Assembly: GCF_002835465.1 (NCBI RefSeq)
Contig: NZ_PIZM01000001.1
Coordinates: forward strand, 434,001 to 498,000
Direction of reading: 5' to 3'
Source: Psychromonas sp. psych-6C06
GTDB lineage: Bacteria > Pseudomonadota > Gammaproteobacteria > Enterobacterales > Psychromonadaceae
DNA length: 64,000 nucleotides
The position numbers and the translations under genes are program-made. Below are positions 1 to 64,000 of the stretch, in pieces; the stretch's first letter is position 1, and each line of letters starts with the position of its first letter. The notes under the pieces were generated by a model. That model was not told the origin of the DNA. It worked only from the letters and a program-made list of their open reading frames with translations, and searched no databases.

Positions 1-1
1 A

Positions 2-172
2 CTTGGCGGTTTATTAATTTCAGTGTTTGTCGGCTGGTTTATGAAAGATGAAATCGTTAAAGAAGAGTTTAATATCTCTGAAGGTCAGTACAAACTGATC
101 ATGGTGTTATTACGCTTTGTTGCACCAATCGCAATTATCTTTGTATTTATTAATGCGATTGGTTTGTTCTAA
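2..172 (+). CDS. Sodium-dependent transporter (NSS family), C-terminal end only
   Basis: The window opens inside this gene; only the last 56 codons are present. The visible residues hold two hydrophobic helices (starting LGGLLISVFVGWFM and LLRFVAPIAIIFVFINAIGLF minus its ends) separated by a charged loop with KDEIVKEEFN. This is the usual ending of bacterial neurotransmitter:sodium symporters, which carry amino acids or similar solutes into the cell with Na+. Substrate cannot be judged from this fragment. A strong intrinsic terminator follows 25 bases after the stop, so this is the last gene of its transcript. Confidence 0.7.
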   Translation, partial: LGGLLISVFVGWFMKDEIVKEEFNISEGQYKLIMVLLRFVAPIAIIFVFINAIGLF

Positions 173-197
173 AACAACCTTCCGTATTAACAGATTA

Positions 198-230
198 AAA
201 ACCGTTAAGTGAAAGCTTAACGGTTTTTTT
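198..230 (+). terminator. Rho-independent terminator of the NSS transporter
   Basis: A 12-bp stem (AAAACCGTTAAG paired with CTTAACGGTTTT, six-base loop) is followed by a T run. It sits directly behind the transporter stop codon. Confidence 0.88.
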
Positions 231-244
231 ATACCAGCATAAAA

Positions 245-267
245 AAAGCAACTCAATGAGTTGCTTT
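245..267 (-). terminator. Intrinsic terminator reading leftward, probably for rlmG
   Basis: This is a perfect 11-bp inverted repeat, AAAGCAACTCA / TGAGTTGCTTT around one base. On the minus strand it is followed by seven T residues, so it would stop leftward transcription. The nearest leftward gene is rlmG, whose stop lies 217 bases away, and a repeat element (293-453) occupies most of that distance. Confidence 0.7.
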
Positions 268-292
268 AACTAGCTAAATAGCTCAGCTACTT

Positions 293-453
293 ATACCAAA
301 TCCACTAAATAACTGATCAACCTTACTGGTTAAAAGAAGCTATTTCAGCGTTAATAATACCGTAAAGGGAACAACCATTTGCATCAATTTTCGCCTTGAA
401 CTAACTCGTTTTTCCTGCGTAATATTTGATCACTGTATTAGCGGAATTGGTAT
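293..453. repeat. Dispersed repeat, family B, copy 1 (MITE-like, about 161 bp)
   Basis: The ends are imperfect inverted repeats: ATACCAAATCCACTAA on the left and TTAGCGGAATTGGTAT on the right, continuing inward to TGATCA on both sides (about 21 of 27 positions match). The core near 395-430 (TTTCGCCTTGAACTAACTC then TTTTTCCTGCGTAA) recurs at 12934-13006 and 45790-45863. No coding capacity. It fills the 173-483 gene-free gap together with the two hairpins. The lack of a clear target duplication leaves the transposase family open. Confidence 0.65.
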
Positions 454-483
454 GATTTCGTTTGGTATTAATCTCGCATTGAA

Positions 484-1632
484 CTAATCCATTTTGACTG
501 CACGTAAGATAACAAACTTTTTGTTTTCAGTGACTAATTCGCAATTACCAAAGATTCGCTCAAGCTTATCTTGATAATCAAGGTGGCGGTTACCTACGAT
601 CACTAATTCTCCATTGTCCTGTAGGCAGAAATGCGCATCATTAAACATGCTCCAAGCGATATGGTCTGTGATCACTTGCTGCTGATGAAATGGAGGGTTA
701 CAAAGAATTAAATCGTAGCTACGTGGTTTAAAGCCAACTAAGCCATTATTAACAACGAAGCGAGCTGTGTCACTTTGCTCTTCTTCAAAGTTTTTAATCA
801 CGTTGATACGCGCAGAATCAACCGCCATGTAAGACTCATCAATAAAAGTAACCTGTGCATCGGAATAGGTTTCCATTGCACTCATACCAACAACACCGTT
901 ACCACAGCCTAAATCGACAATTTTTTCAAATTCACCATCGGGCAGGTTATCCATTAGATAACGACCACCGATATCTAAATGATTGCGTGAGAATACGTTG
1001 GCATGGTTATGAATTTTCCATTGCTGTTTTTCAACCTCCCAAGTGGTTGCAATTTCATCTTCTGGCACGTTTTGGCGTTCTACAAGGCTAAAGATAAGGC
1101 GAGACTTTTTCTTAGCAAGTGATGTTTTTGTACTACCGATATACTTTTCAAAAAGATCCAATGTTGAGTTGTGGATCATATTAACTTTGCCTGCAGCTAC
1201 AATGATTGTATCTGGTGCAACAACTGTGCGTAATTGCTGTAGTAAGTACTCAAGGTAAGCATTTGTTTTAGGTACTTTAATCAGTACAATTTTAACATTT
1301 TCGGGAAATGTTTGCAGACAGTCTTGAAGGAGAATATTTTCCGTGGCACAGTTATTACGTTGCATATTAAGTTTGATAGAGCTTAACGAAATATAAGAGT
1401 CGGTAACGGTAGTGCGTTTGTAGTCTTGAAAGAAACAGCTTAATGCACCAAAACCATCATTGATAATCAATAATTGTCCATCTTCACCTAATTGTTTTTG
1501 TAGTTCATTTTCAGTGAAATGATTAATCAGGTATTCATCTGCAGAATCCCATGCTTGGAGTGTCTCTTTTTTATGTCTTGGGTGACGATGCAAAACTAAA
1601 TTTTGCTCTGCAATCGTTAATAGTTCGTTCAT
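484..1632 (-). CDS. rlmG: 23S rRNA (guanine-1835-N2)-methyltransferase RlmG
   Basis: RlmG uses S-adenosylmethionine to methylate N2 of G1835 in 23S rRNA, in the cytoplasm. The 382-residue product has the family's two-domain build: a degenerate methyltransferase-like N-terminal half and a functional C-terminal half with the SAM-binding LGCGNG (residues 241-246) and catalytic NPPFH (312-316). The length is normal for RlmG (E. coli about 378). NPPFH together with the duplicated Rossmann fold separates it from RsmC mainly by overall sequence, so a mix-up with RsmC is possible but unlikely. It is transcribed alone, divergent from the GH18-like gene. Confidence 0.92.
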   Translation of the reverse strand: MNELLTIAEQNLVLHRHPRHKKETLQAWDSADEYLINHFTENELQKQLGEDGQLLIINDGFGALSCFFQDYKRTTVTDSYISLSSIKLNMQRNNCATENILLQDCLQTFPENVKIVLIKVPKTNAYLEYLLQQLRTVVAPDTIIVAAGKVNMIHNSTLDLFEKYIGSTKTSLAKKKSRLIFSLVERQNVPEDEIATTWEVEKQQWKIHNHANVFSRNHLDIGGRYLMDNLPDGEFEKIVDLGCGNGVVGMSAMETYSDAQVTFIDESYMAVDSARINVIKNFEEEQSDTARFVVNNGLVGFKPRSYDLILCNPPFHQQQVITDHIAWSMFNDAHFCLQDNGELVIVGNRHLDYQDKLERIFGNCELVTENKKFVILRAVKMD

Positions 1633-1742
1633 AGAATTTGCCTAAAATTAGGGGTAAGAAGGGTAATAGAGTATTTTAGCTTGCTTCATGTTATTAGGTA
1701 AGTAATATCTTTCACTATATGGTTTTAATTCTGGAGTGTTGT

Positions 1743-2792
1743 GTGTCGTTATTTTATAAAAGCATATCTTTGTTGATAATAGTTGGTTTATTTGGCTGTG
1801 ATGATAATCGTTTTACTGAAGTTATCGATGATAACTGGATTAAAGAGCCTGAAGTTTGTGAAGAAGACAGTACTGCTGTCAGCTTCAAAAAAGTGGCCTA
1901 TTGGACACCTGATGAGACCGATAACATTGAGCTCATCAGGTTTAATGCGCTAACACATGTTAATTATACACATATTGCATTTAATGCTGATGGGACATTA
2001 GTTACACCAGAAGATATCGAACCACTTGAAGACCTTGTCGCATTAGCACAGGCCGACGGTGCCAAAGTGGGGATTTCACTCGGGGCATGGGCTGAACCTG
2101 ATGATAGTACATTTAATGCGATCGCCATGGATAATGCATTGATCAACACTTTCATAGATAATATTAGTGATTTCTTGGAAGAATACGAGCTTGATGGTGT
2201 TGATCTAAATTGGCAGTCTATCGACTCAGATGAGGAATCAGACAAATTTAAAGCATTGCTTGAAAAACTATCTGAAGAATTGACCGAGCAAGGTAAATAT
2301 TTAACTATCACTTCTCCTTCTGGTGAAGATGATAAACAGGCAAATAATCTATCTAAAGAACTTTTTGCTTATGTAGATTTTGTTAATGTGATGGCATTCG
2401 ATTCTACTAATAACGATTCATTACACTCCTCGTTACAAGATGCACAAGACGCCATTACTTATTGGACTGACCGTTGCTTAATTAAAAATAAATTAGTACT
2501 GGGTATACCGCTTTATTCTGCTGGCAATGCAGTACGTAGTTATGATTATTTAATCCGTGATGATATTAGCTATGCTTGTTTAGACGAGAGTGAAAGACGT
2601 AATTATAACGGTATTCCAACGGTGATAGAGAAAACTAATTATTCGCTATTAAATGCAGGTGGAGTGATGCTTAAATCTTTAGAGCAAGATGTTTATGCAC
2701 GCAATAATGATGATGTCGATTATAGTGAATATTCAATCGTCAATGTAATTAATGAGACCGTATTGGGCAATACAGTTAGTGTTTGCCAGTGA
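1743..2792 (+). CDS. GH18-fold lipoprotein with a substituted catalytic motif
   Basis: The 349-residue product looks like a glycoside hydrolase family 18 (chitinase) module behind a lipoprotein signal. I start it at GTG 1743, because GGAG at 1733-1736 is correctly spaced and this start gives a compact signal peptide ending in the lipobox LFGC. An ATG at 1719 is in frame but lacks a Shine-Dalgarno sequence. Family features: VAYWTP as strand 1, GISLGAW as the SxGG-like strand 3, and DGVDLNWQ where the family has DGxDxDxE. The catalytic Glu is therefore Gln (CAG at 2214-2216). Known GH18 relatives with this change bind chitin-like sugars without cleaving them, so a binding or scaffold role is inferred. 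A hairpin follows the stop. Confidence 0.72.
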   Translation: MSLFYKSISLLIIVGLFGCDDNRFTEVIDDNWIKEPEVCEEDSTAVSFKKVAYWTPDETDNIELIRFNALTHVNYTHIAFNADGTLVTPEDIEPLEDLVALAQADGAKVGISLGAWAEPDDSTFNAIAMDNALINTFIDNISDFLEEYELDGVDLNWQSIDSDEESDKFKALLEKLSEELTEQGKYLTITSPSGEDDKQANNLSKELFAYVDFVNVMAFDSTNNDSLHSSLQDAQDAITYWTDRCLIKNKLVLGIPLYSAGNAVRSYDYLIRDDISYACLDESERRNYNGIPTVIEKTNYSLLNAGGVMLKSLEQDVYARNNDDVDYSEYSIVNVINETVLGNTVSVCQ

Positions 2793-2801
2793 TATAAAAT
2801 C

Positions 2802-2818
2802 GGCGCATACTATGCGCC
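2802..2818. terminator. Hairpin behind the GH18-like gene
   Basis: GGCGCATA and TATGCGCC pair around a single base, followed by a short TTTAAT stretch. The position, 10 bases after the stop and 36 before phnA, fits a weak terminator. Confidence 0.5.
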
Positions 2819-2853
2819 TTTAATATCACTCACTTTTCTTAAGGTATTAACCT

Positions 2854-3447
2854 ATGCCAATTTTAGCCGCGTTAAAAGAGCGTAATAATCAAACATGTGA
2901 ACTTTGTGGTGCAAGCGATGATCTTGCTATATTTGAAGTGCCACCAGTAAAAGAACCGAATTCAGATAAGTCTGTACTTGTTTGTAAAACCTGCCAATCA
3001 CAGCTTGATAAAGAAGTAGCCATGGATAATAACCATTGGCGATGCCTCAATGATAGTATGTGGAGTCAAGTGCCAGCGGTGCAAGTGACTGCCTTTCGAT
3101 TGTTAACGCGTTTAGCTAAAACTGAAGGCTGGGCTCAAGACCTATTGGATATGTTTTACATGGAAGATGAAACAAAAGCTTGGGCTGAATATGGTGTTGC
3201 TGCTGATAATATCGAAGAAGTCGCTCCAACGCGTGATTCAAATGGTACTGTATTAGCAGCTGGAGATAATGTTACTTTAATTAAAGATTTGGAAGTAAAA
3301 GGTGCTGGTTTTACTGCTAAACGTGGTACTCCGGTTCGTAATATTTCAATTTTAGACAACCCAGAGCAGATTGAAGGGCGTGTCAATGGCGTTCGCATCG
3401 TACTACTCACTTGTTATCTAAAGAAAATGCCTCTTTTTGAAGATTAA
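2854..3447 (+). CDS. PhnA-family zinc-ribbon protein
   Basis: The 197-residue product has an N-terminal zinc ribbon (CELCGASDD, then CKTCQSQL about 25 residues later, giving two CxxC pairs). The C-terminal PhnA domain carries the family signatures DSNGTVLAAGD and VTLIKDLEVKGAG. PhnA/YjdM proteins were named after the phosphonate locus but their biochemical role is unsettled, and nothing else for phosphonate use is nearby. The protein is longer than E. coli YjdM (about 111 residues) because of the extra zinc-ribbon section, a common architecture in marine gammaproteobacteria. It is probably a monocistronic gene. Confidence 0.85.
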   Translation: MPILAALKERNNQTCELCGASDDLAIFEVPPVKEPNSDKSVLVCKTCQSQLDKEVAMDNNHWRCLNDSMWSQVPAVQVTAFRLLTRLAKTEGWAQDLLDMFYMEDETKAWAEYGVAADNIEEVAPTRDSNGTVLAAGDNVTLIKDLEVKGAGFTAKRGTPVRNISILDNPEQIEGRVNGVRIVLLTCYLKKMPLFED

Positions 3448-3575
3448 TCCTTAAGCAACTTATTATTTTAAAAGCCTATTTTGTGATTTGTATTGTAACT
3501 TTCATACAAATGCCAACCTAGGTTTTTTTATATCTGCCATAATCGCAGTTACATTTATTTTACATGGAGTTCAGT

Positions 3576-4013
3576 ATGTTGGAATACATCGCACTCGCCA
3601 TTTTAGTGTTCGCAGCAGTGACACTTTTTTATGGCATTATCGTTATTCACGATATCCCCTATGAGATAGCCAAGCATCGCAATCATCCACAGCAGGATGC
3701 GTTGCATGTTGCAGGGTGGATTAGTTTATTTACCCTACATGTTCTTTGGCCTTTCCTATGGATTTGGGCAACATTATATCGTGAAGACAGAGGTTGGGGC
3801 TTCAATAACCCAAGCCAAACTTCAACCACTGATAAAAGCGAAAATGAAGAAAAACTTCAATCGTTAAATGAGCGTATTACCCTTTTAGAGGAACAATTAG
3901 CGCAACAGTTAGAAAAAAAAGAAGCTGATATCGCTGCTGAACAAAAATTATCACATGATTCATTTAGTGATATAGAAAGCAGTATTATTGCGTCGCAAGA
4001 AGGAAATAAATAA
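3576..4013 (+). CDS. DUF3302 inner-membrane protein, YiaW-like
   Basis: This is a small membrane protein (145 residues) with two N-terminal hydrophobic helices (about residues 4-25 and 50-70) and a charged, probably coiled-coil tail (LNERITLLEEQLAQQLEKKE). The start is placed at ATG 3576, since GGAG at 3566-3569 lies six bases before it; the upstream ATG at 3564 overlaps that ribosome site. Its stop overlaps the start of the HlyD-like gene by one base (TAATG), so the pair is translationally coupled. The same pairing, yiaW-yiaV, occurs in E. coli, where the two are thought to form a membrane-fusion component of unknown substrate. Confidence 0.8.
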   Translation: MLEYIALAILVFAAVTLFYGIIVIHDIPYEIAKHRNHPQQDALHVAGWISLFTLHVLWPFLWIWATLYREDRGWGFNNPSQTSTTDKSENEEKLQSLNERITLLEEQLAQQLEKKEADIAAEQKLSHDSFSDIESSIIASQEGNK

Positions 4014-4972
4014 TGGATTTGTTACTTATATTAACTTATGCGGCTATCGCAATCACTGTTTTTAAAGTGTTTAAGATTCCTCTAAATAAGTGGACAGTGC
4101 CTACCGCAGTGCTTGGTGGTGTTGTATTGATCGGTACCTTGATCATGCTAATGAATTACAACCATCCTTATTCAGAAACTACTCGCGAATACTTTGTATC
4201 TACTCCAATTGTTCCTGCGGTACGTGGCAAGGTTGTCTCAGTGAATGTTGAACCAAATGTACGCATTCAAAAGGGGCATCTTTTATTTACCATTGATCCT
4301 GTACCCTTTCAAAATAAAGTCGATGCTTTAACTGCACAATTAGTGTCTGCTGATCTGGATTACAAAAGAGCACTTGAACTCAAAAAAAGAAATATTGGCA
4401 AGCAACGTGATGTTGATATAACTAAAGCAAAAGTGGATGATTTAAGTGCAAAATTACATGATGCAGAATACGATTTATCACGTACCGAAGTACGTGCAGA
4501 AAGTGATGGTTATGTAACACAGATGCTGGTTTACCCCGGCTTATACGTTGTACCGATGCCACTTCGTCCTGCGATGGTTTTTGTTCAGTCTGACTCTTTT
4601 GCCTATGTTGGATGGTATCGTCAAAATAGTGCAATGCGTTTACAATCAGGTTTCGAAGCCGAAGTTGCATTTGATGCTGTTCCTGGAAAAGTTTTCACTG
4701 GTGAAGTGGTGCAAGTGTTGCCTGTTATTGCTGAAGGTGAAGTGCAAGCTAATGGCTCGATGATCCGTTTAGGTGTGAATCGTATGCCTGGCCGAATTCC
4801 TGTACAAATTAAAATCACAGATCCTCGCTTTGCTGAATTCGCACCAAATTTACCTGGTGGCTCATATGGGCAAAGCGCTATTTATTCAGATAGCTTCACG
4901 CATGTGGCTATTATGCGTAAAGTCATTTTACGTATGTCATCTTGGATGAGTTACTTTTTTCCTTTCCATTAA
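4013..4972 (+). CDS. HlyD-family membrane fusion protein, YiaV-like
   Basis: The 319-residue periplasmic adaptor has two membrane helices near the N terminus (about 4-22 and 33-48). A biotinyl-lipoyl-like half-motif follows (VRGKVVSVNVEPNVRIQKGHLLF), then a short alpha-hairpin (about 100-160) and the second half-motif (VRAESDGYVTQMLV). Such adaptors link an inner-membrane transporter to the outside. The only partner gene here is the DUF3302 protein directly upstream, with one-base overlap, as in E. coli yiaWV; no pump or outer-membrane channel is adjacent. A terminator closes the operon. Confidence 0.83.
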   Translation: MDLLLILTYAAIAITVFKVFKIPLNKWTVPTAVLGGVVLIGTLIMLMNYNHPYSETTREYFVSTPIVPAVRGKVVSVNVEPNVRIQKGHLLFTIDPVPFQNKVDALTAQLVSADLDYKRALELKKRNIGKQRDVDITKAKVDDLSAKLHDAEYDLSRTEVRAESDGYVTQMLVYPGLYVVPMPLRPAMVFVQSDSFAYVGWYRQNSAMRLQSGFEAEVAFDAVPGKVFTGEVVQVLPVIAEGEVQANGSMIRLGVNRMPGRIPVQIKITDPRFAEFAPNLPGGSYGQSAIYSDSFTHVAIMRKVILRMSSWMSYFFPFH

Positions 4973-4990
4973 AAAGTAAAAGTAATTAAG

Positions 4991-5018
4991 GCGAGTTAGT
5001 TAACTCGCTTTTTTTTTG
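4991..5018 (+). terminator. Rho-independent terminator of the yiaW-yiaV-like operon
   Basis: GCGAGTTA and TAACTCGC form an eight-bp stem with a two-base centre, followed by ten T residues. Confidence 0.88.
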
Positions 5019-5035
5019 TTTAATGGATAATACTA

Positions 5036-5110
5036 AACAAAATGCATTTCGAGCAAAGCAGACGGATTGTAGCTTAGCCATCCTAAGCGAATTTCGACTA
5101 AACAAAGTCA
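5036..5110. repeat. Dispersed repeat, family A core, diverged copy
   Basis: GAGCAAAGCAGACGG, then GCTTAG-5-CTAAGC, then GCGAATTTCG closely match the centre of the intact element at 51991-52259. The small GCTTAG/CTAAGC hairpin is preserved with the same loop length. The outer inverted ends of the intact element are absent, so this is either a decayed copy or the inner module on its own. Confidence 0.7.
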
Positions 5111-5168
5111 TTTTTCCTACACAAAATAGAGAACACAACATTAATTAGATTGTTATAAGGAATCATTC

Positions 5169-6386
5169 ATGGCTGAACATAGTGTTATTTTGACCATTGC
5201 ATTACTTGTATTAGGCTATGGTTATATCTCCCAGTTATTATCGCGTTTTAATATCTCAGGGCCGATGGTATTTACCAGTTTAGGCTTACTGATCTCACCA
5301 CTTATGTTAAATATTTCAAATGTCCAAGTTGATGCTACCTTTGTTACTATTGTTGTTGAGCTTGCGTTGGTTTTGGTTCTGTTTAGCGATGCTGCGTTGC
5401 TTAATTTGAAGTTGTTATTACAATCATGGAAGTTACCGGCACGCTTGTTACTTATTGGCTTACCTCTAACAATTATTGCCGGTACTTATATCGCGACACT
5501 TATTTTCCCAGATCAGCCTGTTATTTATATGTTACTGCTCGCACTGCTACTAACACCAACAGATGCTGCGCTCGGGAAAGCTGTTGTCTCAGATGAATCG
5601 GTACCAGCTAAAATTAGATCTACTATCAATGTGGAAAGTGGCTTAAATGATGGCATCATTTTTCCTATACTGATCACAGTAGTGGCAATCATTGTCAGTG
5701 GGTTAAATGGGGATGCAAGTAGTGGTTGGATAAGTTATGTCTTTCAGCAGGTTATTTTTGGTGCTATCGTTGGTGGTTTAATTGGCTATTTAGGCGCTAG
5801 GGTGGCTTCTTTTTCTGATGACCACTATTGGATGCAAGAAAGCTATCAAAATTTAATACCGATTGGCTTGGCTATTCTTTCTTATTATCTTGCTGAAGTG
5901 TTCCATGGTAATGGTTTTATTGCCGCTTTTTTTGCTGGCTTATATGCTGGTAATACCAGTCAAAAAATGCATAAGCATATCGAAGAGTTTGCTGAAAGTG
6001 AAGGTGAACTATTAGTCTTAATTAGTTTCTTCCTCTTTGGCTTAGCATTTGTTCCTACTACGTTCCAATATATTGATCTCTATGTAATTATCTATTCGTT
6101 ATTGAGTCTAACTCTTTTACGTGTGTTGCCTGTCGTACTCAGTTTACTTGGCGCTAAACTTGATGGAAAAAAGATAGACTTTTCAACCAAAATTTTTATC
6201 GCGTGGTTTGGCCCAAGAGGCATCGCGTCTATTTTATATGTGTTGATTGTAGCAAAAGAGGTGGGGGGCATTGAAGGTTTTGAAACGATATTTGCAGTTG
6301 TCACGGTGACCGTTTTAATGAGTATTGTTGCCCACGGCTTGAGTGCGCAACCTTTAGCGAATCTTTATAGTAAAAAACATAAGTGA
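5169..6386 (+). CDS. Na+/H+ (cation/proton) antiporter, CPA1/NhaP type
   Basis: This is an integral membrane protein of 405 residues with about 12 hydrophobic segments. CPA1 hallmarks include the region LTPTDAALGKAVV (the TDxA-type cation site on TM4 or 5), VESGLNDG (the ND pair of the proton/cation site), and WFGPRGIAS near the C terminus. Family members exchange cytoplasmic Na+ or K+ for protons and support pH and salt homeostasis, which suits a marine host. It lacks the long cytosolic tail of some NhaP proteins. Single gene, convergent with pyrC; a hairpin lies between them. Confidence 0.88.
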   Translation: MAEHSVILTIALLVLGYGYISQLLSRFNISGPMVFTSLGLLISPLMLNISNVQVDATFVTIVVELALVLVLFSDAALLNLKLLLQSWKLPARLLLIGLPLTIIAGTYIATLIFPDQPVIYMLLLALLLTPTDAALGKAVVSDESVPAKIRSTINVESGLNDGIIFPILITVVAIIVSGLNGDASSGWISYVFQQVIFGAIVGGLIGYLGARVASFSDDHYWMQESYQNLIPIGLAILSYYLAEVFHGNGFIAAFFAGLYAGNTSQKMHKHIEEFAESEGELLVLISFFLFGLAFVPTTFQYIDLYVIIYSLLSLTLLRVLPVVLSLLGAKLDGKKIDFSTKIFIAWFGPRGIASILYVLIVAKEVGGIEGFETIFAVVTVTVLMSIVAHGLSAQPLANLYSKKHK

Positions 6387-6412
6387 TCCCACATTATATT
6401 TTTTGCTAAATA

Positions 6413-6443
6413 TTACTTAGGCTTTATTGCAAAGCCTAAGTAA
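6413..6443. terminator. Shared hairpin between the antiporter gene and pyrC
   Basis: A perfect 13-bp stem (TTACTTAGGCTTT with AAAGCCTAAGTAA, five-base loop) lies between two convergent genes. Neither side has a strong T run, so termination efficiency is uncertain. Confidence 0.6.
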
Positions 6444-6452
6444 CTTATTAAA

Positions 6453-7484
6453 TTACCAAAGAATCTTCCAGTTCACTTTCTCATTGGCTTTGATAGGTAC
6501 CACTTTGTTTTGACCAAAGCTTAATGTTTCCGGCACTTCCCAAGCAGCTTTATGCAGATCAATGGTGTCTGTATTACGTGGTAGGTTATAAAAATCGGGG
6601 CCATTAAAGCTACAAAATGCCTCTAATTTATCCAGTGCACCCGCTTCTTCAAACACTTCAGCATATAACTCAACGGCTGCAAATGCTGTATATGAGCCTG
6701 CACAACCACAGCCAGACTCTTTGCTCTCTTTTGTGTGTGGCGCAGAATCAGTCCCTAGAAAGAATTTATTTGAGCCACTGGTGGCAGCTTCAATCAATGC
6801 TTGCTGATGAATACTGCGTTTTAAAATAGGTAAACAATAGAAGTGTGGTTTGATGCCACCCACGAGCATGTGATTACGGTTGTACATCAAATGGTGCACG
6901 GTGATCGTTGCAGCTACATTTGGTCCTGCATTGTTTACAAAGTCAACCGCATGCTTGGTGGTAATATGCTCAACCACAATTTTCAGATTTGGGTACTCTG
7001 CAACGAGTGGTGCAAGTACAGTATTTAGGAATTTTTCTTCACGGTCAAAAATATCAACTTCATGTGTGGTTACTTCACCGTGAATAAGTAGCAACATGCC
7101 TACCTCTTGCATTGCCACTAAGGCTTCACGAATATTATCTGTAGAAGTAACTCCAGAGTCAGAATTGGTGGTCGCCCCTGCAGGGTATAGTTTAGCTGCA
7201 TAAACGATACCGGAAGCTTTTGCTTTTCTTATCTCATCGGCAGTCGTGTTATCGGTGAGGTATAAGGTCATTAAAGGGGTAAAGGTTGGCATCGGATTAG
7301 CCGCCATAATACGTTGCTCGTAAGCGAGTGCTAGATCAGTGGTCGTCACGGGAGGCACTAGGTTAGGCATAATGATTGCGCGCCCCATGTAACGGCTGGT
7401 ATCTCGCACGGTATCTTTTAATACATCGCCATCGCGTAAATGTACATGCCAGTCATCTGGGCGGGTAATCGTTAATTTAGTCAT
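6453..7484 (-). CDS. pyrC: Dihydroorotase PyrC
   Basis: PyrC closes carbamoyl-aspartate to dihydroorotate, the third step of pyrimidine synthesis. The 343-residue product matches the short class (E. coli 348). The metal-binding HVHLRDGD is near residue 14. The carboxylated-lysine region ([15 protein letters not shown]), [10 protein letters not shown] and the catalytic [10 protein letters not shown] follow in order. The start ATG 7484 is preceded by AAGGAG. It stands alone, as usual for pyrC. Confidence 0.96.
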
Positions 7485-7615
7485 TTGTTACTCTCCTTAT
7501 TATTTCCGTTACTTTACAACTTTTTAGATTATATTTCACTTGTTAAGGGAGTATTATGGTTTTGAAGTAAACCTATTATTAGGCTCAGTCAGTAATGATG
7601 GTAAAAAGAAGTAGT

Positions 7616-7637
7616 CCAGCAGGTCAAATCCTGCTGG
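7616..7637 (-). terminator. Hairpin downstream of the HemF-like gene
   Basis: CCAGCAGG and CCTGCTGG pair around a six-base loop. Read leftward, it is followed by a pyrimidine-rich stretch with five T residues. It lies about 20 bases past the stop of the minus-strand HemF-like gene. Confidence 0.6.
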
Positions 7638-7658
7638 TTAGACGTTAAACTTGTTACT

Positions 7659-8654
7659 TTATAATGGGTATTCTTGATAATGCTGGCGAATAGCCACTGC
7701 AATTTTAGCCTTAATATCTGCGGTTATCTCACTGCGTGAATGGTGCTTAGGGTGGATTGGTAATAGATCAACCAAGTCATAGACTAGTTTATTTCGCGGG
7801 CTCGGTGTTTGCTCTGCCCATTGTAGTAGTAAATTCCGGTCAATATAACGTGGTAATGAACCTAAGGTGCCAATGTCATTTTGGTTATGTATTAATAGCC
7901 CCGCTGTAGTGCCTTTGTCTAACGTTAAAACCTGATAAAAGTACAGGGTATGATAGTCGAGTTGCCAGCATTTTTGAGACGCTGTTATGCTTTGTGGGCC
8001 ACGAGGGCAGGCAAGCTTATCACCTAAAATTTTAATGTAACAATCAATTATCGCATAAGCAAACTCACTGGCAAATTGCGCGCTATTCAGGTCATCAGGG
8101 TTAAAGCTTTCTAAATAAAAGTGGCTCACTCCTCGATGCGCTTGCAGTGCTGGAATGTAAAAGTAATTATTGCCCAGTTCAGTCGCCTGTTGGAAATATT
8201 GTCCACCTACCTGTTGCAAGGTTTGATTGAATTGTTGGGTGTCACTCTCACAGGGAATGGAAGGGTTAAGGTCTGCCATCAATCGCCAATAACTTTTACC
8301 TTCACGGAGTTCAGTCCAACTGACATGAATGTGCACGGAAGGCGCAAGTGGATTATTAGGGTGGATAATAGTAGAAAGCGCGGTAGCCGAAAGAAAGGTT
8401 TTATGCGGGCTATCTTCATATTGTACCTGTGACACATTCACCGATGCGCGATTAAATATGCTATTTTCAGGCCCTTCAAAGCGAATGCCACCTCCGTGCT
8501 GACCTTCATCACGTAACCAATGTTGTTCAATAAATTCAGCTTCTTGTTGTTGCGATTGGCACAAATGACTAAGCTGTTTAACGAAATGTTGTTGTGCGTT
8601 TGATAATAACTTAAGGGCATTAATGGCGTTTTTTGATGTTGCGGGTTGTCTCAT
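7659..8654 (-). CDS. Coproporphyrinogen III oxidase-like protein (HemF family, divergent)
   Basis: The 331-residue protein aligns by eye over its length with oxygen-dependent coproporphyrinogen oxidase. FNRASVNVSQV corresponds to the GVNFSHV segment, TIIHPNNPLAPSVHIHV to the conserved VVHPHNPYVPTSHANV, and TLDKGTTAGL to VWDRGTLFGL. However, the GGGFDLTP box reads LMADLNPS, and RGIGGLFFDDL reads RGVSHFYLESF, so the acidic residues of the active-site loop are lost. Either substrate or activity has probably changed. It follows the histidine kinase gene by 22 bases on the same strand and is likely co-transcribed with it, an unexpected partner for a heme enzyme. It may not be the cell's main HemF. 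Confidence 0.68.
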   Translation of the reverse strand: MRQPATSKNAINALKLLSNAQQHFVKQLSHLCQSQQQEAEFIEQHWLRDEGQHGGGIRFEGPENSIFNRASVNVSQVQYEDSPHKTFLSATALSTIIHPNNPLAPSVHIHVSWTELREGKSYWRLMADLNPSIPCESDTQQFNQTLQQVGGQYFQQATELGNNYFYIPALQAHRGVSHFYLESFNPDDLNSAQFASEFAYAIIDCYIKILGDKLACPRGPQSITASQKCWQLDYHTLYFYQVLTLDKGTTAGLLIHNQNDIGTLGSLPRYIDRNLLLQWAEQTPSPRNKLVYDLVDLLPIHPKHHSRSEITADIKAKIAVAIRQHYQEYPL

Positions 8655-8676
8655 AAATTTTCTCGTATCAGAGGTT

Positions 8677-10875
8677 TTAATTGGAATGTTCGATTATTGG
8701 AAAACGTAACATGACATGCACGCCACTATTTTCTGCGTTGCCATCAGCGTCGTTCGCTATATTGTTATTAATGTTAATTGTGCCATGGTGGTACTCACAT
8801 ATCATCTTTGCAATAAAAAGACCGAGTCCTAAATGGGTTTTATCAGGATCATGTTGCGCGCGTACCGATACCATCGAATTGAGTAGTTCTTCACTCATAT
8901 TCTCAGGTAGGGAGGGGCCACTGTTTTGTATTTTAATCGTTGCAAATTGGTTGTTCTCGCTGAGAGTGATGCTGATCGGTGACTTAAGATTACTAAATTC
9001 TAACGCATTGTTAATTAATTTATCTAAGCATTGAACGAAGAAATCAGGATCTGCATTAATGTTGAGTACCCGTGAAAAATTATTAAACACAAATGGATGT
9101 TCGCCATAGGTCATTTGGTATCCCTGCACACAGTTTGATAGCAGGTCATTAAGCGCTAAAGGTACCTTTTCACCAGATTGCAAGCTTTGTTCAAGACGTG
9201 TTGCTTCACTCATATTGGTTAAAATACGATTCAAACGCAATATACCAGTTTGAGAGCGTTCAATATATTTTTGACTCTCTGCATCTTGTGGTATTAACGC
9301 TAAATTTTCTAAGGAACTTCTAACTACGGCCACTGGCGTTCCCAACTCGTGTGAAAGGCGCGCAGGCAATTTTTCTAAATATCGGTGGTACTCACTTAAA
9401 CGTTTTACCATATCGGTTAAGCTGCGCGACAAATCGCCGATTTCATCGGTGGAGTTTGAGGCTGTAATAGTTTTGCTGATGCGCCCCTGTTCGTCGATAC
9501 TTGTTTCAGCTTGGTCACGAAGCTTACGAATGCGAGTCGCAATATTTGCAGTAAAGAGAAATAACAGCAACGTACCAACAACGATGACTGCAATGATAAT
9601 ATTAAATAATTTACTTAATGCCTGGTTCCGTAATGCGCGAATACCATTGGTGGTTTCTTCTGCAACCACAACGCCCACCACTTTATCACCCACAAATATT
9701 GGGCTGGCTGCCGCTAGAATAGTTGTTTTTTGATCTACCGTTAAGCGGGAATCGGATTGTGGTTCGCCAGATAACGCTTGCTCGATAAAATCACTATTAA
9801 GCTGTGTCACTCCCTTTAATGGATCTACAAAATCGCTATTAGGTTGTGAGAAAAGCAGGTTATACAGTGGCGTCAAGAGCTTTACTTGCAATATGTTCTC
9901 ATCACTTTCCATTTTCGTTGTACGGTTGTTGGGCCAAACCCCTGATGCATGATGGATATTCCCACTGGTTGCCAAAACACGTTGATGGCGATCAACCACC
10001 CATAATCGAGATTGAGTATGGCTTAATCCTTGTAATATTTTATCTATTTTGGGAGAGGGTACTATAACGGTTCCCAGTTCTTGTAAATCATTGGTATTGG
10101 CTGTGGCGATAATACTTTCTATGTTCCCGACTGTTTTGTCTGATGTGGTATGTAAGGCAAAGCCTAATTTTTCACCTAACATTGCAAGCGGTAATCGAAA
10201 TTCAATGTTGTAACCTATCTCTGTTTGTTGCCAATAACCTTGTATCCGTTTTTCTCGCTGGCTTTGAACTGGTTGGTTATTATTGCTTGGTTCGCCATTC
10301 AGACGGAACGCGTTAAACCAGCCATTTTTTTCGACAGAAACAATGAAGCGTTGTAGCTCATTTTCTGGAGAGCTCAACGCGATGATCAAGTGATCATTAT
10401 TATCTAAAAAGCGACTATTTGCAGATCGCATCGTAGGTTGTTTATCCTGCACTGCTAAAAAGCCATACAAATATTCCCCACGTGTACCAAGTATCTGCCT
10501 AAATGAGATAGGGTTATTGGTATCTTTTTTTTGATGGAACAAGGCTTGCCTTTCGTCGTAGAGAGTACTTTTAGACACCTCATCTTGCCAATCATTAAGT
10601 TTGCCATCAAGGCGAATAGGATGCTTAAGTGCATAGGCATAAAGGTCTTTGCCCGCCTGTACTTTGTTTAAAAAGGTTGCCTGTGTATTAAATAAGGCGG
10701 GCCTTTCATGTAAAGCAGTTGCAACTGCTCGTGTGGTACCTATTAAGGTTTGCTGTTGCCCTTGGCGAAGAAAGTCCTGCATCTCCAAAATGGCCTGATA
10801 ACCAAGCCAAGGTAAGATTAAAAATAAGCTCGTTAATAACAAAACCTTACTGCGTAATCCCAAGACAATGCTCAT
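8677..10875 (-). CDS. Sensor histidine kinase of the proteobacterial dedicated sortase type
   Basis: The 732-residue sensor has a TM helix at 11-30, then a periplasmic region. This carries a CBM9-like beta-sandwich (about 85-250, LDGKLNDWQDE) and a second sensory stretch (290-410). A second TM (421-445) and HAMP lead to HisKA with the phospho-accepting His509 in RLSHELGTP. The ATPase domain has the N box LINNALEF and G box HLGLGLFIAK. The N-terminal signature GTTRAVATALHERPALF and this architecture match the TIGRFAM family described for marine dedicated-sortase systems (from memory). Its ATG overlaps the response regulator stop by four bases (ATGA). No sortase gene is in the window. Confidence 0.85.
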   Translation of the reverse strand: MSIVLGLRSKVLLLTSLFLILPWLGYQAILEMQDFLRQGQQQTLIGTTRAVATALHERPALFNTQATFLNKVQAGKDLYAYALKHPIRLDGKLNDWQDEVSKSTLYDERQALFHQKKDTNNPISFRQILGTRGEYLYGFLAVQDKQPTMRSANSRFLDNNDHLIIALSSPENELQRFIVSVEKNGWFNAFRLNGEPSNNNQPVQSQREKRIQGYWQQTEIGYNIEFRLPLAMLGEKLGFALHTTSDKTVGNIESIIATANTNDLQELGTVIVPSPKIDKILQGLSHTQSRLWVVDRHQRVLATSGNIHHASGVWPNNRTTKMESDENILQVKLLTPLYNLLFSQPNSDFVDPLKGVTQLNSDFIEQALSGEPQSDSRLTVDQKTTILAAASPIFVGDKVVGVVVAEETTNGIRALRNQALSKLFNIIIAVIVVGTLLLFLFTANIATRIRKLRDQAETSIDEQGRISKTITASNSTDEIGDLSRSLTDMVKRLSEYHRYLEKLPARLSHELGTPVAVVRSSLENLALIPQDAESQKYIERSQTGILRLNRILTNMSEATRLEQSLQSGEKVPLALNDLLSNCVQGYQMTYGEHPFVFNNFSRVLNINADPDFFVQCLDKLINNALEFSNLKSPISITLSENNQFATIKIQNSGPSLPENMSEELLNSMVSVRAQHDPDKTHLGLGLFIAKMICEYHHGTININNNIANDADGNAENSGVHVMLRFPIIEHSN

Positions 10876-11579
10876 GAGTGAGGTGTGCTTTCAGTAATGT
10901 CCCAGCGATATCCCATACCATAGACTGCAGTTATCTCATCAAATTGGGGATCTAATTTTACAAACTTTTTACGAATGCGTTTGACGTGTGAGGTGATGGT
11001 ATTGTCATCGACGACCATATTAGCATCACTCATTAATTGTTGGCGGTTACGCACAATTCCAGCTCGATTAGCTAAAGCATGTACAATCCAAAATTCAGTA
11101 ACCGTAAAATCAAGGGGGGTTTCATGCCATGATATTTGCATGCGTTCACTATCAATAATTAATGCGCCACGCGTAATAAGTTGTTGAGTTTGGATCGGTT
11201 GTTTGAGTTGGTCAATACGCCGAAATAAAGCACTAATACGCACCATTAAATGCTCTAAACCAATATTTTTAGTAAGGTAATCATCAGCGCCTAAACGTAA
11301 ACCGGATATAGTATCAAAGTCGTTATCTCGCGCGGTTAAAAAGATAATCGGTACTGTTGCAGAAAGCTGGCGGAGTGATTGACAAAGCGTAAAACCACCA
11401 TCGTATTCATCGGCAAGACCAATATCAATAATTGCCAAATCGGGCAAACGTACCTCAAAAGCACGCATTGCATCTTTTCGATTATCATAAGCATCGACTT
11501 GATAGCCATGTTTGCTCATTAAGTCGATATAGTTTTCACGAATATTTTTCTCATCTTCAACGAGTGCGATACGTTTCAT
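10872..11579 (-). CDS. OmpR-type response regulator of the dedicated sortase type
   Basis: The 235-residue regulator pairs with the overlapping kinase gene. The receiver domain shows the acidic pair VEDE, the phospho-acceptor Asp52 in IIDIGLADEYDG, the Thr in FLTARD and the Lys in YLTKNIG. A C-terminal winged helix follows (HVKRIRKKF, then YGMGYRW). I start it at the ATG of MKRIALVEDE, with AAAGGT upstream; the reading frame stays open 51 codons further but that stretch is not receiver-like. The extended GLADEYDGG loop resembles the regulators described with marine sortase clusters. The 192-base gap to the divergent OmpA-like gene probably contains both promoters. Confidence 0.87.
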   Translation of the reverse strand: MKRIALVEDEKNIRENYIDLMSKHGYQVDAYDNRKDAMRAFEVRLPDLAIIDIGLADEYDGGFTLCQSLRQLSATVPIIFLTARDNDFDTISGLRLGADDYLTKNIGLEHLMVRISALFRRIDQLKQPIQTQQLITRGALIIDSERMQISWHETPLDFTVTEFWIVHALANRAGIVRNRQQLMSDANMVVDDNTITSHVKRIRKKFVKLDPQFDEITAVYGMGYRWDITESTPHS

Positions 11580-11771
11580 TGGTTTACCTTTAACAATATT
11601 ATATGCGCAGTATAACTTAAAAAAGAGGGGGGAAAAGAGTACAAGTAGCATTGCCATTTTTTGAACATAATTGAACAGTAGATTGCCATTTTGTATCCCC
11701 AAAATAAACATAAGCCTTTGCTTTAATAACACTCAAGCAACGCCACTTATTATTTTAAAAAGGATAACATC

Positions 11772-12719
11772 ATGAAAAACAACACTAACACAACCTTCAA
11801 AAAGTCAGTAATAAGCTTATTTGCAGTGTCTGCACTAGCTAGCGCGTTTGTACCGTGGGAAAATTATATCCCACGTGCCGAGACACCAGAAATGAAAGCT
11901 TTTTATCAAAACCGTGACCGATTACAGGGGGCCATTATAACTCAAAGTCTTGCTGAAATTGATAGTGCTACATTAGCGCGTATTGCCGAAGATAACTTAT
12001 TAATGGATGCTGAAATTGAGAAACAAGAAGATTTACATTCTCATTTGTTAACAGAGAAAATTTATGCACCTGAAGCAGATGAATATTATGATTTGGTTAA
12101 CCAAGTGACTAGTGATGATAGGCTCATCGATTATAGTACGCATAGCACTTTACCTGAACCTAGCGAGGTGCAAGTTAGCTCGAACATCGAAAGCCCGATA
12201 TTGTTTTCTTTTGATTCAAGTGAGATAAAGCCTGAATATTATCAATCGCTTAATGAAACTGCGATGATCATGAAACAGGATGAAAGTGAGCTGAATAACG
12301 TTTGGCAAATTGTGGGTTATAGTGATCTTTCTGGCAATGAACAATACAACGCTAAACTTGCTAAAAAACGTGCCCAAAAAGTAGCCGCATATTTGGTGGA
12401 TAAAGGAGTTGAGGAGGCGCAGTTAAGTGTTATTTCTTTAGGTGCAAGTAACCCTATTAACAATGAACGCAGTGTGGCTAATAATCGTGTTGAGCGTCGT
12501 GTCGAAATTCATCCTTATCGAGCTGAAATAACCGCGCTTGCCTCTCAATTTAATGAGAGACTCACATTAAAGCGACAAGCGAAGATAGCGCCACTGCCAG
12601 TAACATCCGATATTGCTGAGCAAACACTTACAACAAAAGTGGTGGAGTTGGAGCCGGAGAAAACAGACCAATTAGAAACTCAAATTGCTGAACGCCTAAC
12701 CACTGCGATGGAACTGTAA
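11772..12719 (+). CDS. OmpA-family envelope protein beside the sortase-type regulators
   Basis: The 315-residue exported protein starts with a typical signal peptide (KKSVISLFAVSALASAFV). A charged, helical middle follows, then an OmpA C-terminal peptidoglycan-binding domain (about 140-250). There the motif FSFDSSEIKPEYYQSL, the NAKLAKKRAQKVAAYL helix and NNRVERRVEIH are all visible. A 55-residue tail rich in Lys, Thr and Glu ends the protein. Marine sortase loci carry an OmpA-like gene (PdsO), but this protein lacks the Gly-rich segment I associate with PdsO, so equivalence is only suggested by position. It is divergent from the response regulator and probably under its control. Confidence 0.78.
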   Translation: MKNNTNTTFKKSVISLFAVSALASAFVPWENYIPRAETPEMKAFYQNRDRLQGAIITQSLAEIDSATLARIAEDNLLMDAEIEKQEDLHSHLLTEKIYAPEADEYYDLVNQVTSDDRLIDYSTHSTLPEPSEVQVSSNIESPILFSFDSSEIKPEYYQSLNETAMIMKQDESELNNVWQIVGYSDLSGNEQYNAKLAKKRAQKVAAYLVDKGVEEAQLSVISLGASNPINNERSVANNRVERRVEIHPYRAEITALASQFNERLTLKRQAKIAPLPVTSDIAEQTLTTKVVELEPEKTDQLETQIAERLTTAMEL

Positions 12720-12729
12720 CGTTGTTGTC

Positions 12730-12760
12730 TTCACTCGCACGAACTTGTCGTGTGAGTGAA
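12730..12760 (+). terminator. Hairpin behind the OmpA-like gene
   Basis: A 13-bp stem (TTCACTCGCACGA with TCGTGTGAGTGAA, one G-U pair, five-base loop) starts 11 bases after the stop. No T run follows, so it may be an RNA-stabilising or Rho-assisted end. Confidence 0.55.
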
Positions 12761-12909
12761 GCCAAAAGAATTATAAAGATGAGCTGTCTTACTTGTTAAA
12801 ATTTACGCCACCTGTGTTGTGAGTTTTAAGGGGAAGTAGCTCATTTCTTCACTTCATACCTTGGTCTTTTAAAATTTTCAAACGCAATATTAGATGTCAT
12901 TCTAAATGC

Positions 12910-13006
12910 CATTGGTATGCACTGCCATTTAGGTTAAATTTCGCCTTGAGCTAAGTCACTTTTCCTGCGTAAACTTTAGATCAGATACTATATTCGATTG
13001 ATATAA
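12910..13006. repeat. Dispersed repeat, family B, copy 2
   Basis: The core TTAAATTTCGCCTTGAGC, then CACTTTTCCTGCGTAAA, then TTTAGATCA, ending in a variant of GATTGATAT, matches the copies at 293-453 and 45769-45863. The left boundary cannot be fixed by eye. It occupies part of the 600-base gene-free gap. Confidence 0.6.
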
Positions 13007-13319
13007 TTAGTAATCTCCGCTCATAGTTCGCTCCGTAGTGTATAATCTTTGATTATTAATAAAAGCCAGATCGACAAACTACGATGTTAAATATTATCAA
13101 CTTAGTGCGTGATTAATTTGCGTCTAACGTACCAGAAAATTAGATCTGCAGGGATAGTTGTGTCGGTTGTTCGAAAAATTGTTCACACTGGATGAGATGG
13201 CGTTGATTGAGAACCGGAAATAGTTTGCGGTAAAACTCCTCTTTTTTCTGACACTGATCGTTTTACAAAGCTATGTAAGAACGTTCGCCGAAGTTGACTT
13301 CGAAATGGAGTGTTATTGA

Positions 13320-13814
13320 GTGCCATATAAACAAATGAATAAAGGTTTTACGCTAATTGAGTTAGTTTTCGTTATTATTCTTTTAGCGGTTTTAGTTGCT
13401 GTTGCCATTCCAAAGTTCCTCTCGTTCTCAACTGATGCCAAAATATCAGTATTAAAACAGGTGCAAACGAGTATAAAAGTCGCCAATGATTTTATGTTTT
13501 TAAAATCCAAAATGCCAAGTTATGCAGCCCGTGATGTACCTAATCGTGATGACTTAATTGATGTTGATACTAATGGCGATGGGGTGTATGACACACGTTT
13601 AAAGTGGGGGCACCTTGATAATACGGACCTAGACAAAGCGGTCGATTTTTCTGATGATTTTACTTTTCAAGAACGTGGATATAGTGATACGTTTATTGGT
13701 TATGATATTGATAACGATGGTAATGTCAGCGATGATGGCTGTTATTTTCAGTATACACAAGCATCTTCAGCGACAACCCCACCACTCTACCTAGTTGTTG
13801 AAACGGGCTGTTAA
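13320..13814 (+). CDS. Type IV pilin-like protein with acidic calcium-loop-like motifs
   Basis: The 164-residue prepilin has the class III leader ending MNKG and cleavage before FTLIELVFVIILL, with Glu5 of the mature protein present. GTG 13320 is chosen because GGAG lies nine bases upstream; the in-frame ATG at 13335 would have no site. The globular part is unusually rich in Asp, with DVDTNGDGVYD and DIDNDGNVSDDG resembling EF-hand-like DxDxDG loops, and it has two cysteines near the end (DDGCYF and ETGC) as in a pilin disulfide loop. No pilus assembly genes are adjacent, so it is an isolated (minor or pseudo) pilin. The next gene begins 14 bases downstream. Confidence 0.8.
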   Translation: MPYKQMNKGFTLIELVFVIILLAVLVAVAIPKFLSFSTDAKISVLKQVQTSIKVANDFMFLKSKMPSYAARDVPNRDDLIDVDTNGDGVYDTRLKWGHLDNTDLDKAVDFSDDFTFQERGYSDTFIGYDIDNDGNVSDDGCYFQYTQASSATTPPLYLVVETGC

Positions 13815-13828
13815 TTTTAAGGGAATCA

Positions 13829-15070
13829 ATGAACTTTCATCATAAAGCACTCTGTAAACTACGCACAATCACCACTTTTTTAGTATTGGATAAAAACCGC
13901 GAAAATTGGAAAAAAGAGATTCAGAAAGCCTCTGAGTTTTGTCTAACATTGGCGAATAAATTCGCTAATCAAAATTATCAAGTACAATCTATTCGAATCG
14001 TAACCAATCCATTTGCAGATTACCTAAACACTACTAATCACGAAACGGCCAGAGCTGACCTACAATTTATTCGCGATCTTCTAACTAGTATTAATTCAGA
14101 TGGATTACGTATTCGTTTTGCTATTGGTGAAGCGAAAACCTTGCATGAAATTGCGTTGTTACCAGCGTTAATTAAAGAATTTGGCGACTTATGTAATGCC
14201 TGTGTCAATGTTTCTATTGATGAGCATTCTGTGCTTAATAAGACTTTGATCGATGCCTCGGTCCAAGCCGTGAAAAAAATTGCAACAATGAGCGAACGTG
14301 GTGAAGGTAACTTTAACTTTACCGTTAATTTTAACTGTCAGCCTTTAATTCCTTATTTTCCAGCTAGCTACCATGATAGTAAACTAGGCAATCGTTATGT
14401 GATTGGTTTGGAGACGCCTGACTTGCTTCTAAAGGTATTAACAGACTTTAATGAAAAACACTCAGAGATGCCACTGGCGCAAAAATTGCACCGTCAACAA
14501 GCTTTAATGGAACAAGCTTTGAAATACCATGTTTCTCAAATCGCAAAGGTAATTAAAGAATTTGACCGTACAGACAATCAAGGTCACTTTTTATTTTCCG
14601 GAATAGATAGCTCTGCAGCCCCCTCTAAAGATTGTGCAAGCATGGTAAGCCTTTATCAGCAACTTGGTGTGCCATTTTTTGGTGCGTCGGGGACGGTAGA
14701 GGCATCCGCACTGTTGACCCGTGTATTTAAATCGATTAGCGAATTACCTTTAGTAGGATTCTCTGGGTTGATGTTAGCTGTGACTGAAGATACCGGGCTT
14801 GCTAAGGGAACAATAAATGGTGATTACGATATTCGCACGCTACTTACCAATAGTGCAGTTTGTGGCATCGGTTTAGATACGGTCCCTATTCCTGGCGATA
14901 CGCCCGCAAGTAAAATTGCGGCGCTGATGTCGGATACCGGCACTATGGCATTTCGTCTCAACAAACCCCTCACTGTTCGGCTATTTCCTATTCCTGATTT
15001 AAAAGCTGGAGAATTGACAAAGTTTGAAAGTGATGATCTTTGTAACTGTGCGGTACTGGCTGTCCCTTAA
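13829..15070 (+). CDS. DUF711 family protein
   Basis: The 413-residue protein shows the DUF711 (UPF0210) signatures FLFSGIDSSAAP, GFSGLMLAVTEDTGLA and CGIGLDTVPIPGDTP. Family members are soluble proteins related to glycyl-radical enzyme or pyruvate formate-lyase folds according to structural classification, but their reaction is unknown. The last motif is strongly conserved and probably forms the active centre. The gene starts 14 bases after the pilin gene and ends 30 bases before a lactonase gene, so the three may be one transcript. A functional link to the pilin is not evident. Confidence 0.82.
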   Translation: MNFHHKALCKLRTITTFLVLDKNRENWKKEIQKASEFCLTLANKFANQNYQVQSIRIVTNPFADYLNTTNHETARADLQFIRDLLTSINSDGLRIRFAIGEAKTLHEIALLPALIKEFGDLCNACVNVSIDEHSVLNKTLIDASVQAVKKIATMSERGEGNFNFTVNFNCQPLIPYFPASYHDSKLGNRYVIGLETPDLLLKVLTDFNEKHSEMPLAQKLHRQQALMEQALKYHVSQIAKVIKEFDRTDNQGHFLFSGIDSSAAPSKDCASMVSLYQQLGVPFFGASGTVEASALLTRVFKSISELPLVGFSGLMLAVTEDTGLAKGTINGDYDIRTLLTNSAVCGIGLDTVPIPGDTPASKIAALMSDTGTMAFRLNKPLTVRLFPIPDLKAGELTKFESDDLCNCAVLAVP

Positions 15071-15100
15071 CGTTTATTTAACAATGGATGAAAGCAAATA

Positions 15101-16144
15101 ATGAGTAAAGATATTTTATATTTAGGATGTTATACCCCAGATGGGAACAGTGGCATTGTAGTCGCGGAGTTTGATAACCAAACGGGCTCTATTAATGAGA
15201 TAAATCAGATTGATGACTTAGCGGACAGCAGTTTTCTCGCGATCAGCGATGATAAAAACTATCTGTTAGCTGTGAGTGAACACGAAAATGAAGGCCAGTT
15301 GGGATGCTTTGATATTCGAACACCACAGGCGCCGATTTTTATTAACCAGCAAAGCAGTTTAGGGGGCTCTCCCTGTCACATAAGTGTGAGTGCTACAAAT
15401 GCATTCATTAGTAACTATGGCACAGGGAATGTAGCTGCATTCTCACTCAGTGGAACGAAGTTGTTGCCTGCTTATTATCAAGTCCAACATAAAGGTCAGG
15501 GGGGGAATCTTGATAGGCAAGCAAGTGCACATGCGCATGCGAGTCAATTAACTCCTGACGAGCAGTTTTTAGTCGTGGCAGATTTAGGCATTGATGCATT
15601 AAAAGTATACAAGATTGGCGCTAACGCGCTAAGCCTTGTCTTTTCTCAGCCATTACCCCCTGCGGATGGGCCTCGGCACATCACCTTTAATGCAAATGGT
15701 GATAAGTTGTACTTAGGAAACGAACTAAGTTCAACAGTGGTGGTCTTTGATGTTAACTTACAAACAGGCGCATTATTACAAGTGCAACGGGTTAGTAGTT
15801 TACCAACTCCGAACAGCGATGAAATAGAAAGCTATATTGCTGAAGTGGCATTAAGTAATGATGGACTTTACCTGTATGTGAGTAATCGTGGCCATGATAG
15901 TATTACAATTTATGCTGTTGAGCCGCAAAGTGGCCTGTTATCTTGTCTGGAACATGTGCACACAGGTGGCAATTTTCCACGACACTTCGCTTTATCGCCT
16001 GATCAGCGCTGGCTATTAGTTGCGCATCAAAATAGTGAAAATTTAGTGGTATTTAAGCGTGATGTAGCAAGTGGAGCATTAACCAAAACAGCTAACCAGC
16101 TGTTGGTTAATCATGCTGTTTGTGTCTGTTTTTATGAAAAATAG
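15101..16144 (+). CDS. Seven-bladed beta-propeller lactonase (6-phosphogluconolactonase-like)
   Basis: The 347-residue protein shows repeated propeller-blade motifs such as SFLAISDDKNYLLAVSE, SQLTPDEQFLVVADLGIDAL, RHITFNANGDKLYLGNEL and RHFALSPDQRWLLVAHQNS. This is the pattern of the lactonase family that includes E. coli YbhE (Pgl), which hydrolyses 6-phosphogluconolactone in the pentose phosphate pathway. No zwf or gnd gene is nearby, so the substrate remains inferred. It follows the DUF711 gene by 30 bases and may be co-transcribed. The length matches the family (about 330-350). Confidence 0.85.
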   Translation: MSKDILYLGCYTPDGNSGIVVAEFDNQTGSINEINQIDDLADSSFLAISDDKNYLLAVSEHENEGQLGCFDIRTPQAPIFINQQSSLGGSPCHISVSATNAFISNYGTGNVAAFSLSGTKLLPAYYQVQHKGQGGNLDRQASAHAHASQLTPDEQFLVVADLGIDALKVYKIGANALSLVFSQPLPPADGPRHITFNANGDKLYLGNELSSTVVVFDVNLQTGALLQVQRVSSLPTPNSDEIESYIAEVALSNDGLYLYVSNRGHDSITIYAVEPQSGLLSCLEHVHTGGNFPRHFALSPDQRWLLVAHQNSENLVVFKRDVASGALTKTANQLLVNHAVCVCFYEK

Positions 16145-16206
16145 CAGTACCAAAATTTATCGCTCATCAAGCTGGTGGGCTGTTATTCTCAATATAAGGT
16201 TTTATT

Positions 16207-16806
16207 ATGCACCCTGAACTCTATTTTATTTATGATTCACACTGTCCGTGGAGTTATGCCACAAGTCCATTAGTGAAAGCCTTGAGTGAGTCTTTCACTG
16301 AAATGGAGATACATCATTGGCATTGTGCTCACTATAACGGCACTGATAGTGCCGGCTTCCTGCAAATAAAAGAGGTCGAAAAACAAAGTGCTCAACAGTT
16401 TGGTCAGGAGCATATGCGTTATGCGGATAGTCCTAAAGACAGCACCATGACCGCTAATTTTATGGCATGGTTGCAGAGTAAACAGCCTGAAAAAGTCTTA
16501 CCTGTTTTAGAGGCACTTCAACATGCTCATTTTATTGAAGGAAACCCATTTGGCTGCAAGAATGATTTTAAAGGCCTCATCGATACATTTAAATTATCAC
16601 CCTCTAATAAAGTGTTTAATGAAACATTAAGCAATGAAGCGCAGTATCAACAATCTGATATTCAAGAGCTTCAGGCATTTATGCAAACCAGTGCATTCCC
16701 TGCGTTATTGCTGACCTACGGAGACAACGCAATTTTGTTAGAGCATGCACGTTATTTGAAAAAGCCACAGGATTTAGTAAAAGAGGTGCATAAATTACTG
16801 GCATAA
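16207..16806 (+). CDS. DsbA-like thioredoxin-fold protein with a CPWS site
   Basis: This is a cytoplasmic 199-residue thioredoxin-fold protein of the DsbA/2-hydroxychromene isomerase superfamily. It opens with FIYDSHCPWSYATSPLV, where the classical CxxC active site is CPWS, so only one cysteine remains. Downstream the AHFIEGNPF segment and the cis-Pro region (SAFPALLLTYGD) are present. With one cysteine, it could act in glutathione-dependent reduction or isomerisation rather than dithiol oxidation. It has no signal peptide. It begins 62 bases after the lactonase gene. Confidence 0.78.
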   Translation: MHPELYFIYDSHCPWSYATSPLVKALSESFTEMEIHHWHCAHYNGTDSAGFLQIKEVEKQSAQQFGQEHMRYADSPKDSTMTANFMAWLQSKQPEKVLPVLEALQHAHFIEGNPFGCKNDFKGLIDTFKLSPSNKVFNETLSNEAQYQQSDIQELQAFMQTSAFPALLLTYGDNAILLEHARYLKKPQDLVKEVHKLLA

Positions 16807-16906
16807 ATAAACATAATTAACAATTATTAACAATCGATGCGCTTAATGTGCCATCGTAATAACCGTTCAATACATCGATTGGGTTGCTAATAAGGAGTAT
16901 TGCTTC

Positions 16907-17512
16907 ATGGAAAAGTTGTTCTTTCTCTTAATTTTCTTAGTGGTTGGCTGTACGCCACAAGTTGTAGATATGACCAATGGCAGTACACCACAAAAATTTG
17001 ATCTCGCCGACCCAGAAGGTGATGGCGTGATTAACGCTCGTGATGATTGTTTGCAAACAGAGACAGGTTGGCAAGTAGATAATAGTGGTTGCCACAGTGA
17101 AACCATTTATACTGTTAGGCACGAATTGGTTGTTAATTTTGAAACTAATTCATCCATCGTTAGCCACAATTATTTCCCTGATATTGAGGGGCTTGCAAAT
17201 TTTATGAAAAAGTATAATGAGGCAGATGTCACCATTGAAGGCCATACCAGTATTCGTGGCAGTAAGTCTTATAATGATAGGCTTTCACAGCAACGTGCTG
17301 AAGCGATTAAAGAGATATTAGTGACTCAGTATGCAATTGATGAATCTCGCATTAGTGCAATAGGTTATGGATTCTCAAGTCTATTACTCGAGGGAGATGA
17401 TGAGTATATTCATGCTAGGAATCGTCGCATTGTTGCTGAAATTACTAGTGAAGAACATATTCCAAATCAAAAGTGGACCATTTATAGTGTTGAACAACCC
17501 TCGCAAGAGTAA
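16907..17512 (+). CDS. OmpA-family lipoprotein
   Basis: The 201-residue lipoprotein has the lipobox VVGC at its N terminus. A short TSP3/calcium-like motif (DPEGDGVINARDDC, about 35-50) follows, then an OmpA C-terminal domain with INFET-type strand VNFETNSS, VTIEGHTSIRGSKSYNDRLSQQR and ARNRRIVAEI. It should anchor in the outer membrane and bind peptidoglycan through the conserved Asp/Arg positions (NDRLS, NRRI). It resembles Pal/OprF C-terminal modules but is not Pal of the tol operon, since no tol genes are near. A terminator follows the stop. Confidence 0.85.
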   Translation: MEKLFFLLIFLVVGCTPQVVDMTNGSTPQKFDLADPEGDGVINARDDCLQTETGWQVDNSGCHSETIYTVRHELVVNFETNSSIVSHNYFPDIEGLANFMKKYNEADVTIEGHTSIRGSKSYNDRLSQQRAEAIKEILVTQYAIDESRISAIGYGFSSLLLEGDDEYIHARNRRIVAEITSEEHIPNQKWTIYSVEQPSQE

Positions 17513-17553
17513 TATTATTTTGTTCATCCATATATTAAGTATTTATTCGATAT

Positions 17554-17576
17554 AGGCGCTTTAAGCGCCTTTTTTT
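17554..17576 (+). terminator. Rho-independent terminator of the OmpA lipoprotein gene
   Basis: GGCGCTT and AAGCGCC form the stem, followed by T8. The next start codon lies only 12 bases beyond the T run. Confidence 0.85.
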
Positions 17577-17587
17577 AAGGCAAGTTA

Positions 17588-18148
17588 ATGAAAGCAATTG
17601 ATGAAACAAATTACGGCCCACTAAGTGATTTAATTGGAACATGGGAAGGTAACAGAGGCGAAGATATTGCACCTGAGCCGTCGGGTACAGAGGTTAACAG
17701 TTATTATGAGACCATTGAATTTAAAGGACTCGGTGAAACAGAAAATGCTGAATCACAACTGCTAAGTGTGATCGTTTACTCTCAAGAAGTACGACGTAAT
17801 AGTTCCGGGAAACTGATCCATCATGAAACGGGTTATTGGCTTTGGGAGCAGGGCAGTGATACGGTGATGCACTCTTTAACTATTCCGCGTGGCATGTGTG
17901 TTTTAGCCGCTGGCGGTTTTGAGAAAACAGCGTCAAGCGCTACGTTGAATGTAGAGGCAAGTATTGATGAGCAAGATTGGCAGATTATACAGAGCCCATT
18001 TATGGTCAAAAAAGCTAAACTAAGCGCCTATTCTCAGCAGGTAAATATTAGTAAAGATCAACTGAGTTACACACAAACGATGTTACTAGATATTTACGGT
18101 AAGTCTTTTGAGCATACCGATAAAAACGTGTTAACACGCACCGATTAA
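17588..18148 (+). CDS. Heme-binding beta-barrel (nitrobindin/THAP4-like) protein
   Basis: The 186-residue cytoplasmic protein resembles the FABP-like ten-strand barrel family. The signature LIGTWEGNRGEDIAP near the N terminus corresponds to the conserved GxWxGxG loop, and HETGYWLWE, then SLTIPRGMCVLAAGG match later strands. Nitrobindins bind ferric heme and interact with NO or peroxynitrite; the axial His near the C terminus cannot be assigned by eye here, so heme binding is inferred. SD AAGG precedes the ATG directly behind an upstream terminator, leaving little space for a promoter. A strong bidirectional terminator ends the gene. Confidence 0.75.
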   Translation: MKAIDETNYGPLSDLIGTWEGNRGEDIAPEPSGTEVNSYYETIEFKGLGETENAESQLLSVIVYSQEVRRNSSGKLIHHETGYWLWEQGSDTVMHSLTIPRGMCVLAAGGFEKTASSATLNVEASIDEQDWQIIQSPFMVKKAKLSAYSQQVNISKDQLSYTQTMLLDIYGKSFEHTDKNVLTRTD

Positions 18149-18154
18149 ATAACA

Positions 18155-18194
18155 GGTATAAAAAAGGCGAAACTACATTCGCCTTTTTTATACC
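18155..18194. terminator. Bidirectional terminator between convergent genes
   Basis: This is a perfect 17-bp stem, GGTATAAAAAAGGCGAA with its complement, and a six-base loop. A-run and T-run arms make it work in both directions, for the nitrobindin-like gene (+) and the DUF2069 gene (-). Confidence 0.92.
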
Positions 18195-18217
18195 TTTACC
18201 ATCTCTTTCTAGGTTTA

Positions 18218-18610
18218 TCACTTCTTCTTTTTGCGAATACTTAAGCCTAGTTCCTGACCACGGTATTTGGCAAAATAGATATTACCCATTAAAAATACGC
18301 TTGCAAAAATAAGCTCTAGTATCCCCATCGCCAACTCCATGCTTATCGCATCCAGGTAAGCACTATAGATGATAACTATTGCATGCATCATATATAGCAA
18401 TGCGAGAAAACCACACCACGCAAAGGTATAAGGATTACCTTGAAGAATACCTTTTAATGGAAAAAGTAATGGAATGAACCAAATACTGACCACTAACCAG
18501 GGGCTAACCCCTAATAGTGGTGGCGATAACCAAAGGTGCCAAATTGGGATAAGCAGTAAGAGTGAAAAATATCCCACTCTCGCCATTAATTTATAATGCT
18601 GAGTTTCCAT
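18218..18610 (-). CDS. DUF2069 inner-membrane protein
   Basis: The 130-residue protein has four predicted membrane helices and the family features PIWHLWLSPP and GNPYTFAWCGFLALLYMMHA; it ends in a basic tail (RKKKK). DUF2069 proteins have no known function but are commonly found beside arsC-like genes in gammaproteobacteria, as here (five bases downstream of the arsC-like stop). It is the last gene of the leftward run ycgL-mltB-ycgN-arsC-DUF2069. Confidence 0.83.
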   Translation of the reverse strand: METQHYKLMARVGYFSLLLLIPIWHLWLSPPLLGVSPWLVVSIWFIPLLFPLKGILQGNPYTFAWCGFLALLYMMHAIVIIYSAYLDAISMELAMGILELIFASVFLMGNIYFAKYRGQELGLSIRKKKK

Positions 18611-18615
18611 GGCCG

Positions 18616-18966
18616 TTAAATAATTTCTAAAACAGATTCAGGCGGACGACCAATTCTTGCTTGCCCGTTGGCTAACACGATAGGGCGCTCAATTAATTTT
18701 GGATTGTCCAGCATCGCTTGTAAAAGTTTTGCTTCATCTTCTTCTGTTTTTAGTTGCAACTCTTTATAAACCGCCTCTCCGGTACGCATTAATTGACGTG
18801 CAGAAGTGAACCCCAACAACGTGATGATATGGTTAAGCTCTGCTAATGTCGGTGGCGTTTGTAAATAGTTAACAATGTTTAGTTGTTCTGTTTTATCTTC
18901 AATCAGTGCTAATGTCGCACGACTTTTTGAGCAACGGTTATTATGGTAAATAGTAATGTCGGTCAT
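18616..18966 (-). CDS. ArsC-family reductase (YfgD-like)
   Basis: This is a 116-residue thioredoxin-fold protein of the glutaredoxin-dependent arsenate reductase family. The active-site Cys lies in YHNNRCSKSRATLALI, and the trio of arginines expected in the family is partly visible (ARQLMRTGE, IERPIVL, ARIGRPPE). It is likelier the chromosomal YfgD type than a dedicated arsenic-resistance ArsC, since no arsB or arsR is near. Arsenate reduction is inferred by family only. It sits within the ycgL-DUF2069 run. Confidence 0.87.
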   Translation of the reverse strand: MTDITIYHNNRCSKSRATLALIEDKTEQLNIVNYLQTPPTLAELNHIITLLGFTSARQLMRTGEAVYKELQLKTEEDEAKLLQAMLDNPKLIERPIVLANGQARIGRPPESVLEII

Positions 18967-18976
18967 GTTTAATCCT

Positions 18977-19417
18977 TTATTCTGCAGGCCAAGTTACGAT
19001 GTAGTCTTCTAAATTATCTGGGTCAATCGCGCTTTCAGAGATGATCTTGCCACGAATTGAGAAGCCCCCTTTGTGCATCGCTGATTTACTGCCGGTGATA
19101 AGTGGATGCCAAACTGGAAGTGGTTTATCTTCAACGAGTAAACGGTAAGCGCAGCTGGCCGGTAGCCAGTGAAACTGATCAATATCATCCAGTGACACTT
19201 TTACACAGTCTTTTACAATTTTAAAACGCTTATCGTATTTACGGCATTGGCAAGTTTTAGTATGTAAAAGGTGGCAAGATACATTAGTGAAATGTAACTC
19301 TTCAGTATCGTCATCGATAATCTTATTCAGGCAACACTTACCACAGCCATCACAGAGTGATTCCCACTCTGTTTGATTCATTTGTGCTAAGGTTTTCTCT
19401 TCCCAAAAATTGCTCAT
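18977..19417 (-). CDS. ycgN: YcgN family cysteine-cluster protein (UPF0260)
   Basis: The 146-residue protein carries the YcgN cysteine pattern CDGCGKCCLNK, followed by CHLLHTKTCQCRKY and VKDC, consistent with a metal or iron-sulfur site. Its function is unknown. In gammaproteobacteria ycgN is usually next to ycgL and downstream of the minCDE region, and the same neighbourhood is seen here. It lies 20 bases downstream of the mltB-like gene on the same strand. Confidence 0.9.
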   Translation of the reverse strand: MSNFWEEKTLAQMNQTEWESLCDGCGKCCLNKIIDDDTEELHFTNVSCHLLHTKTCQCRKYDKRFKIVKDCVKVSLDDIDQFHWLPASCAYRLLVEDKPLPVWHPLITGSKSAMHKGGFSIRGKIISESAIDPDNLEDYIVTWPAE

Positions 19418-19437
19418 GTGTTAGTTACTCTAATTAA

Positions 19438-20448
19438 TTAGTCTTTTTCTGGGCTAATACGTGGGTATTTTATACGCTCAGAAAGGTAGCTTACCGCCGT
19501 TGCAAAATAGTATGAACGGTTCCAATGCATTAATACTTCGTAGTTGTTGTAAGCGAGGTAAACACGGCCAGAGGCATCATCAGGAATAACAATTGATGCA
19601 TTCATATCTACTTTAGGTAATGCGCTACCATCAAAACGGCGTACACCAATTGCTTGCCATTCTGCGAGCGTTTTTTTCTTTTTGATGCCTGCAAGTTCAG
19701 TATCAAAATCTTCAGGAATTAATACTTGTCGTCCCCAAGTTTCACTGTCATCCCAACCTTCTGTTTTAAGGTAGTTAGCCGCAGAGGCAAATACGTCTGC
19801 ATAGTTATTCCAAATGTCTTTTTTTCCATCACCGTCATAATCAACGGCATAGTTGAGGTACGAGGTCGGCATAAACTGTACTTGGCCCATCGCGCCGGCC
19901 CATGAACCGATAAATTTATCTTGCTCAATATGACCTTCGTCTAAAATCGTTAAGGCTGCAAAAAGTTGCTTTTTAAACAGCGTTTCACGACGACCCTCAT
20001 AAGCCATGGTGGTTAAAGAAGAGATAATATAATGACGACCAGTTAACCTGCCAAAGTTTGTTTCGATGCCCCATAATGCGACGATAAATCGAGGTTGAAC
20101 GCCGTACTCTTTACCAATTTTATGTAATAAGTGGTAATGTTTTTTATAGGCTTCGCGTGCCTGCTTAATTTTCCAGTCTGGCACAGCACGTGGAATATAA
20201 GTATCTAATGTAAGCTTAAATTCTGGTTGCTCTTTATCGGATTTGACACTGCGTTGTAAAAACTCAACGTTTTCAAAAGCACTATTAACAACACTAGGGT
20301 CGATGCCTTTTTCAATCGCCTCACTTTTTAATGCGGTTACATATTGTTCAAAAGAGACTTTCTCTTTTTGAATTTCAGTATCGTTAGCACTTACGGTTAA
20401 CGATGAGAGTAACAGGGTCGAAAGGGTAAAAAATTTAGTCAGTTTCAT
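19438..20448 (-). CDS. mltB: Membrane-associated/periplasmic lytic murein transglycosylase B family
   Basis: This 336-residue MltB/Slt35-family enzyme cuts peptidoglycan to 1,6-anhydro muropeptides. The catalytic Glu is residue 129 in LWGIETNFGRLTG; SWAGAMGQVQFMPTSYL and the DYDGDGKKDIWNN calcium/EF-like loop follow. The N terminus is a signal peptide (LLLSSLTVSANDT) cleaved near residue 21. It lacks a lipobox Cys, unlike E. coli MltB, so a soluble periplasmic form is likely. Its start overlaps ycgL by 14 bases, suggesting coupled translation. Confidence 0.88.
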   Translation of the reverse strand: MKLTKFFTLSTLLLSSLTVSANDTEIQKEKVSFEQYVTALKSEAIEKGIDPSVVNSAFENVEFLQRSVKSDKEQPEFKLTLDTYIPRAVPDWKIKQAREAYKKHYHLLHKIGKEYGVQPRFIVALWGIETNFGRLTGRHYIISSLTTMAYEGRRETLFKKQLFAALTILDEGHIEQDKFIGSWAGAMGQVQFMPTSYLNYAVDYDGDGKKDIWNNYADVFASAANYLKTEGWDDSETWGRQVLIPEDFDTELAGIKKKKTLAEWQAIGVRRFDGSALPKVDMNASIVIPDDASGRVYLAYNNYEVLMHWNRSYYFATAVSYLSERIKYPRISPEKD

Positions 20449-20734
20449 TAAATGCCTCTAATTGTTTTTTGCGCCACGTTTTATGCTCTTTTAAGTAGTC
20501 AACGGGAGGTGGAGGAAGTTGCAAAAAATAGCCATCTTTTTGTATCGCATCAAGAACGGAATTAGCATCGATGATTGCTAGCTCGGTATCAGGTTTGATA
20601 TTTAATAGACTAACAAGTTGCGGTGGACCAAATTGAGTAAGTAATGGATCAGGAACTGGGGCAAAGTCATCTCTTTTTGCAATGTAAAGATAAGTTTGTG
20701 ATTTTCGAATACTTTTATATACAGCACATAACAT
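20435..20734 (-). CDS. ycgL: YcgL domain protein
   Basis: The 99-residue protein has the YcgL signature MLCAVYKSIRKSQTYLYI at the N terminus and DGYFLQLPPPP in the middle. Its biochemical role is unknown. The ycgL-ycgN linkage and position divergent from minC are conserved among gammaproteobacteria. It is the first gene of the leftward operon, so the promoter should lie in the 126 bases shared with minC. Confidence 0.92.
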   Translation of the reverse strand: MLCAVYKSIRKSQTYLYIAKRDDFAPVPDPLLTQFGPPQLVSLLNIKPDTELAIIDANSVLDAIQKDGYFLQLPPPPVDYLKEHKTWRKKQLEAFNETD

Positions 20735-20860
20735 AATACTAATGAAGCCCTTTGCTTGCCTAATAAGAATTCAGACTATAACATGCAATCTGTTTTAAAT
20801 TTTATAGAAATTGGCTGAAATTTACATCAAAATTGTTTTCTTTAAAGAGATAGAGGTGGT

Positions 20861-21598
20861 ATGACACTAAAATCGTTAAATTTTTCTTTGTTAGTGGTTA
20901 CAGTAGAAGATGAGGATCTTTCTCTGTTAGCTGATGAGTTAAATAAAAAACGTATAATGGCTCCAGATTTTTTTCAAAATGCCCCTGTGGTTGTACGAGT
21001 TGAAGAGGGAACTTCAAATTTAGATTTTTTACGGATAAAAGAGATCGTCACCGAGCAAGGGTTCATTTTAGCGGGCTTGACGGGAGAGTTATCAGATTCA
21101 CAAAAAGCATCTTTACACACTGAAAAAATAGCCTTTTTACGAAGCTCTAAACGCTTAGTGAATAAGCAGGTTGAAATAGAAGAAAAACCAGCGCAAGTGG
21201 TTACAGAAAAGGTAGTGGAAGAGGTTGCAACTTTTGTTGTGAATGAAGTAAAAACAAAAATTATTAAAGGTAGAGTTCGTTCAGGTCAGCAAATTTATGC
21301 GAAAGAGTCTGACTTAGTGATTAATGGTGATGTTAGTGCTGGCGCTGAAGTAATTGCTGATGGCAATATTCATATTTATGGCGCACTTCGTGGCCGTGCT
21401 TTAGCCGGCGCGATGGGTGATCAAACCGCATCTGTGTTTTGCCATATTTTGGCACCAGAGTTAGTCTCTATTGCAGGCGTCTATAAATTAAGTGAAGCCT
21501 TACCTACTGAATTTATTAATAAAAGCAGCATTGTTTCATTAGAAAATGAACAACTTGTATTAGATAACTTAAATTTAAGTACAATTAAGGAAATATAA
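20861..21598 (+). CDS. minC: Septum site-determining protein MinC
   Basis: MinC inhibits FtsZ assembly away from midcell, guided by MinD. The 245-residue product has the N-terminal inhibitor domain (1 to about 105), a Val/Glu-rich linker (about 106-135) and the C-terminal beta-helix domain (VRSGQQIYAKESDLVINGDVS split by position, then GNIHIYGALRGRALAG) that binds MinD. Its stop overlaps the minD start (TAATG). The start ATG follows GAGGTGGT. Confidence 0.97.
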   Translation: MTLKSLNFSLLVVTVEDEDLSLLADELNKKRIMAPDFFQNAPVVVRVEEGTSNLDFLRIKEIVTEQGFILAGLTGELSDSQKASLHTEKIAFLRSSKRLVNKQVEIEEKPAQVVTEKVVEEVATFVVNEVKTKIIKGRVRSGQQIYAKESDLVINGDVSAGAEVIADGNIHIYGALRGRALAGAMGDQTASVFCHILAPELVSIAGVYKLSEALPTEFINKSSIVSLENEQLVLDNLNLSTIKEI

Positions 21599-22410
21599 TG
21601 GCAAAAGTAATTGTTGTCACATCGGGTAAAGGCGGTGTTGGTAAAACAACGAGTAGCGCAGCGATAGGTACTGGGCTAGCCTTAACAGGCGCTAAAACTG
21701 TTGTTATCGATTTCGATATTGGTTTGCGTAACCTCGACTTAATCATGGGATGTGAGCGCCGTGTTGTATATGACTTAATCAATGTCATCAACGGCGAAGC
21801 GAACCTACAGCAAGCGCTGGTTAAAGATAAACGAACGCCTGATCTTTATATTTTACCTGCTTCGCAAACACGCAATAAAGATGCATTAACTAAAGAAGGT
21901 GTTGAAAAAGTAATTAATGATCTCAAAGCTGATGGTTTTGAGTATATTATTTGTGATTCACCAGCTGGTATTGAGCAGGGGGCGATGATGGCGCTCTATT
22001 TTGCTGATGAAGCCATAGTGACAACTAACCCAGAAGTTTCATCGGTACGTGATTCAGATAGAATAACGGGTATGCTTTCAAGTAAATCACAACGTTCAGA
22101 GCAACAGCTTCCACCTGTGAAGGTTCATCTATTGATTACACGTTACTGCCCTGAGCGGGTTGAACGTGAAGAGATGTTAAGTATTGATGATATTGATGAT
22201 CTGTTAGGTATTGACTTATTAGGAGTTATTCCTGAGTCACAGGAAGTGTTAAATGCTTCTAACTTGGGCGAACCAATTATTCTCAATAAAGAAAGCGAAG
22301 CAGGTAAAGCTTACCAAGATGCGGTAGATCGTTTACTTGGCATCGAACGTGAACTACGATTTGTTACATTTGAAAAGAAAGGTTTTTTAAGCCGTTTATT
22401 TGGAGTCTAA
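21598..22410 (+). CDS. minD: Septum site-determining ATPase MinD
   Basis: MinD is the membrane-cycling ATPase of the Min system that recruits MinC and is released by MinE. The 270-residue protein has the deviant Walker A GKGGVGKT at residues 10-17, FDIGLRNLDLIMGCERR, the SPAGIEQGA switch and the C-terminal amphipathic membrane helix KKGFLSRLFGV. It overlaps minC by one base and precedes minE. Confidence 0.98.
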   Translation: MAKVIVVTSGKGGVGKTTSSAAIGTGLALTGAKTVVIDFDIGLRNLDLIMGCERRVVYDLINVINGEANLQQALVKDKRTPDLYILPASQTRNKDALTKEGVEKVINDLKADGFEYIICDSPAGIEQGAMMALYFADEAIVTTNPEVSSVRDSDRITGMLSSKSQRSEQQLPPVKVHLLITRYCPERVEREEMLSIDDIDDLLGIDLLGVIPESQEVLNASNLGEPIILNKESEAGKAYQDAVDRLLGIERELRFVTFEKKGFLSRLFGV

Positions 22411-22411
22411 G

Positions 22412-22678
22412 ATGGGTTTGTTACAGTATTTTAGAAAAGAGACACCTAAAAAAGGCAGTGCAAAGCTGGCTAAAGATCGTTTGCAGATCATTGTTGCCCA
22501 TGAACACTCAAGTATGGCAAGTCCTGCATATTTACCTGAGTTACAACGTGAAATCGTGGCTGTTATTCGTAAGTATATGGATATTTCAGTGCAAGATGTT
22601 ACCTGTGAGTTCAGCGATAAAGCAGAAGATGATATGTCGGTGTTAGAGGTTAACGTTGCGTTACCTAAAAACAAATAA
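22412..22678 (+). CDS. minE: Cell division topological specificity factor MinE
   Basis: This 88-residue MinE starts at ATG 22412, one base after the minD stop, with GGAG at 22402-22405; an in-frame TTG at 22400 has no ribosome site. The N-terminal membrane/MinD-contact region (LLQYFRKETPKKGSA), the RLQIIVAHE strand and the dimerisation domain are all present. It stimulates MinD ATPase and drives pole-to-pole oscillation. Confidence 0.97.
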   Translation: MGLLQYFRKETPKKGSAKLAKDRLQIIVAHEHSSMASPAYLPELQREIVAVIRKYMDISVQDVTCEFSDKAEDDMSVLEVNVALPKNK

Positions 22679-22695
22679 CCGAAGATATTAATTTC

Positions 22696-22736
22696 CTAGA
22701 TTGGCGTTAGCATTCACTATGTTAACGCCAATCTAG
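22696..22736. terminator. Hairpin between minE and the convergent exported protein gene
   Basis: An 18-bp stem (CTAGATTGGCGTTAGCAT with its complement, one G-U pair) and a five-base loop. It overlaps the last codons of the leftward gene and can serve both transcripts, although T runs are weak. Confidence 0.65.
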
Positions 22737-23474
22737 CCAATATTGATAATCGATAATGACGCTTTCCGCCAGTGTTTCAATAAACTGTTCACTAGCAGAT
22801 CTTTGGCATTCTGGCGCGATAATTTCTGGTTCCGTCCACCCCGTTTCTTTATTTAAGTAATCTCGTTGATAGCCCCAAGTAGCGCAAGATAACAACTCAT
22901 CAAAACCAATCTCTCGTTGACACACTATACAAGTTTCAAATTCAACCCTTATATGTTCACCATCTATTCCATAACCATCAGAAACATATGGCGTATCGTA
23001 AATCGCTAAGGTGGAAGCTCGACTACTTTGTTTATCCCAAGGTTTATCGCTACTATCTAATGGGGTCAGGTGTGAATGATAGCCAAACTCTAAAGGTGCG
23101 TTATCGTAAAATGGAGATTCAAAAAAAGCGGGGATATCAACTTGCACCGGCTCTTCACCTATGTTTAATAAGCTATTGGTTTTGCGTACTTGTATTACTC
23201 GATATTTGTCACAGTTTGCTTTGTTGAGCGTGTTTAATTGACCTGCTTGATTATTAAAGAAATGAATTTCTACACCAATACCTGTTGCATCGTCACGTGG
23301 TATATACGATGCATTGCTGCGGCCGCTATGAAACCAAAACTCGGACAAAATTAACAGGCCTAGCTGTGTTTGCTTTTGATTTGAAACAGGGCATACCTTA
23401 CCAACTTCTAAAGCATCACAAACTGCGCCAGTGATGAGAATATAGATAACAAATACTTTGATGATCAATCGCAT
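22722..23474 (-). CDS. Exported protein of unknown function
   Basis: I do not recognise this 250-residue protein. It begins with a signal peptide (VFVIYILITGAVCDALE), and the mature part has seven cysteines, suggesting disulfides in the periplasm. Features include IPRDDATGIGVEIHFFNNQ, FGYHSHLTPLDSSDKPW and CIVCQREIGFDELLSCATWGY. The last third contains a CxxC. It stands alone between minE and the small FNR-site gene. Composition is like its neighbours, so there is no sign of recent transfer. Confidence 0.7.
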   Translation of the reverse strand: MRLIIKVFVIYILITGAVCDALEVGKVCPVSNQKQTQLGLLILSEFWFHSGRSNASYIPRDDATGIGVEIHFFNNQAGQLNTLNKANCDKYRVIQVRKTNSLLNIGEEPVQVDIPAFFESPFYDNAPLEFGYHSHLTPLDSSDKPWDKQSSRASTLAIYDTPYVSDGYGIDGEHIRVEFETCIVCQREIGFDELLSCATWGYQRDYLNKETGWTEPEIIAPECQRSASEQFIETLAESVIIDYQYWLDWR

Positions 23475-23607
23475 GGTTTCTCCTCATTAAAACAATTGTA
23501 GGATTGCCCTGTGAATAAGTGTAAAAATTGTGCCATTGTCATGAAAAATTAATAAATATCGTCTTAAATACTAGCTTGTCAAAATGGAATGTTTATAATG
23601 ACCGACA

Positions 23608-23621
23608 TTGATTTATATCAA
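23608..23621. promoter_or_regulatory. Perfect FNR-type binding site
   Basis: TTGAT-TTAT-ATCAA is an exact match to the FNR/Anr consensus TTGAT-N4-ATCAA. A good -10 (TATAAT, 23594-23599) lies just upstream, which would put the site over the start of transcription, a position typical of repression. The small gene starts 26 bases downstream. Confidence 0.7.
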
Positions 23622-23646
23622 TTTAACTAACCAAAGGAATATTACT

Positions 23647-23823
23647 ATGAACGTTGATCAACATATTAAAGTAGCACAGTGGCATTTAGAACAAGCTCGC
23701 TTACACGCAACAAGCGACCATGCTTGTGGTTGCCCACCTAATGCACACGATCAAAAAGCTATCGATGCAATTGAAGCTGGTCAAGTTAAAGAAGAGCTAA
23801 CTTGTACGCTTGATAAAGCTTAA
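23647..23823 (+). CDS. Small Cys/His-containing protein of unknown function
   Basis: This is a 58-residue soluble protein. I start it at ATG 23647 after AAAGGAAT; an earlier in-frame TTG would include the FNR site. The centre reads HATSDHACGCPPNAHDQKAI, with CGC flanked by histidines, which could bind a metal; a further Cys is near the end. I do not recognise a family. The strong terminator behind it and the FNR-type site in front indicate an independently regulated gene tied to oxygen supply. Confidence 0.75.
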   Translation: MNVDQHIKVAQWHLEQARLHATSDHACGCPPNAHDQKAIDAIEAGQVKEELTCTLDKA

Positions 23824-23861
23824 TAAGTTACTAATTACTTAGCGCTAACGAGCGGTAATAC

Positions 23862-23900
23862 AAAGCAGAGATAAGACAGCGATGTCGTCTCTGCTTTTTT
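23862..23900 (+). terminator. Rho-independent terminator of the small Cys protein gene
   Basis: AAAGCAGAGA pairs with TCTCTGCTTT, enclosing a second small GACA/TGTC stem; six T residues finish it. Confidence 0.88.
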
Positions 23901-24019
23901 GTTTGTATAATCAACTTAAATTATCCACCGATAACACTTTTCTCTTCTTCGCACTATTCTCTAGCAACTAACTATGTAAAAATAGCTTTTCTCATGACAA
24001 TGAAAATAGGTCGAATACA

Positions 24020-24595
24020 ATGAATCTTACCCTTATTAAAGATGAATTATTAGAAGCAGAAAAAGTGCTACAGGCATTTTTTAGCGATCAAACGAATTTA
24101 GAAAATATTGAACAAGCTGCCTGCGTTTTATCAGATGCCTTTAAACAGGAAGGTAAAGTCCTCTCTTGCGGTAATGGTGGTTCACACTGCGATGCAATGC
24201 ATTTTGCTGAAGAGTTAACAGGTCGTTACCGTGAACACCGTCCTTCATACCCTGCAATTGCAATCTCTGATGCAAGCCATATCTCCTGTGTTGGTAATGA
24301 TTACGGTTTTGATTCAATTTTTGCACGCTATCTTGAAGGGGTTGGCCGCAAAGGTGATGTTCTATTTTGCCTTTCTACCAGTGGCAACTCTGCTAATATT
24401 TTAAAAGCGATTGAAGTGGCTAAAAATAAAGGCATTAAGGTAATTGCTTTAACCGGTAAAGATGGTGGAAAAATGGCTGGCCTTGCTGATGTCGAAATTC
24501 GTGTTCCACATTTTGGTTTCGCGGATCGTATCCAAGAGATACACATCAAAATAATTCATATTTTGATTATGTTAATCGAAAAGAAAATGGCTTAA
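24020..24595 (+). CDS. gmhA: Phosphoheptose isomerase GmhA
   Basis: GmhA converts sedoheptulose 7-phosphate to D-glycero-D-manno-heptose 7-phosphate for LPS inner core. The 191-residue protein has the SIS-domain features [34 protein letters not shown] and [12 protein letters not shown]. The catalytic Glu and His sit in FAEELTGRY and [15 protein letters not shown]. It is followed 13 bases later by yafJ, a pairing conserved in Vibrio and E. coli. Confidence 0.96.
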
Positions 24596-24607
24596 GGTTA
24601 GTTAACT

Positions 24608-25375
24608 ATGTGTGAGTTATTAGGCATGAGTGCCAATGTTCCAACAGACATCTGCTTTAGTTTTAGTGGCTTGGTTAAACGTGGTGGAGAAACTGGGCCT
24701 CATAAAGATGGGTGGGGCATCACTTTTTATGAAGGCAAAGGCTGCCGAAGTTTTAAAGACCCTAAACCAAGTTGTCAATCTCGTGTTGCTGATTTAGTTA
24801 AAGATTATCCAATCAAAAGTAAAGCGGTGATCAGTCATATACGTCAAGCGAACAGAGGGGGCGTATCACTCGAAAATACGCATCCATTTATTCGAGAACT
24901 CTGGGGGCAAAATTGGACTTATGCTCATAATGGCCAGCTTACCGGCTATGAAGATTTATCTTTAGGCTATGCGCATCCGGTAGGGCAAACTGACAGCGAA
25001 CGTGCATTTTGTTGGATTCTTGATAAGTTGCATAAAAGCCATAAAACGGCCCCAAAAGATATGTTAGCGATGTTCAAAGATGTTGCAAGTTATGCAGATG
25101 AACTGCGTCAGCTAGGTGTATTTAACATGTTACTTAGCAATGGTGAGTACGTGATGAGCTACTGCACTAATAATTTGCATTGGATCACGCGTCGTGCACC
25201 TTTTGGCAAAGCGCAATTAATCGATGAAGATATGACTGTTGATTTTTGCCAAGAAACCTCTGACACTGACGTGGTGACTGTCATCGCAACTCGTCCATTA
25301 ACCAGTGATGAACAGTGGACTAAAATGCAAGAAGGTGAGTTTTGTGTGTTTCATTTTGGTGAGCGTGTTTTATAA
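24608..25375 (+). CDS. yafJ: Class II glutamine amidotransferase YafJ
   Basis: This 255-residue Ntn-hydrolase has the catalytic N-terminal Cys directly after Met (MCELLGMSAN). HKDGWGITFYEG, HIRQANRGGVSLENTHPF and YAHNGQL follow, all from the glutaminase domain. No synthetase domain is attached, so the acceptor is unknown. It lies in the conserved gmhA-yafJ pair and probably shares its promoter. Confidence 0.93.
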   Translation: MCELLGMSANVPTDICFSFSGLVKRGGETGPHKDGWGITFYEGKGCRSFKDPKPSCQSRVADLVKDYPIKSKAVISHIRQANRGGVSLENTHPFIRELWGQNWTYAHNGQLTGYEDLSLGYAHPVGQTDSERAFCWILDKLHKSHKTAPKDMLAMFKDVASYADELRQLGVFNMLLSNGEYVMSYCTNNLHWITRRAPFGKAQLIDEDMTVDFCQETSDTDVVTVIATRPLTSDEQWTKMQEGEFCVFHFGERVL

Positions 25376-25391
25376 ATAATGGCAGGAAACC

Positions 25392-26474
25392 ATGGCTGAA
25401 TTATTAAAAGAGGTTTATAACCAAGCATTTATTAATTCAGTTGCTGATCATTTTCAAGCTGTTTATCCTGCTTTTGAAAAGCAGAAATTTGTTACTACTA
25501 TTTTCGATGAATATTGGTCCGATAAAGAGTTAAAAGCACGCTTAACCTTTATCGCACAGACACTGCATTATTTTTTACCCTGTAATTTTAAGCAAAGCTG
25601 TATAATATTAAAACAAGTCGCTCCGCACTTTAGTGGCTATGAAGCGATGTTTTTTCCTGCATTTGTTGAACTTTATGGCTTAGATGACTATCAAACCTCC
25701 GTTGACACTTTGGCGGTGTTAACACAGTTTTCCAGTGCTGAATTTGCTGTTCGTCCTTTTATTGTTAGCTATCCTAACAAGATGATGGCGCAGATGCGCG
25801 ACTGGGCTAACTCTGAAAACGTCCATATACGACGCTTAGCGAGTGAAGGGTGTCGGCCTAGATTACCTTGGGCGTCTGCATTGCCTGATTTTAAGCTAGA
25901 TCCTGAGCCTATTTTACCAATTTTAGAGCAATTAAAAGACGATGATGAAGATTATGTTTATCGAAGTGTCGCTAATAATTTAAATGATATTAGTAAAGAT
26001 CACCCACAATTAGTGATTGATATTGCACATAAGTGGTTACAGGGGAAACCCAGTAAAAATAGGATGTGGCTAGTAAAACATGCCTGTCGAGGCTTATTAA
26101 AAAAAGCAGATCCTAATATTTTAACATTGTTTGGTTTTAGTTCACCAAAGCATATACAAGTACAGAATCTAAAGCTTAATGGAACAGTTCGTTTGGGTGA
26201 AAAGCTTGATTTTACTTTTACGTTAATATCTGAGAAGTCATTAGGAAAGTGTCGCCTTGAATTTGCTATTAGCTTTATGAAAAGCAATGGTAAACAATTA
26301 GATAAAATTTTTAAAATATCCGAATTTAATATCAGCGGTAAATGTAAAAATATTAGTAAGCAGTTTAGTTTTAAGGCCATTTCTACACGTCAATATTACC
26401 AAGGCGAGCATCAATTACATATCATCGTTAATGGTGTAAAAATGGCACAACAGGTATTTCAGTTAACCCCCTGA
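25392..26474 (+). CDS. AlkC-type DNA alkylation repair glycosylase with C-terminal Ig-like domain
   Basis: The first 240 residues are HEAT-like helical repeats of the AlkC/AlkD DNA glycosylase superfamily, which remove 3-methyladenine-type lesions. The segment SEGCRPRLPWASALP, then DEDYVYRSVANNLNDISKDHP, and KNRMWLVKHACRGLLKKAD carries the conserved residues of the AlkC branch. From about residue 260 the sequence becomes beta-rich (LNGTVRLGEKLDFTFTL, GEHQLHIIVNGVKMAQQVF), as in AlkC proteins with an added Ig-like DNA-contact domain. It ends 12 bases inside the convergent cueR gene. Co-transcription with yafJ (17-base gap) is likely. Confidence 0.82.
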   Translation: MAELLKEVYNQAFINSVADHFQAVYPAFEKQKFVTTIFDEYWSDKELKARLTFIAQTLHYFLPCNFKQSCIILKQVAPHFSGYEAMFFPAFVELYGLDDYQTSVDTLAVLTQFSSAEFAVRPFIVSYPNKMMAQMRDWANSENVHIRRLASEGCRPRLPWASALPDFKLDPEPILPILEQLKDDDEDYVYRSVANNLNDISKDHPQLVIDIAHKWLQGKPSKNRMWLVKHACRGLLKKADPNILTLFGFSSPKHIQVQNLKLNGTVRLGEKLDFTFTLISEKSLGKCRLEFAISFMKSNGKQLDKIFKISEFNISGKCKNISKQFSFKAISTRQYYQGEHQLHIIVNGVKMAQQVFQLTP

Positions 26475-26855
26475 AAAAGCATTAATAATTGGACACTCAG
26501 ACTTTTTATCTCCACTGCATTGGTGAGTAAGCTGTTTTAAGCTTCTTAATAACGTTTGCTGCTGTTTTATACGCGTTTCTAATTCTGCAATTTTTTGTAA
26601 TGCAATTTGCTTAACATCATGGCTACTACGTTGATTATCCTCTGAAAGTGAAAGCAGTGCCCGACTCTCTTTTAAATTAAACCCGGCTGCTTTGGTACTT
26701 TTAATAAAATGCAGCTGTTTCATAATACTTTCTGGATAATAGCGGTATTCATTATCGCTACGTGGTGGTGTACTTATAAGTCCAATCTCCTCATAGTGGC
26801 GTATAGACTTGATTGATAATCCAGTGGCTTTCGCTGCTTGGCTGATAGATAGCAT
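26463..26855 (-). CDS. cueR: CueR-type copper-responsive MerR regulator
   Basis: The 130-residue regulator has the MerR helix-turn-helix (ISQAAKATGLSIKSIRHYEEIGLI), a long coiled coil, and the CueR metal loop with two cysteines separated by seven residues (C-SGDKKSE-C) near residue 113. It bends and activates promoters with 19-bp spacers when Cu+ binds; such a promoter is upstream of copA. Its ATG overlaps the copA stop by one base (TAATG), so it is expressed with copA and probably autoregulated. The last 12 bases overlap the alkC-like gene end to end. Confidence 0.92.
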   Translation of the reverse strand: MLSISQAAKATGLSIKSIRHYEEIGLISTPPRSDNEYRYYPESIMKQLHFIKSTKAAGFNLKESRALLSLSEDNQRSSHDVKQIALQKIAELETRIKQQQTLLRSLKQLTHQCSGDKKSECPIINAFSGG

Positions 26856-29251
26856 TAGAAAAGCTCCTTTATATTCATGCGTTTTAAAAGTAGTGAGTTA
26901 GTTAACACCAGTATACTTGATGCTGCCATCGCAGCCCCTGCAATCGCTGGGGATAAATATCCCATCGCAGCAACGGGAATAGCAACGGTATTAAAAATGA
27001 ATGCCCAAAATAGGTTTTGCTGAATTTTACGCCAAGTTGCTTTAGAGATATCAATTGCAACGGATACTAAGCGTGGATCATTTCTCATTAGTGTAATGGA
27101 TGCACTTTCTTTCGCGACATCACTGCCTGTGCCCATAGCAATACTGATATCGGCTTGTGCAAGGGCAGGGGCATCATTGACACCATCTCCGACCATTGCA
27201 ACCTGTTTCTGTTGTTGTAATTTAATTAATGAACTAAGTTTCTGTTCAGGTGTTAACTCGCCTTGGAAATCATCAATCTTCAACTGCCTAGCGATGCTCG
27301 CAACTACGCTTTGTTTATCACCGCTGAGTAAGTAGGGGGTAAGTCCGCGCTGTTTAAGTTCACTAATTGCTGCAAAACTACTAGTACGTAATGTATCTGT
27401 AATGGAAACCATTCCCCAAAAAAAGCCATTTTTGGCAATAAATATTTCACTTTCATCGGCACAAAAAACTAAGTCATGGGGAAGCGTAATATTAAATCGC
27501 GACATTATTTTGCGGTTGCCTGCAATAATTTGTGTTGTTGAAGCTGAACCATACAGCCCTTCACCGTTGATAGCGGTAACATTGTTTATAGTGATAGGCG
27601 TTATTTTCTTATTATTAACATGGTTTTTAATCGCTATCGCAATTGGGTGTTGGCTACCTTGCTCTAAGCCTGCTAGGGTCGCTAACATGATGTTGTCTTG
27701 ATTGTTATTACTATAACACTGTTTAATAGAGCCTTTACCTTCAGTGAGTGTTCCTGTCTTATCGAAGGCAATAATTTGTAAACGAAATACCTGTTGTAAA
27801 GTTTTGATATCTTTTATCAAAATACCCTGCTGAGCTGCAACACCGGTCCCTACCACAACAGCAGTAGGAGTCGCTAACCCTAGAGCGCAAGGGCAAGCAA
27901 TGACCAATACCGAAACTGCATTAATGAGTGATTGTTGAAAATCTCCACTGTAAATATACCAAGATGCAAATGTGATGGTTGCAATAGCCAATACAATTGG
28001 TACAAAAATGGCGCTAATTTTGTCTACAAGTTGCATGATAGGGGCTTTGCTCATTTGTGCATTTTCAACCAGATGGATAATTTTACTTAATCGTGTTGAT
28101 TCACCAATCGCAGTTGTTTTAATAAGTAAAACACCTTCACCATTTACACTACCGGCAATAACTTTTGCCTGCTTTGTTTTTAATATTGGCTTACTTTCAC
28201 CCGTTAATAAGGATTCATCAACATAGCTAGTTCCATCTATAACTAATCCATCCACAGGGATCTTTTCACCAATAGTAATTTGTACTATATCGCCCATATG
28301 CACATCGCTGATAGCGATACGAATATACTTATTTCCCTTTTTTACACTCGCTGTTTCTGGACGAAGCGCCATTAAGGCATTGATGGCGCTACTAGTATTT
28401 TTTTTTGCACGGTGCTCTAAATATTTACCTAGGGTAACGAGTGTGATCACTAAGGTACTCGATTCGAAATAAAGTGGTTGTATCGTGCCAAATATTAAAA
28501 CATAGAGGCTATAGAAATAGGCCGCTGAAGTACCTAAAGCGACTAAAAGATCCATGTTTGCGCTTCTGTTTTGAAGACTTTTCCATGCTCCTTGATAAAA
28601 ATGTGCTCCAATATAAAACTGGACGGGAGTGGCTAATAAAAATTCTAAGTTTCTTGGTAAAAAATGGTGCGAGCCAGAAAAAAGCATCACTAGCATTGAG
28701 ATCATGAAAGGCAGGCTTAGCAGTGTTGAGATAGTTAATCTTCGCAGTATCACTTTATCGCGTTGTTGCTGGGCGAACTGTTTTTCCTTTTGTTGCTCTA
28801 GACAGTGAGAAGATTTTCTTTCAATGAATTGATAATTCATGCTGTCCAATAATGGTTTAAGATATTCTGGGGTGAGTGCACCCGCAATACTTTGAAATTG
28901 GACATTCTCAGTGGCTAAATTGCCTTGGCAATTAAAGATAAATGGATGTGTATTAATCTTCTTTACGGTTTTGCTTACGCAACCGGCGCAAGTCCAGCCT
29001 ATAACATCAAAATTAAAAGTTTGTAGATCTGTTTGATAATTTTTGCTTTCTAGGAGAGTAATTATATTTTGTAATGTGTCACTATGATCAAATGCGTTAT
29101 CAAAGATAACTTGAGCTTTCTCAAGTGTAAAACTCACTGAGACATTAATGCCTTGTATTTCGTTTAATGTAACTTGTAATCGGCTAGCACAACTTGCGCA
29201 ATTCATTCCATAAATAGGTAATGATAAATTAAATTCACTAGACATTTTCAT
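26855..29251 (-). CDS. copA: Copper-exporting P1B-type ATPase CopA
   Basis: CopA pumps Cu+ from the cytoplasm using ATP. The 798-residue protein has two N-terminal metal-binding domains (GMNCASC at 15-21 and a diverged one with CAGC at 88-91) and eight membrane helices. The conserved sites are ion-binding CPC at 453-455, phosphorylated DKTGT at 497-501, HP at 535-536 and GDGVND at 688-693. A His-rich loop (GSHHFLP) lies near TM2. It is the first gene of copA-cueR, and the promoter at 29276-29306 has the MerR-family layout. Confidence 0.95.
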   Translation of the reverse strand: MKMSSEFNLSLPIYGMNCASCASRLQVTLNEIQGINVSVSFTLEKAQVIFDNAFDHSDTLQNIITLLESKNYQTDLQTFNFDVIGWTCAGCVSKTVKKINTHPFIFNCQGNLATENVQFQSIAGALTPEYLKPLLDSMNYQFIERKSSHCLEQQKEKQFAQQQRDKVILRRLTISTLLSLPFMISMLVMLFSGSHHFLPRNLEFLLATPVQFYIGAHFYQGAWKSLQNRSANMDLLVALGTSAAYFYSLYVLIFGTIQPLYFESSTLVITLVTLGKYLEHRAKKNTSSAINALMALRPETASVKKGNKYIRIAISDVHMGDIVQITIGEKIPVDGLVIDGTSYVDESLLTGESKPILKTKQAKVIAGSVNGEGVLLIKTTAIGESTRLSKIIHLVENAQMSKAPIMQLVDKISAIFVPIVLAIATITFASWYIYSGDFQQSLINAVSVLVIACPCALGLATPTAVVVGTGVAAQQGILIKDIKTLQQVFRLQIIAFDKTGTLTEGKGSIKQCYSNNNQDNIMLATLAGLEQGSQHPIAIAIKNHVNNKKITPITINNVTAINGEGLYGSASTTQIIAGNRKIMSRFNITLPHDLVFCADESEIFIAKNGFFWGMVSITDTLRTSSFAAISELKQRGLTPYLLSGDKQSVVASIARQLKIDDFQGELTPEQKLSSLIKLQQQKQVAMVGDGVNDAPALAQADISIAMGTGSDVAKESASITLMRNDPRLVSVAIDISKATWRKIQQNLFWAFIFNTVAIPVAAMGYLSPAIAGAAMAASSILVLTNSLLLKRMNIKELF

Positions 29252-29275
29252 CCTTAATTAAACGTTTCTGTTTTT

Positions 29276-29306
29276 AATATAGCCTTTACCCTTAGAGTAA
29301 GGTCAA
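29276..29306 (-). promoter_or_regulatory. CueR-type promoter of copA-cueR
   Basis: Read leftward: -35 TTGACC, then a 19-base spacer, then -10 TATATT. The spacer holds a dyad ACCTTAC...GTAAAGG close to known CueR operators. The 19-bp spacing is diagnostic of MerR-type activation. Confidence 0.83.
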
Positions 29307-29727
29307 GCTGTAAAATTAACTAATATGCGACTTTGTTAGATGAAAGTCACATAATATTTCAAATATTTTTTGTGAAATTTTAATGATTAAAGAACTCTCC
29401 TGTACGTCACTCTATATGGGCAATTGTCACGAAAAAGTGTCTGACTTATCTTGCTGTTTTTATACTCAAATTGTGCTTATCGGGGATTTTGGTTGGAAAT
29501 TTAGCTGATTTTTAGGGTATACTAACGTCCAACTCATCAAATACAGGGAATACTAGTGTGTCTTAACTAGTAGATTTTTATATCTCTATAAAATTGCCCG
29601 TCTTCAAAACGCACGTTTTAAAAATAAAAAAATCACTTACAAACAGTATTACTGTAAAAGTCGCTTATTACTCTTGCGATGAACCTGTTACATATAAAAA
29701 GAGTAAGCTTTGAGTAAAAGAGGAAAC
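29307..29727. other. Intergenic region between the copA promoter and proB
   Basis: No gene is visible in these 421 bases. A likely -10 (TATACT, near 29517) lies about 200 bases before proB, implying a long leader. The leader has a small hairpin (TACTAGT...ACTAGTA near 29552-29573 followed by GATTTTTA) and a short palindrome AAAACGCACGTTTT near 29607. I recognise no riboswitch. Confidence 0.4.
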
Positions 29728-30852
29728 ATGAAAAACAATAAATGGAATAGAATCGTATTAAAAGTAGGTAGTGCATTAATCGCCCCAGAACGCAAAGGAT
29801 GTAGCTCCCGTTATCTTCTCCATATAGCAAAATTTATCCTGCAATGCAGAGATATGGGCATCCAAGTGATTCTTGTCTCTTCCGGATCTGTTGCCGCCGG
29901 TGCACACTTCTTCAATAATATCGAAAACCCTTCTTTAGCAATTAAAAAAGCAATGGCTGCCGCTGGTCAGAATGAGATGATGGCTGCTTGGGATCGCTTT
30001 TTTGACTTTCCATCAGCACAAATTTTATTAACCCATGGTGATCTTCGTGATAGAGAGCGCTATGACAGTATTCGTGAAACGCTGTTTGCATTATTAGATG
30101 CAGGTATTTTACCTGTTGTGAATGAAAATGATGTGGTGACTACCGATGCGTTAAAAGTAGGTGATAATGATAACCTATCGGCTATGGTAGCAGCCGCTGC
30201 TGATGCAGACTCCTTGATCATCTGTTCTGATATTGATGGATTGTATAATAAAAACCCACATACACATGATGATGCGGTATTAATTAAAGAAGTTGATGCT
30301 ATCGATCAAGATATATACGCAATGGCTGGTGGTGCACATAGTAGTGTAGGTACTGGAGGTATGAAAACCAAGATTGAAGCTGCAGAAAAAGCTATCTCTC
30401 ATGGTGTAAGCACTTATATTATTAATGGATTTAATGAGCACTCTTTTGAAGAATTAATCAGTGGTAATAATCCTGGTACTTACTTTAAGCCCTACCAAAG
30501 ACCGATGAAAGATGATTTACACTGGATGACACACACCGCTAAAGCGCAGGGGGAGTTGATTATTGAAGCTGATAGTAATTCACCTTTCGATGAAAATAGT
30601 GAGCAGTTTACTAGTAATGAAATTGTTGAAGTTCGTGGTGATTTTTCAGTCGGTGATACGATTCTTGTAAGTAGCGATGACGGTACACATCTCGCTAAGG
30701 CAGAATCAAAATATAGTAGCTGTTTGCTTAACTTTATTACAACTCATGATAACGATGAAGATAATGATTTTCAGCATCATACTGGGCCGGTTATTTCAGA
30801 TAAGAATATCGCATATTTAAATCAAGATGAAGAAGAAGGCCAGCCTGTCTAA
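29728..30852 (+). CDS. proB: Glutamate 5-kinase ProB
   Basis: ProB phosphorylates glutamate, the first proline-synthesis step. I use ATG 29728 (AGAGGA upstream) rather than the in-frame TTG at 29710. The 374-residue product has the amino-acid kinase domain (VLKVGSALI, VSSGSVAAG, VVNENDVVTTDALKVGDNDNLSAM, GTGGMKTKIEAAE). A PUA-like C-terminal part follows, then an acidic tail (DNDEDND, QDEEEG). Unlike most gammaproteobacteria, proA does not follow; a terminator does. The PUA part is less typical than the kinase domain. Confidence 0.88.
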   Translation: MKNNKWNRIVLKVGSALIAPERKGCSSRYLLHIAKFILQCRDMGIQVILVSSGSVAAGAHFFNNIENPSLAIKKAMAAAGQNEMMAAWDRFFDFPSAQILLTHGDLRDRERYDSIRETLFALLDAGILPVVNENDVVTTDALKVGDNDNLSAMVAAAADADSLIICSDIDGLYNKNPHTHDDAVLIKEVDAIDQDIYAMAGGAHSSVGTGGMKTKIEAAEKAISHGVSTYIINGFNEHSFEELISGNNPGTYFKPYQRPMKDDLHWMTHTAKAQGELIIEADSNSPFDENSEQFTSNEIVEVRGDFSVGDTILVSSDDGTHLAKAESKYSSCLLNFITTHDNDEDNDFQHHTGPVISDKNIAYLNQDEEEGQPV

Positions 30853-30878
30853 GGGGCTTCGATTTCTTGATTAATTGC

Positions 30879-30910
30879 AAGTGTGCAGGCTTAAAGCCTG
30901 CACACTTTTT
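30879..30910 (+). terminator. Rho-independent terminator of proB
   Basis: AAGTGTGCAGGC pairs with GCCTGCACACTT around a short loop, followed by T5. Confidence 0.9.
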
Positions 30911-30968
30911 AATATCTATAGCGGCGTTGTTTTCTTTTTAACTAAAGCAAATAGAACCACATGCAAAC

Positions 30969-31026
30969 TGTGTTGTGTTAAGCCAATATTAGTTGCAAAA
31001 TAAAACTACAAAGCTTAACAGAACCC
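30969..31026. repeat. Degenerate right end of a family A repeat
   Basis: TGTGTTGTGTTAAGCC and then GTTGCAAAATAAAACTACAAAGCTTAACAGAACCC (split around 31000) track the right-hand part of the intact element at 51991-52259, ending in a decayed copy of its inverted end. The middle of the element is missing. Confidence 0.5.
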
Positions 31027-31039
31027 GTGTTTACCTCCC

Positions 31040-31351
31040 TTAGATTCTATAATCTCGTTCTACTTTTGAGATACGTAGTTTAAAATCAGCGTACCAACTT
31101 TTACGACCCATTTTTTGTGCTTGTAGGTGTTCAGAGTTAGCTTTCCACAGCTTAATTGCTTCGAGGTCGGACCAATAAGAGACACTAATACCAAGGTCTT
31201 CTCGTGCAGACTCTATTCCTAGAAAGCCTTTTTGCTCAGTAGCAAGTGATAGCATTCTTGCTGCCATTTTTTCGTATCCATTATCACCTTTAGTACGTGT
31301 AGAAGTAAAGATAACTGCATAGTAAGGAGGTGTTGGGGTGTTAGCTATCAT
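31040..31351 (-). CDS. ABM-domain monooxygenase-like protein
   Basis: The 103-residue protein is of the antibiotic biosynthesis monooxygenase fold. It shows the typical pattern YAVIFTSTR, MLSLATEQKGFLGIES, ISVSYWSDLEAIKLWK and KSWYADFKLRISKVER. These small dimeric ferredoxin-like proteins are diverse, and the substrate is unknown. It stands alone between the proB terminator and the helicase gene. The start is ATG 31351; a strong Shine-Dalgarno site (AAGGAG on the opposite strand near 31325) is not on its sense strand. Confidence 0.85.
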   Translation of the reverse strand: MIANTPTPPYYAVIFTSTRTKGDNGYEKMAARMLSLATEQKGFLGIESAREDLGISVSYWSDLEAIKLWKANSEHLQAQKMGRKSWYADFKLRISKVERDYRI

Positions 31352-31652
31352 TTGTAGTTGATCCCTATTATTTTACTTTATGAATATCTTCAATGTTAAT
31401 GAGTAAGTAAAGATACAAGCTTAGCTGATTAAAGTATTGGTTGATTTTTTATATAAGCTTACCCCTTTTAAGTGTTGTTAATCTATATTTCATTAAACTT
31501 ACTCAAAACGGGTTGTGTTGAATACAATCTAAATTATAAAAGTCACCAACTTGTCTAACCATAGACGATATCTTGAATGTGAAGAGATGCTTGTCGTTAT
31601 TTTAAGGTATACTGCGTAACAATTATTTTCGTACTATAAACAGAGACATCAG
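31352..31652. other. 301-base gene-free region before the DEAD-box helicase
   Basis: This is the divergent regulatory space between the ABM gene and the helicase gene. A TATACT -10-like box at about 31606-31611 is the best promoter candidate for the helicase. I see no hairpin with a T run and no open frame worth calling. Confidence 0.4.
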
Positions 31653-32846
31653 ATGCAATTTTCTAAACTTGGATTAAGTAAACCCATTTTACAAGCAATA
31701 CAAGAACAAGGTTACGAAAAACCTACGCCAATCCAAGCAAAAACGATCCCTATTATTTGTAGTGGCAAGGATATTATTGCAGCTGCAGAAACAGGAACCG
31801 GAAAAACGGCAAGTTTTGTTTTACCTATTTTACAAAATCTACAAGATGCGCCACCAGTACGTGCTAAGCGCATCCGTGCATTGATTTTAACTCCCACCCG
31901 TGAATTAGCTATTCAAGTTGAAGCGAATGTGAAGGCATACAGTCAGCATTTAGCACTTGCCTCATTAGCGATGTATGGAGGTGTTGATGATGAGCCACAA
32001 AAAGAAGCGTTAATCGACGGTGTTGATATTTTGGTTGCCACACCAGGGCGATTATTAGATATGTATACGCAACGTGCTATTCATTTCGATGAAGTTGAAG
32101 TATTGGTTTTAGATGAAGCTGATCGCATGTTAGATATGGGCTTTATCGGTGACATTAATAAAGTTGTTGAAAAATTACCAGAGCAACGCCAAAACTTATT
32201 GTTTTCAGCTACCATGTCTAAACAAGTACGTTTTTTAGCTAAAACAATTCTGGAAAACCCCTCTGAAATTACTATTAAATCAGCGAGTAGTAAGCCTAAA
32301 ATTAATCAATGGATTATTCCTGTTGATAAAGATAAAAAGTCAGCCTTACTGAGTCAACTCATGCAAGAGCATGATTGGCCTCAAGCGCTTATTTTTATTG
32401 AAACTAAGCGCGGTGCAGCAAAACTTGTTAGCCAACTTGAAAAGCGTGATATTAAAACTGAGTCGTTTCATAGTGGGAGAAGTCAGGCGGTGCGAGAGCA
32501 ACTATTAGAAGATTTTAAAGCAGGTAAATTACAATACCTTATCGCCACAGGTGTTGCGTCACGTGGTATCGATATCGATAACCTGAATCTCGTGATTAAC
32601 TATGATCTTCCTGATCAAGCGGATGATTATGTGCATCGAATTGGCCGCACAGGGCGTGCAGGGGCGACGGGTGAAGCCATCTCGTTAGTCTCACGTGATG
32701 ATTTTAGAAGCTTATGTTATATCGAAAAGCGTTTGGGTGAAATAATCGAGCGACGAGTTGTAGCTGGTTTTGAGCCACGTGCAGAGCTACCCAAATCAGA
32801 TTTAAATTGGAAGCCGAAAAAAGCGCCGGCAAAACGCAGACGCTAA
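31653..32846 (+). CDS. DEAD-box ATP-dependent RNA helicase, RhlE group
   Basis: The 397-residue helicase unwinds structured RNA and assists ribosome assembly or mRNA decay. Motifs in order are the Q motif (GYEKPTPIQAKTIP), I (AAETGTGKT), Ia (PTRELAIQV), Ib (TPGRLLDM), II (VLDEADRMLDMGF), III (SAT), IV-V (ATGVASRGIDI) and VI (YVHRIGRTGRAG). The C terminus ends in the basic KPKKAPAKRRR. Together these place it in the RhlE/SrmB-like group. In cold-living marine bacteria such helicases are often cold-induced, but no cold-box is recognised here. Single gene. Confidence 0.93.
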   Translation: MQFSKLGLSKPILQAIQEQGYEKPTPIQAKTIPIICSGKDIIAAAETGTGKTASFVLPILQNLQDAPPVRAKRIRALILTPTRELAIQVEANVKAYSQHLALASLAMYGGVDDEPQKEALIDGVDILVATPGRLLDMYTQRAIHFDEVEVLVLDEADRMLDMGFIGDINKVVEKLPEQRQNLLFSATMSKQVRFLAKTILENPSEITIKSASSKPKINQWIIPVDKDKKSALLSQLMQEHDWPQALIFIETKRGAAKLVSQLEKRDIKTESFHSGRSQAVREQLLEDFKAGKLQYLIATGVASRGIDIDNLNLVINYDLPDQADDYVHRIGRTGRAGATGEAISLVSRDDFRSLCYIEKRLGEIIERRVVAGFEPRAELPKSDLNWKPKKAPAKRRR

Positions 32847-32867
32847 TTAACCTTAATTCGATTGCTA

Positions 32868-34082
32868 TTACTGGCGGTAATCTTCTAAGAAATGACCAAT
32901 TTTCTTAATTGCTGTGCTTAATTCATCCATACGTGGCAAACACACAATTCTGAAATGGTCAGGTTTATGCCAGTTAAAACCGGTCCCTTGTACTATGAGG
33001 ATTTTTTCTTGCATTAAGAGATCCATCGCGAAACGTTGATCATCTTTGATATTGAACTTTTTATGATCCAGTTTAGGGAAGAGATATAACGCGCCTTTGG
33101 GTTTGTTACAGGTGATGCCTGGAATGTCGTTAAGCAGTTTCCAGGCACCTTGAGTTTGTTCGTACAAACGCCCACCCGGAATAATCAATTCGTTGATACT
33201 TTGATAGCCACCAAGTGAAGTTTGAATCGCGTGTTGCATCGGTACATTGGCACATAGCCGCATACTCGCCAATATTTCAATACCGGAGATGTAATCACGC
33301 GCCTGACGTTTAGCCCCACTTATCATCATCCAGCCAACACGGAACCCACAAACACGATACGCTTTTGATAATCCATCAAAGGTGACAATTAAAATATCAT
33401 CTGCAAGCGTGGCGAGTGGAATATGCTGTGCATCGTCGTAGACAATTTTTGAGTAAATTTCATCGGAGAAAACGATCAGATTATGTTGTCGAGCAAGCTC
33501 AACAATTTGCTCTAATAACTCTTTTGAGTAAACAGCACCTGTAGGATTGTTAGGGTTAATTAACACAATACCTTTTGTTCTTGAGGTTATTTTAGACTTA
33601 ATATCATCGATATCAGGAAACCAATCCGATTCTTCATCACAAACGTAATGTACCGCTTTGCCGCCAGCAAGATTTGTTGATGCGGTCCATAATGGATAAT
33701 CAGGCGCAGGCACTAATAATTCATCACCGTTATTAAGCAGTGCTTGTAACGCCATTACAATCAGTTCACTGACGCCATTACCAATATAAATGTCATCAGT
33801 ATCTAAAGATAATAATCCCTTACCTTGATAGTGTTGCATTACCGCTTTACGTGCTGAAAATAAACCTTTGCTGTCACAGTAGCCTTGACTTTGTGGCAAA
33901 TTTTTAATGACATCCATAAGGACCTCTTCTGGGGCTTCAAAGCCAAAAGGGGCTGGATTACCAATATTCAACTTTAGAATGCGCTTGCCTTCCTCTTCTA
34001 ATTTTTGGGCTTGTTTAAGCACTGGCCCACGAATGTCATAACATACATTGTCTAATTTGAAGGATCTATTAATGGAATACAT
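32868..34082 (-). CDS. alaA: Alanine transaminase AlaA (PLP-dependent)
   Basis: This 404-residue aminotransferase of fold type I makes alanine from pyruvate using glutamate. It matches AlaA/YfbQ from the N terminus (LDNVCYDIRGPVLKQAQ) through LNIGNPAPFGFEAPEE. The PLP-binding Lys lies in FDGLSKAYRVCGFRVGWM, and NPNNPTGAVYS binds the substrate carboxylate. Length equals E. coli AlaA (405). It is divergent from metR across 190 bases. Confidence 0.94.
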   Translation of the reverse strand: MYSINRSFKLDNVCYDIRGPVLKQAQKLEEEGKRILKLNIGNPAPFGFEAPEEVLMDVIKNLPQSQGYCDSKGLFSARKAVMQHYQGKGLLSLDTDDIYIGNGVSELIVMALQALLNNGDELLVPAPDYPLWTASTNLAGGKAVHYVCDEESDWFPDIDDIKSKITSRTKGIVLINPNNPTGAVYSKELLEQIVELARQHNLIVFSDEIYSKIVYDDAQHIPLATLADDILIVTFDGLSKAYRVCGFRVGWMMISGAKRQARDYISGIEILASMRLCANVPMQHAIQTSLGGYQSINELIIPGGRLYEQTQGAWKLLNDIPGITCNKPKGALYLFPKLDHKKFNIKDDQRFAMDLLMQEKILIVQGTGFNWHKPDHFRIVCLPRMDELSTAIKKIGHFLEDYRQ

Positions 34083-34272
34083 GGCAACCTCTGAGAATAT
34101 TTCAGCAAACAGTAACTACATACAATCCATGAAGTAGTTACAAATAACGAATAAGTAAACTACCTGATAATATTGTTGCTGTGAAGTAAATAAAGGCGAC
34201 ATCGGTGGATTCTTGCTGTTATTATTAGTTTTTTTCAACTTGTGATGCACAAAACTCATTCAAAGGCTTTTT

Positions 34273-35202
34273 ATGATTGAAATTAAACACCTGCGCACCT
34301 TAACTACGTTAAACAATACAGGTAGCTTAGTGGAGGCCGCGCGACAGTTACATCTCACGCAATCGGCGCTGTCACATCAACTTAAAGAGTTAGAAGGACG
34401 ACTAAACTGCTCATTATTTATTCGTAAATCTCGTCCAATTCGTTTTACTGTTGCGGGGTTAAGATTATTAGATCTTGCCGATAGTGTTTTGCCAGAAATC
34501 AGCAGTGCTGAGCGGGATCTTTCGCGCTTTGTATCAGGTGATGCAGGGCGTTTGCACATGGCGGTAGAATGTCACTCTTGTTTTCAGTGGTTAATGCCAG
34601 CCATAGATAGCTTTCGTGATAGCTGGCCAGAAGTTGAACTAGATTTTTCTAGTGGTTTTAGTTTTTTGCCGTTACCTGCATTAAAGCGAGGTAATTTAGA
34701 TTTAGTGGTGACTTCAGATCCACAGCCCATTGAAGGAATAAGCTATATTCCATTATTTCGCTACCAGCCAATGCTGGCATTAAGCCGCCATCATCGGCTC
34801 GCTAATAATACCTTTATTGAAGCTGAGCAGTTAGCGCAGGAAACCTTAATTACTTATCCTGTGGAGATTGAGCGGTTAGATATTTTCAATCAATTTTTGA
34901 CGCCTGCAGGTATTTCACCAGCTAAAATCCGCCATGCTGATATGACTCTGATGATGTTACAGCTTGTGGCAAGTGGAAGAGGTGTTGCAGGATTGCCTAA
35001 TTGGGCATTGTTTGAATATCTGAAAAAAGATTATGTTGTTGCGCGTAAATTAGGAAAAGATGGATTATGGAATACGCTTTATGCGGCTGTGCGAGAAGAG
35101 CAAAAAGAGCTCGCGTACTTACAAGACTTTATCAAAACGGCCATTGATAGTTGTTTTAAACACCTACGAGGTATTAAAGGCGCCAACGAACCTGCTGAAT
35201 AA
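34273..35202 (+). CDS. metR: LysR-type regulator MetR
   Basis: MetR activates methionine genes with homocysteine as co-effector. The 309-residue protein has the LysR HTH (IEIKHLRTLTTLNNTGSLVEAARQ split, then LTQSALSHQLKELE) and a substrate-binding domain with MetR-specific stretches MAVECHSCFQWLMPAID and LMMLQLVASGRGVAGLPNWAL. No metE or metF is near, so its targets are elsewhere; it is not obviously linked to the divergent alaA. The length agrees with E. coli MetR (317). Confidence 0.93.
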   Translation: MIEIKHLRTLTTLNNTGSLVEAARQLHLTQSALSHQLKELEGRLNCSLFIRKSRPIRFTVAGLRLLDLADSVLPEISSAERDLSRFVSGDAGRLHMAVECHSCFQWLMPAIDSFRDSWPEVELDFSSGFSFLPLPALKRGNLDLVVTSDPQPIEGISYIPLFRYQPMLALSRHHRLANNTFIEAEQLAQETLITYPVEIERLDIFNQFLTPAGISPAKIRHADMTLMMLQLVASGRGVAGLPNWALFEYLKKDYVVARKLGKDGLWNTLYAAVREEQKELAYLQDFIKTAIDSCFKHLRGIKGANEPAE

Positions 35203-35328
35203 TTCAGCACTTCATTGTATTAATAGGGTTAATCTTGATCCTAAGCGGGTTTTTGTTGATATCGGTTTGCAGTGTTTAGAATAAAAAGTCACAATTATTG
35301 ACTAATTATTTAAAGGGATACGAATTTA

Positions 35329-36573
35329 ATGGGTTGCTGTGATACTAAAGGGTTAATGCCCCTCGAAGACGCATTAACAAAGTTACAATCTTCGGTAACA
35401 AATGTATGTGAAAGCATCACCTTACCCCTATCAAGTGCTCTAGGTTTTGCACTCTCTGAAAATATTAAATCCCCTAGTAATGTACCTTCATTTAATAACT
35501 CTGCGATGGATGGTTATGCTGTTAACATCGCTGATTTTAAGAGCGCTAAAAATCAGCCTATTACCTTAAAAATGGTAGGGAAATCCTTTGCTGGTAAACC
35601 CTATACAGGGGAACTTCCTCCCGGTTGTTGCATACGAATTATGACGGGGGCGGTCTTACCTAGCTGTGCAGACACGGTAATAATGCAGGAGCGTGCTCAA
35701 GCAAACAATGATTTAATTACTTTTAGTCATGTACCCAAACTTGGTGATAATGTCCGTAATGCGGGTGAAGATATTAAGCAAGGGGAAACGGTATTATCGA
35801 TTGGGCATAAATTAACGCCTCGCGATATTCCGTTGATTGCATCTTTGGGCATGCATGAAGTTTGTGTTTTTCGCAAATTGAAAGTCGCTGTGATCTCTTC
35901 AGGTGATGAGCTTAAAAACTTAGGTGAAACATTACAGGAAGGGGATATCTATGACAGTAATCGATACAGTATTATAGCGTTGTTATCACGCTTAAATGTT
36001 GAAATTATTGATTTTGGAATTATAAAAGATGACCTTGCCGCGATTTCGAATGCGATAAAGTCGGCTGATAATCAAGCAGATGTAGTTATCACCAGTGGTG
36101 GAGTTTCTGTCGGAGAGGCTGATTTTATAAAAGAGGTGTTAGCTGAACTAGGAGAAATTGGTTTTTGGAAACTAGCGATTAAACCCGGTAAGCCCTTTGC
36201 CTTTGGTAAACTGCCAAACAGCCAATTTTTTGGGTTGCCAGGTAACCCTGTTTCAGCTATGGTCACTCTGTATCAGTTAGCAGTGCCAACCATGGCGACG
36301 ATGGCGGGTTTCAATGCAAAACCTGCAATTCGCTTTAATGCACTGACGACGGATAAATTAAGAAAGGCGGCTGGACGTACCGATTTTCAACGTGCGGTTT
36401 ACAGCGTCAATAAAAATGGGCAACTGGTTGTCAGTACAACGGGTAGCCAAGGCTCAGGTGTCTTTAGTTCGATGAGCCAATCAAACTGTTTTATTGTGCT
36501 TGAACAAGAGAGAGGCGATGTGGAGATAGGTGAGACGGTCACTATCGAACCTTACAATGCTTTAATGGATTAA
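35329..36573 (+). CDS. moeA: Molybdopterin molybdotransferase MoeA
   Basis: MoeA inserts molybdate into adenylylated molybdopterin. The 414-residue protein carries the MoeA features NSAMDGYAVNIADF, RIMTGAVLPSCADTVIMQE, GEDIKQGETVL, SSGDELKNLGE, TSGGVSVGEADFIKEVL and FGLPGNPVSAMVT. Here it stands without moeB or moaA, though it follows metR by 126 bases. The start ATG 35329 is preceded by AAAGGGAT. Confidence 0.95.
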   Translation: MGCCDTKGLMPLEDALTKLQSSVTNVCESITLPLSSALGFALSENIKSPSNVPSFNNSAMDGYAVNIADFKSAKNQPITLKMVGKSFAGKPYTGELPPGCCIRIMTGAVLPSCADTVIMQERAQANNDLITFSHVPKLGDNVRNAGEDIKQGETVLSIGHKLTPRDIPLIASLGMHEVCVFRKLKVAVISSGDELKNLGETLQEGDIYDSNRYSIIALLSRLNVEIIDFGIIKDDLAAISNAIKSADNQADVVITSGGVSVGEADFIKEVLAELGEIGFWKLAIKPGKPFAFGKLPNSQFFGLPGNPVSAMVTLYQLAVPTMATMAGFNAKPAIRFNALTTDKLRKAAGRTDFQRAVYSVNKNGQLVVSTTGSQGSGVFSSMSQSNCFIVLEQERGDVEIGETVTIEPYNALMD

Positions 36574-36630
36574 AAGTATATTAAGCAAATTATAAAAATT
36601 AAAATTACATTGAAATATTAGGAATAGAAA

Positions 36631-37680
36631 ATGATTAAAACAGATGATGTACATATCACAGCAATTAAAGAGCTTTTACCACCTATTGCGTTGTTAGAAA
36701 AATTTCCTGCAACGCAAGCGATTAAAAAAACAGTGTCTGGATCTCGTCAAGCGATCAGCCAAATTTTAAGCGGAAAAGATGATCGTGTATTAGTGATTAT
36801 TGGACCATGTTCAATTCATGACACAGAAGCAGCATTAGACTACGCAAGTAAATTAGCGCCACTTCGTGAAAAATATAAAGATAGCTTAGAAGTAGTTATG
36901 CGTGTTTATTTTGAAAAACCACGTACTACAGTAGGTTGGAAAGGGCTAATTAATGATCCGGAATTAAACGGCACTTTTAATATTAATAAAGGTTTACGTA
37001 CAGGTCGTAAATTATTACTTGATATTAATGCAATGGGACTCCCTGCAGCTACTGAATTTTTGGATATGATCACTCCACAATACGTGGGTGATTTAATGAC
37101 TTGGGGCGCGATTGGTGCTCGTACTACTGAATCACAAGTTCATCGTGAATTAGCATCTGGTATCTCTTGCCCTGTTGGTTTCAAAAATGGTACAGATGGC
37201 ACTATCAAAGTTGCGGTAGATGCAATTGGTGCAGCTAATGCTTCTCACCATTTTTTATCAGTCAATAAATTTGGTCACAGTGCGATTGTTGAAACATCAG
37301 GTAATCCAGATTGTCATATCATTTTACGTGGTGGTAAAGCACCAAACTATAGTGCTGCAGATGTTGCTGCAATCAAATCTGACCTTAAAAAGTCTGGTCT
37401 TGAAGAAACATTAATGATCGACTTTAGCCATGCTAACTCAGAAAAGAAATTTGAGAACCAAATGAAAGTTTGTACTGATGTTTGTGGTCAAATTGCTGGT
37501 GGTGATAAAGCAATTTCTGGCGTAATGGTTGAGAGTCATATTGTAGAAGGTCGTCAAGACCTAGTTGATGGTAAAGCCGCTAACTATGGCCAAAGTATCA
37601 CTGATGCATGTATTGGTTGGGCTGATACTGAATCATTACTTGCACAGTTATCAGAAGCAGTGATTGCACGTCGCGGTTAA
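36631..37680 (+). CDS. aroG: 3-deoxy-7-phosphoheptulonate synthase (AroG type)
   Basis: This enzyme condenses PEP with erythrose 4-phosphate, the entry to the shikimate pathway. The 349-residue protein is collinear with E. coli AroG (350). It has IKELLPPIALLEKFPAT at the N terminus, IGPCSIHD, VYFEKPRTTVGWKGLINDP, GARTTESQVHRELASG, GFKNGTDG, ILRGGKAPNYS and MIDFSHANS. Overall similarity is highest to the Phe-sensitive isozyme, but feedback type cannot be proven by eye. No TyrR box or leader peptide is visible in the 57-base upstream gap. A terminator follows. Confidence 0.93.
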   Translation: MIKTDDVHITAIKELLPPIALLEKFPATQAIKKTVSGSRQAISQILSGKDDRVLVIIGPCSIHDTEAALDYASKLAPLREKYKDSLEVVMRVYFEKPRTTVGWKGLINDPELNGTFNINKGLRTGRKLLLDINAMGLPAATEFLDMITPQYVGDLMTWGAIGARTTESQVHRELASGISCPVGFKNGTDGTIKVAVDAIGAANASHHFLSVNKFGHSAIVETSGNPDCHIILRGGKAPNYSAADVAAIKSDLKKSGLEETLMIDFSHANSEKKFENQMKVCTDVCGQIAGGDKAISGVMVESHIVEGRQDLVDGKAANYGQSITDACIGWADTESLLAQLSEAVIARRG

Positions 37681-37700
37681 TCTTTCTGAATGATTTGTTA

Positions 37701-37727
37701 AGCACTGCTTTGGCGGTGCTTTTTTTT
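37701..37727 (+). terminator. Rho-independent terminator behind aroG
   Basis: AGCACTGC pairs with GCGGTGCT (one G-U), followed by T7. It ends 20 bases before the cobQ start codon. Confidence 0.85.
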
Positions 37728-37746
37728 GCCTATAAGAAGTGCTCCT

Positions 37747-39144
37747 ATGAAACAAAAAAATAGACCGATTATGATCCTCGGTTGCACCAGTGATGCGGGG
37801 AAATCATTGGTAGTTACAGCAATTTGTCGTTTATTAGCAAATCGTGGTGTGAAGGTTGCACCCTTTAAAGCACAAAATATGAGTAATAATGCTGCTATTA
37901 CTCAAGATGGTTTAGAGATTGGGCGGGCACAATATTTACAGGCGTTAGCTGCTAAGGCACAACCGAGTGTATTAATGAATCCGGTGTTGTTAAAACCGAG
38001 TGCTGATACACAAAGCCAAGTGATTATTAACGGCAAGGTTAATAATGAAATCAGTCAATTACCTTGGATGGATCGAAAACGGTTAGTATGGCCTGAGGTG
38101 CAAAAATCACTTCATCAATTGATTGAAGCGTTCGATCAGGTTGTTATAGAAGGGGCTGGTAGCCCTGCTGAGATTAACCTTCGCGAGGGGGATATCGTTA
38201 ATATGTCTGTCGCGCTTGAATGTCAGGCTGATGTCTATTTAGTTTCAGATATTGATCGCGGTGGTTCTTTTGCACACTTGCTTGGGACATGGGCTTGTTT
38301 AAGTGTCGAAGAGCAAAAACTCATTAAAGGTTTTGTACTTAATAAATTCCGTGGCGATCCTGCATTACTCGGTAATGCGATGGATTGGCTCGAACAGAAA
38401 ACCGGTATTCCTACGGTTGCAAATTTACCCTATTATCGACATCAATTACCCGAAGAGGACAGTTTTCGTTTAGGTACAACATGGCAGAGAGGGAAAATAA
38501 ATATTGGTATTTTGTATTACCCATATGCCTCTAACATGGATGAGTTTGATCCGCTGATTTATCAAGATGATATTAACTTAGTGCCGATCACTAAAGATAT
38601 TGATTTGAGTCATTTTGATGCGCTTATTTTACCCGGTAGTAAAAACAGTGGTGCCAGTTTACAGTTTTTAAAGCAAACTGGATTAGCAACATCAATTAAA
38701 CAGTTTAAAGCTTCAGGTAAACTTATTTTAGGTATTTGCGGTGGATTACAGATCTTGGGAGATAATATCTTTGACCCTTTGAATTTAGAAGGTGGAAATC
38801 AATCTGGTTTAGGGTTAATTGCACTTTCGACGACTCTACAAGCTGAAAAATCTACAAAGCAAACTACCATCAAATGGCAAAATACAGATATTAAAGGTTA
38901 TGAAATTCATCATGGCGACACGACAATTGGTAAAGATGTAACAGTATTCATGGAAGAGCATTTAGGCTGGCAATCAGCGAATGTATATACTACCTATTTG
39001 CACGGTGCTTTTGAGAATAAACCTTTCTATGATTGGTTTATGCGCCAAGTCGGCGGGCATGAAAATGGCCTGCAATGGACGGCACATTTACAAACAGAGC
39101 TAGATAAACTCGCTCAAATGTTTGAGAAGCATGGTTGGTTATGA
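37747..39144 (+). CDS. cobQ: Cobyric acid synthase CobQ/CbiP
   Basis: CobQ amidates four side chains of adenosyl-cobyrinate a,c-diamide, using glutamine. The 465-residue protein has the N-terminal P-loop-like synthetase domain (LGCTSDAGKSLVVTAICRLL minus its end, KAQNMSNNAAIT, EGAGSPAEINLR, SDIDRGGSFAHLLGT) and the C-terminal class I amidotransferase (LPGSKNSG, nucleophile Cys in LILGICGGLQILG, HGAFEN). ATG 37747 is chosen over the in-frame TTG at 37726, which lies in the terminator T run. No other cobalamin genes or B12 riboswitch are nearby. Its stop overlaps the next start (ATGA). Confidence 0.93.
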   Translation: MKQKNRPIMILGCTSDAGKSLVVTAICRLLANRGVKVAPFKAQNMSNNAAITQDGLEIGRAQYLQALAAKAQPSVLMNPVLLKPSADTQSQVIINGKVNNEISQLPWMDRKRLVWPEVQKSLHQLIEAFDQVVIEGAGSPAEINLREGDIVNMSVALECQADVYLVSDIDRGGSFAHLLGTWACLSVEEQKLIKGFVLNKFRGDPALLGNAMDWLEQKTGIPTVANLPYYRHQLPEEDSFRLGTTWQRGKINIGILYYPYASNMDEFDPLIYQDDINLVPITKDIDLSHFDALILPGSKNSGASLQFLKQTGLATSIKQFKASGKLILGICGGLQILGDNIFDPLNLEGGNQSGLGLIALSTTLQAEKSTKQTTIKWQNTDIKGYEIHHGDTTIGKDVTVFMEEHLGWQSANVYTTYLHGAFENKPFYDWFMRQVGGHENGLQWTAHLQTELDKLAQMFEKHGWL

Positions 39145-40091
39145 AGCCACTTATCCTTCATGTTGTAACTGTCCTTTACTTACTACCAACGGCATGTTTT
39201 GCTGTTGAAAATATAGGCGTTAAAGCACTAGAAAAAGCATTGGCTGTCAGCACGTTAATGACTGACAGTGATGCTTTGACTTTTGGTATTGCGAATTTTA
39301 AGTTTGAGTATGATCTTGATTCGCAAAAACGTTTAGATTTTAAAAAAAGTATCGATATCTTTGTCCTTCCCTATCAATGGCAACTCAATGATGTCAGTGA
39401 TAATTGGCAACATAACATAAATATGCGCGCTTCATATATTGAAGTTGCACGAAATACAGAGCCCCTTCAGGGTTATACCAATTTTAAACATGAACAGGTT
39501 ATAGGGGCCTTTGTACAATATGTGCAACATTATCAGTTTACTGAACATTTATTCGCAGGCTTAGCCTTGGGCACGCATCTTTCATATTACCGCAACAAGT
39601 ACAATTATAGTGATGGCTTTCCACCCGAAATCAGTGAAATACTAGATGGACATATTTTCAATACCTCCGCAACGGTATTAATGTTAGAGCCGGTAATTAA
39701 TTTAGGGTATAGGCAACAACAGAGCTGGGGAAGTTGGACTGTTCACAATAGTAACCATTATTTAATTGGACAGGGGATCGGTGGCAGTTCAAAAAATATC
39801 AATGAGGTTCAACCGGAAGGATGGCGGGTAACCAATGGTGTCGAATTTAAGTTCGATATTCCTAAAATGTGGGGAGCATCGGATCATATTGCCTTTGACC
39901 TTAAGCGCATTGACATTGGAGGTGACTTATCGGGTATCTCTGATCATGGTTTTTATTATGAGACTAGCGTTGGTTGGATCATTGATACCAACAATAAAAT
40001 TCCCTTTTTAGATAATGTTGGTATCGGTTTTAATCTTAATTATGGTAGTTCAATTAGCGGTGGCACCATTGTACTTTATTACAACGAGTAA
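39141..40091 (+). CDS. Outer-membrane beta-barrel (solitary autotransporter-barrel type)
   Basis: This is an exported 316-residue protein with signal peptide ILHVVTVLYLLPTACFA and a mature part made of alternating amphipathic strands. These run from SDALTFGIANFKFEYDL to the C-terminal GIGFNLNYGSSISGGTIVLYYNE segment. It resembles the solitary autotransporter beta-barrel domain family of Vibrio and Shewanella. The final residue pattern is suited to BAM recognition. ATG 39141 overlaps the cobQ stop by four bases, so it is translated together with cobQ; a role in corrinoid uptake would be speculation. Confidence 0.68.
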   Translation: MKPLILHVVTVLYLLPTACFAVENIGVKALEKALAVSTLMTDSDALTFGIANFKFEYDLDSQKRLDFKKSIDIFVLPYQWQLNDVSDNWQHNINMRASYIEVARNTEPLQGYTNFKHEQVIGAFVQYVQHYQFTEHLFAGLALGTHLSYYRNKYNYSDGFPPEISEILDGHIFNTSATVLMLEPVINLGYRQQQSWGSWTVHNSNHYLIGQGIGGSSKNINEVQPEGWRVTNGVEFKFDIPKMWGASDHIAFDLKRIDIGGDLSGISDHGFYYETSVGWIIDTNNKIPFLDNVGIGFNLNYGSSISGGTIVLYYNE

Positions 40092-40097
40092 CAGCTA

Positions 40098-40751
40098 TTA
40101 TGGATTCAAGCGAGTGATATTCCAACCGTTGCTATTTGGCTCATAAATAAATCGATCGTGTAATCTGTCTGCCTTACCTTGCCAAAACTCAATTCTCTCG
40201 GGAACAACACGGTATCCCCCCCAGAACTCTGGTAATGGAATGGTTTGCCCTTTAAATTTTTGTTCATACATTTTGACCCGTTCGGCTAATACTTCTCGGC
40301 TTTCAAGCGGATCACTTTGATGTGAAGCCCAAGCTCCAATTTGGCTACCACGACCACGACTATGGAAATAATCTGCAGACTCTTGCTCACTAATACGTTC
40401 AATGCGTCCTTCAATACGGACCTGGCGTTGTAACATATTCCAATGAAATAGCAGTGCAGCAAATGGATTTGCTTCTAATTCACTTGCTTTACGGCTGTTA
40501 TAATTGGTGAAGAATACAAAGCCTTTTTCATCGACCTCCTTTAACAGCACCATGCGTGATGATGGACGCCCCTCTGCGGTACAACTAGAAACAGACATCG
40601 ATTCAGGTAATATGATGCCACTATGTTGCGCTTCTTTTAGCCAATTTTTGAAAAAAGCAATGGGATCATCGGTAGTATGCAGCGCTTTATTTTCAATTAA
40701 TAGGCCTTGTCCAAGGGTCAATGCACAACGTATCTTATTCAAAATTGACAT
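40098..40751 (-). CDS. pdxH: Pyridoxine/pyridoxamine 5'-phosphate oxidase PdxH
   Basis: PdxH makes pyridoxal phosphate from PNP or PMP, using FMN and oxygen. The 217-residue protein shows SSRMVLLKEVDEKGFVFFTNY (split), NSRKASELEANPFAALLFHW, RQVRIEGRIERI and SRGRGSQIGAWASHQS. It ends in the conserved RLHDRFIYEP and WNITRLNP. The length matches E. coli PdxH (218). It is convergent with the barrel protein gene, with only six bases between them. Confidence 0.96.
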   Translation of the reverse strand: MSILNKIRCALTLGQGLLIENKALHTTDDPIAFFKNWLKEAQHSGIILPESMSVSSCTAEGRPSSRMVLLKEVDEKGFVFFTNYNSRKASELEANPFAALLFHWNMLQRQVRIEGRIERISEQESADYFHSRGRGSQIGAWASHQSDPLESREVLAERVKMYEQKFKGQTIPLPEFWGGYRVVPERIEFWQGKADRLHDRFIYEPNSNGWNITRLNP

Positions 40752-40830
40752 GAGATCTTCTTCTATAAATTAAGTTATCCCAAGTGTATAATTTAATTAA
40801 AATAATACAACGTTTAATCGGTTAATCACT

Positions 40831-41376
40831 TTGTCTAATGTATTCCACTACCAAGATTTAATTGAAATATTTGAATCGACCTTTTTCACTACTTTTAATA
40901 CGCGTTTAGTTTGTGGAGATGATGAACCTATCTACCTCCCTGCAAATGATCAATACGCTTATCACCGTATTATCTTTGCTCATGGTTTTTATGCTAGTGC
41001 GTTGCATGAGATTGCACATTGGTTAGTCGCTGGGGAGCAACGTCGTCTTCTTGAAGATTATGGCTACTGGTATGAGCCGGACGGTCGAAATGCTGCCCAA
41101 CAAGCTGAATTTGAAAAAGTGGAGGTCGTTCCACAAGCTATTGAGTGGGCGGTTGCCATGAGTTGCGGTTTTGAGTTTGATGTTAGTGCCGACAATCTAA
41201 GCGGTATTGAAATAGATCGCCTTAGCTTTAAACACAAAGTACATAGGCAACTGTTAAGCTATTTAGAGCATGGTTTTGCAGCGCGAACTGAGCAACTCAT
41301 TAAAGCCTGCTCTGCTTTTTATAACACTAAGCCTCTGTGTACTGCGATGTTTAATTATGTAGGAATGGAAAGATGA
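40831..41376 (+). CDS. epmC: Elongation factor P hydroxylase EpmC
   Basis: EpmC hydroxylates the lysyl-lysine modification on EF-P, the last step after EpmB and EpmA. The 181-residue protein has the metal-binding HEIAHWLVAGEQRR, then YWYEPDGRNAAQQAEFE, typical of the YfcM family. TTG 40831 is the only plausible start, giving MSNVFHYQDLIEIFE; no ATG or GTG is close. Four bases overlap with the phosphatase gene behind it (ATGA). Confidence 0.92.
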   Translation: MSNVFHYQDLIEIFESTFFTTFNTRLVCGDDEPIYLPANDQYAYHRIIFAHGFYASALHEIAHWLVAGEQRRLLEDYGYWYEPDGRNAAQQAEFEKVEVVPQAIEWAVAMSCGFEFDVSADNLSGIEIDRLSFKHKVHRQLLSYLEHGFAARTEQLIKACSAFYNTKPLCTAMFNYVGMER

Positions 41377-41834
41377 AAAAAATATTAGTTGTTTGTTTAG
41401 GAAATATTTGTCGTTCGCCAACAGCGGAAGCCGTATTGCGCACAACGGCGAAAAAAATGAACATTGAAATAGAGATAGATTCAGCGGGAACGATTAATCA
41501 TCATCAAGGTAATGCACCTGATAAACGTTCCATGGCAGCCGGTGAAGCGCGTGGATACAGTTTTAAAGGCATTACCTCGCGACAAGTCAGAGAACAAGAT
41601 TTTCAATATTTCGATCTTATTTTAGCTGCTGACAACAGTAATGTTGAAGATTTAAAAACGATTTGTCCTGACCATCTACAGCATAAAATATCGTTATTTT
41701 TAAGCTATGCACAAGCTGAAACGGATCAGATACCCGATCCCTACTACGGTGGAGAAGCGGGCTTTGAACTGGTGTTAGATTTACTTGAAGATGCATCTGT
41801 AGAGCTATTGACAAAAATGATTAATGAGGGCTAA
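41373..41834 (+). CDS. Low-molecular-weight protein-tyrosine phosphatase
   Basis: The 153-residue enzyme has the P-loop VCLGNICRSPTAEA (C-x5-R, residues about 8-14) and the general-acid loop DPYYGG near the C terminus. This fits an acid phosphatase of the Wzb/YfkJ class that removes phosphate from tyrosines. No tyrosine kinase (wzc) or capsule gene is adjacent, so it is closer to the stand-alone YfkJ type. Its start overlaps epmC and the thioesterase gene follows after two bases, so the three form an operon. Confidence 0.93.
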   Translation: MKKILVVCLGNICRSPTAEAVLRTTAKKMNIEIEIDSAGTINHHQGNAPDKRSMAAGEARGYSFKGITSRQVREQDFQYFDLILAADNSNVEDLKTICPDHLQHKISLFLSYAQAETDQIPDPYYGGEAGFELVLDLLEDASVELLTKMINEG

Positions 41835-41836
41835 TT

Positions 41837-42247
41837 GTGAGCAGAAAAGTTTATCATCATGAGGTACAAATTTATTATGAAGATACAGACCACTCTGGGG
41901 TTGTTTATCACCCTAACTTTCTAAAATATTTTGAACGTGCACGCGAGCATGTAATCGATAGCGCAAGATTAGATAAACTGTGGCGTGAGAAAGGGCTTGG
42001 TTTTGCCGTATATAAAGCAAACATGACTTTTCAAGATGGGGTTGAATTTGCAGAAGTGTGCGATATTCGAACCAGTTTTGATTTGGATGGAAAATACAAA
42101 ACCCTATGGCGGCAAGAAGTTTGGCGTCCTGGCGCAAATAAAGCCGCTGTGATAGGCGATATTGAAATGGTTTGTCTGGATAAAGATAAACGCTTACAGC
42201 CTTTACCTGATGAAATACGTGATTACTTAGCAGAAAATAATGTTTAA
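41837..42247 (+). CDS. Hotdog-fold acyl-CoA thioesterase (YbgC/FadM-like)
   Basis: This 136-residue single-hotdog protein has the 4HBT active-site pattern IYYEDTDHSGVVYHPNFLKYFERARE, split around residue 20, with the catalytic Asp in DTDHSG. GTG 41837 is preceded by GAGGG. It is probably co-transcribed with epmC and the phosphatase gene. It is not the ybgC of the tol-pal operon, because no tol genes are near; a general acyl-CoA thioesterase is the safest call. Confidence 0.88.
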   Translation: MSRKVYHHEVQIYYEDTDHSGVVYHPNFLKYFERAREHVIDSARLDKLWREKGLGFAVYKANMTFQDGVEFAEVCDIRTSFDLDGKYKTLWRQEVWRPGANKAAVIGDIEMVCLDKDKRLQPLPDEIRDYLAENNV

Positions 42248-42340
42248 GCTCTCAAACCGTTCAAAAAAAGAGCGAATAAACTTGCACCTTGAATCGCTTT
42301 AATCCACTTTATTAACAAGTGAATTTTATTGGGAGAGGTT

Positions 42341-42631
42341 ATGTTTTTTGCACAGAATGATCAGCGTTCATTTCGTCGTATGGAATTAGATGTACCGATT
42401 GAAATAACCAAAGGCACACAAAAGTTCAAAGGTATTTGTAAAGATTTAAGTAGTACCGGCATGTCCATTGCGTTTACCGAGGCGAGTCTTCAAGCAGGAG
42501 ATGAAGTGCATATTAAACTTGATACCGAGGATGAGCGATTTCCACCTTTAGATGCCGATGCAACTTTATTACGCATTGATTGCGAAGAAGATAAATTTGT
42601 TGCTGCGGTAAAATTTATTAACATGACCTAA
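42341..42631 (+). CDS. Single-domain PilZ protein (c-di-GMP binding), copy 1
   Basis: The 96-residue protein is essentially one PilZ domain. The N-terminal arginine motif (QRSFRRMELDVPI) and DLSSTGMSIAF correspond to RxxxR and D/NxSxxG, which bind cyclic di-GMP. ATG 42341 follows GGGAGAGG; the in-frame TTG upstream lies inside that site. A close paralogue of the same length is at 61552-61842, behind a diguanylate cyclase. The product may be a small c-di-GMP adaptor. A terminator shared with hemH follows. Confidence 0.88.
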   Translation: MFFAQNDQRSFRRMELDVPIEITKGTQKFKGICKDLSSTGMSIAFTEASLQAGDEVHIKLDTEDERFPPLDADATLLRIDCEEDKFVAAVKFINMT

Positions 42632-42638
42632 AAATTAA

Positions 42639-42666
42639 TTAACGCCAGCGCTAAAGCTGGCGTTAA
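42639..42666. terminator. Hairpin between the PilZ gene and hemH
   Basis: An 11-bp perfect stem (TTAACGCCAGC with GCTGGCGTTAA, six-base loop) lies between convergent genes. T runs are modest on both sides. Confidence 0.7.
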
Positions 42667-42670
42667 CAGC

Positions 42671-43693
42671 TTAGCTGAGATTTGGCTTTAATACTTCAAA
42701 AAGGGCATTAATGTGGTCATCACGATCATTTAAAGCTGCGATGTATCGGTATTTTTCGCCACCGGCCTGCTCAAATATCTCTCTATTTTCCCCTTCAATT
42801 TCTTCTAATGTTTCTAAGCAATCGGCACTGAATGCAGGGCTGATAATGGCAATATCTTTAATACCTTGCTCAGGAAAACTTTGTAGCGTTTCATCTGTAT
42901 AGGGTTTTAACCACTCCGCTTTACCAAACCGGCTCTGGAATGTACTGATAACTTGTTCTTTTTCCAAGCCTAATTTCTCAATAACTAGGCGGGTTGTTTG
43001 TAGGCATAGGCAGTGGTATGGGTCGCCATTATCCAGAAAACGTTTTGGCATTCCGTGGTAAGAGAAAACGAGTTTTTGTGGCATACCATTTTTTTGTAAA
43101 TCTTCACTAATACTGTTTGCTAAGGCATCAATATAGGTGTTGTTTTTATGGTAGCCATTAATAAAATGCAACTCAGGCACCCAGCGCCATTTAGCTAATA
43201 CTTTCGCAATTGCATCAAAAGTTGAACCGGTGGTTGGACTGGAGTACTGAGGGTAGAGCGGTAATACAACAATTCTTGTGTAACCTTTTTCTCGTAACTC
43301 TTCAAGGCCTGCTTCAATGGAGGGATTACCATAGCGCATTGCCATTACTACTTCGGTTTTTTCATAGCCCTGCTGTTTTAAATATTTGCTCAGTTTATCA
43401 CGTTGCAAACGCGTAATATGGGTAAGTGGCGATCCGTCTTTGGTCCAAATACTGTCATATAATTTTGCTGAGCGTTTTGGTCGAACTCTTAAAATAATAC
43501 CGTGTAAAATAATCATCCATAATAAACGCGGGATCTCAACGATACGTCTGTCGGACAGGAATTCACTTAGGTAGGTTCGAACAGCTTTTGTTGTTGGTGC
43601 ATCTGGGCTCCCTAAATTAGTCAGCAAGATGCCGGTTTTTTGATGGAAACGTCCCTCATGAGGGTTATCGGTAATACCTGAAAATCGCGACAC
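42671..43693 (-). CDS. hemH: Ferrochelatase HemH
   Basis: HemH inserts Fe2+ into protoporphyrin IX. The 340-residue protein shows LLTNLGSPDAPTTKAVR, YLSEFLSDRRIVE, VVLPLYPQYSSPTTGS, the catalytic His in VFSYHGMPKRFLDNGDPY, TFQSRFGKAEWLKPYT and the Glu-rich helix SADCLETLEEI. The length is usual for the membrane-associated form. It lies downstream of ubiG, in the same direction, after a 187-base gap with a hairpin. Confidence 0.96.
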   Translation of the reverse strand: MSRFSGITDNPHEGRFHQKTGILLTNLGSPDAPTTKAVRTYLSEFLSDRRIVEIPRLLWMIILHGIILRVRPKRSAKLYDSIWTKDGSPLTHITRLQRDKLSKYLKQQGYEKTEVVMAMRYGNPSIEAGLEELREKGYTRIVVLPLYPQYSSPTTGSTFDAIAKVLAKWRWVPELHFINGYHKNNTYIDALANSISEDLQKNGMPQKLVFSYHGMPKRFLDNGDPYHCLCLQTTRLVIEKLGLEKEQVISTFQSRFGKAEWLKPYTDETLQSFPEQGIKDIAIISPAFSADCLETLEEIEGENREIFEQAGGEKYRYIAALNDRDDHINALFEVLKPNLS

Positions 43694-43737
43694 ACATAGC
43701 TCCTTATGAGCATAAAAATGAAAAGAGAAATATCTAC

Positions 43738-43763
43738 GAGTGATCGTGCAGAATAGATCACTC
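43738..43763 (-). terminator. Hairpin between ubiG and hemH
   Basis: GAGTGATC and GATCACTC pair around a ten-base loop. Read leftward, the following sequence is pyrimidine-rich without a long T run, so this is a weak candidate terminator for the ubiG transcript. Confidence 0.4.
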
Positions 43764-43880
43764 TCGCGGATAATTTATCATGTTAGCCGTAGATAAATGA
43801 ATATATTATGCCCTGCTTTATTTATTGTTTGAGGTTGGTCGGTAAAGTCATTGTTGGTAGGGAGTATATTACAGTAGGTG

Positions 43881-44633
43881 CTACTGTGATTTTGTACTTG
43901 CTGTGACATAGTTAACCGATAAATTTCGATTGGAAATTGACCACTTCCATAATAGAGGATTAAAAACAAAACCTTTACAGTTAATATTTGTAAGGCCGGC
44001 AGATTCAATTTTTAGTTTAAGCTCCCGGGGAGTGATAAACTTTTTCCATTGATGTGTCCCAACGGGTAACCAGCGCATCACTCTTTCTGTGCCAATAATC
44101 GCAATTAAGTAACTTCGGCTATTACGATTTATAGTGGAGCATATCAATAAACCTCCGGGCTTGAGCAATGAGGCACATTCGGCAAGGAGCATTTTAGGAT
44201 CCTGCACATGTTCAACAACTTCCATGTTAAGAATCACATCAAATCGTCTTTCTTCTTCGATTAGTGTTGTAGCAAAGCCATGTCGATAATCTATCTCAAG
44301 TCCGGACTGTTGTGCATGATATTGAGCAACAGGAATGTTTTTAGCTGTCGCATCTACACCGATAACTTGAGCACCTAACTTCGCCATCGGTTCACTTAAT
44401 AAGCCACCGCCACAACCAATATCAAGTAAACTTAATCCATCAAAGGGAGTTGATAAATGGGAAGAGAGTTGAAAGTGTGATGAAATTTGCTCAATAATAT
44501 AAGCTAAACGGGTAGGGTTAAGCATGTGCAATGGCTTAAATTTTCCGTTAGGATCCCACCATTGATCGGCCATTGCTTCAAATTTTTTTATTTCTGACTC
44601 ATCAACATTAATATTTGTTTCAATGTCTCTCAT
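43881..44633 (-). CDS. ubiG: Ubiquinone biosynthesis O-methyltransferase UbiG
   Basis: UbiG carries out both O-methylations of ubiquinone synthesis. The 250-residue protein has the UbiG N terminus ([21 protein letters not shown] split, then LNPTRLAYI), SAM motif [16 protein letters not shown] and motif [26 protein letters not shown], a hallmark of UbiG, follows. It is the downstream partner of the DedA gene (30-base gap). Confidence 0.95.
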
Positions 44634-44663
44634 TGTGATTGCCTTTAAAGTTATTTTCGCAAG

Positions 44664-45287
44664 CTAGTGCTTGTCATGCTTAAATACAGGGACAGATTTA
44701 ATATCTGAAGAAATCATTTGTTTATCTGTTCGCCATAACCGATATAAAGTAATAAAAAAAATACAAAGCATCAACACGCTGATGGATGTTAAGGTTTGCA
44801 CTGCAAAAGCATCCATTGTGGAACCAAAAAAATACCCACCTCCGACCAATAAAACCACCCAGAGTAGTGCTGAACTTGCATTTAAAAGGGTGAACTTTAA
44901 CCAGCTGATATCACTTAAACCGACCGGTAATGCGCCAATGGTACGCAAGCCTTTCGGGTAGCGATAAACATACATATATATAACACCATAGCGATGAGAT
45001 AACTCACGTGCACGAGTAAATAACTTTCCAATGAAATTATCGTGTTGGAGCCATTTTATGCCATACTTTCGTGCAACAAAAAAACGAATTTCATCACCTA
45101 AATAACCACCGAATAAACAAGCTAGTAGCACCATTGGTAAATGTAATGCATCACTATAAGCGGCATATCCGGCAAACAATGGCAACCAGCCACTTTTTAT
45201 TGCGCAGTAGACAAATAAAAGAAAATAAATGATATGCCCATAGTCTTTAATCTGGTTTAAAAATGATTCCATTTTTCTCTGTACCAC
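44664..45287 (-). CDS. DedA/VTT family membrane protein
   Basis: The 207-residue protein has about five hydrophobic segments and the VTT-domain signatures FGGYLGDEIRFFVARKYG, RARELSHRYGVIYMYVYRYPKGLR (split), and GALPVGLSDISWLKFTLLN. DedA proteins support membrane lipid recycling and proton-motive-force homeostasis; some flip polyprenyl or phospholipid carriers. The ATG at 45287 is listed, but a second in-frame ATG at 45272 is equally possible. It is upstream of ubiG on the same strand. Confidence 0.86.
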   Translation of the reverse strand: MVQRKMESFLNQIKDYGHIIYFLLFVYCAIKSGWLPLFAGYAAYSDALHLPMVLLACLFGGYLGDEIRFFVARKYGIKWLQHDNFIGKLFTRARELSHRYGVIYMYVYRYPKGLRTIGALPVGLSDISWLKFTLLNASSALLWVVLLVGGGYFFGSTMDAFAVQTLTSISVLMLCIFFITLYRLWRTDKQMISSDIKSVPVFKHDKH

Positions 45288-45320
45288 TAATCATTAAATT
45301 GTATGGTGTTTAACAAAAAG

Positions 45321-45605
45321 TTAAATTTCGAAATCACCGTTATGATTTTTGCTATTAAGTAGGTTGGACACTTTTTTGAAAAATTGTTCGAGTGTTTCTT
45401 TATTCTCGTATTGAAAATCGTATGAGCCATGAAACAGTAAACTAACGGTCAAATCTCGATAGCTTAACCAACATGTATAACCATCAAAGTCATGGGAAGC
45501 ATTAATGTCTTCGAATTGATAAACCCCATCAACCTTATTGCCATTTGATGTAATGAGATCAAACACTTCTAGTAGGTTCTGTTTTTTTAGTCTGTCTAGA
45601 TACAT
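45321..45605 (-). CDS. DUF3081-like small protein
   Basis: The 94-residue protein resembles the DUF3081 family of gammaproteobacteria by its pattern FDLITSNGNKVDGVYQFE, then DFDGYTCWLSYRDLTVSLLFH. The function is unknown. It is upstream of the DedA gene (33-base gap) and is probably the first gene of that leftward run. No membrane or signal segments are visible. Confidence 0.68.
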   Translation of the reverse strand: MYLDRLKKQNLLEVFDLITSNGNKVDGVYQFEDINASHDFDGYTCWLSYRDLTVSLLFHGSYDFQYENKETLEQFFKKVSNLLNSKNHNGDFEI

Positions 45606-45926
45606 ACATTACCCCTTAAATTATGCGCTCTAGTTATACCATTTAGCATGGATAGTTGAGCTATCTTGTGAGATGACAATAAATAAAATACGTTGCCTTC
45701 AATCACAATAAAAATGGAAATGACGAGCTATTACTTATTCACGCAACTTGCTCTATCCGTTGAATTTTTCGTAAAGCGACTAACCATTTACGTTAAATTT
45801 CGCCATTAATTAATTCACTTTTGCTATGCAAAATTTAGATCACATAGTTAATCCGATTGATATTAAATACGAAGTAGGTAGGAAAATGGATCTCCACTTA
45901 GGCAAAGAGGTATTTAAGTGAAATGG
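45606..45926. other. 321-base gene-free region with a family B repeat
   Basis: It lies between two minus-strand genes. About 45636-45863 is a repeat element; the rest shows no open frame. A possible left end (ATACCATTTAGCATGG at 45636) is only weakly inverted relative to the right end (ATCCGATTGATAT), so element limits are uncertain. Confidence 0.5.
45769..45863. repeat. Dispersed repeat, family B, copy 3
   Basis: CGTAAAGCGACTAACCATTT, then TTAAATTTCGCC, then TTCACTTTTGCTATGCAAAA and TTTAGATCACATAG match copies 1 and 2 in order and spacing. The right end reads ATCCGATTGATAT, comparable with GCGGAATTGGTAT of copy 1. Confidence 0.65.
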
Positions 45927-46787
45927 CTACTTCTTTGAATAGGATGATAGTGTTTGCAAATCATCAATTAAGCTGTCTAATTTATCGTTTAGTGCGTTAC
46001 GTTGCTTCGTGCTTAAGGAGTTCACTAACTGCACCATAGTTTCTATCCAAAGTTGCTGATTGTATTCTATTTTTTTCCAAAAAATTTCAGAACGAAGTCG
46101 ATCAGTATGCAAAATTGAACTGCTTATTTGTGTCTCAAATTTAGCCTTATTAGATCTTAGGTCAAAAGCTGATCGGATTGATTCGGCCCATGCACGTCGA
46201 TATATTATCCAATCATCAAAAGTAGAAATTACATTATTATTACTGTGTTTTAGCAACGCTTTTTGTGGCTCACTGAGTTTACCAGTATAGGACTCTATAC
46301 GTTTAGTGATCATTTTAAGTCGCTTATCAAGGCGTTGCTGATGATTTAGTGATTGTTGCTCTGCTATTTTGTCTAGATTATAGTTCTCACTCTCTTGCAA
46401 AAACTGGTTAAGTTGCTGGTCACTTAATGTGAAAGATAAATCAACTAGGTCAGGCTCTAATCGGATTAATATATCTTTCCACGCGAGTTTAACGGTAACC
46501 ATATAGTCTGCTATATCTTGCTCTTTGATACCATCATTCACGTCTTTTTTAATACGTTGTAATAATTGACTGTATTGCTGTAATTGACTTTCTCTATGCC
46601 AAGTTAAAAATCGATTTAACATAGGATCAAACCGCTCTTCTTGCTCATCGGTCAATTCAATGTAGTCATCAAGGTACCAATAGGTAAGCCAATCTAAATT
46701 ATTGTAAATAAGGCGAGAACTGCAAGCTGATAGACTCAACAATAAAAAACATATAAGGAGTAATCGTGATGAATTATTTTTAACCAA
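45927..46787 (-). CDS. DUF6279 family lipoprotein
   Basis: This is a 286-residue lipoprotein with signal peptide LLLICFLLLSLSACSS (lipobox LSAC). The mature protein is all-helical with the family start SRLIYNNLDWLTYWYLDDYIELTDEQ split at LDWL, followed by repeated QLLQRIKK/QQLNQFLQE heptad-like segments. DUF6279 members occur widely in gammaproteobacteria without known function. It has no co-directional partner. Low-complexity or transferred composition is not evident. Confidence 0.82.
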   Translation of the reverse strand: MVKNNSSRLLLICFLLLSLSACSSRLIYNNLDWLTYWYLDDYIELTDEQEERFDPMLNRFLTWHRESQLQQYSQLLQRIKKDVNDGIKEQDIADYMVTVKLAWKDILIRLEPDLVDLSFTLSDQQLNQFLQESENYNLDKIAEQQSLNHQQRLDKRLKMITKRIESYTGKLSEPQKALLKHSNNNVISTFDDWIIYRRAWAESIRSAFDLRSNKAKFETQISSSILHTDRLRSEIFWKKIEYNQQLWIETMVQLVNSLSTKQRNALNDKLDSLIDDLQTLSSYSKK

Positions 46788-47058
46788 GGTTAACTCCGCT
46801 TTAGGTCACTATGTGCAATCGTCAGTAGCGCGATGCTCTCTAAAATCAGCAATATACTAATTAATATACACTATACGAAGGTTTAACGATTTAAGTTCAC
46901 ATCAACATAGCCTTTATAGATTTAAAGTGAAATAGTTAATTATAACAAAAAATTATTAAAATGATAAATAACGATAATTTAAAGTTTTTATTAAATCTAC
47001 TTACACTTAGCCCATAGAGTAAATAAATAGTCACATTTAAACTGAAAGAGAGAATATT

Positions 47059-47544
47059 ATGAAAATGAGTCATGTTGGTATAATGGTCGGAGATATGGAT
47101 GTAGCGGTTGAGTTTTACACTAAAGCATTAGGTCTTGACACGGTGATGGAAAAGTCTTCCGTTGTTGAAGAGAAACAAACCGCTATTGGTGCTATGTGCA
47201 TCGCTGTATTTGGCGAAGGCTTTAAAGGTTTTAATATCGCCCACTTGGTAACAAAAGATGGCATCGGTTTTGAGTTATTTGAGATGCAGGAGCGTGAAGA
47301 ACGTCATAACGTTGATTTTACAAAAATTGGCATTTTTCATTACTGTTTAGAAACGGATGACTTTGAAGGTGTTATGGAACGTGTTGAGAAATTTGGTGGC
47401 AAAGTGAGAATGGATATTATGCGCTACCACCCTGAAGATGATAACAAGCCATATAAAATGGTATATTTAGAAGACCCATTTGGTAATCTTTTTGAGCTTT
47501 ATTCTCATTCATATTCAGAAACGTACTCTTCTGAATATGAATAA
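47059..47544 (+). CDS. VOC-superfamily (glyoxalase-like) protein
   Basis: The 161-residue protein has one vicinal oxygen chelate module. KMSHVGIMVGDMDVAVEFY forms the first beta-alpha motif with a metal His, and FHYCLETDDFEGVMERVE plus VYLEDPFGNLFELY the second, ending in the metal Glu of ELYS. These fit lactoylglutathione lyase-like or dioxygenase-like metalloenzymes; substrate unknown. The gene stands alone and is preceded by AGAGAGA at the ATG. The C-terminal tail SETYSSEYE is acidic and not part of the fold. Confidence 0.84.
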   Translation: MKMSHVGIMVGDMDVAVEFYTKALGLDTVMEKSSVVEEKQTAIGAMCIAVFGEGFKGFNIAHLVTKDGIGFELFEMQEREERHNVDFTKIGIFHYCLETDDFEGVMERVEKFGGKVRMDIMRYHPEDDNKPYKMVYLEDPFGNLFELYSHSYSETYSSEYE

Positions 47545-47565
47545 TTAGCCTCTTTGGCGTCAAAA

Positions 47566-47595
47566 AGCGAAAATATTCTGGTCAATATTTTCGCT
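47566..47595. terminator. Hairpin between the VOC gene and ybhK
   Basis: AGCGAAAATATT pairs perfectly with AATATTTTCGCT around a six-base loop, between two convergent genes. On the minus strand an adjacent T5 (TTTTTG) follows, so it best terminates ybhK. Confidence 0.7.
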
Positions 47596-47622
47596 GATAT
47601 TTGCCTCTGAGTAAGCCCGACT

Positions 47623-48522
47623 TTATGACTCTGATTGCTCAAACTGGGCAATGATTGCGCGCATTAGTTTTGTTCTGTCATGACGCCAGTCTCTATTTAC
47701 GGAGGCGAGGTCTGCTTGAAAGAAATGCCATTGATCTTCGATAATTGCATGTGGCGTTTCGCCAATCAATACATCGATTTTACGACCTTGACAGGCGCGC
47801 TCACACCATTCCAGTTTTTGCTTTATATCCATTCTTCCTGCTGGCCCATATTCAGGCGAGAGGTTTTCAATAAAAAGTAGCTTAGCTTTTTTATTATTAA
47901 AGATAGCTTTACCCACTTCAGGTAATAATAGAGGGGGCATAATGCTAGTTAGGAAGCTACCTGGGCCAAGAATAATGGCATCCGCTTCTTCAATGGCAAC
48001 TATTGCTTCGTGCGTTGCGGGTACTTGAGGCTCTAAGTCTAAGCGTTGAAGGTCTTCTTCCATCTCATCTACGCTGGTTTCACCATGTACCCATTTACCA
48101 TTATTGGCTAACGCCTTAAGGTCAGAAGGGTGCTCAGACATTGGCACAATATTCACTTCTACTTTTAGCATATTGCGTATTAATTGAATTGCTTCCATCG
48201 GTCGTACTGAGAGATTATCGAGCGCGGTAAGCATTAAATTCCCCAAGTTGTGGCCATCAAGCTCACCGGTCCCTTTAAAACGGTACTCAAACATAATTGA
48301 CTCTATCGATGGTGTGGTGATCAACTGGTTGATACAATTACGTGTATCTCCCCATGCAATCCCTCCCTGACAATTTCGAATACGCCCAGTAGAGCCACCA
48401 TCATCGGTGGTTGTCACGATACCTGTGGCATTATTACCAAAACCTTTTAAAGCAGCTAACATCCGCCCTAAACCGTGACCACCGCCAATTGCGACAATTT
48501 TTTTGTGTTTGTATTTATTCAT
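47623..48522 (-). CDS. ybhK: YvcK/YbhK family protein (CofD-like fold)
   Basis: The 299-residue protein is of the YvcK (gluconeogenesis factor, UDP-sugar-binding) family with a CofD-like fold. Typical motifs are AIGGGHGLGRMLAALKGF, TTTDDGGSTGRIR, GDTRNCI, GHNLGNLMLTAL and AIILGPGSFLTSI. In Bacillus YvcK controls carbon flow and cell shape; in proteobacteria the role is not settled. The neighbour upstream (22-base gap) is the degenerate AAA+ gene, and both appear co-transcribed. Length agrees with E. coli YbhK (302). Confidence 0.92.
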   Translation of the reverse strand: MNKYKHKKIVAIGGGHGLGRMLAALKGFGNNATGIVTTTDDGGSTGRIRNCQGGIAWGDTRNCINQLITTPSIESIMFEYRFKGTGELDGHNLGNLMLTALDNLSVRPMEAIQLIRNMLKVEVNIVPMSEHPSDLKALANNGKWVHGETSVDEMEEDLQRLDLEPQVPATHEAIVAIEEADAIILGPGSFLTSIMPPLLLPEVGKAIFNNKKAKLLFIENLSPEYGPAGRMDIKQKLEWCERACQGRKIDVLIGETPHAIIEDQWHFFQADLASVNRDWRHDRTKLMRAIIAQFEQSES

Positions 48523-48544
48523 AAGCGACTCATTTAATTTGTTA

Positions 48545-49003
48545 TTAGGCTTTTGGAAAACGAATTAATAGATCTACTTTAGTAGATAAAGAAGCACTGA
48601 GCGTTTGCTTCTCTTCGGTTACTAGCATCACGATACCGTTATGCTTAGCAATATTTTTAAATAGATTATTTATATTAAAACCATTATCACGCTCATGTGC
48701 ATTTTTGACGGCAGTTTTTTTATCAAACAATAGGTCTGCCTTGGATAATAATAGAATATTACGCTCTGTGCGTGCTGTGATAAATAGACTATCAACGCCT
48801 TCATCGGGCGCTTTTGCAGAAATAGCATCAGAGTGTTGAATTTTATGCTGGGTAAGTTGCTTAAAGGTTGAACTAATCGTTTCAACATCTTGCTCACTAC
48901 CACCATTCAAAGTGACGAGAAAACGAGATTTATGCGCACTAATTTGGACTAAATCGTTTAAAAAACGTTGATAACTTTTACTTTGGTAATCTACGATGAG
49001 CAT
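48545..49003 (-). CDS. Degenerate AAA+-like protein (pseudo-ATPase)
   Basis: This 152-residue protein has no assigned family that I recall, but its second half follows the AAA+ core. ILLLSKADLLF (83-93) occupies the place of the Walker B ILFFDEADALF. KKTAVKNAHERDNGFNIN and NLFKNIAKHNGIVMLVTE match the AAA+ region up to sensor 1, and the end VDLLIRFP matches the last core strand. The P-loop position (about 32-42) reads LNGGSEQDVET, with no GxxGxGKT, and the Walker B DE is SK. ATP hydrolysis is therefore not expected. It is located 22 bases upstream of ybhK. Family comparison is from memory. Confidence 0.65.
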   Translation of the reverse strand: MLIVDYQSKSYQRFLNDLVQISAHKSRFLVTLNGGSEQDVETISSTFKQLTQHKIQHSDAISAKAPDEGVDSLFITARTERNILLLSKADLLFDKKTAVKNAHERDNGFNINNLFKNIAKHNGIVMLVTEEKQTLSASLSTKVDLLIRFPKA

Positions 49004-49183
49004 GGATGTTCCTATGAAGGGGGTTATTAATAATATGTTATTAGTTTAACAGTATTTTTAAGAAAAAATTCTGCTATTGCACGTTTGAGGCATGAACAAT
49101 ACTTTTTGTCACAATTTGATTTACAATGCACACTTCGATTGTGCCACTCAACGTTTTACGCCATTGGGTCATATAGGAGGTTT

Positions 49184-49879
49184 ATGTCACAGGATATTAC
49201 ACTTATTTTAGCCGGAGCAACGGGCCTTATTGGTCAAGCAACGTTGAAACTTGCAGTTGCAAACAAGAAAGTTAAACGACTGTATTCGCTATCTCGACGC
49301 CCGCTTAAATCAGATCACAAAAAATTAACGCAATGGGTTTCACCCGCGTTAACTTTCCCTGACAATCAAACCATTGAAGGTAAATTAAAAATAGGCATTA
49401 TTACACTGGGGAGCACCTTAAAAAAAGCAGGCAGTAAAGCTGCATTACGTGCGATTGATGTCGAGCTGGTTATTAAAGTGGCGAAACAGATGCAACAAGT
49501 TGGAGTCGAACATATCATCGTTGTTTCATCGATTGGTGCATCAAGCAAAGCGTTTTCACATTATTTGCGTTGTAAAGGGGATATGGAAGAGGCAGTCTCA
49601 AATCTTAAGGTGGCGAAAATTTCATTTATGCAGCCCGGTCCTTTAAAGGGGTTACGGGAGCAAACTCGCAGTGATGAAAAATGGCTACAAAGGGGGCTAA
49701 ATATCGTTAACCCATTAATGAGTTTTGGATTAACGAATTATAAATTGATAGCTTCAAATGATGTCGCTAATGCAATACTGCAGCTTGCGTGCATGCCTAA
49801 TAAATCAGAGGACAAAAGAGTAAAGCGATATCTTCGTACAGAGATGCTGGCGTTAATAGAGACAAATTGTAACGCTTAA
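49184..49879 (+). CDS. NAD(P)-binding Rossmann-fold protein (atypical SDR, NmrA/TIP30-like)
   Basis: The 231-residue protein has the nucleotide-binding GATGLIGQAT near the N terminus, a basic residue stretch (LSRRPLKS) suited to NADP, and IIVVSSIGASSKAFSHYLRCKGDME (split), in which YxxxK is replaced by YLRCKG. This layout is typical of atypical SDRs such as the TIP30/YwnB group. ATG 49184 is chosen because AGGAGG precedes it, although the spacing is only three bases; the frame is open earlier from a TTG at 49085. It is divergent from the pseudo-AAA+ gene and convergent with a SpoU methyltransferase gene. Confidence 0.8.
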   Translation: MSQDITLILAGATGLIGQATLKLAVANKKVKRLYSLSRRPLKSDHKKLTQWVSPALTFPDNQTIEGKLKIGIITLGSTLKKAGSKAALRAIDVELVIKVAKQMQQVGVEHIIVVSSIGASSKAFSHYLRCKGDMEEAVSNLKVAKISFMQPGPLKGLREQTRSDEKWLQRGLNIVNPLMSFGLTNYKLIASNDVANAILQLACMPNKSEDKRVKRYLRTEMLALIETNCNA

Positions 49880-49897
49880 GTTGCTCTATTTTTAGGC

Positions 49898-50437
49898 TTA
49901 GGGATTACGTATCTGGCTTGCACATTCTGCTAATACAATCGCACCAGCGGTAGAAACGTTTAATGAGTTGCCCATTCCATGCATTGGAATATGTATAAGA
50001 TTATCGCTTAATGATAAGGCTGCTTCACTGACACCTTTACGTTCATTGCCTAGTACTAATACGCTTCGAGAAGGGTAGCTAACGGTTTTGTAATCGATTG
50101 AGGTTTGGCAAAGCTCTACGCTAAAAATAGTGTAGTCATTATCTCTTAAATTTTGTAAGCTGCTGGTGGTGCTATTGCTGTATTCAATGTGAACCCACTT
50201 CGCTTCATTTCTGGATGCTTTCTTTAATTTTTTATCGGAAATGGTTAATTCCCCACAGATAATTATTTTTTCAATGGCAAAGGCATCCGCTAAGCGAATA
50301 AATGCCCCCACATTATAGCTGTTGGTTACATGATCTAATACCAGCACTAAGGGCGTTTTAGGTTGAGTTAGGTAGGTTTCACGTGTTGGCTTTGTTTCTC
50401 TTATCTCTTCTTTACTCAATTGAATCTTGGCTGGCAT
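49898..50437 (-). CDS. SpoU/TrmH family RNA methyltransferase, copy 1
   Basis: The protein is a 179-residue knotted (SPOUT) methyltransferase that 2'-O-methylates tRNA or rRNA. Motif 1 is LVLDHVTNSYNVGAFIRLADAF (split) with the Asn and Arg, motif 2 VLVLGNERKGVSEA, motif 3 IPMHGMGNSLNVSTAGAIVLAE (split). It lacks the N-terminal substrate-binding domain of YfiF/RlmB, so it is a catalytic-only form. I start it at ATG 50437; an earlier TTG (50515) adds 26 residues of low similarity. The exact substrate is not predictable. Confidence 0.85.
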   Translation of the reverse strand: MPAKIQLSKEEIRETKPTRETYLTQPKTPLVLVLDHVTNSYNVGAFIRLADAFAIEKIIICGELTISDKKLKKASRNEAKWVHIEYSNSTTSSLQNLRDNDYTIFSVELCQTSIDYKTVSYPSRSVLVLGNERKGVSEAALSLSDNLIHIPMHGMGNSLNVSTAGAIVLAECASQIRNP

Positions 50438-50603
50438 CACATCTTTCTTTATAGGTTTAAATAAAGGGGCATCATAACATCTGTACCGACTTAGTTTGCA
50501 TTGATTTACTGGCAACAGAAAAATATATCATTGGAAAAATCGACATGCTTATGTGATGCTAGATTGTATTTTTACCAAGTGCATTATGGGGAGGATTATT
50601 ACC

Positions 50604-51251
50604 ATGAAAACCGAGAGTTTACTGAACACCTTAACACAGCGCATTTGGGATTATCATTTGATGCACCATGAGTTACAAAAAAGCGATTGTATTTTTGTCT
50701 TAGGTAGTAATGATACCCGTGTCGCTGAGCGTGGTGCAGAGCTTTATTTAGCCGGATACGCACCATTGCTTATTTTCTCAGGGGCGGTGGGAAAATTAAC
50801 CGAGGGCTTATTCGATTGCTCTGAAGCCGAACACTTTGCTAAAGTAGCAATCGAGATGGGCGTCCCTGAATCTGCAATCTTAATTGAAGATAAAGCCACC
50901 AATACTGGCGAAAATATCAGTTTAACCATGGCACTATTAGCAGAAAAAGGGTTGAGTCCACAATCGTATATCGTGGTGCAAAAGCCATTTATGGAGCGAC
51001 GCGCCTTTGCTGTATTCAGACAATATTTACCCGATCAACCGCTGTTGATCACCTCGCCACAAATTGATTTTAAATGTTATCCCAACGATATTATTAGTCG
51101 TGATGATCTGATCAATGTAATGGTAGGAGATTTACAACGCATTCGAGAATACCCGAAATTAGGTTTTCAAATCGCTCAACCTATTCCCGATGATGTTTGG
51201 CTTGCCTTTGAGCAACTTGTTGAAATGGGCTATAACAAACATCTGATTTAA
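50604..51251 (+). CDS. YdcF family (DUF218) protein
   Basis: The 215-residue protein is a DUF218 protein of the YdcF branch, with CIFVLGSNDTRVAERGAELYLAG (split), LIFSGAVGKLTEG, TNTGENI and the final WLAFEQL. YdcF from E. coli binds S-adenosylmethionine but the reaction is unknown. ATG 50604 is preceded by GGGGAGG ten bases upstream; earlier in-frame starts (50553, 50586) lie inside or before that site. It is followed by a GST gene. Confidence 0.85.
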   Translation: MKTESLLNTLTQRIWDYHLMHHELQKSDCIFVLGSNDTRVAERGAELYLAGYAPLLIFSGAVGKLTEGLFDCSEAEHFAKVAIEMGVPESAILIEDKATNTGENISLTMALLAEKGLSPQSYIVVQKPFMERRAFAVFRQYLPDQPLLITSPQIDFKCYPNDIISRDDLINVMVGDLQRIREYPKLGFQIAQPIPDDVWLAFEQLVEMGYNKHLI

Positions 51252-51336
51252 CGATAAAAAATTAAACCTGGATAACAGCACAATGATATAGAATGATAGA
51301 ATTATAGTTGTCACTGTTACTTAATAAAGGATAAAT

Positions 51337-51903
51337 ATGAAAATATACGGTAGCTTTACCTCACCCTTCGTACGCCATTGTCGTATCGCATTGCTAGAAA
51401 CCGAGTTAAGTTGTGAATTTATAGAAACGGATGCAACACAAAGTGCAACGATATCACCGACTAAAAAAGTTCCGTTGTTAGTGGATGGTGATCTTACCTT
51501 AACAGATTCAAGTTCAATTTTACGTTACTTACGCGAAAAATCGGGTACAGGCTTCATGGCTGATATTGTTGATTTTGAACTGTTTAATATGACCAATACG
51601 GTGATGGACGCGTCGGTTAATATTTTCTTTCTAGAAAAGTTTGATAATATCACTGCGGAGCAAAGCCAGTACCTTTCACGTCAGAAAGCGCGGGTATTAT
51701 CAGGGCTTGAAGCCTTAAATGAAGCGCCGATTAATGCACAGTTGCCACTATCTGATGGTTTAATTCGACTTGCTTGTTTCTTAGATTGGGGCATTTATCG
51801 TGAACGTATCAACTTGAAAGCATTAACTAATTTAACCCGTTTGTTGGATGTAGCACGTACCGATAAAAACTTTATTAAAACGGCACCGCCGATTGATGGT
51901 TAA
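51337..51903 (+). CDS. Glutathione S-transferase family protein
   Basis: The 188-residue protein has the GST N-terminal thioredoxin-like domain (MKIYGSFTSPFVRHCRIAL, then KKVPLLVDGDLTLTDSSSIL with the cis-Pro and glutathione-binding Ser). A short helical C-terminal domain follows. SPFVRHC places a Ser/Cys pair near the glutathione thiol, similar to bacterial YfcF/YibF forms. The substrate is unknown. SD AAAGGA is close to the ATG. Confidence 0.86.
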   Translation: MKIYGSFTSPFVRHCRIALLETELSCEFIETDATQSATISPTKKVPLLVDGDLTLTDSSSILRYLREKSGTGFMADIVDFELFNMTNTVMDASVNIFFLEKFDNITAEQSQYLSRQKARVLSGLEALNEAPINAQLPLSDGLIRLACFLDWGIYRERINLKALTNLTRLLDVARTDKNFIKTAPPIDG

Positions 51904-51943
51904 TAAACGCAAATAAAAAAGATCAGCGCCTTGTTAAATTTTT

Positions 51944-51966
51944 CGTAAGCAATAATATTGCTTACG
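51944..51966. repeat. Short perfect palindrome behind the GST gene
   Basis: CGTAAGCAATA and TATTGCTTACG are perfect 11-bp complements around one base, 40 bases after the GST stop and 25 before the MITE. It lacks a T run; it may be an RNA-stabilising end or a weak terminator. Confidence 0.45.
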
Positions 51967-51990
51967 CAGTCATGTGCAGGGGCTTTTACC

Positions 51991-52259
51991 CTAGGGTCTG
52001 TTGATCTTTGCCGTTTAAATTTTGTTCAACACAACGCGTTTTGAGCAAGGCAGACGGGATGTGGCTTAGTCATTCTAAGCGAATTTCGTCTAACACAGGG
52101 CAAAGCGTGTTGTGTTGAACCCGAAGGGCAACATTTGTTGACCATTTTTACTGCGTTTTCGCCTATTGATGTGGAATAACCACACGGCATAGGCTCAGCC
52201 TTGTATAAATAGCCAACAAATTGTTGCAAAAATAAACTTGAAAGATCAACAGACCCTAG
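51991..52259. mobile_element. Intact MITE-like element, family A, inserted at the end of the PPTase gene
   Basis: Inverted ends GGTCTGTTGATCTTT (left, 51995) and AAAGATCAACAGACC (right, to 52255) bound 261 bp. Direct CTAG copies flank them, so a 4-bp target duplication of the IS5 type is possible; a 2-bp TA duplication (IS630-like) also fits. Inside is a second inverted pair (GTTCAACACAAC at 52024 and GTTGTGTTGAAC ending 52120) around a small GCTTAG/CTAAGC hairpin. No transposase is encoded. The right CTAG contains the stop codon of the neighbouring PPTase gene. Related pieces lie at 5036-5110 and 30969-31026. Confidence 0.82.
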
Positions 52260-53023
52260 TAAGAATCAAAAAGTTGCTTGCTTTTTTGATTTGAAATCAA
52301 ACGAATTGTGGGTTTATTGTCACTATTTTGTTGCCCATGAACAGATAAACCAATGCAATGCTTATCATCTGGAAATAGCAGTGCTTGATAACAATCTTCG
52401 GGTGATTGTTGTTTTGATGTCAATTCTTCTTTAGGCACAAAAGAGAGGTTAATATTATCGTTGAAATGCGATGTGTGAGCCTCTTTTACCTCAAAGCTAA
52501 AAGTATCTAAGCCTTGGCTGATCCCTAAGCCCGTTGCTTTTACAAAGGCTTCCTTTAATGTCCAATATTCAAAAAAACGAGTTGGCGCCGCAATAATACG
52601 TTGAGCTTCCTGACGGGAAAAAAAACGTTTGACGATAGCGTTAACATTTACTGTTCGAAATCTATTTTCGATATCGCAACCGATATCCTTATCAAGGCAA
52701 AGTGCACAGACTATCAATTCATCGTTATGACTTAAATTAAAGCGCAGTGGTAGGGGAGCCTGATAGAGCTCTGGTTTACCAAGTTTACTGATTGTAAATT
52801 GCCAGTCTGCAGGCAAGAGCGTCGCATACTCTGAGAGTAGCAATCGTATAAAAATTCGAGTGACCAGAGCGGTGTGTTTGGCGGTGTCATTTCGGTAGCG
52901 ATCTACTTTTTCCGATTCTGCGTGACTTAATAACCCCTGTAGGCCCTGAGTTAACTTTACCTGTTTAGGATCGATAGTCCAAAGGTGGATTTCGTTCTCA
53001 CTGAGTGGAATCGTTATTGTCAT
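52256..53023 (-). CDS. 4'-phosphopantetheinyl transferase, Sfp type
   Basis: The 255-residue enzyme moves phosphopantetheine from CoA to carrier-protein Ser residues. Key motifs are KPELYQAPLPLRFNLSHND with the substrate His, IGCDIEN (metal-binding Asp/Glu) and FFEYWTLKEAFVKATGLGI. ATG 53023 (MTITIPLSENE) is chosen; the frame is open 24 codons further upstream without similarity to the family. No polyketide, fatty-acid synthase or siderophore gene is in the window. In marine relatives an Sfp-type PPTase (pfaE) serves PUFA synthases, so such a partner elsewhere is possible. The stop codon TAG lies in the CTAG flank of the adjoining MITE. Confidence 0.9.
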   Translation of the reverse strand: MTITIPLSENEIHLWTIDPKQVKLTQGLQGLLSHAESEKVDRYRNDTAKHTALVTRIFIRLLLSEYATLLPADWQFTISKLGKPELYQAPLPLRFNLSHNDELIVCALCLDKDIGCDIENRFRTVNVNAIVKRFFSRQEAQRIIAAPTRFFEYWTLKEAFVKATGLGISQGLDTFSFEVKEAHTSHFNDNINLSFVPKEELTSKQQSPEDCYQALLFPDDKHCIGLSVHGQQNSDNKPTIRLISNQKSKQLFDSY

Positions 53024-53143
53024 TAAAAACCTAGACTGGATAATAGGGTAAAATATGAGGGTGAAAATTTTAAGCTGGAATAGTCTAGATAGCAAAAAGG
53101 AGGATAAATCCCCCTTTGTATATGCATCATATCGCGCAAAAAA

Positions 53144-53452
53144 TTACTTTTTAAGTTGTGCTGTCGCAGGTTTGAATGAATTAATTTTTTTATTCACTTC
53201 ACGACGCTCTTTAGAAAGCTCTGCACCAACGATGATATGATCATCAACACGATCTTCATAGTCGCATAACATGTTTTTAATGATCGCTTTGATATCATTC
53301 TGATCCATGTCTGCAGTAATGTAGTCTACTAGGTTACCTAATAGCTCAACACGTTTACGGTTATCACGAATCTTTTTATCGTTATCGAGAATTTCACGCT
53401 TTAATTTGTTTTTACGGCGTGTATTTTTTACTAGTTCAAGTACATTCGACAT
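53144..53452 (-). CDS. yeeX: DUF496 family protein YeeX
   Basis: The 102-residue helical protein matches YeeX almost end to end: [34 protein letters not shown] split at KRVELL, and [20 protein letters not shown]. It is a coiled-coil protein of unknown function, conserved in enteric bacteria and Vibrio. It has its own 200-base upstream gap and is divergent from nothing; it lies downstream of the SpoU gene on the same strand. Confidence 0.92.
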
Positions 53453-53652
53453 TTGTTATACCTTTTTTATCATTGTATTTTTTATGTTCTTATTTCCTGC
53501 TTTTCTATTATACCTATTGATAAGCATAACGCTGTTTTATTTTAAAAATAATAGCAGCTAATCGCAATATTATTGTGTTGTATCATTAATTTAATTATTT
53601 GTGAATGCATTTGTTATTAATAATTCATGACATGTTTAATTAACACTTCCAG

Positions 53653-54165
53653 TTAAGCATCGCGGACCTTAACTCGGTTGTTATTATCACGACTGCGCTT
53701 TATTAGTTCGTTATCAGTATTGAACTGTTTTGATTTTGATAACCGATCATACAGTAATACATTCACTGTTGCGGCTAAGTTCATACAACCGATAGTTGGC
53801 ACATATACCACCGCATCTGCTTGGTTGATTAGGCTCTGTTTTAGTGTCCCATCTTCAGGGCCAAATAGATATAACGCTTTCTCTGGGTGGATGAAACTAG
53901 GTAGCGGAATTGCGCCTTCGACGAGATCGACACAGATAACTTTGACATCATCTTTTTTATTATCCAGTAGCTGTGCTTGTTGAGTCAGCGGAATAGTACT
54001 CGTTACTTTTTTGGTATCGGTATTAAGCTTCACGGCACGATCGTATCGAGTTCCCGTATAAACGACTCTATCAACTTCATAGCAACCTGCTGCACGCATT
54101 ACTGCACCTACATTAGTCGCACTTTTAGGATCACTTAATCCAATGGTGACGCTTTGCTTTGTCAT
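53653..54165 (-). CDS. SpoU/TrmH family RNA methyltransferase, copy 2
   Basis: This is a second, 170-residue catalytic-only SPOUT methyltransferase. It has VTIGLSDPKSATNVGAVMRAAGCY (split), ALYLFGPEDGTLKQSLINQAD (split) and VYVPTIGCMNLAATVNVLLYDRL (split), corresponding to motifs 1-3. The second motif is GPEDGT where most family members have GxExxG. I start at the ATG of MTKQSVTIGL (54165); an in-frame earlier ATG at 54189 would add MHKNIRNS. It differs from copy 1 at 49898 in all three motifs, so they are not recent duplicates. Confidence 0.84.
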   Translation of the reverse strand: MTKQSVTIGLSDPKSATNVGAVMRAAGCYEVDRVVYTGTRYDRAVKLNTDTKKVTSTIPLTQQAQLLDNKKDDVKVICVDLVEGAIPLPSFIHPEKALYLFGPEDGTLKQSLINQADAVVYVPTIGCMNLAATVNVLLYDRLSKSKQFNTDNELIKRSRDNNNRVKVRDA

Positions 54166-54315
54166 AGAATTTCTTATATTTTTATGCAATTAAATGTGCT
54201 GATATTTTAACGAGAGTGGCAAAATTATGCAAAACATCAAACATTGATTTTTCGTTGATTAGCGAAGTTCCCTTTGAGGTATTACGCTTTATTAAGCGCT
54301 GATATGAGGTAATCG

Positions 54316-55770
54316 ATGGTAGCTAAAATTAAAAGAACCGAGCAACAATGGGTTCGTATCTTATCAAAAAATGAGTTACCCGCTATCACCTCAGTGGCTA
54401 CCATGTTAGATAAATTTTCCGATAACGATACGGCCTCTATTCCTTATTTAAGTAAAGCGATTTTACATGATCAAGGGCTTTCCTCTTGCCTGTTAAAAGT
54501 GGTAAACAATACACCTCGCATTGCCGTTTCCCGTGTTAATACCGTTTCTCGCGCTGCCATTGTTTTAGGTATACGTGCAGTAAAAAATATCTGCCTGACA
54601 TCAAAAGTGTTAGGGGGGTTATTAGCAAGTCAAAATTTATCACCTGAAATCCATCATCGTTTAACGATGCTCATGGCAAATGCTTTTTATGCCGGCCTAT
54701 TGGCTAAAATGATGGTGCCTAATCACAGTGAAGATACACAAGAGCAAGTCTATTTAGCGGCTATGATGTACAACATTGGCGAGACATCATTTTGGAGTAC
54801 CCCAAATGAGTGTGCAAATATACTAATAAAAGAAGCGGGTTTACCCTCTGAAAAATTCCAACAGCGTTGTGAACAATTATTGTCTTTTGATTTTAACGCG
54901 TTGAGCATTGGCCTCGCTAAAACATGGAATTTAGGGGAGCTGTTAATTAAATCATTAGATTCACCTGAGTCAAGAACCGTCGAGATGCAAACTATCAGCC
55001 TTGCAAATCAATTAAGTGAAGCGATTTCTCAGCCTCCAGAAAATAAGCTGATATTTGATAATATTTTAAAGCGTATCTGCGTCAATATGAAAATTGAGGT
55101 GAAGTTTTTAAAACAGCGCATTGAGCAAACTCGTGAGCTAGCTATCCAACTGCTAAGTGCTTATGGCGCATCGATATTAGAGCATCATATTAAACCCTTG
55201 CCAGTTGCGAGTGACTTTATTAATCCAGTCTCTAGTACATTTCTGCTAGAAATAAGCAAAGAGAGGGCCTTACTTACGACGGTTAAAAGCTTGACTCAGT
55301 TATGTAAACAGAGCCATAACATTAATGACTATTTAACTTTAACCCTACAACAAAGTGCAATTACTTTAGGGTTTGATCGTTGTGTCTTTTGGATGTTGAG
55401 TGCAGACAGGAAAAAAATAGAAGCTCGTAGTTGCTATGATAAAGCTGGTAATTTACAAACATTACACCGCTGTTTACATATCAGTAATAATGTTAATCTG
55501 ATTAGCCATGTATTAGAAATGGATAAAGCGATTATTGTGGAGAGCCCAAGAGATCCTAAATGGTCAACATATATCACTATTGAACTGACAAAATTAGTGG
55601 CTGGTGGAACAATATGCCTTGCACCAGTTAAATTGGATAATAAGATTATCGGTATTGTAAGTGGTCAGCATTTGTCTGAATGTGAGAAAATCAGCGCTGA
55701 TGACTTCTCACAATTTTGTTTTTTGATTGAACATTTAAACATCTGTTTAAGTTTTATAGCGCCTCGTTAA
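54316..55770 (+). CDS. HDOD-GAF signalling protein
   Basis: The 484-residue protein has an N-terminal HDOD domain (about 20-220), recognised by ELPAITSVATMLDKF, AILHDQGLSSCLLKVVNN and VSRAAIVLGIRAVKNICL. The C-terminal half is GAF-like (about 330-480, LTLTLQQSAITLGFDRCVFWML split, LAPVKLDNKIIGIVSGQHL). HDOD proteins lack HD-GYP catalytic residues and act as scaffolds in c-di-GMP, motility or stress signalling. No adjacent signalling gene is co-directional. Its stop overlaps the stop of the convergent DUF2750 gene. Confidence 0.84.
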   Translation: MVAKIKRTEQQWVRILSKNELPAITSVATMLDKFSDNDTASIPYLSKAILHDQGLSSCLLKVVNNTPRIAVSRVNTVSRAAIVLGIRAVKNICLTSKVLGGLLASQNLSPEIHHRLTMLMANAFYAGLLAKMMVPNHSEDTQEQVYLAAMMYNIGETSFWSTPNECANILIKEAGLPSEKFQQRCEQLLSFDFNALSIGLAKTWNLGELLIKSLDSPESRTVEMQTISLANQLSEAISQPPENKLIFDNILKRICVNMKIEVKFLKQRIEQTRELAIQLLSAYGASILEHHIKPLPVASDFINPVSSTFLLEISKERALLTTVKSLTQLCKQSHNINDYLTLTLQQSAITLGFDRCVFWMLSADRKKIEARSCYDKAGNLQTLHRCLHISNNVNLISHVLEMDKAIIVESPRDPKWSTYITIELTKLVAGGTICLAPVKLDNKIIGIVSGQHLSECEKISADDFSQFCFLIEHLNICLSFIAPR

Positions 55771-56126
55771 AGTGCTTCAATCTCAGTTAAACGTTGCGTT
55801 AGTTCAGCAAGGTCAACTTCAACGTCATCCTTTGTTTCTTCAGCCCAGTTCAAACCAATCACCACATTATCTGCTAAAAGATCATCTACCCAGTACTCAA
55901 ACCAATCTGCCAATGTGATAGCTGTAGCAGTATAGTCTTTCCATTCATCAATACAATGTGCCTGGGCAAGCGTTTGTGTTGACCATAAAGGCATCACCTC
56001 TGTTTCTTCAAATTGAATTGAATCAAGTACGACCCAGTCTTGTGTTGCACTATCTTGAAGCGCCCAAAGTTTCTGTGTTGGTTTTACGTCATTTAAAAAT
56101 AATTCAAGTATTTGTGAAATGTTCAT
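55767..56126 (-). CDS. DUF2750 family protein
   Basis: The 119-residue acidic protein fits DUF2750: KLWALQDSATQDWVVLDS, then VMPLWSTQTLAQAHCI, and DWFEYWVDDLLADNVVIGLNW (split). Function unknown; members are cytosolic and tend to be single genes. It overlaps the end of the HDOD-GAF gene by four bases (tail to tail). Confidence 0.8.
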   Translation of the reverse strand: MNISQILELFLNDVKPTQKLWALQDSATQDWVVLDSIQFEETEVMPLWSTQTLAQAHCIDEWKDYTATAITLADWFEYWVDDLLADNVVIGLNWAEETKDDVEVDLAELTQRLTEIEAL

Positions 56127-56264
56127 AATATTCTCTTATATGATGGGAGCGATTATGTACGCATAGTACACCGATTTGCGTCAAAGGAGCTATTGCTTTA
56201 TTCGTGCTTAGCATTGCAATTTTATTATATTTGCATCAATTATAAAAATAACTGACAATAAAGG

Positions 56265-56280
56265 CTGTTTTTATATACAG
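56265..56280. promoter_or_regulatory. LexA (SOS) box upstream of dinB
   Basis: CTGTTTTTATATACAG matches the CTG-N10-CAG LexA consensus with the inner CTGT/ACAG. It lies eight bases before the dinB start and just behind a TTGCAT-17-GACAAT promoter candidate, a position suited to repression. Confidence 0.88.
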
Positions 56281-56288
56281 GCTTTAAT

Positions 56289-57374
56289 GTGTCCGATTTA
56301 ACAGTTCAACCACAACGAAAAATAATTCATATCGACATGGATTGCTTCTATGCGGCTGTTGAGATGCGAGATAATCCTGAATATCGTGATATCCCGTTGG
56401 CTATTGGTGGCAAGGTTGATCGTCGGAGCGTGCTTTCTACCTGTAACTATTTAGCACGTCGTTTCGGTGTACGTTCAGCAATGCCGAGCTATAAAGCAAA
56501 ACAACTGTGCCCAGAATTAGTGATTATTCCGGGACGGATGCAAGTTTATGTTGATATTTCGAAACAGATACGTGCTATTTTCGAACGGTATACTGATCTA
56601 ATTGAGCCACTTTCTCTTGATGAAGCTTTTCTAGATGTGAGTGAGTGTAAGCTGTTTCAAGGATCTGCAACCTATATTGCTCAGGATATTTGCCGTACAA
56701 TTTTTGAAGAGCTACAACTTACTGCTTCAGCAGGCGTTGCATCGGTAAAATTTCTGGCGAAAATTGCTTCCGATGAAAACAAACCTAATGGTATCTGTGT
56801 TATTCCTCCCGATAAAATTAGCGCTTTTGTTAAAACCTTACCATTAAAGAAAATCCCCGGAGTTGGAAAAGTAGCACAACAAAAATTAGCTGACAAAGGT
56901 CTATATTATTGTGCCGATGTACAGCAATATCCACAATCAAAGTTGCTTAAGGAGTTTGGAAAATTAGGTGGTGCATTGCTAGACTTTAGTCAAGGTATCG
57001 ATCGTCGTGAAGTACAGCCTTTTAGAGAGAGAAAATCCTTAGCTGTAGAACATACCTTTAGTTATGATATTTCAGGAGAAATACAATGTACTGAAAAATT
57101 AATCCCATTATTTGAAGAGCTAACAAAGCGCTTGCAAAAAATACTCGATGAAAAGATGGTTGTAAAAATGGGCGTTAAAATTAAGTTTTCTGATTTCAGT
57201 ATTAAAAATACAGAGCGTCAATCGACAGAGTTATCCATCACTTCTTTTAAGGTATTATTACATCATCTATTGCACAAAAGTCCGGTTAAACCGATTCGTT
57301 TAATGGGAATTTCTGTCGGGCTTGCTCCGCGTAAAGAGCAACAAAAAGCGGTACAATTAAACCTATTAGAATAG
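56289..57374 (+). CDS. dinB: DNA polymerase IV DinB
   Basis: Pol IV is the Y-family translesion polymerase induced by DNA damage. The 361-residue protein has the catalytic residues in IHIDMDCFYAAVEMRDN and SLDEAFLDV, the helix-hairpin-helix LKKIPGVGKVAQQKLADKG (split), and a little-finger domain (SLAVEHTFSYDI onward). It ends with the clamp-binding-like QLNLLE. GTG 56289 is used; an overlapping ATG at 56287 is out of frame. A LexA box covers the leader. An SDR gene follows by 10 bases and may be SOS-co-regulated. Confidence 0.96.
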   Translation: MSDLTVQPQRKIIHIDMDCFYAAVEMRDNPEYRDIPLAIGGKVDRRSVLSTCNYLARRFGVRSAMPSYKAKQLCPELVIIPGRMQVYVDISKQIRAIFERYTDLIEPLSLDEAFLDVSECKLFQGSATYIAQDICRTIFEELQLTASAGVASVKFLAKIASDENKPNGICVIPPDKISAFVKTLPLKKIPGVGKVAQQKLADKGLYYCADVQQYPQSKLLKEFGKLGGALLDFSQGIDRREVQPFRERKSLAVEHTFSYDISGEIQCTEKLIPLFEELTKRLQKILDEKMVVKMGVKIKFSDFSIKNTERQSTELSITSFKVLLHHLLHKSPVKPIRLMGISVGLAPRKEQQKAVQLNLLE

Positions 57375-57384
57375 GAGTTATTCA

Positions 57385-58149
57385 ATGCAAAATACGGTAT
57401 TGGTCACAGGATCAAGTGCAGGCATCGGAGAGGAGTTTGCATGGCAACTTGCTCGCCTCGGCTATAACCTACTTCTCGTTGCGAGACGAACCGATAAACT
57501 CAGTGCGTTACAAAAAGCGATTACGCTTAAATTTCCACGTCAAAAATGTCTCACTCTTGCACTGGATTTGAACGAAGAGTCTGCAACACAAAGTATAAAT
57601 AATTTTGTTGATTTACAGCAGATCGAGCTTGTTGGATTGATCAATAATGCTGGTTTTGGCGCTCGAGGAGCTTTTGCTGAACTGAGTGAGGATCGCCAGC
57701 GAGATATGGTTCAAGTAAACATTCTGTGCCTCACCCGCTTAACACATGCCTTTATCCCTTATCTGAAAAAACAAAAAAATACGTTTATTATTAATGTTGC
57801 TTCAACAGCCGCTTTTCAAGCTGGACCCAATTTAGCAATCTATTATGCCAGTAAAGCCTTTGTCCTTTCATTTAGTGAAGCGCTACATGAAGAGCTAAAA
57901 GGGCAGATACAAGTGAGTGCGTTATGCCCTGGTGCGACTAAGACCGAATTCGCTCAGATTGCTGGAATGTCTGATTCGTTAGTATTTAAAATGCGTGTGA
58001 TGGAGAAACAAGCCGTAGTCTCATTCGCTTTAAAAAATAGGCATAAAGCGATTGCCATTCCTGGGCTAATAAACAAAATAGGGGTAATCATAGTAAAGCT
58101 ATTACCCCGTTCAATTACCCGTAAACTTGCGTTTCAAATCCAAAAATGA
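57385..58149 (+). CDS. Short-chain dehydrogenase/reductase
   Basis: The 254-residue classical SDR has the cofactor motif TGSSAGIGEEFA, a NADP-favouring RR pair (VARRTDKL), NNAGFG and the catalytic Ser, Tyr, Lys in NVASTAAFQAGPNLAIYYASKAF split at AAFQ. The C-terminal helix (LLPRSITRKLAFQIQK) is basic and possibly membrane-associated, as in the DltE/YdfG-like group. The substrate is unknown. It begins 10 bases after dinB and is likely co-transcribed. Confidence 0.87.
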   Translation: MQNTVLVTGSSAGIGEEFAWQLARLGYNLLLVARRTDKLSALQKAITLKFPRQKCLTLALDLNEESATQSINNFVDLQQIELVGLINNAGFGARGAFAELSEDRQRDMVQVNILCLTRLTHAFIPYLKKQKNTFIINVASTAAFQAGPNLAIYYASKAFVLSFSEALHEELKGQIQVSALCPGATKTEFAQIAGMSDSLVFKMRVMEKQAVVSFALKNRHKAIAIPGLINKIGVIIVKLLPRSITRKLAFQIQK

Positions 58150-58156
58150 TCGTCAT

Positions 58157-58753
58157 CTATTGAGTCAGGTTGCTGATGCCATCATAAATAAACTGAATTG
58201 CAAGCGCGGCTAATACAACGCCAAGGAAACGTTTTAAAATTTCATCGCCTGTTTTGCCTATTACTTTTTTTAGATTTTTAGAAATGATCATAAGTACAAA
58301 AGTGAGTAATAATGTAGATATGATTGCAGCCGATACCGCGATGGTTCCTTCTGTGTCGCTTTCCTGTGAAAACAGTAGCAGTGCAAGCGTCAATGTGCCT
58401 GGGCCTGCCAATAAAGGAATCGACATCGGAAATACAGATATATCTCTTTGCTCGCCTGTATTACTGAAATTAACATCAGATGTGATCATTTGAAAGGCAG
58501 TGTAGAACAGCAGTAAGCCACCAGAGATACGCAATGAGTTTATGCTAATACCGAGATGATAAAACAAAGTTTCACCATAATTTCCGAAAAGAATTAGGGT
58601 TAATCCACTGATGATTATCGCTTTGCTTGCCATCACATATCGGTATTTTTTGTCTCCATCATTAACCAAAGAGTTAAAAATAAGTGCGGCCCCGATGGGG
58701 TCGATGATGACAAACAATGCTGTCATCGCATGCAGGTATGCTGACATATCCAT
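58157..58753 (-). CDS. MarC family inner-membrane protein
   Basis: The 198-residue protein has six predicted membrane helices and family signatures ALFVIIDPIGAALIFNSLV at the N terminus, SGGLLLFYTAFQM and IPLLAGPGTLTLALLL. MarC proteins were once linked to multidrug resistance, but a transport role remains unproven. It lies 10 bases downstream of the yjiH-like gene and is translated in the same direction, so the two form an operon. Confidence 0.9.
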   Translation of the reverse strand: MDMSAYLHAMTALFVIIDPIGAALIFNSLVNDGDKKYRYVMASKAIIISGLTLILFGNYGETLFYHLGISINSLRISGGLLLFYTAFQMITSDVNFSNTGEQRDISVFPMSIPLLAGPGTLTLALLLFSQESDTEGTIAVSAAIISTLLLTFVLMIISKNLKKVIGKTGDEILKRFLGVVLAALAIQFIYDGISNLTQ

Positions 58754-58763
58754 ATTTTATTCC

Positions 58764-60119
58764 TTAAAAAATGAGGTGCGCAAACCCTGAGATAACCGGC
58801 AAGGTAACCAAGGTACGTAAAATAAAAATAACAAACAATTCAACGATGTTAACGGGGATTTTACTACCCAATAACAATGCGCCTACTTCACTCATATAAA
58901 TTAATTGTGTCACTGACATCGCGGCAATAATGAAACGAGTCATATCTGATTCTATTGATGTAGCAAGAATAGAGGGAATAAACATATCAGCAAATCCTAC
59001 AACAATAGTTTGTGATGCAAGTGCTGCCTCTGGGACTTGTAGTAATTCTAAAATAGGGATAAATGGGTAGCCCAAGTAAGCAAAAATAGGTGTGTATTCA
59101 GCAATGATTAACGCGATGGTTCCCATTGCCATCACAACCGGTAAGACACCAAATACCATATCAATAACGTTTTTTAAGCCGTCTTTTAAAGTGTGTGTGA
59201 CACCATGACTTTTTGACGCTTTTAATAGTGCCTGTTCAAGCCCCCATGAAAAAATGTTATGGCCTTGTGGCGTCATTTCTGAATTTTTGACTCGTGGGGT
59301 TTCGTCGATATAGTTGTCTTTTTTCCAACATAACGGTGGTAACTTAGGCACAATAATCGCAGCCACTACGCCGGCCATACAAACAGCAAGGTAAAAGGGT
59401 AAAAAGAGGTGTTCTAATTTCACTTGTGAAATAACAACTAATGAAAAAGTAATAGACACCGCTGAAAAAGTAGTACCTATAATAGCAGCTTCACGTTGTG
59501 TGTAAAACTTAGCTTCGTACTGTTTGCTAGTCATAAGAATACCGACACTACCATCTCCTAACCAAGAGGCCATGCAATCAATAGCACTTCGCCCAGGTAA
59601 GTTAAAAATAGGGCGCATTATTTTGGTGAGTAGGGTGCCAAATAATTCCAGTAAGCCAAAATTAAGCAACAGAGGAAGCAGCAATCCTGCGAAGATAAAC
59701 ACACAAAATAATACTGGTAGAAGATCATTTAATACCAGTGCGCCAGTGCCACCCGAGTAAATCATTTCTGGGCCAATCTGTAAGTATGTTAATACAATAA
59801 AAACTGCCCCAATAATCCTAACAGCAAACCATACAGGTGAAACATCAAATAGTCCTCTAAAGAAGGTGCTGTCGTTAATCCACTTGAAGGAAGCAACTTT
59901 GTGAGCAGTTGTCATTAACGCCGTAAATAAGACAACTACTGTTACGATTAGGGGTAAACTGCTACCTAGTAAACTTTGTAATGTTTTAGCAACGATAGCG
60001 ATTGGGATAGTGATGTTACCTTCATAGCTGATTGGCATCATAAACAAAATTAAGCCGATAAGTGAGGGCACAATAAAAGTTAATATTGTCTGTAAATTGT
60101 GTGTTTTTATATTCTGCAC
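58764..60119 (-). CDS. YjiH family membrane protein (Gate domain)
   Basis: The 451-residue polytopic membrane protein has two Gate/nucleoside-recognition-like domains. FGLLELFGTLLTKIMRP and SAIDCMASWLGDGSVGILMTS form the first, with FADMFIPSILATSIESDMTRF (split) and YMSEVGALLLGSKIPVNI the second. YjiH relatives are related to concentrative nucleoside transport or spore-maturation SpmAB proteins but have no known substrate. It is first in an operon with marC. A small hairpin at 60147-60166 lies in its leader. Confidence 0.85.
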   Translation of the reverse strand: MQNIKTHNLQTILTFIVPSLIGLILFMMPISYEGNITIPIAIVAKTLQSLLGSSLPLIVTVVVLFTALMTTAHKVASFKWINDSTFFRGLFDVSPVWFAVRIIGAVFIVLTYLQIGPEMIYSGGTGALVLNDLLPVLFCVFIFAGLLLPLLLNFGLLELFGTLLTKIMRPIFNLPGRSAIDCMASWLGDGSVGILMTSKQYEAKFYTQREAAIIGTTFSAVSITFSLVVISQVKLEHLFLPFYLAVCMAGVVAAIIVPKLPPLCWKKDNYIDETPRVKNSEMTPQGHNIFSWGLEQALLKASKSHGVTHTLKDGLKNVIDMVFGVLPVVMAMGTIALIIAEYTPIFAYLGYPFIPILELLQVPEAALASQTIVVGFADMFIPSILATSIESDMTRFIIAAMSVTQLIYMSEVGALLLGSKIPVNIVELFVIFILRTLVTLPVISGFAHLIF

Positions 60120-60454
60120 AGGAGTACCTTGGCAATTGAATTTTTGAGAAAAGCAGGGGCTTTTCTTTGAACGCGCAGGGTACTTACTTTATTTAAAATT
60201 GTAAATGGGCGGAAACTGGCAAAGATCAATGAATGTTTAAAAATTTTCAACAAGCAATTTTATTCGCGCTATGCTGTTAATGGCTGTTGATTATTAGAGT
60301 TTATTCGTTGCAGTAATTTGTCGACTATTCATGCAACGTTTTTACTATGTCGTTAAGTTATTGCAAATCAATAGGCGAAAAATTATTAAACAGGGTTAAC
60401 AAGCGTTATCCATTTCATTCAACAGATCCTAACCTAACAAAAAATAGGGATATT
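60120..60454. other. 335-base divergent regulatory region
   Basis: This is the space between the yjiH-like gene (-) and the diguanylate cyclase gene (+). It has a hairpin AGAAAAGC-4-GCTTTTCT at 60147-60166, about 28 bases before the yjiH start on its sense strand. The cyclase frame stays open leftward to 60347 but without family similarity. I see no repeat family member or named riboswitch. Confidence 0.4.
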
Positions 60455-61477
60455 ATGAGCAGTAATTTACTTATTCGATCAGCGGAAAATCTTAAAAAAG
60501 CTGTGCCACTGATGATGAAATATAAAGTGCCAACCACTCCATTAAACTACGCCTTATGGTACACCTACGTTTCCGATGAATTGCCTCTATTAAATGAAAA
60601 ACTCGATAGCCTTTTAGAAAATAGTGAAGTTTGTCCGCCTGCACAGGCGAACGTTTTATATCGTGAGTTTGTGGCAGATCAAACGGAATCAGAAACTTGG
60701 GCGATGCGAAATAGTATTGATAAAATGCTTATTCAGTTAGGGCAGTCATTGACGGATACGTGTAAAGATACTAATGATTTTCAAAAGTCTTTTGCACAAA
60801 CTTTTGATGATATTAATAATGTCGATGATAATGGCTTGTCAGTTGAAGAGGTGATTGGGCTGTTGAAGAAGCTCCAAGGAGATTCTAAAAATATACAGCG
60901 ATCGACTTCATTTTTTTCTGCCAGTTTAGAGAGTGCAAGAGGAGAGATTGCTTCACTCAAAGCTCAGTTAGAAAAAAGTCAAAAACAAGCGTTGTATGAC
61001 TCATTAACTGGGTTGCTTAATCGGCATGCTTTTGACTCTGAGATTTCTGTTTTTCTAGATTCGAAAGCTGATGGACTCTGTTTAATATTGGCTGACATTG
61101 ATCATTTTAAAATGTTTAATGATCAATGGGGACATCTACTGGGCGATCAAGTTTTGAAAGCGGTAGGGCGAAAACTCAATGATTGTATGCGTGAAGGTTC
61201 AACAGCGTATCGCTTTGGAGGAGAAGAGTTTGTAATTTTAGTCCCTAAAAGCAAACTTCGAATTGCTCGCCATATGGCGGAGACGATACGTAAAATGATT
61301 GAAAAGTTAAGTTTAAAAGATAAGCGTTCAGGGCAAACGATTAAAAATATCACTCTTTCATTCGGCGTTGTAGAATTTCAACAAGAAGAGTCATTAACTA
61401 GTTTTATTGCTCGTGCTGATAAGTATTTATATGAAGCTAAGCGGCTAGGAAGAAACCGAGTATTACCAATGCTGTAA
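60455..61477 (+). CDS. Diguanylate cyclase (GGDEF protein)
   Basis: The 340-residue protein makes c-di-GMP from two GTP. The GGDEF domain (about 175-340) contains DSLTGLLNRHAF, LADIDHFKMFND and the active-site FGGEEF at 254-259. The inhibitory RxxD site five residues upstream reads REGS, so product feedback at that site is probably lost. The N-terminal region (1-170) is helical and matches no domain I can name; a coiled coil (about 145-180) links the two. ATG 60455 has AGGGA upstream. A single-domain PilZ gene follows 74 bases later. Confidence 0.9.
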   Translation: MSSNLLIRSAENLKKAVPLMMKYKVPTTPLNYALWYTYVSDELPLLNEKLDSLLENSEVCPPAQANVLYREFVADQTESETWAMRNSIDKMLIQLGQSLTDTCKDTNDFQKSFAQTFDDINNVDDNGLSVEEVIGLLKKLQGDSKNIQRSTSFFSASLESARGEIASLKAQLEKSQKQALYDSLTGLLNRHAFDSEISVFLDSKADGLCLILADIDHFKMFNDQWGHLLGDQVLKAVGRKLNDCMREGSTAYRFGGEEFVILVPKSKLRIARHMAETIRKMIEKLSLKDKRSGQTIKNITLSFGVVEFQQEESLTSFIARADKYLYEAKRLGRNRVLPML

Positions 61478-61551
61478 TTATTACTCATATTTTATTCACT
61501 CCTGCCGATAACAGCGTTATGATTGTTTTTTATTAATTTGTAGGAGGAACT

Positions 61552-61842
61552 GTGCATTTAACTCAACAGGAAAGGCGCACTTTTGAGCGTTTGAGTTTTA
61601 CTTCAAAAGTATTGATAACTCATAATGGTCATGATCAATGGGTTGAATGTAAAGACGTGAATACCGAAGGGATGTCACTGTATCTAGAAAGTAACCCCCT
61701 GAAATTACACGATGAAATTGCGGTACGCTTTGATGATGCCGATGCCCATTTTCCGGCGTTAAATGTGGACGCTGATGTTATTCGTGTACAGCCTATTGAG
61801 AGTGGTTTTGTTGTCGCGCTAGAATTTGTTGCCATCTATTAA
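61552..61842 (+). CDS. Single-domain PilZ protein, copy 2
   Basis: The 96-residue protein contains ERRTFERLSFTSKVLI and DVNTEGMSLYLESNPL, matching the RxxxR and D/NxSxxG parts of a c-di-GMP binding PilZ domain. GTG 61552 has AGGAGGA just upstream. It has the same length and similar central wording (HFPALNVDADVIRV versus RFPPLDADATLLRI) as the protein at 42341-42631, so they are paralogues. It is next to the cyclase gene, suggesting a local c-di-GMP synthesis/receptor pair. Confidence 0.88.
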   Translation: MHLTQQERRTFERLSFTSKVLITHNGHDQWVECKDVNTEGMSLYLESNPLKLHDEIAVRFDDADAHFPALNVDADVIRVQPIESGFVVALEFVAIY

Positions 61843-61880
61843 TTTTTTCCTATCAAAGTACCAACTCAGAAGAGACAAAA

Positions 61881-62492
61881 ATGAATAAAATTCAGATCGA
61901 AGAAAAGAGTATATATCCTTCAAAGGTTGTTTGTATTGGGCGTAATTATGTTGAGCATATTGTAGAGCTTGATAATGAGATTCCTGAGCAGATGGTGTTT
62001 TTTATAAAACCTAATTCTGCTATTTCAGATGTTATTATTAGTAATGTCGAAGAGCCCATTCATTACGAAGCGGAGATCTCCTTTGTTATTACCGATAACA
62101 AAATATCGGCTGTAGGTGTTGGCTTAGATATGACTAAACGCGGTATACAGTCTGCGCTGAAAAATAAAGGATTACCTTGGGAACGTGCAAAAGCGTTTGA
62201 TAATTCCGCGGTATTTAGCCCTTTTATTCCGTTCACTGGAGATGTTACTTCATTGTCAATGCGATTATTTATCAATGATCTTGAAACGCAACATGCAAAT
62301 TACCCATTGATGATCAATAAACCCGAAGAGATTATTGATGAAGTAGGTACGTTTATGCGCTTTGAAGATGGAGATATTTTAATGACAGGTACCCCAAAAG
62401 GGGTGGGTGTCGCTCACAAAGGTGACCGATTTAAGGGACAAGTTTTTTACAACGATAAGTTGTTACTTGAACAACATTGGACCGTATTATAA
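61881..62492 (+). CDS. Fumarylacetoacetate hydrolase family protein
   Basis: The 203-residue FAH-fold metal-dependent hydrolase or isomerase begins IEEKSIYPSKVVCIGRNY and continues with FFIKPNSAISD. HYEAEISFVIT carries the acidic metal ligands, and GDILMTGTPKGVGVAHKGD is the family C-terminal motif. It is close to YcgM-type fumarylpyruvate/acylpyruvate hydrolases. One oddity is the short DNEIPEQMVFFIKP loop where relatives have more catalytic-loop residues. No catabolic pathway genes are nearby. Confidence 0.85.
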   Translation: MNKIQIEEKSIYPSKVVCIGRNYVEHIVELDNEIPEQMVFFIKPNSAISDVIISNVEEPIHYEAEISFVITDNKISAVGVGLDMTKRGIQSALKNKGLPWERAKAFDNSAVFSPFIPFTGDVTSLSMRLFINDLETQHANYPLMINKPEEIIDEVGTFMRFEDGDILMTGTPKGVGVAHKGDRFKGQVFYNDKLLLEQHWTVL

Positions 62493-62504
62493 TCAGAGAG
62501 ACAG

Positions 62505-62597
62505 TTGCGAATATTCACCTCTTTAAGATTATTCGCATTTCATTTTGAAAACACACCATTTTTCATCGCTTTTTTCGCCTTTTTCCCCTTTTCGTAA
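62505..62597 (+). CDS. Phe-rich leader peptide of the pheST attenuator (putative)
   Basis: A 30-codon frame from TTG 62505 encodes MRIFTSLRLFAFHF, then ENTPFFIAFFAFFPFS. It has 11 phenylalanines, six of them in the last 13 codons. GAGAG lies four bases before the TTG. It is followed 30 bases later by an intrinsic terminator and then by pheS, the arrangement of the E. coli pheM-pheST attenuator. The start codon is uncertain; the Phe-rich 3' part is what matters. Confidence 0.6.
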   Translation: MRIFTSLRLFAFHFENTPFFIAFFAFFPFS

Positions 62598-62627
62598 CAT
62601 AACAGGGCTAGCCTTATCTCTCTGATT

Positions 62628-62653
62628 TGCGTAAAATTACGCACTATTTTTTT
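62628..62653 (+). terminator. Attenuator terminator before pheS (putative)
   Basis: TGCGTAA and TTACGCA form a compact hairpin followed by CTATTTTTTT. It lies between the Phe-rich leader frame and pheS, as expected for transcription attenuation. A competing palindrome GGCTAGCC (62606-62613) is just upstream. Confidence 0.65.
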
Positions 62654-62659
62654 ATGTAA

Positions 62660-62782
62660 TAGCAAATGTATTAAATTTGTGATTTGAAATTTCAATGTTA
62701 AAAATATTCTGTATTGCATTTACCGTGTGGTAAATGCCATTGTTAACATTTGCAAACAATCAGTTATTTAATACATTTGCTA
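62660..62782. repeat. Nested inverted repeat between the attenuator and pheS
   Basis: The outer arms TAGCAAATGTATTAAA (62660-62675) and TTTAATACATTTGCTA (62767-62782) are perfectly complementary. Inside are AATGTTAA/TTAACATT (62694-62701 and 62743-62750) and a nine-bp hairpin GCATTTACC-GTGT-GGTAAATGC (62716-62737). It is either a MITE bounded by TA-flanked inverted ends or a structured part of the pheST leader RNA. The right arm ends 21 bases before the pheS ATG and leaves its ribosome site free. Confidence 0.7.
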
Positions 62783-62797
62783 TATTAATCGAGATAA

Positions 62798-63784
<987 letters not shown>

Positions 63785-63796
63785 GGGTTAAAAATA

Positions 63797-64000
63797 ATGA
63801 AATTTAGTGAAGCTTGGTTACGCGAGTGGGTTAACCCAGAAATTAGCAGTGCAGATTTACAACACCAAATTACGATGGCCGGCCTTGAAGTTGATGACGT
63901 TGATGCCGTTGCTGGTGAATTTACAAAAGTACTTGTCGGTGAAGTGGTTGAATGTGGCCAGCATCCAGATGCAGACAAACTACAGGTAACAAAAATCAAT
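63797..64000 (+). CDS. pheT: Phenylalanyl-tRNA synthetase beta subunit PheT, N-terminal part
   Basis: The first 68 codons are in the window and the gene runs off its right edge. [17 protein letters not shown] and [12 protein letters not shown] are the standard PheT start, and [20 protein letters not shown] begins the tRNA-binding EMAP-like domain. SD AAGGG is nine bases before the ATG. It shares the pheS transcript. Confidence 0.95.

Follow-up and report, generated by a model that had tools for sequence, protein, structure and literature searches.

A gene for a 152-amino-acid protein, located in the window (the whole stretch of 64,000 nucleotides of Psychromonas DNA analysed here), encodes what is, by its predicted fold and by descent as judged from sequence comparison, an AAA+ protein. 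The combination of AAA+ descent with loss of the residues characteristic of ATPases is, in our judgement, very probably correct. Orthologues are present in 21 of the 24 genomes of Psychromonas. Most work on AAA+ domains concerns ring motors driven by ATP; a naked AAA+ core that is kept under selection in 21 of the 24 genomes of a genus would offer a compact test of the fold without ATP. To judge from family databases and from the titles and abstracts of the open-licence literature, where no such family was described, a small AAA+ core family devoid of the ATPase residues is apparently new. The ORF is intact and stands alone, as originally predicted from the letters of the window, starting with ATG and specifying 152 amino acids on the minus strand. 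The features discussed below are the following (positions in the window).

47623..48522, minus strand: ybhK/YvcK-type gene, 22 nt downstream of the pseudo-AAA gene; adjacent in the window genome only
48545..49003, minus strand: pseudo-AAA gene, 152 aa (ATG 49001-49003, TAA 48545-48547); orthologues in Psychromonas
48557..48574, minus strand: final core strand b5, residues 144-149, with 3 more residues before the protein ends
48578..48586, minus strand: arginine-finger equivalents, residues 140-142; S-[TS]-K in 21/21 orthologues, R-R in intact relatives
48641..48721, minus strand: stretch following Walker B plus helix a3, residues 95-121; His103 invariant
48734..48757, minus strand: Walker B strand equivalent, residues 83-90; S-K as the acidic pair, D-E in 0/21
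48881..48907, minus strand: P-loop equivalent, residues 33-41; N-G invariant, the rest variable, GxxxxGK[ST] in 0/21
48935..49003, minus strand: N-terminal strand and helix a0, residues 1-23, with the SKSYxRFL motif; conserved in Psychromonas
49010..49013, minus strand: AGGA, likely ribosome-binding site
49043..49052, minus strand: conserved upstream element CTGTTAAACT; promoter-like, possibly an extended -10 or an operator

Predicted AAA+ fold and loss of the nucleotide-site residues

An AlphaFold2 model built from a 21-row alignment reached a pLDDT of 86.0 and a pTM of 0.82, the sole segment of at least three residues below pLDDT 50 being residues 97-106. When this predicted model was compared with the PDB by Foldseek, 81 matches were obtained at E <= 0.001 (best 1.6e-5), and the 50 listed among them are AAA+ proteins or complexes. 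Sequence profiles lead to the same family. The Pfam AAA profile (PF00004) scores 14.1 bits (E 0.067) on the window copy, against a curated cut-off of 21.2, and matches 11 of the 21 orthologues at E <= 0.001 (best 9.3e-8) and 13 at E <= 1; AAA is the only Pfam family found at E <= 0.001 among the 21. The alignment with intact AAA domains spans the whole core, from b1, the place of the P-loop, a1, b2, a2 and the Walker B strand through the post-Walker B stretch, a3 and the sensor-1 strand to the place of the arginine fingers and b5. Predicted fold, Pfam matches among orthologues and motif losses together bear out the original prediction of a degenerate AAA+ core; the fold search proposed with it returned AAA+ core matches to a protein whose P-loop is absent.

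Other searches added less. PHROGs family phrog_10401 ("ATPase") was matched at E <= 1 by 16 of the 21 orthologues (best 1.2e-5), a result consistent with AAA that adds no further information, and the matches in NCBIfam were weak and scattered over nine families (best E 0.008). Predicted viral structures yielded 30 matches at E <= 0.001, the named ones being mostly AAA ATPases of large viruses; these matches are support for the fold only. A phage origin was rejected, as there was no match in phage records and no relative was confirmed in viral contigs. Plasmid records matching one orthologue at E <= 0.01 number 104, all under 60% identity, and the best annotated of them are ATP-binding or AAA proteins. 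Membership in a defence system was likewise discarded, PADLOC reporting two single-member weak matches. Searched by sequence, the PDB gave two weak matches, one of which is an FtsHi subunit (E 0.67). The likeness to FtsHi, a component of chloroplast motor complexes, lies in AAA cores of the FtsH/Cdc48 type, one of them named "probable inactive". FtsHi subunits sit inside hetero-complexes and, to judge from chain lengths, are large, unlike the stand-alone proteins of about 150 amino acids described here.

The elements that AAA+ ATPases use to handle ATP are altered throughout the family. The window copy has N-G-G-S-E-Q-D-V in place of the P-loop and S-K in place of the Walker B acids; neither the Walker A signature nor the D-E pair occurs in any of the 21 orthologues, so that the loss of both motifs, originally noticed in one sequence, holds for the entire set. 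The sensor-1 Asn is replaced by E, D, Q or S in 21/21, and the arginine-finger positions hold [TS]-K in 21/21. The residues invariant across all 21 orthologues are N33, G34, H103, S140 and K142. Every protein ends no more than five residues past strand b5 and thus lacks a C-terminal lid domain. The pore-loop-1 motif of intact relatives, KYIGE, is also missing from the Psychromonas set; the stretch following Walker B, which together with helix a3 makes up residues 95-121, we take from its position to be the pore-loop-2 region. In light of the lost residues the protein is probably non-hydrolysing, as had been proposed, and nucleotide binding would appear to be absent as well. Since the known parts for ATP use are gone, the protein probably works by binding a partner protein rather than by motor action.

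Conservation and upstream element in Psychromonas

The 21 carriers, counting the window's own genome, have orthologues 45-64% identical to the window copy, and each yields a single match at E <= 0.001; second matches at E 0.1-0.5 in four genomes were taken as noise. The three genomes devoid of the gene are 79%, 51% and 93% complete, the two incomplete ones (79% and 51%) being counted as misses. Orthologues measure 149-154 amino acids and none of the 21 has an internal stop. Of the 210 pairs, 7 show a dS under 1; in these, which are not independent of one another, the dN/dS ratio ranges from 0.04 to 0.21. These figures dispose of the possibility, raised at the outset, that the ORF is present in this genome only and evolves under relaxed selection, and they uphold the view that it is not a pseudogene: the frame is open in all 21 copies, and purifying selection is seen in the pairs that can be measured.

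Conservation is unevenly distributed along the protein. Helix a3 is the best conserved element, with a mean top-residue share of 0.91, followed by b5 (0.85) and b1 (0.84); the value for the whole protein is 0.73, and the least conserved elements are a1, b2 and a2 (0.52-0.58). The gene's surroundings differ between Psychromonas subclades. Other than the gene itself, no gene cluster is present in more than 9 of the 21 neighbourhoods, and the attempt to read a function from the neighbours in Psychromonas was abandoned.

A short sequence upstream of the gene is more constant. The motif CTGNTANNNT precedes the start codon by 46 to 81 nt in 16 of the 21 orthologues and is absent from the upstream regions of the other five; in 200 shuffles it occurred on average 0.98 times and at most 3 times, versus the 16 observed. 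A longer, 16-nt form, AADAARCTGTTAAACT, occurs 10 times in the 24 genomes, and by coordinates nine of these occurrences lie just upstream of the pseudo-AAA gene. The 16-nt form has 0 matches in the window's own genome, where the element differs from it. The idea of a regulon defined by this element was rejected, given that just one of the 10 occurrences is elsewhere. The element is promoter-like in sequence and may serve as an operator or as a promoter, of either the extended -10 or the ECF type.

Intact and small relatives in other families

Beyond the gene's own family, searches with the Psychromonas profile detected AAA ATPases with E values down to 1.3e-14; the best matches measure 459-493 and 659-705 amino acids. 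On sequence grounds, the closest intact relatives are the AAA ATPases of extracellular contractile injection systems (eCIS; Pvc15/Afp15 type), whose matches overall fall into sizes of about 455-493 and about 660-740 amino acids. One intact relative (L023) adjoins an eCIS_core gene (PF13699), another, on a Nostoc plasmid, lies near DUF4157, and a third, on an Enterobacter plasmid, has an annotated contractile-injection tape-measure protein on one side and DUF4255 on the other. eCIS-type genes thus flank these three examined ATPases; they do not flank the Psychromonas gene. The label "Pvc15/Afp15 type" was chosen because of gene context and of what PMC11495950 describes. The Psychromonas protein resembles the eCIS-type ATPases in the order of its core and in the surroundings of its motifs (for example, GKRTxVxDAHDRYAN beside DKKTAVKNSHERD), whereas it lacks their N-terminal part, intact P-loop, DEAD Walker B, sensor-1 Asn, R-R fingers and C-terminal part. 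Two other loci drew attention in the course of these searches. At locus L170 (G006:C1:1556500-1560500), a Cdc48/VAT-like protein of 738 amino acids contains two intact AAA domains, and its gene is flanked by two ORFs that, by eye, resemble the gas-vesicle proteins GvpL/F. Locus L168 (G013:C112:57000-59800) holds pieces of an AAA gene in different frames and is apparently broken.

Psychromonas itself seems mostly devoid of eCIS. A match to eCIS_core was found in one of the 24 genomes, covering 38 of 79 positions and scoring 23.7 bits against a curated cut-off of 22, and Pvc16_N was found in none of the 24, in a search whose positive control was likewise without a match. Any ancestral role in handling cargo must consequently have changed. 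Of two comparison genomes included in the same eCIS_core search, G036 gave a match and G042, which holds a well-matching 484-aa AAA relative, gave none; hence not every intact relative is a proven eCIS protein. According to PMC11495950, which cites earlier work on this point, the unfolding of signal-peptide cargo by Pvc15 is reportedly not abolished by mutations in Walker A and B. The same paper concludes that ATPase activity mediates payload loading, and Pvc15 therefore sets a partial precedent for a function without ATP.

A second set of stand-alone proteins was found in another family of the same order (f7, presumably Alteromonadaceae). In this family, 16 of 246 genomes carry a protein of 165-192 amino acids with a related core, and there is one further stand-alone protein, L171. 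The P-loop is missing from 15 of the 16, and 10 of the 16 keep a DEAD Walker B; a single member, L159, keeps both. The model of one member (L150) reached a pLDDT of 86.1, gave AAA+ fold matches and has an N-terminal hairpin. The Psychromonas protein is like this set in being a single lidless core encoded by a stand-alone gene; it differs from it with respect to the DEAD box of the ten, the P-loop of L159 and the hairpin modelled in L150. A profile made from the 16 f7 proteins, with no Psychromonas sequence, retrieved the pseudo-AAA gene from 21 of the 24 Psychromonas genomes at E values from 3e-8 to 2e-16, and hhalign related the Psychromonas and f7 profiles with 98% probability. The f7 profile also picked up a frame of 224 amino acids in G176. 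Within a sample of the class, 69 of 369 genomes were matched at E <= 1e-5, mostly by frames of at least 285 amino acids; shorter frames were those of G673 (202 aa), G838 (217 aa) and G809 (74 aa).

A phylogenetic tree placed the 21 Psychromonas proteins together with 16 small proteins of f7, on a branch that separates them from 16 eCIS-type and 4 outgroup domains with support of 100/99. The same branch was recovered at 96/99 after removing the columns of the P-loop, Walker B, sensor-1 and the fingers. The f7 proteins entered these trees from residue 39 onwards, with L171 as a fragment; L163 was dropped as a duplicate of L164, and merging reduced the intact eCIS-type domains from 18 to 16. The rows are short, several f7 branches are long and the order within the small-protein group is without resolution; long-branch attraction could help unite the two sets. 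One f7 member keeps the P-loop, ten keep DEAD and the Psychromonas proteins keep neither, a gradation that would fit a stepwise loss. It seems conceivable that all these proteins form one lidless pseudo-ATPase family with a single origin from, or beside, the contractile-injection unfoldases, in which ATP use was lost by steps, leading in Psychromonas to an ATP-independent chaperone or adaptor that belongs nearly to the core gene set of the genus, provided with a dedicated control element and detached from any injection machine. Taken as a whole, this history strikes us as possible and rather doubtful. The f7 proteins would then be candidate intermediates, with P-loop or DEAD still present, and the order of the losses is open to study.

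Possible function and its alternatives

The explanation we favour is that the protein is an ATP-independent binding module for other proteins, acting as an adaptor or holdase and related by descent to the eCIS unfoldases. In this view it consists of a single predicted AAA+ alpha/beta core domain, with neither lid nor N-domain and stripped of the arginine fingers and the residues of the nucleotide site, and shares its ancestry with the AAA+ unfoldases of contractile injection systems of the Pvc15/Afp15 type. Binding of a partner protein would proceed without ATP through the conserved helix a0, helix a3 and the a4-b5 segment, a face suggested by the strong conservation of a3 next to the variable a1, b2 and a2. 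Conservation in core strands and helices may instead reflect folding rather than a binding face. The gene has its own conserved promoter-like element and is independent of ybhK. The reading as a whole is advanced tentatively, as a serious possibility that falls somewhat short of probable.

A protein of this kind might also act on AAA+ rings themselves: as a poison or capping subunit, it would dock on a true AAA+ protomer and block or tune ring assembly, and in the same vein the original prediction had suggested as an alternative that it may be a regulatory subunit for a true AAA+ partner encoded elsewhere. The retained AAA+ core fold would suit such a role, as would the well conserved a3-to-a4 segment, which by position we take to be the second region of homology. 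Potential targets abound, with 51 Pfam AAA matches (E <= 0.1) in the genome, and members named inactive are known in AAA complexes, the FtsHi motor complexes being among our matches. AAA rings use the lid domain for assembly, however, and the Psychromonas protein has none. Moreover, at E <= 0.001 the family profile found in the gene's own genome only the gene itself (in a search that scored 9 of 17 first-look candidates). The f7 genomes can be read either way: nine of the 16 with the small protein also hold a longer AAA match in the same search, whereas seven lack one at E <= 1e-4. On balance we regard a capping role as unlikely. Still less can be said for the idea of a functionless remnant in decay. 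The loss of every catalytic motif and a neighbourhood that varies between subclades speak for it, but one intact copy of nearly constant length per carrier genome and the purifying selection documented above refute this explanation, to which we attach almost no credence.

The location of the gene had originally pointed to a different partner. The pseudo-AAA gene lies 22 nt upstream of ORF 47623-48522, a CofD-family member (PF01933, E 2.6e-80), on the same strand, so that the two may be co-transcribed in the window genome, and the main suggestion at first was that the protein may be a regulatory subunit of YbhK. The arrangement is not shared. In tblastn searches with YbhK, the neighbour was found at one of 21 short loci, the window's own, and at none of the 20 neighbourhoods (up to 17 kb) of the other Psychromonas copies nor at any of the 16 f7 loci; in addition, 16 of the 21 pseudo-AAA genes are preceded by an element of their own. 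Thus, of the expectation that the gene would be conserved beside ybhK under purifying selection, the selection was found and the conserved adjacency was not. The adjacency is accidental and the gene is independent of ybhK; with synteny lacking, a YbhK subunit is refuted as the general function and has become very improbable. The upstream element raises another alternative, namely that the protein is a nucleic-acid-binding or transcriptional regulator acting on its own gene through that element. Nine of 10 occurrences of the 16-nt form at the pseudo-AAA gene fit a gene-specific operator, and in f7 a gene for a regulator is a frequent neighbour: a WYL-domain protein (PF13280, tested on the L150 copy) is encoded in 11 of 16 loci, and in 10 of them its gene directly follows the small AAA gene in convergent orientation, with an overlap of 4-9 nt in six. 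Yet the element can also be read as an extended -10 promoter (CTGTTAAACT, CTGTTAGAAT, CTGCTACACT), and no DNA-binding family was recognised in the Pfam, NCBIfam and PHROGs searches. The WYL protein was also rejected as a universal partner: its relatives occur in 6 of the 24 Psychromonas genomes and, by coordinates, none lies within 50 kb of the pseudo-AAA gene. We consider the regulator quite improbable, and the adaptor or holdase described above remains our preferred reading.

The WYL neighbour of the f7 genes is treated as a lead, not as a partner. The convergent arrangement is found at L150, L152, L153, L157, L159, L160, L161, L163, L164 and L165, which represent three genera and have partly different flanks. 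Finally, in genus g98 of f7 (L150, L151 and L152) a RES-domain gene (PF08808, tested on the L151 copy) lies downstream of the small AAA gene, adjoining it or near it. This gene is accompanied by a small partner gene, recognised by eye, as in RES-Xre toxin-antitoxin pairs.
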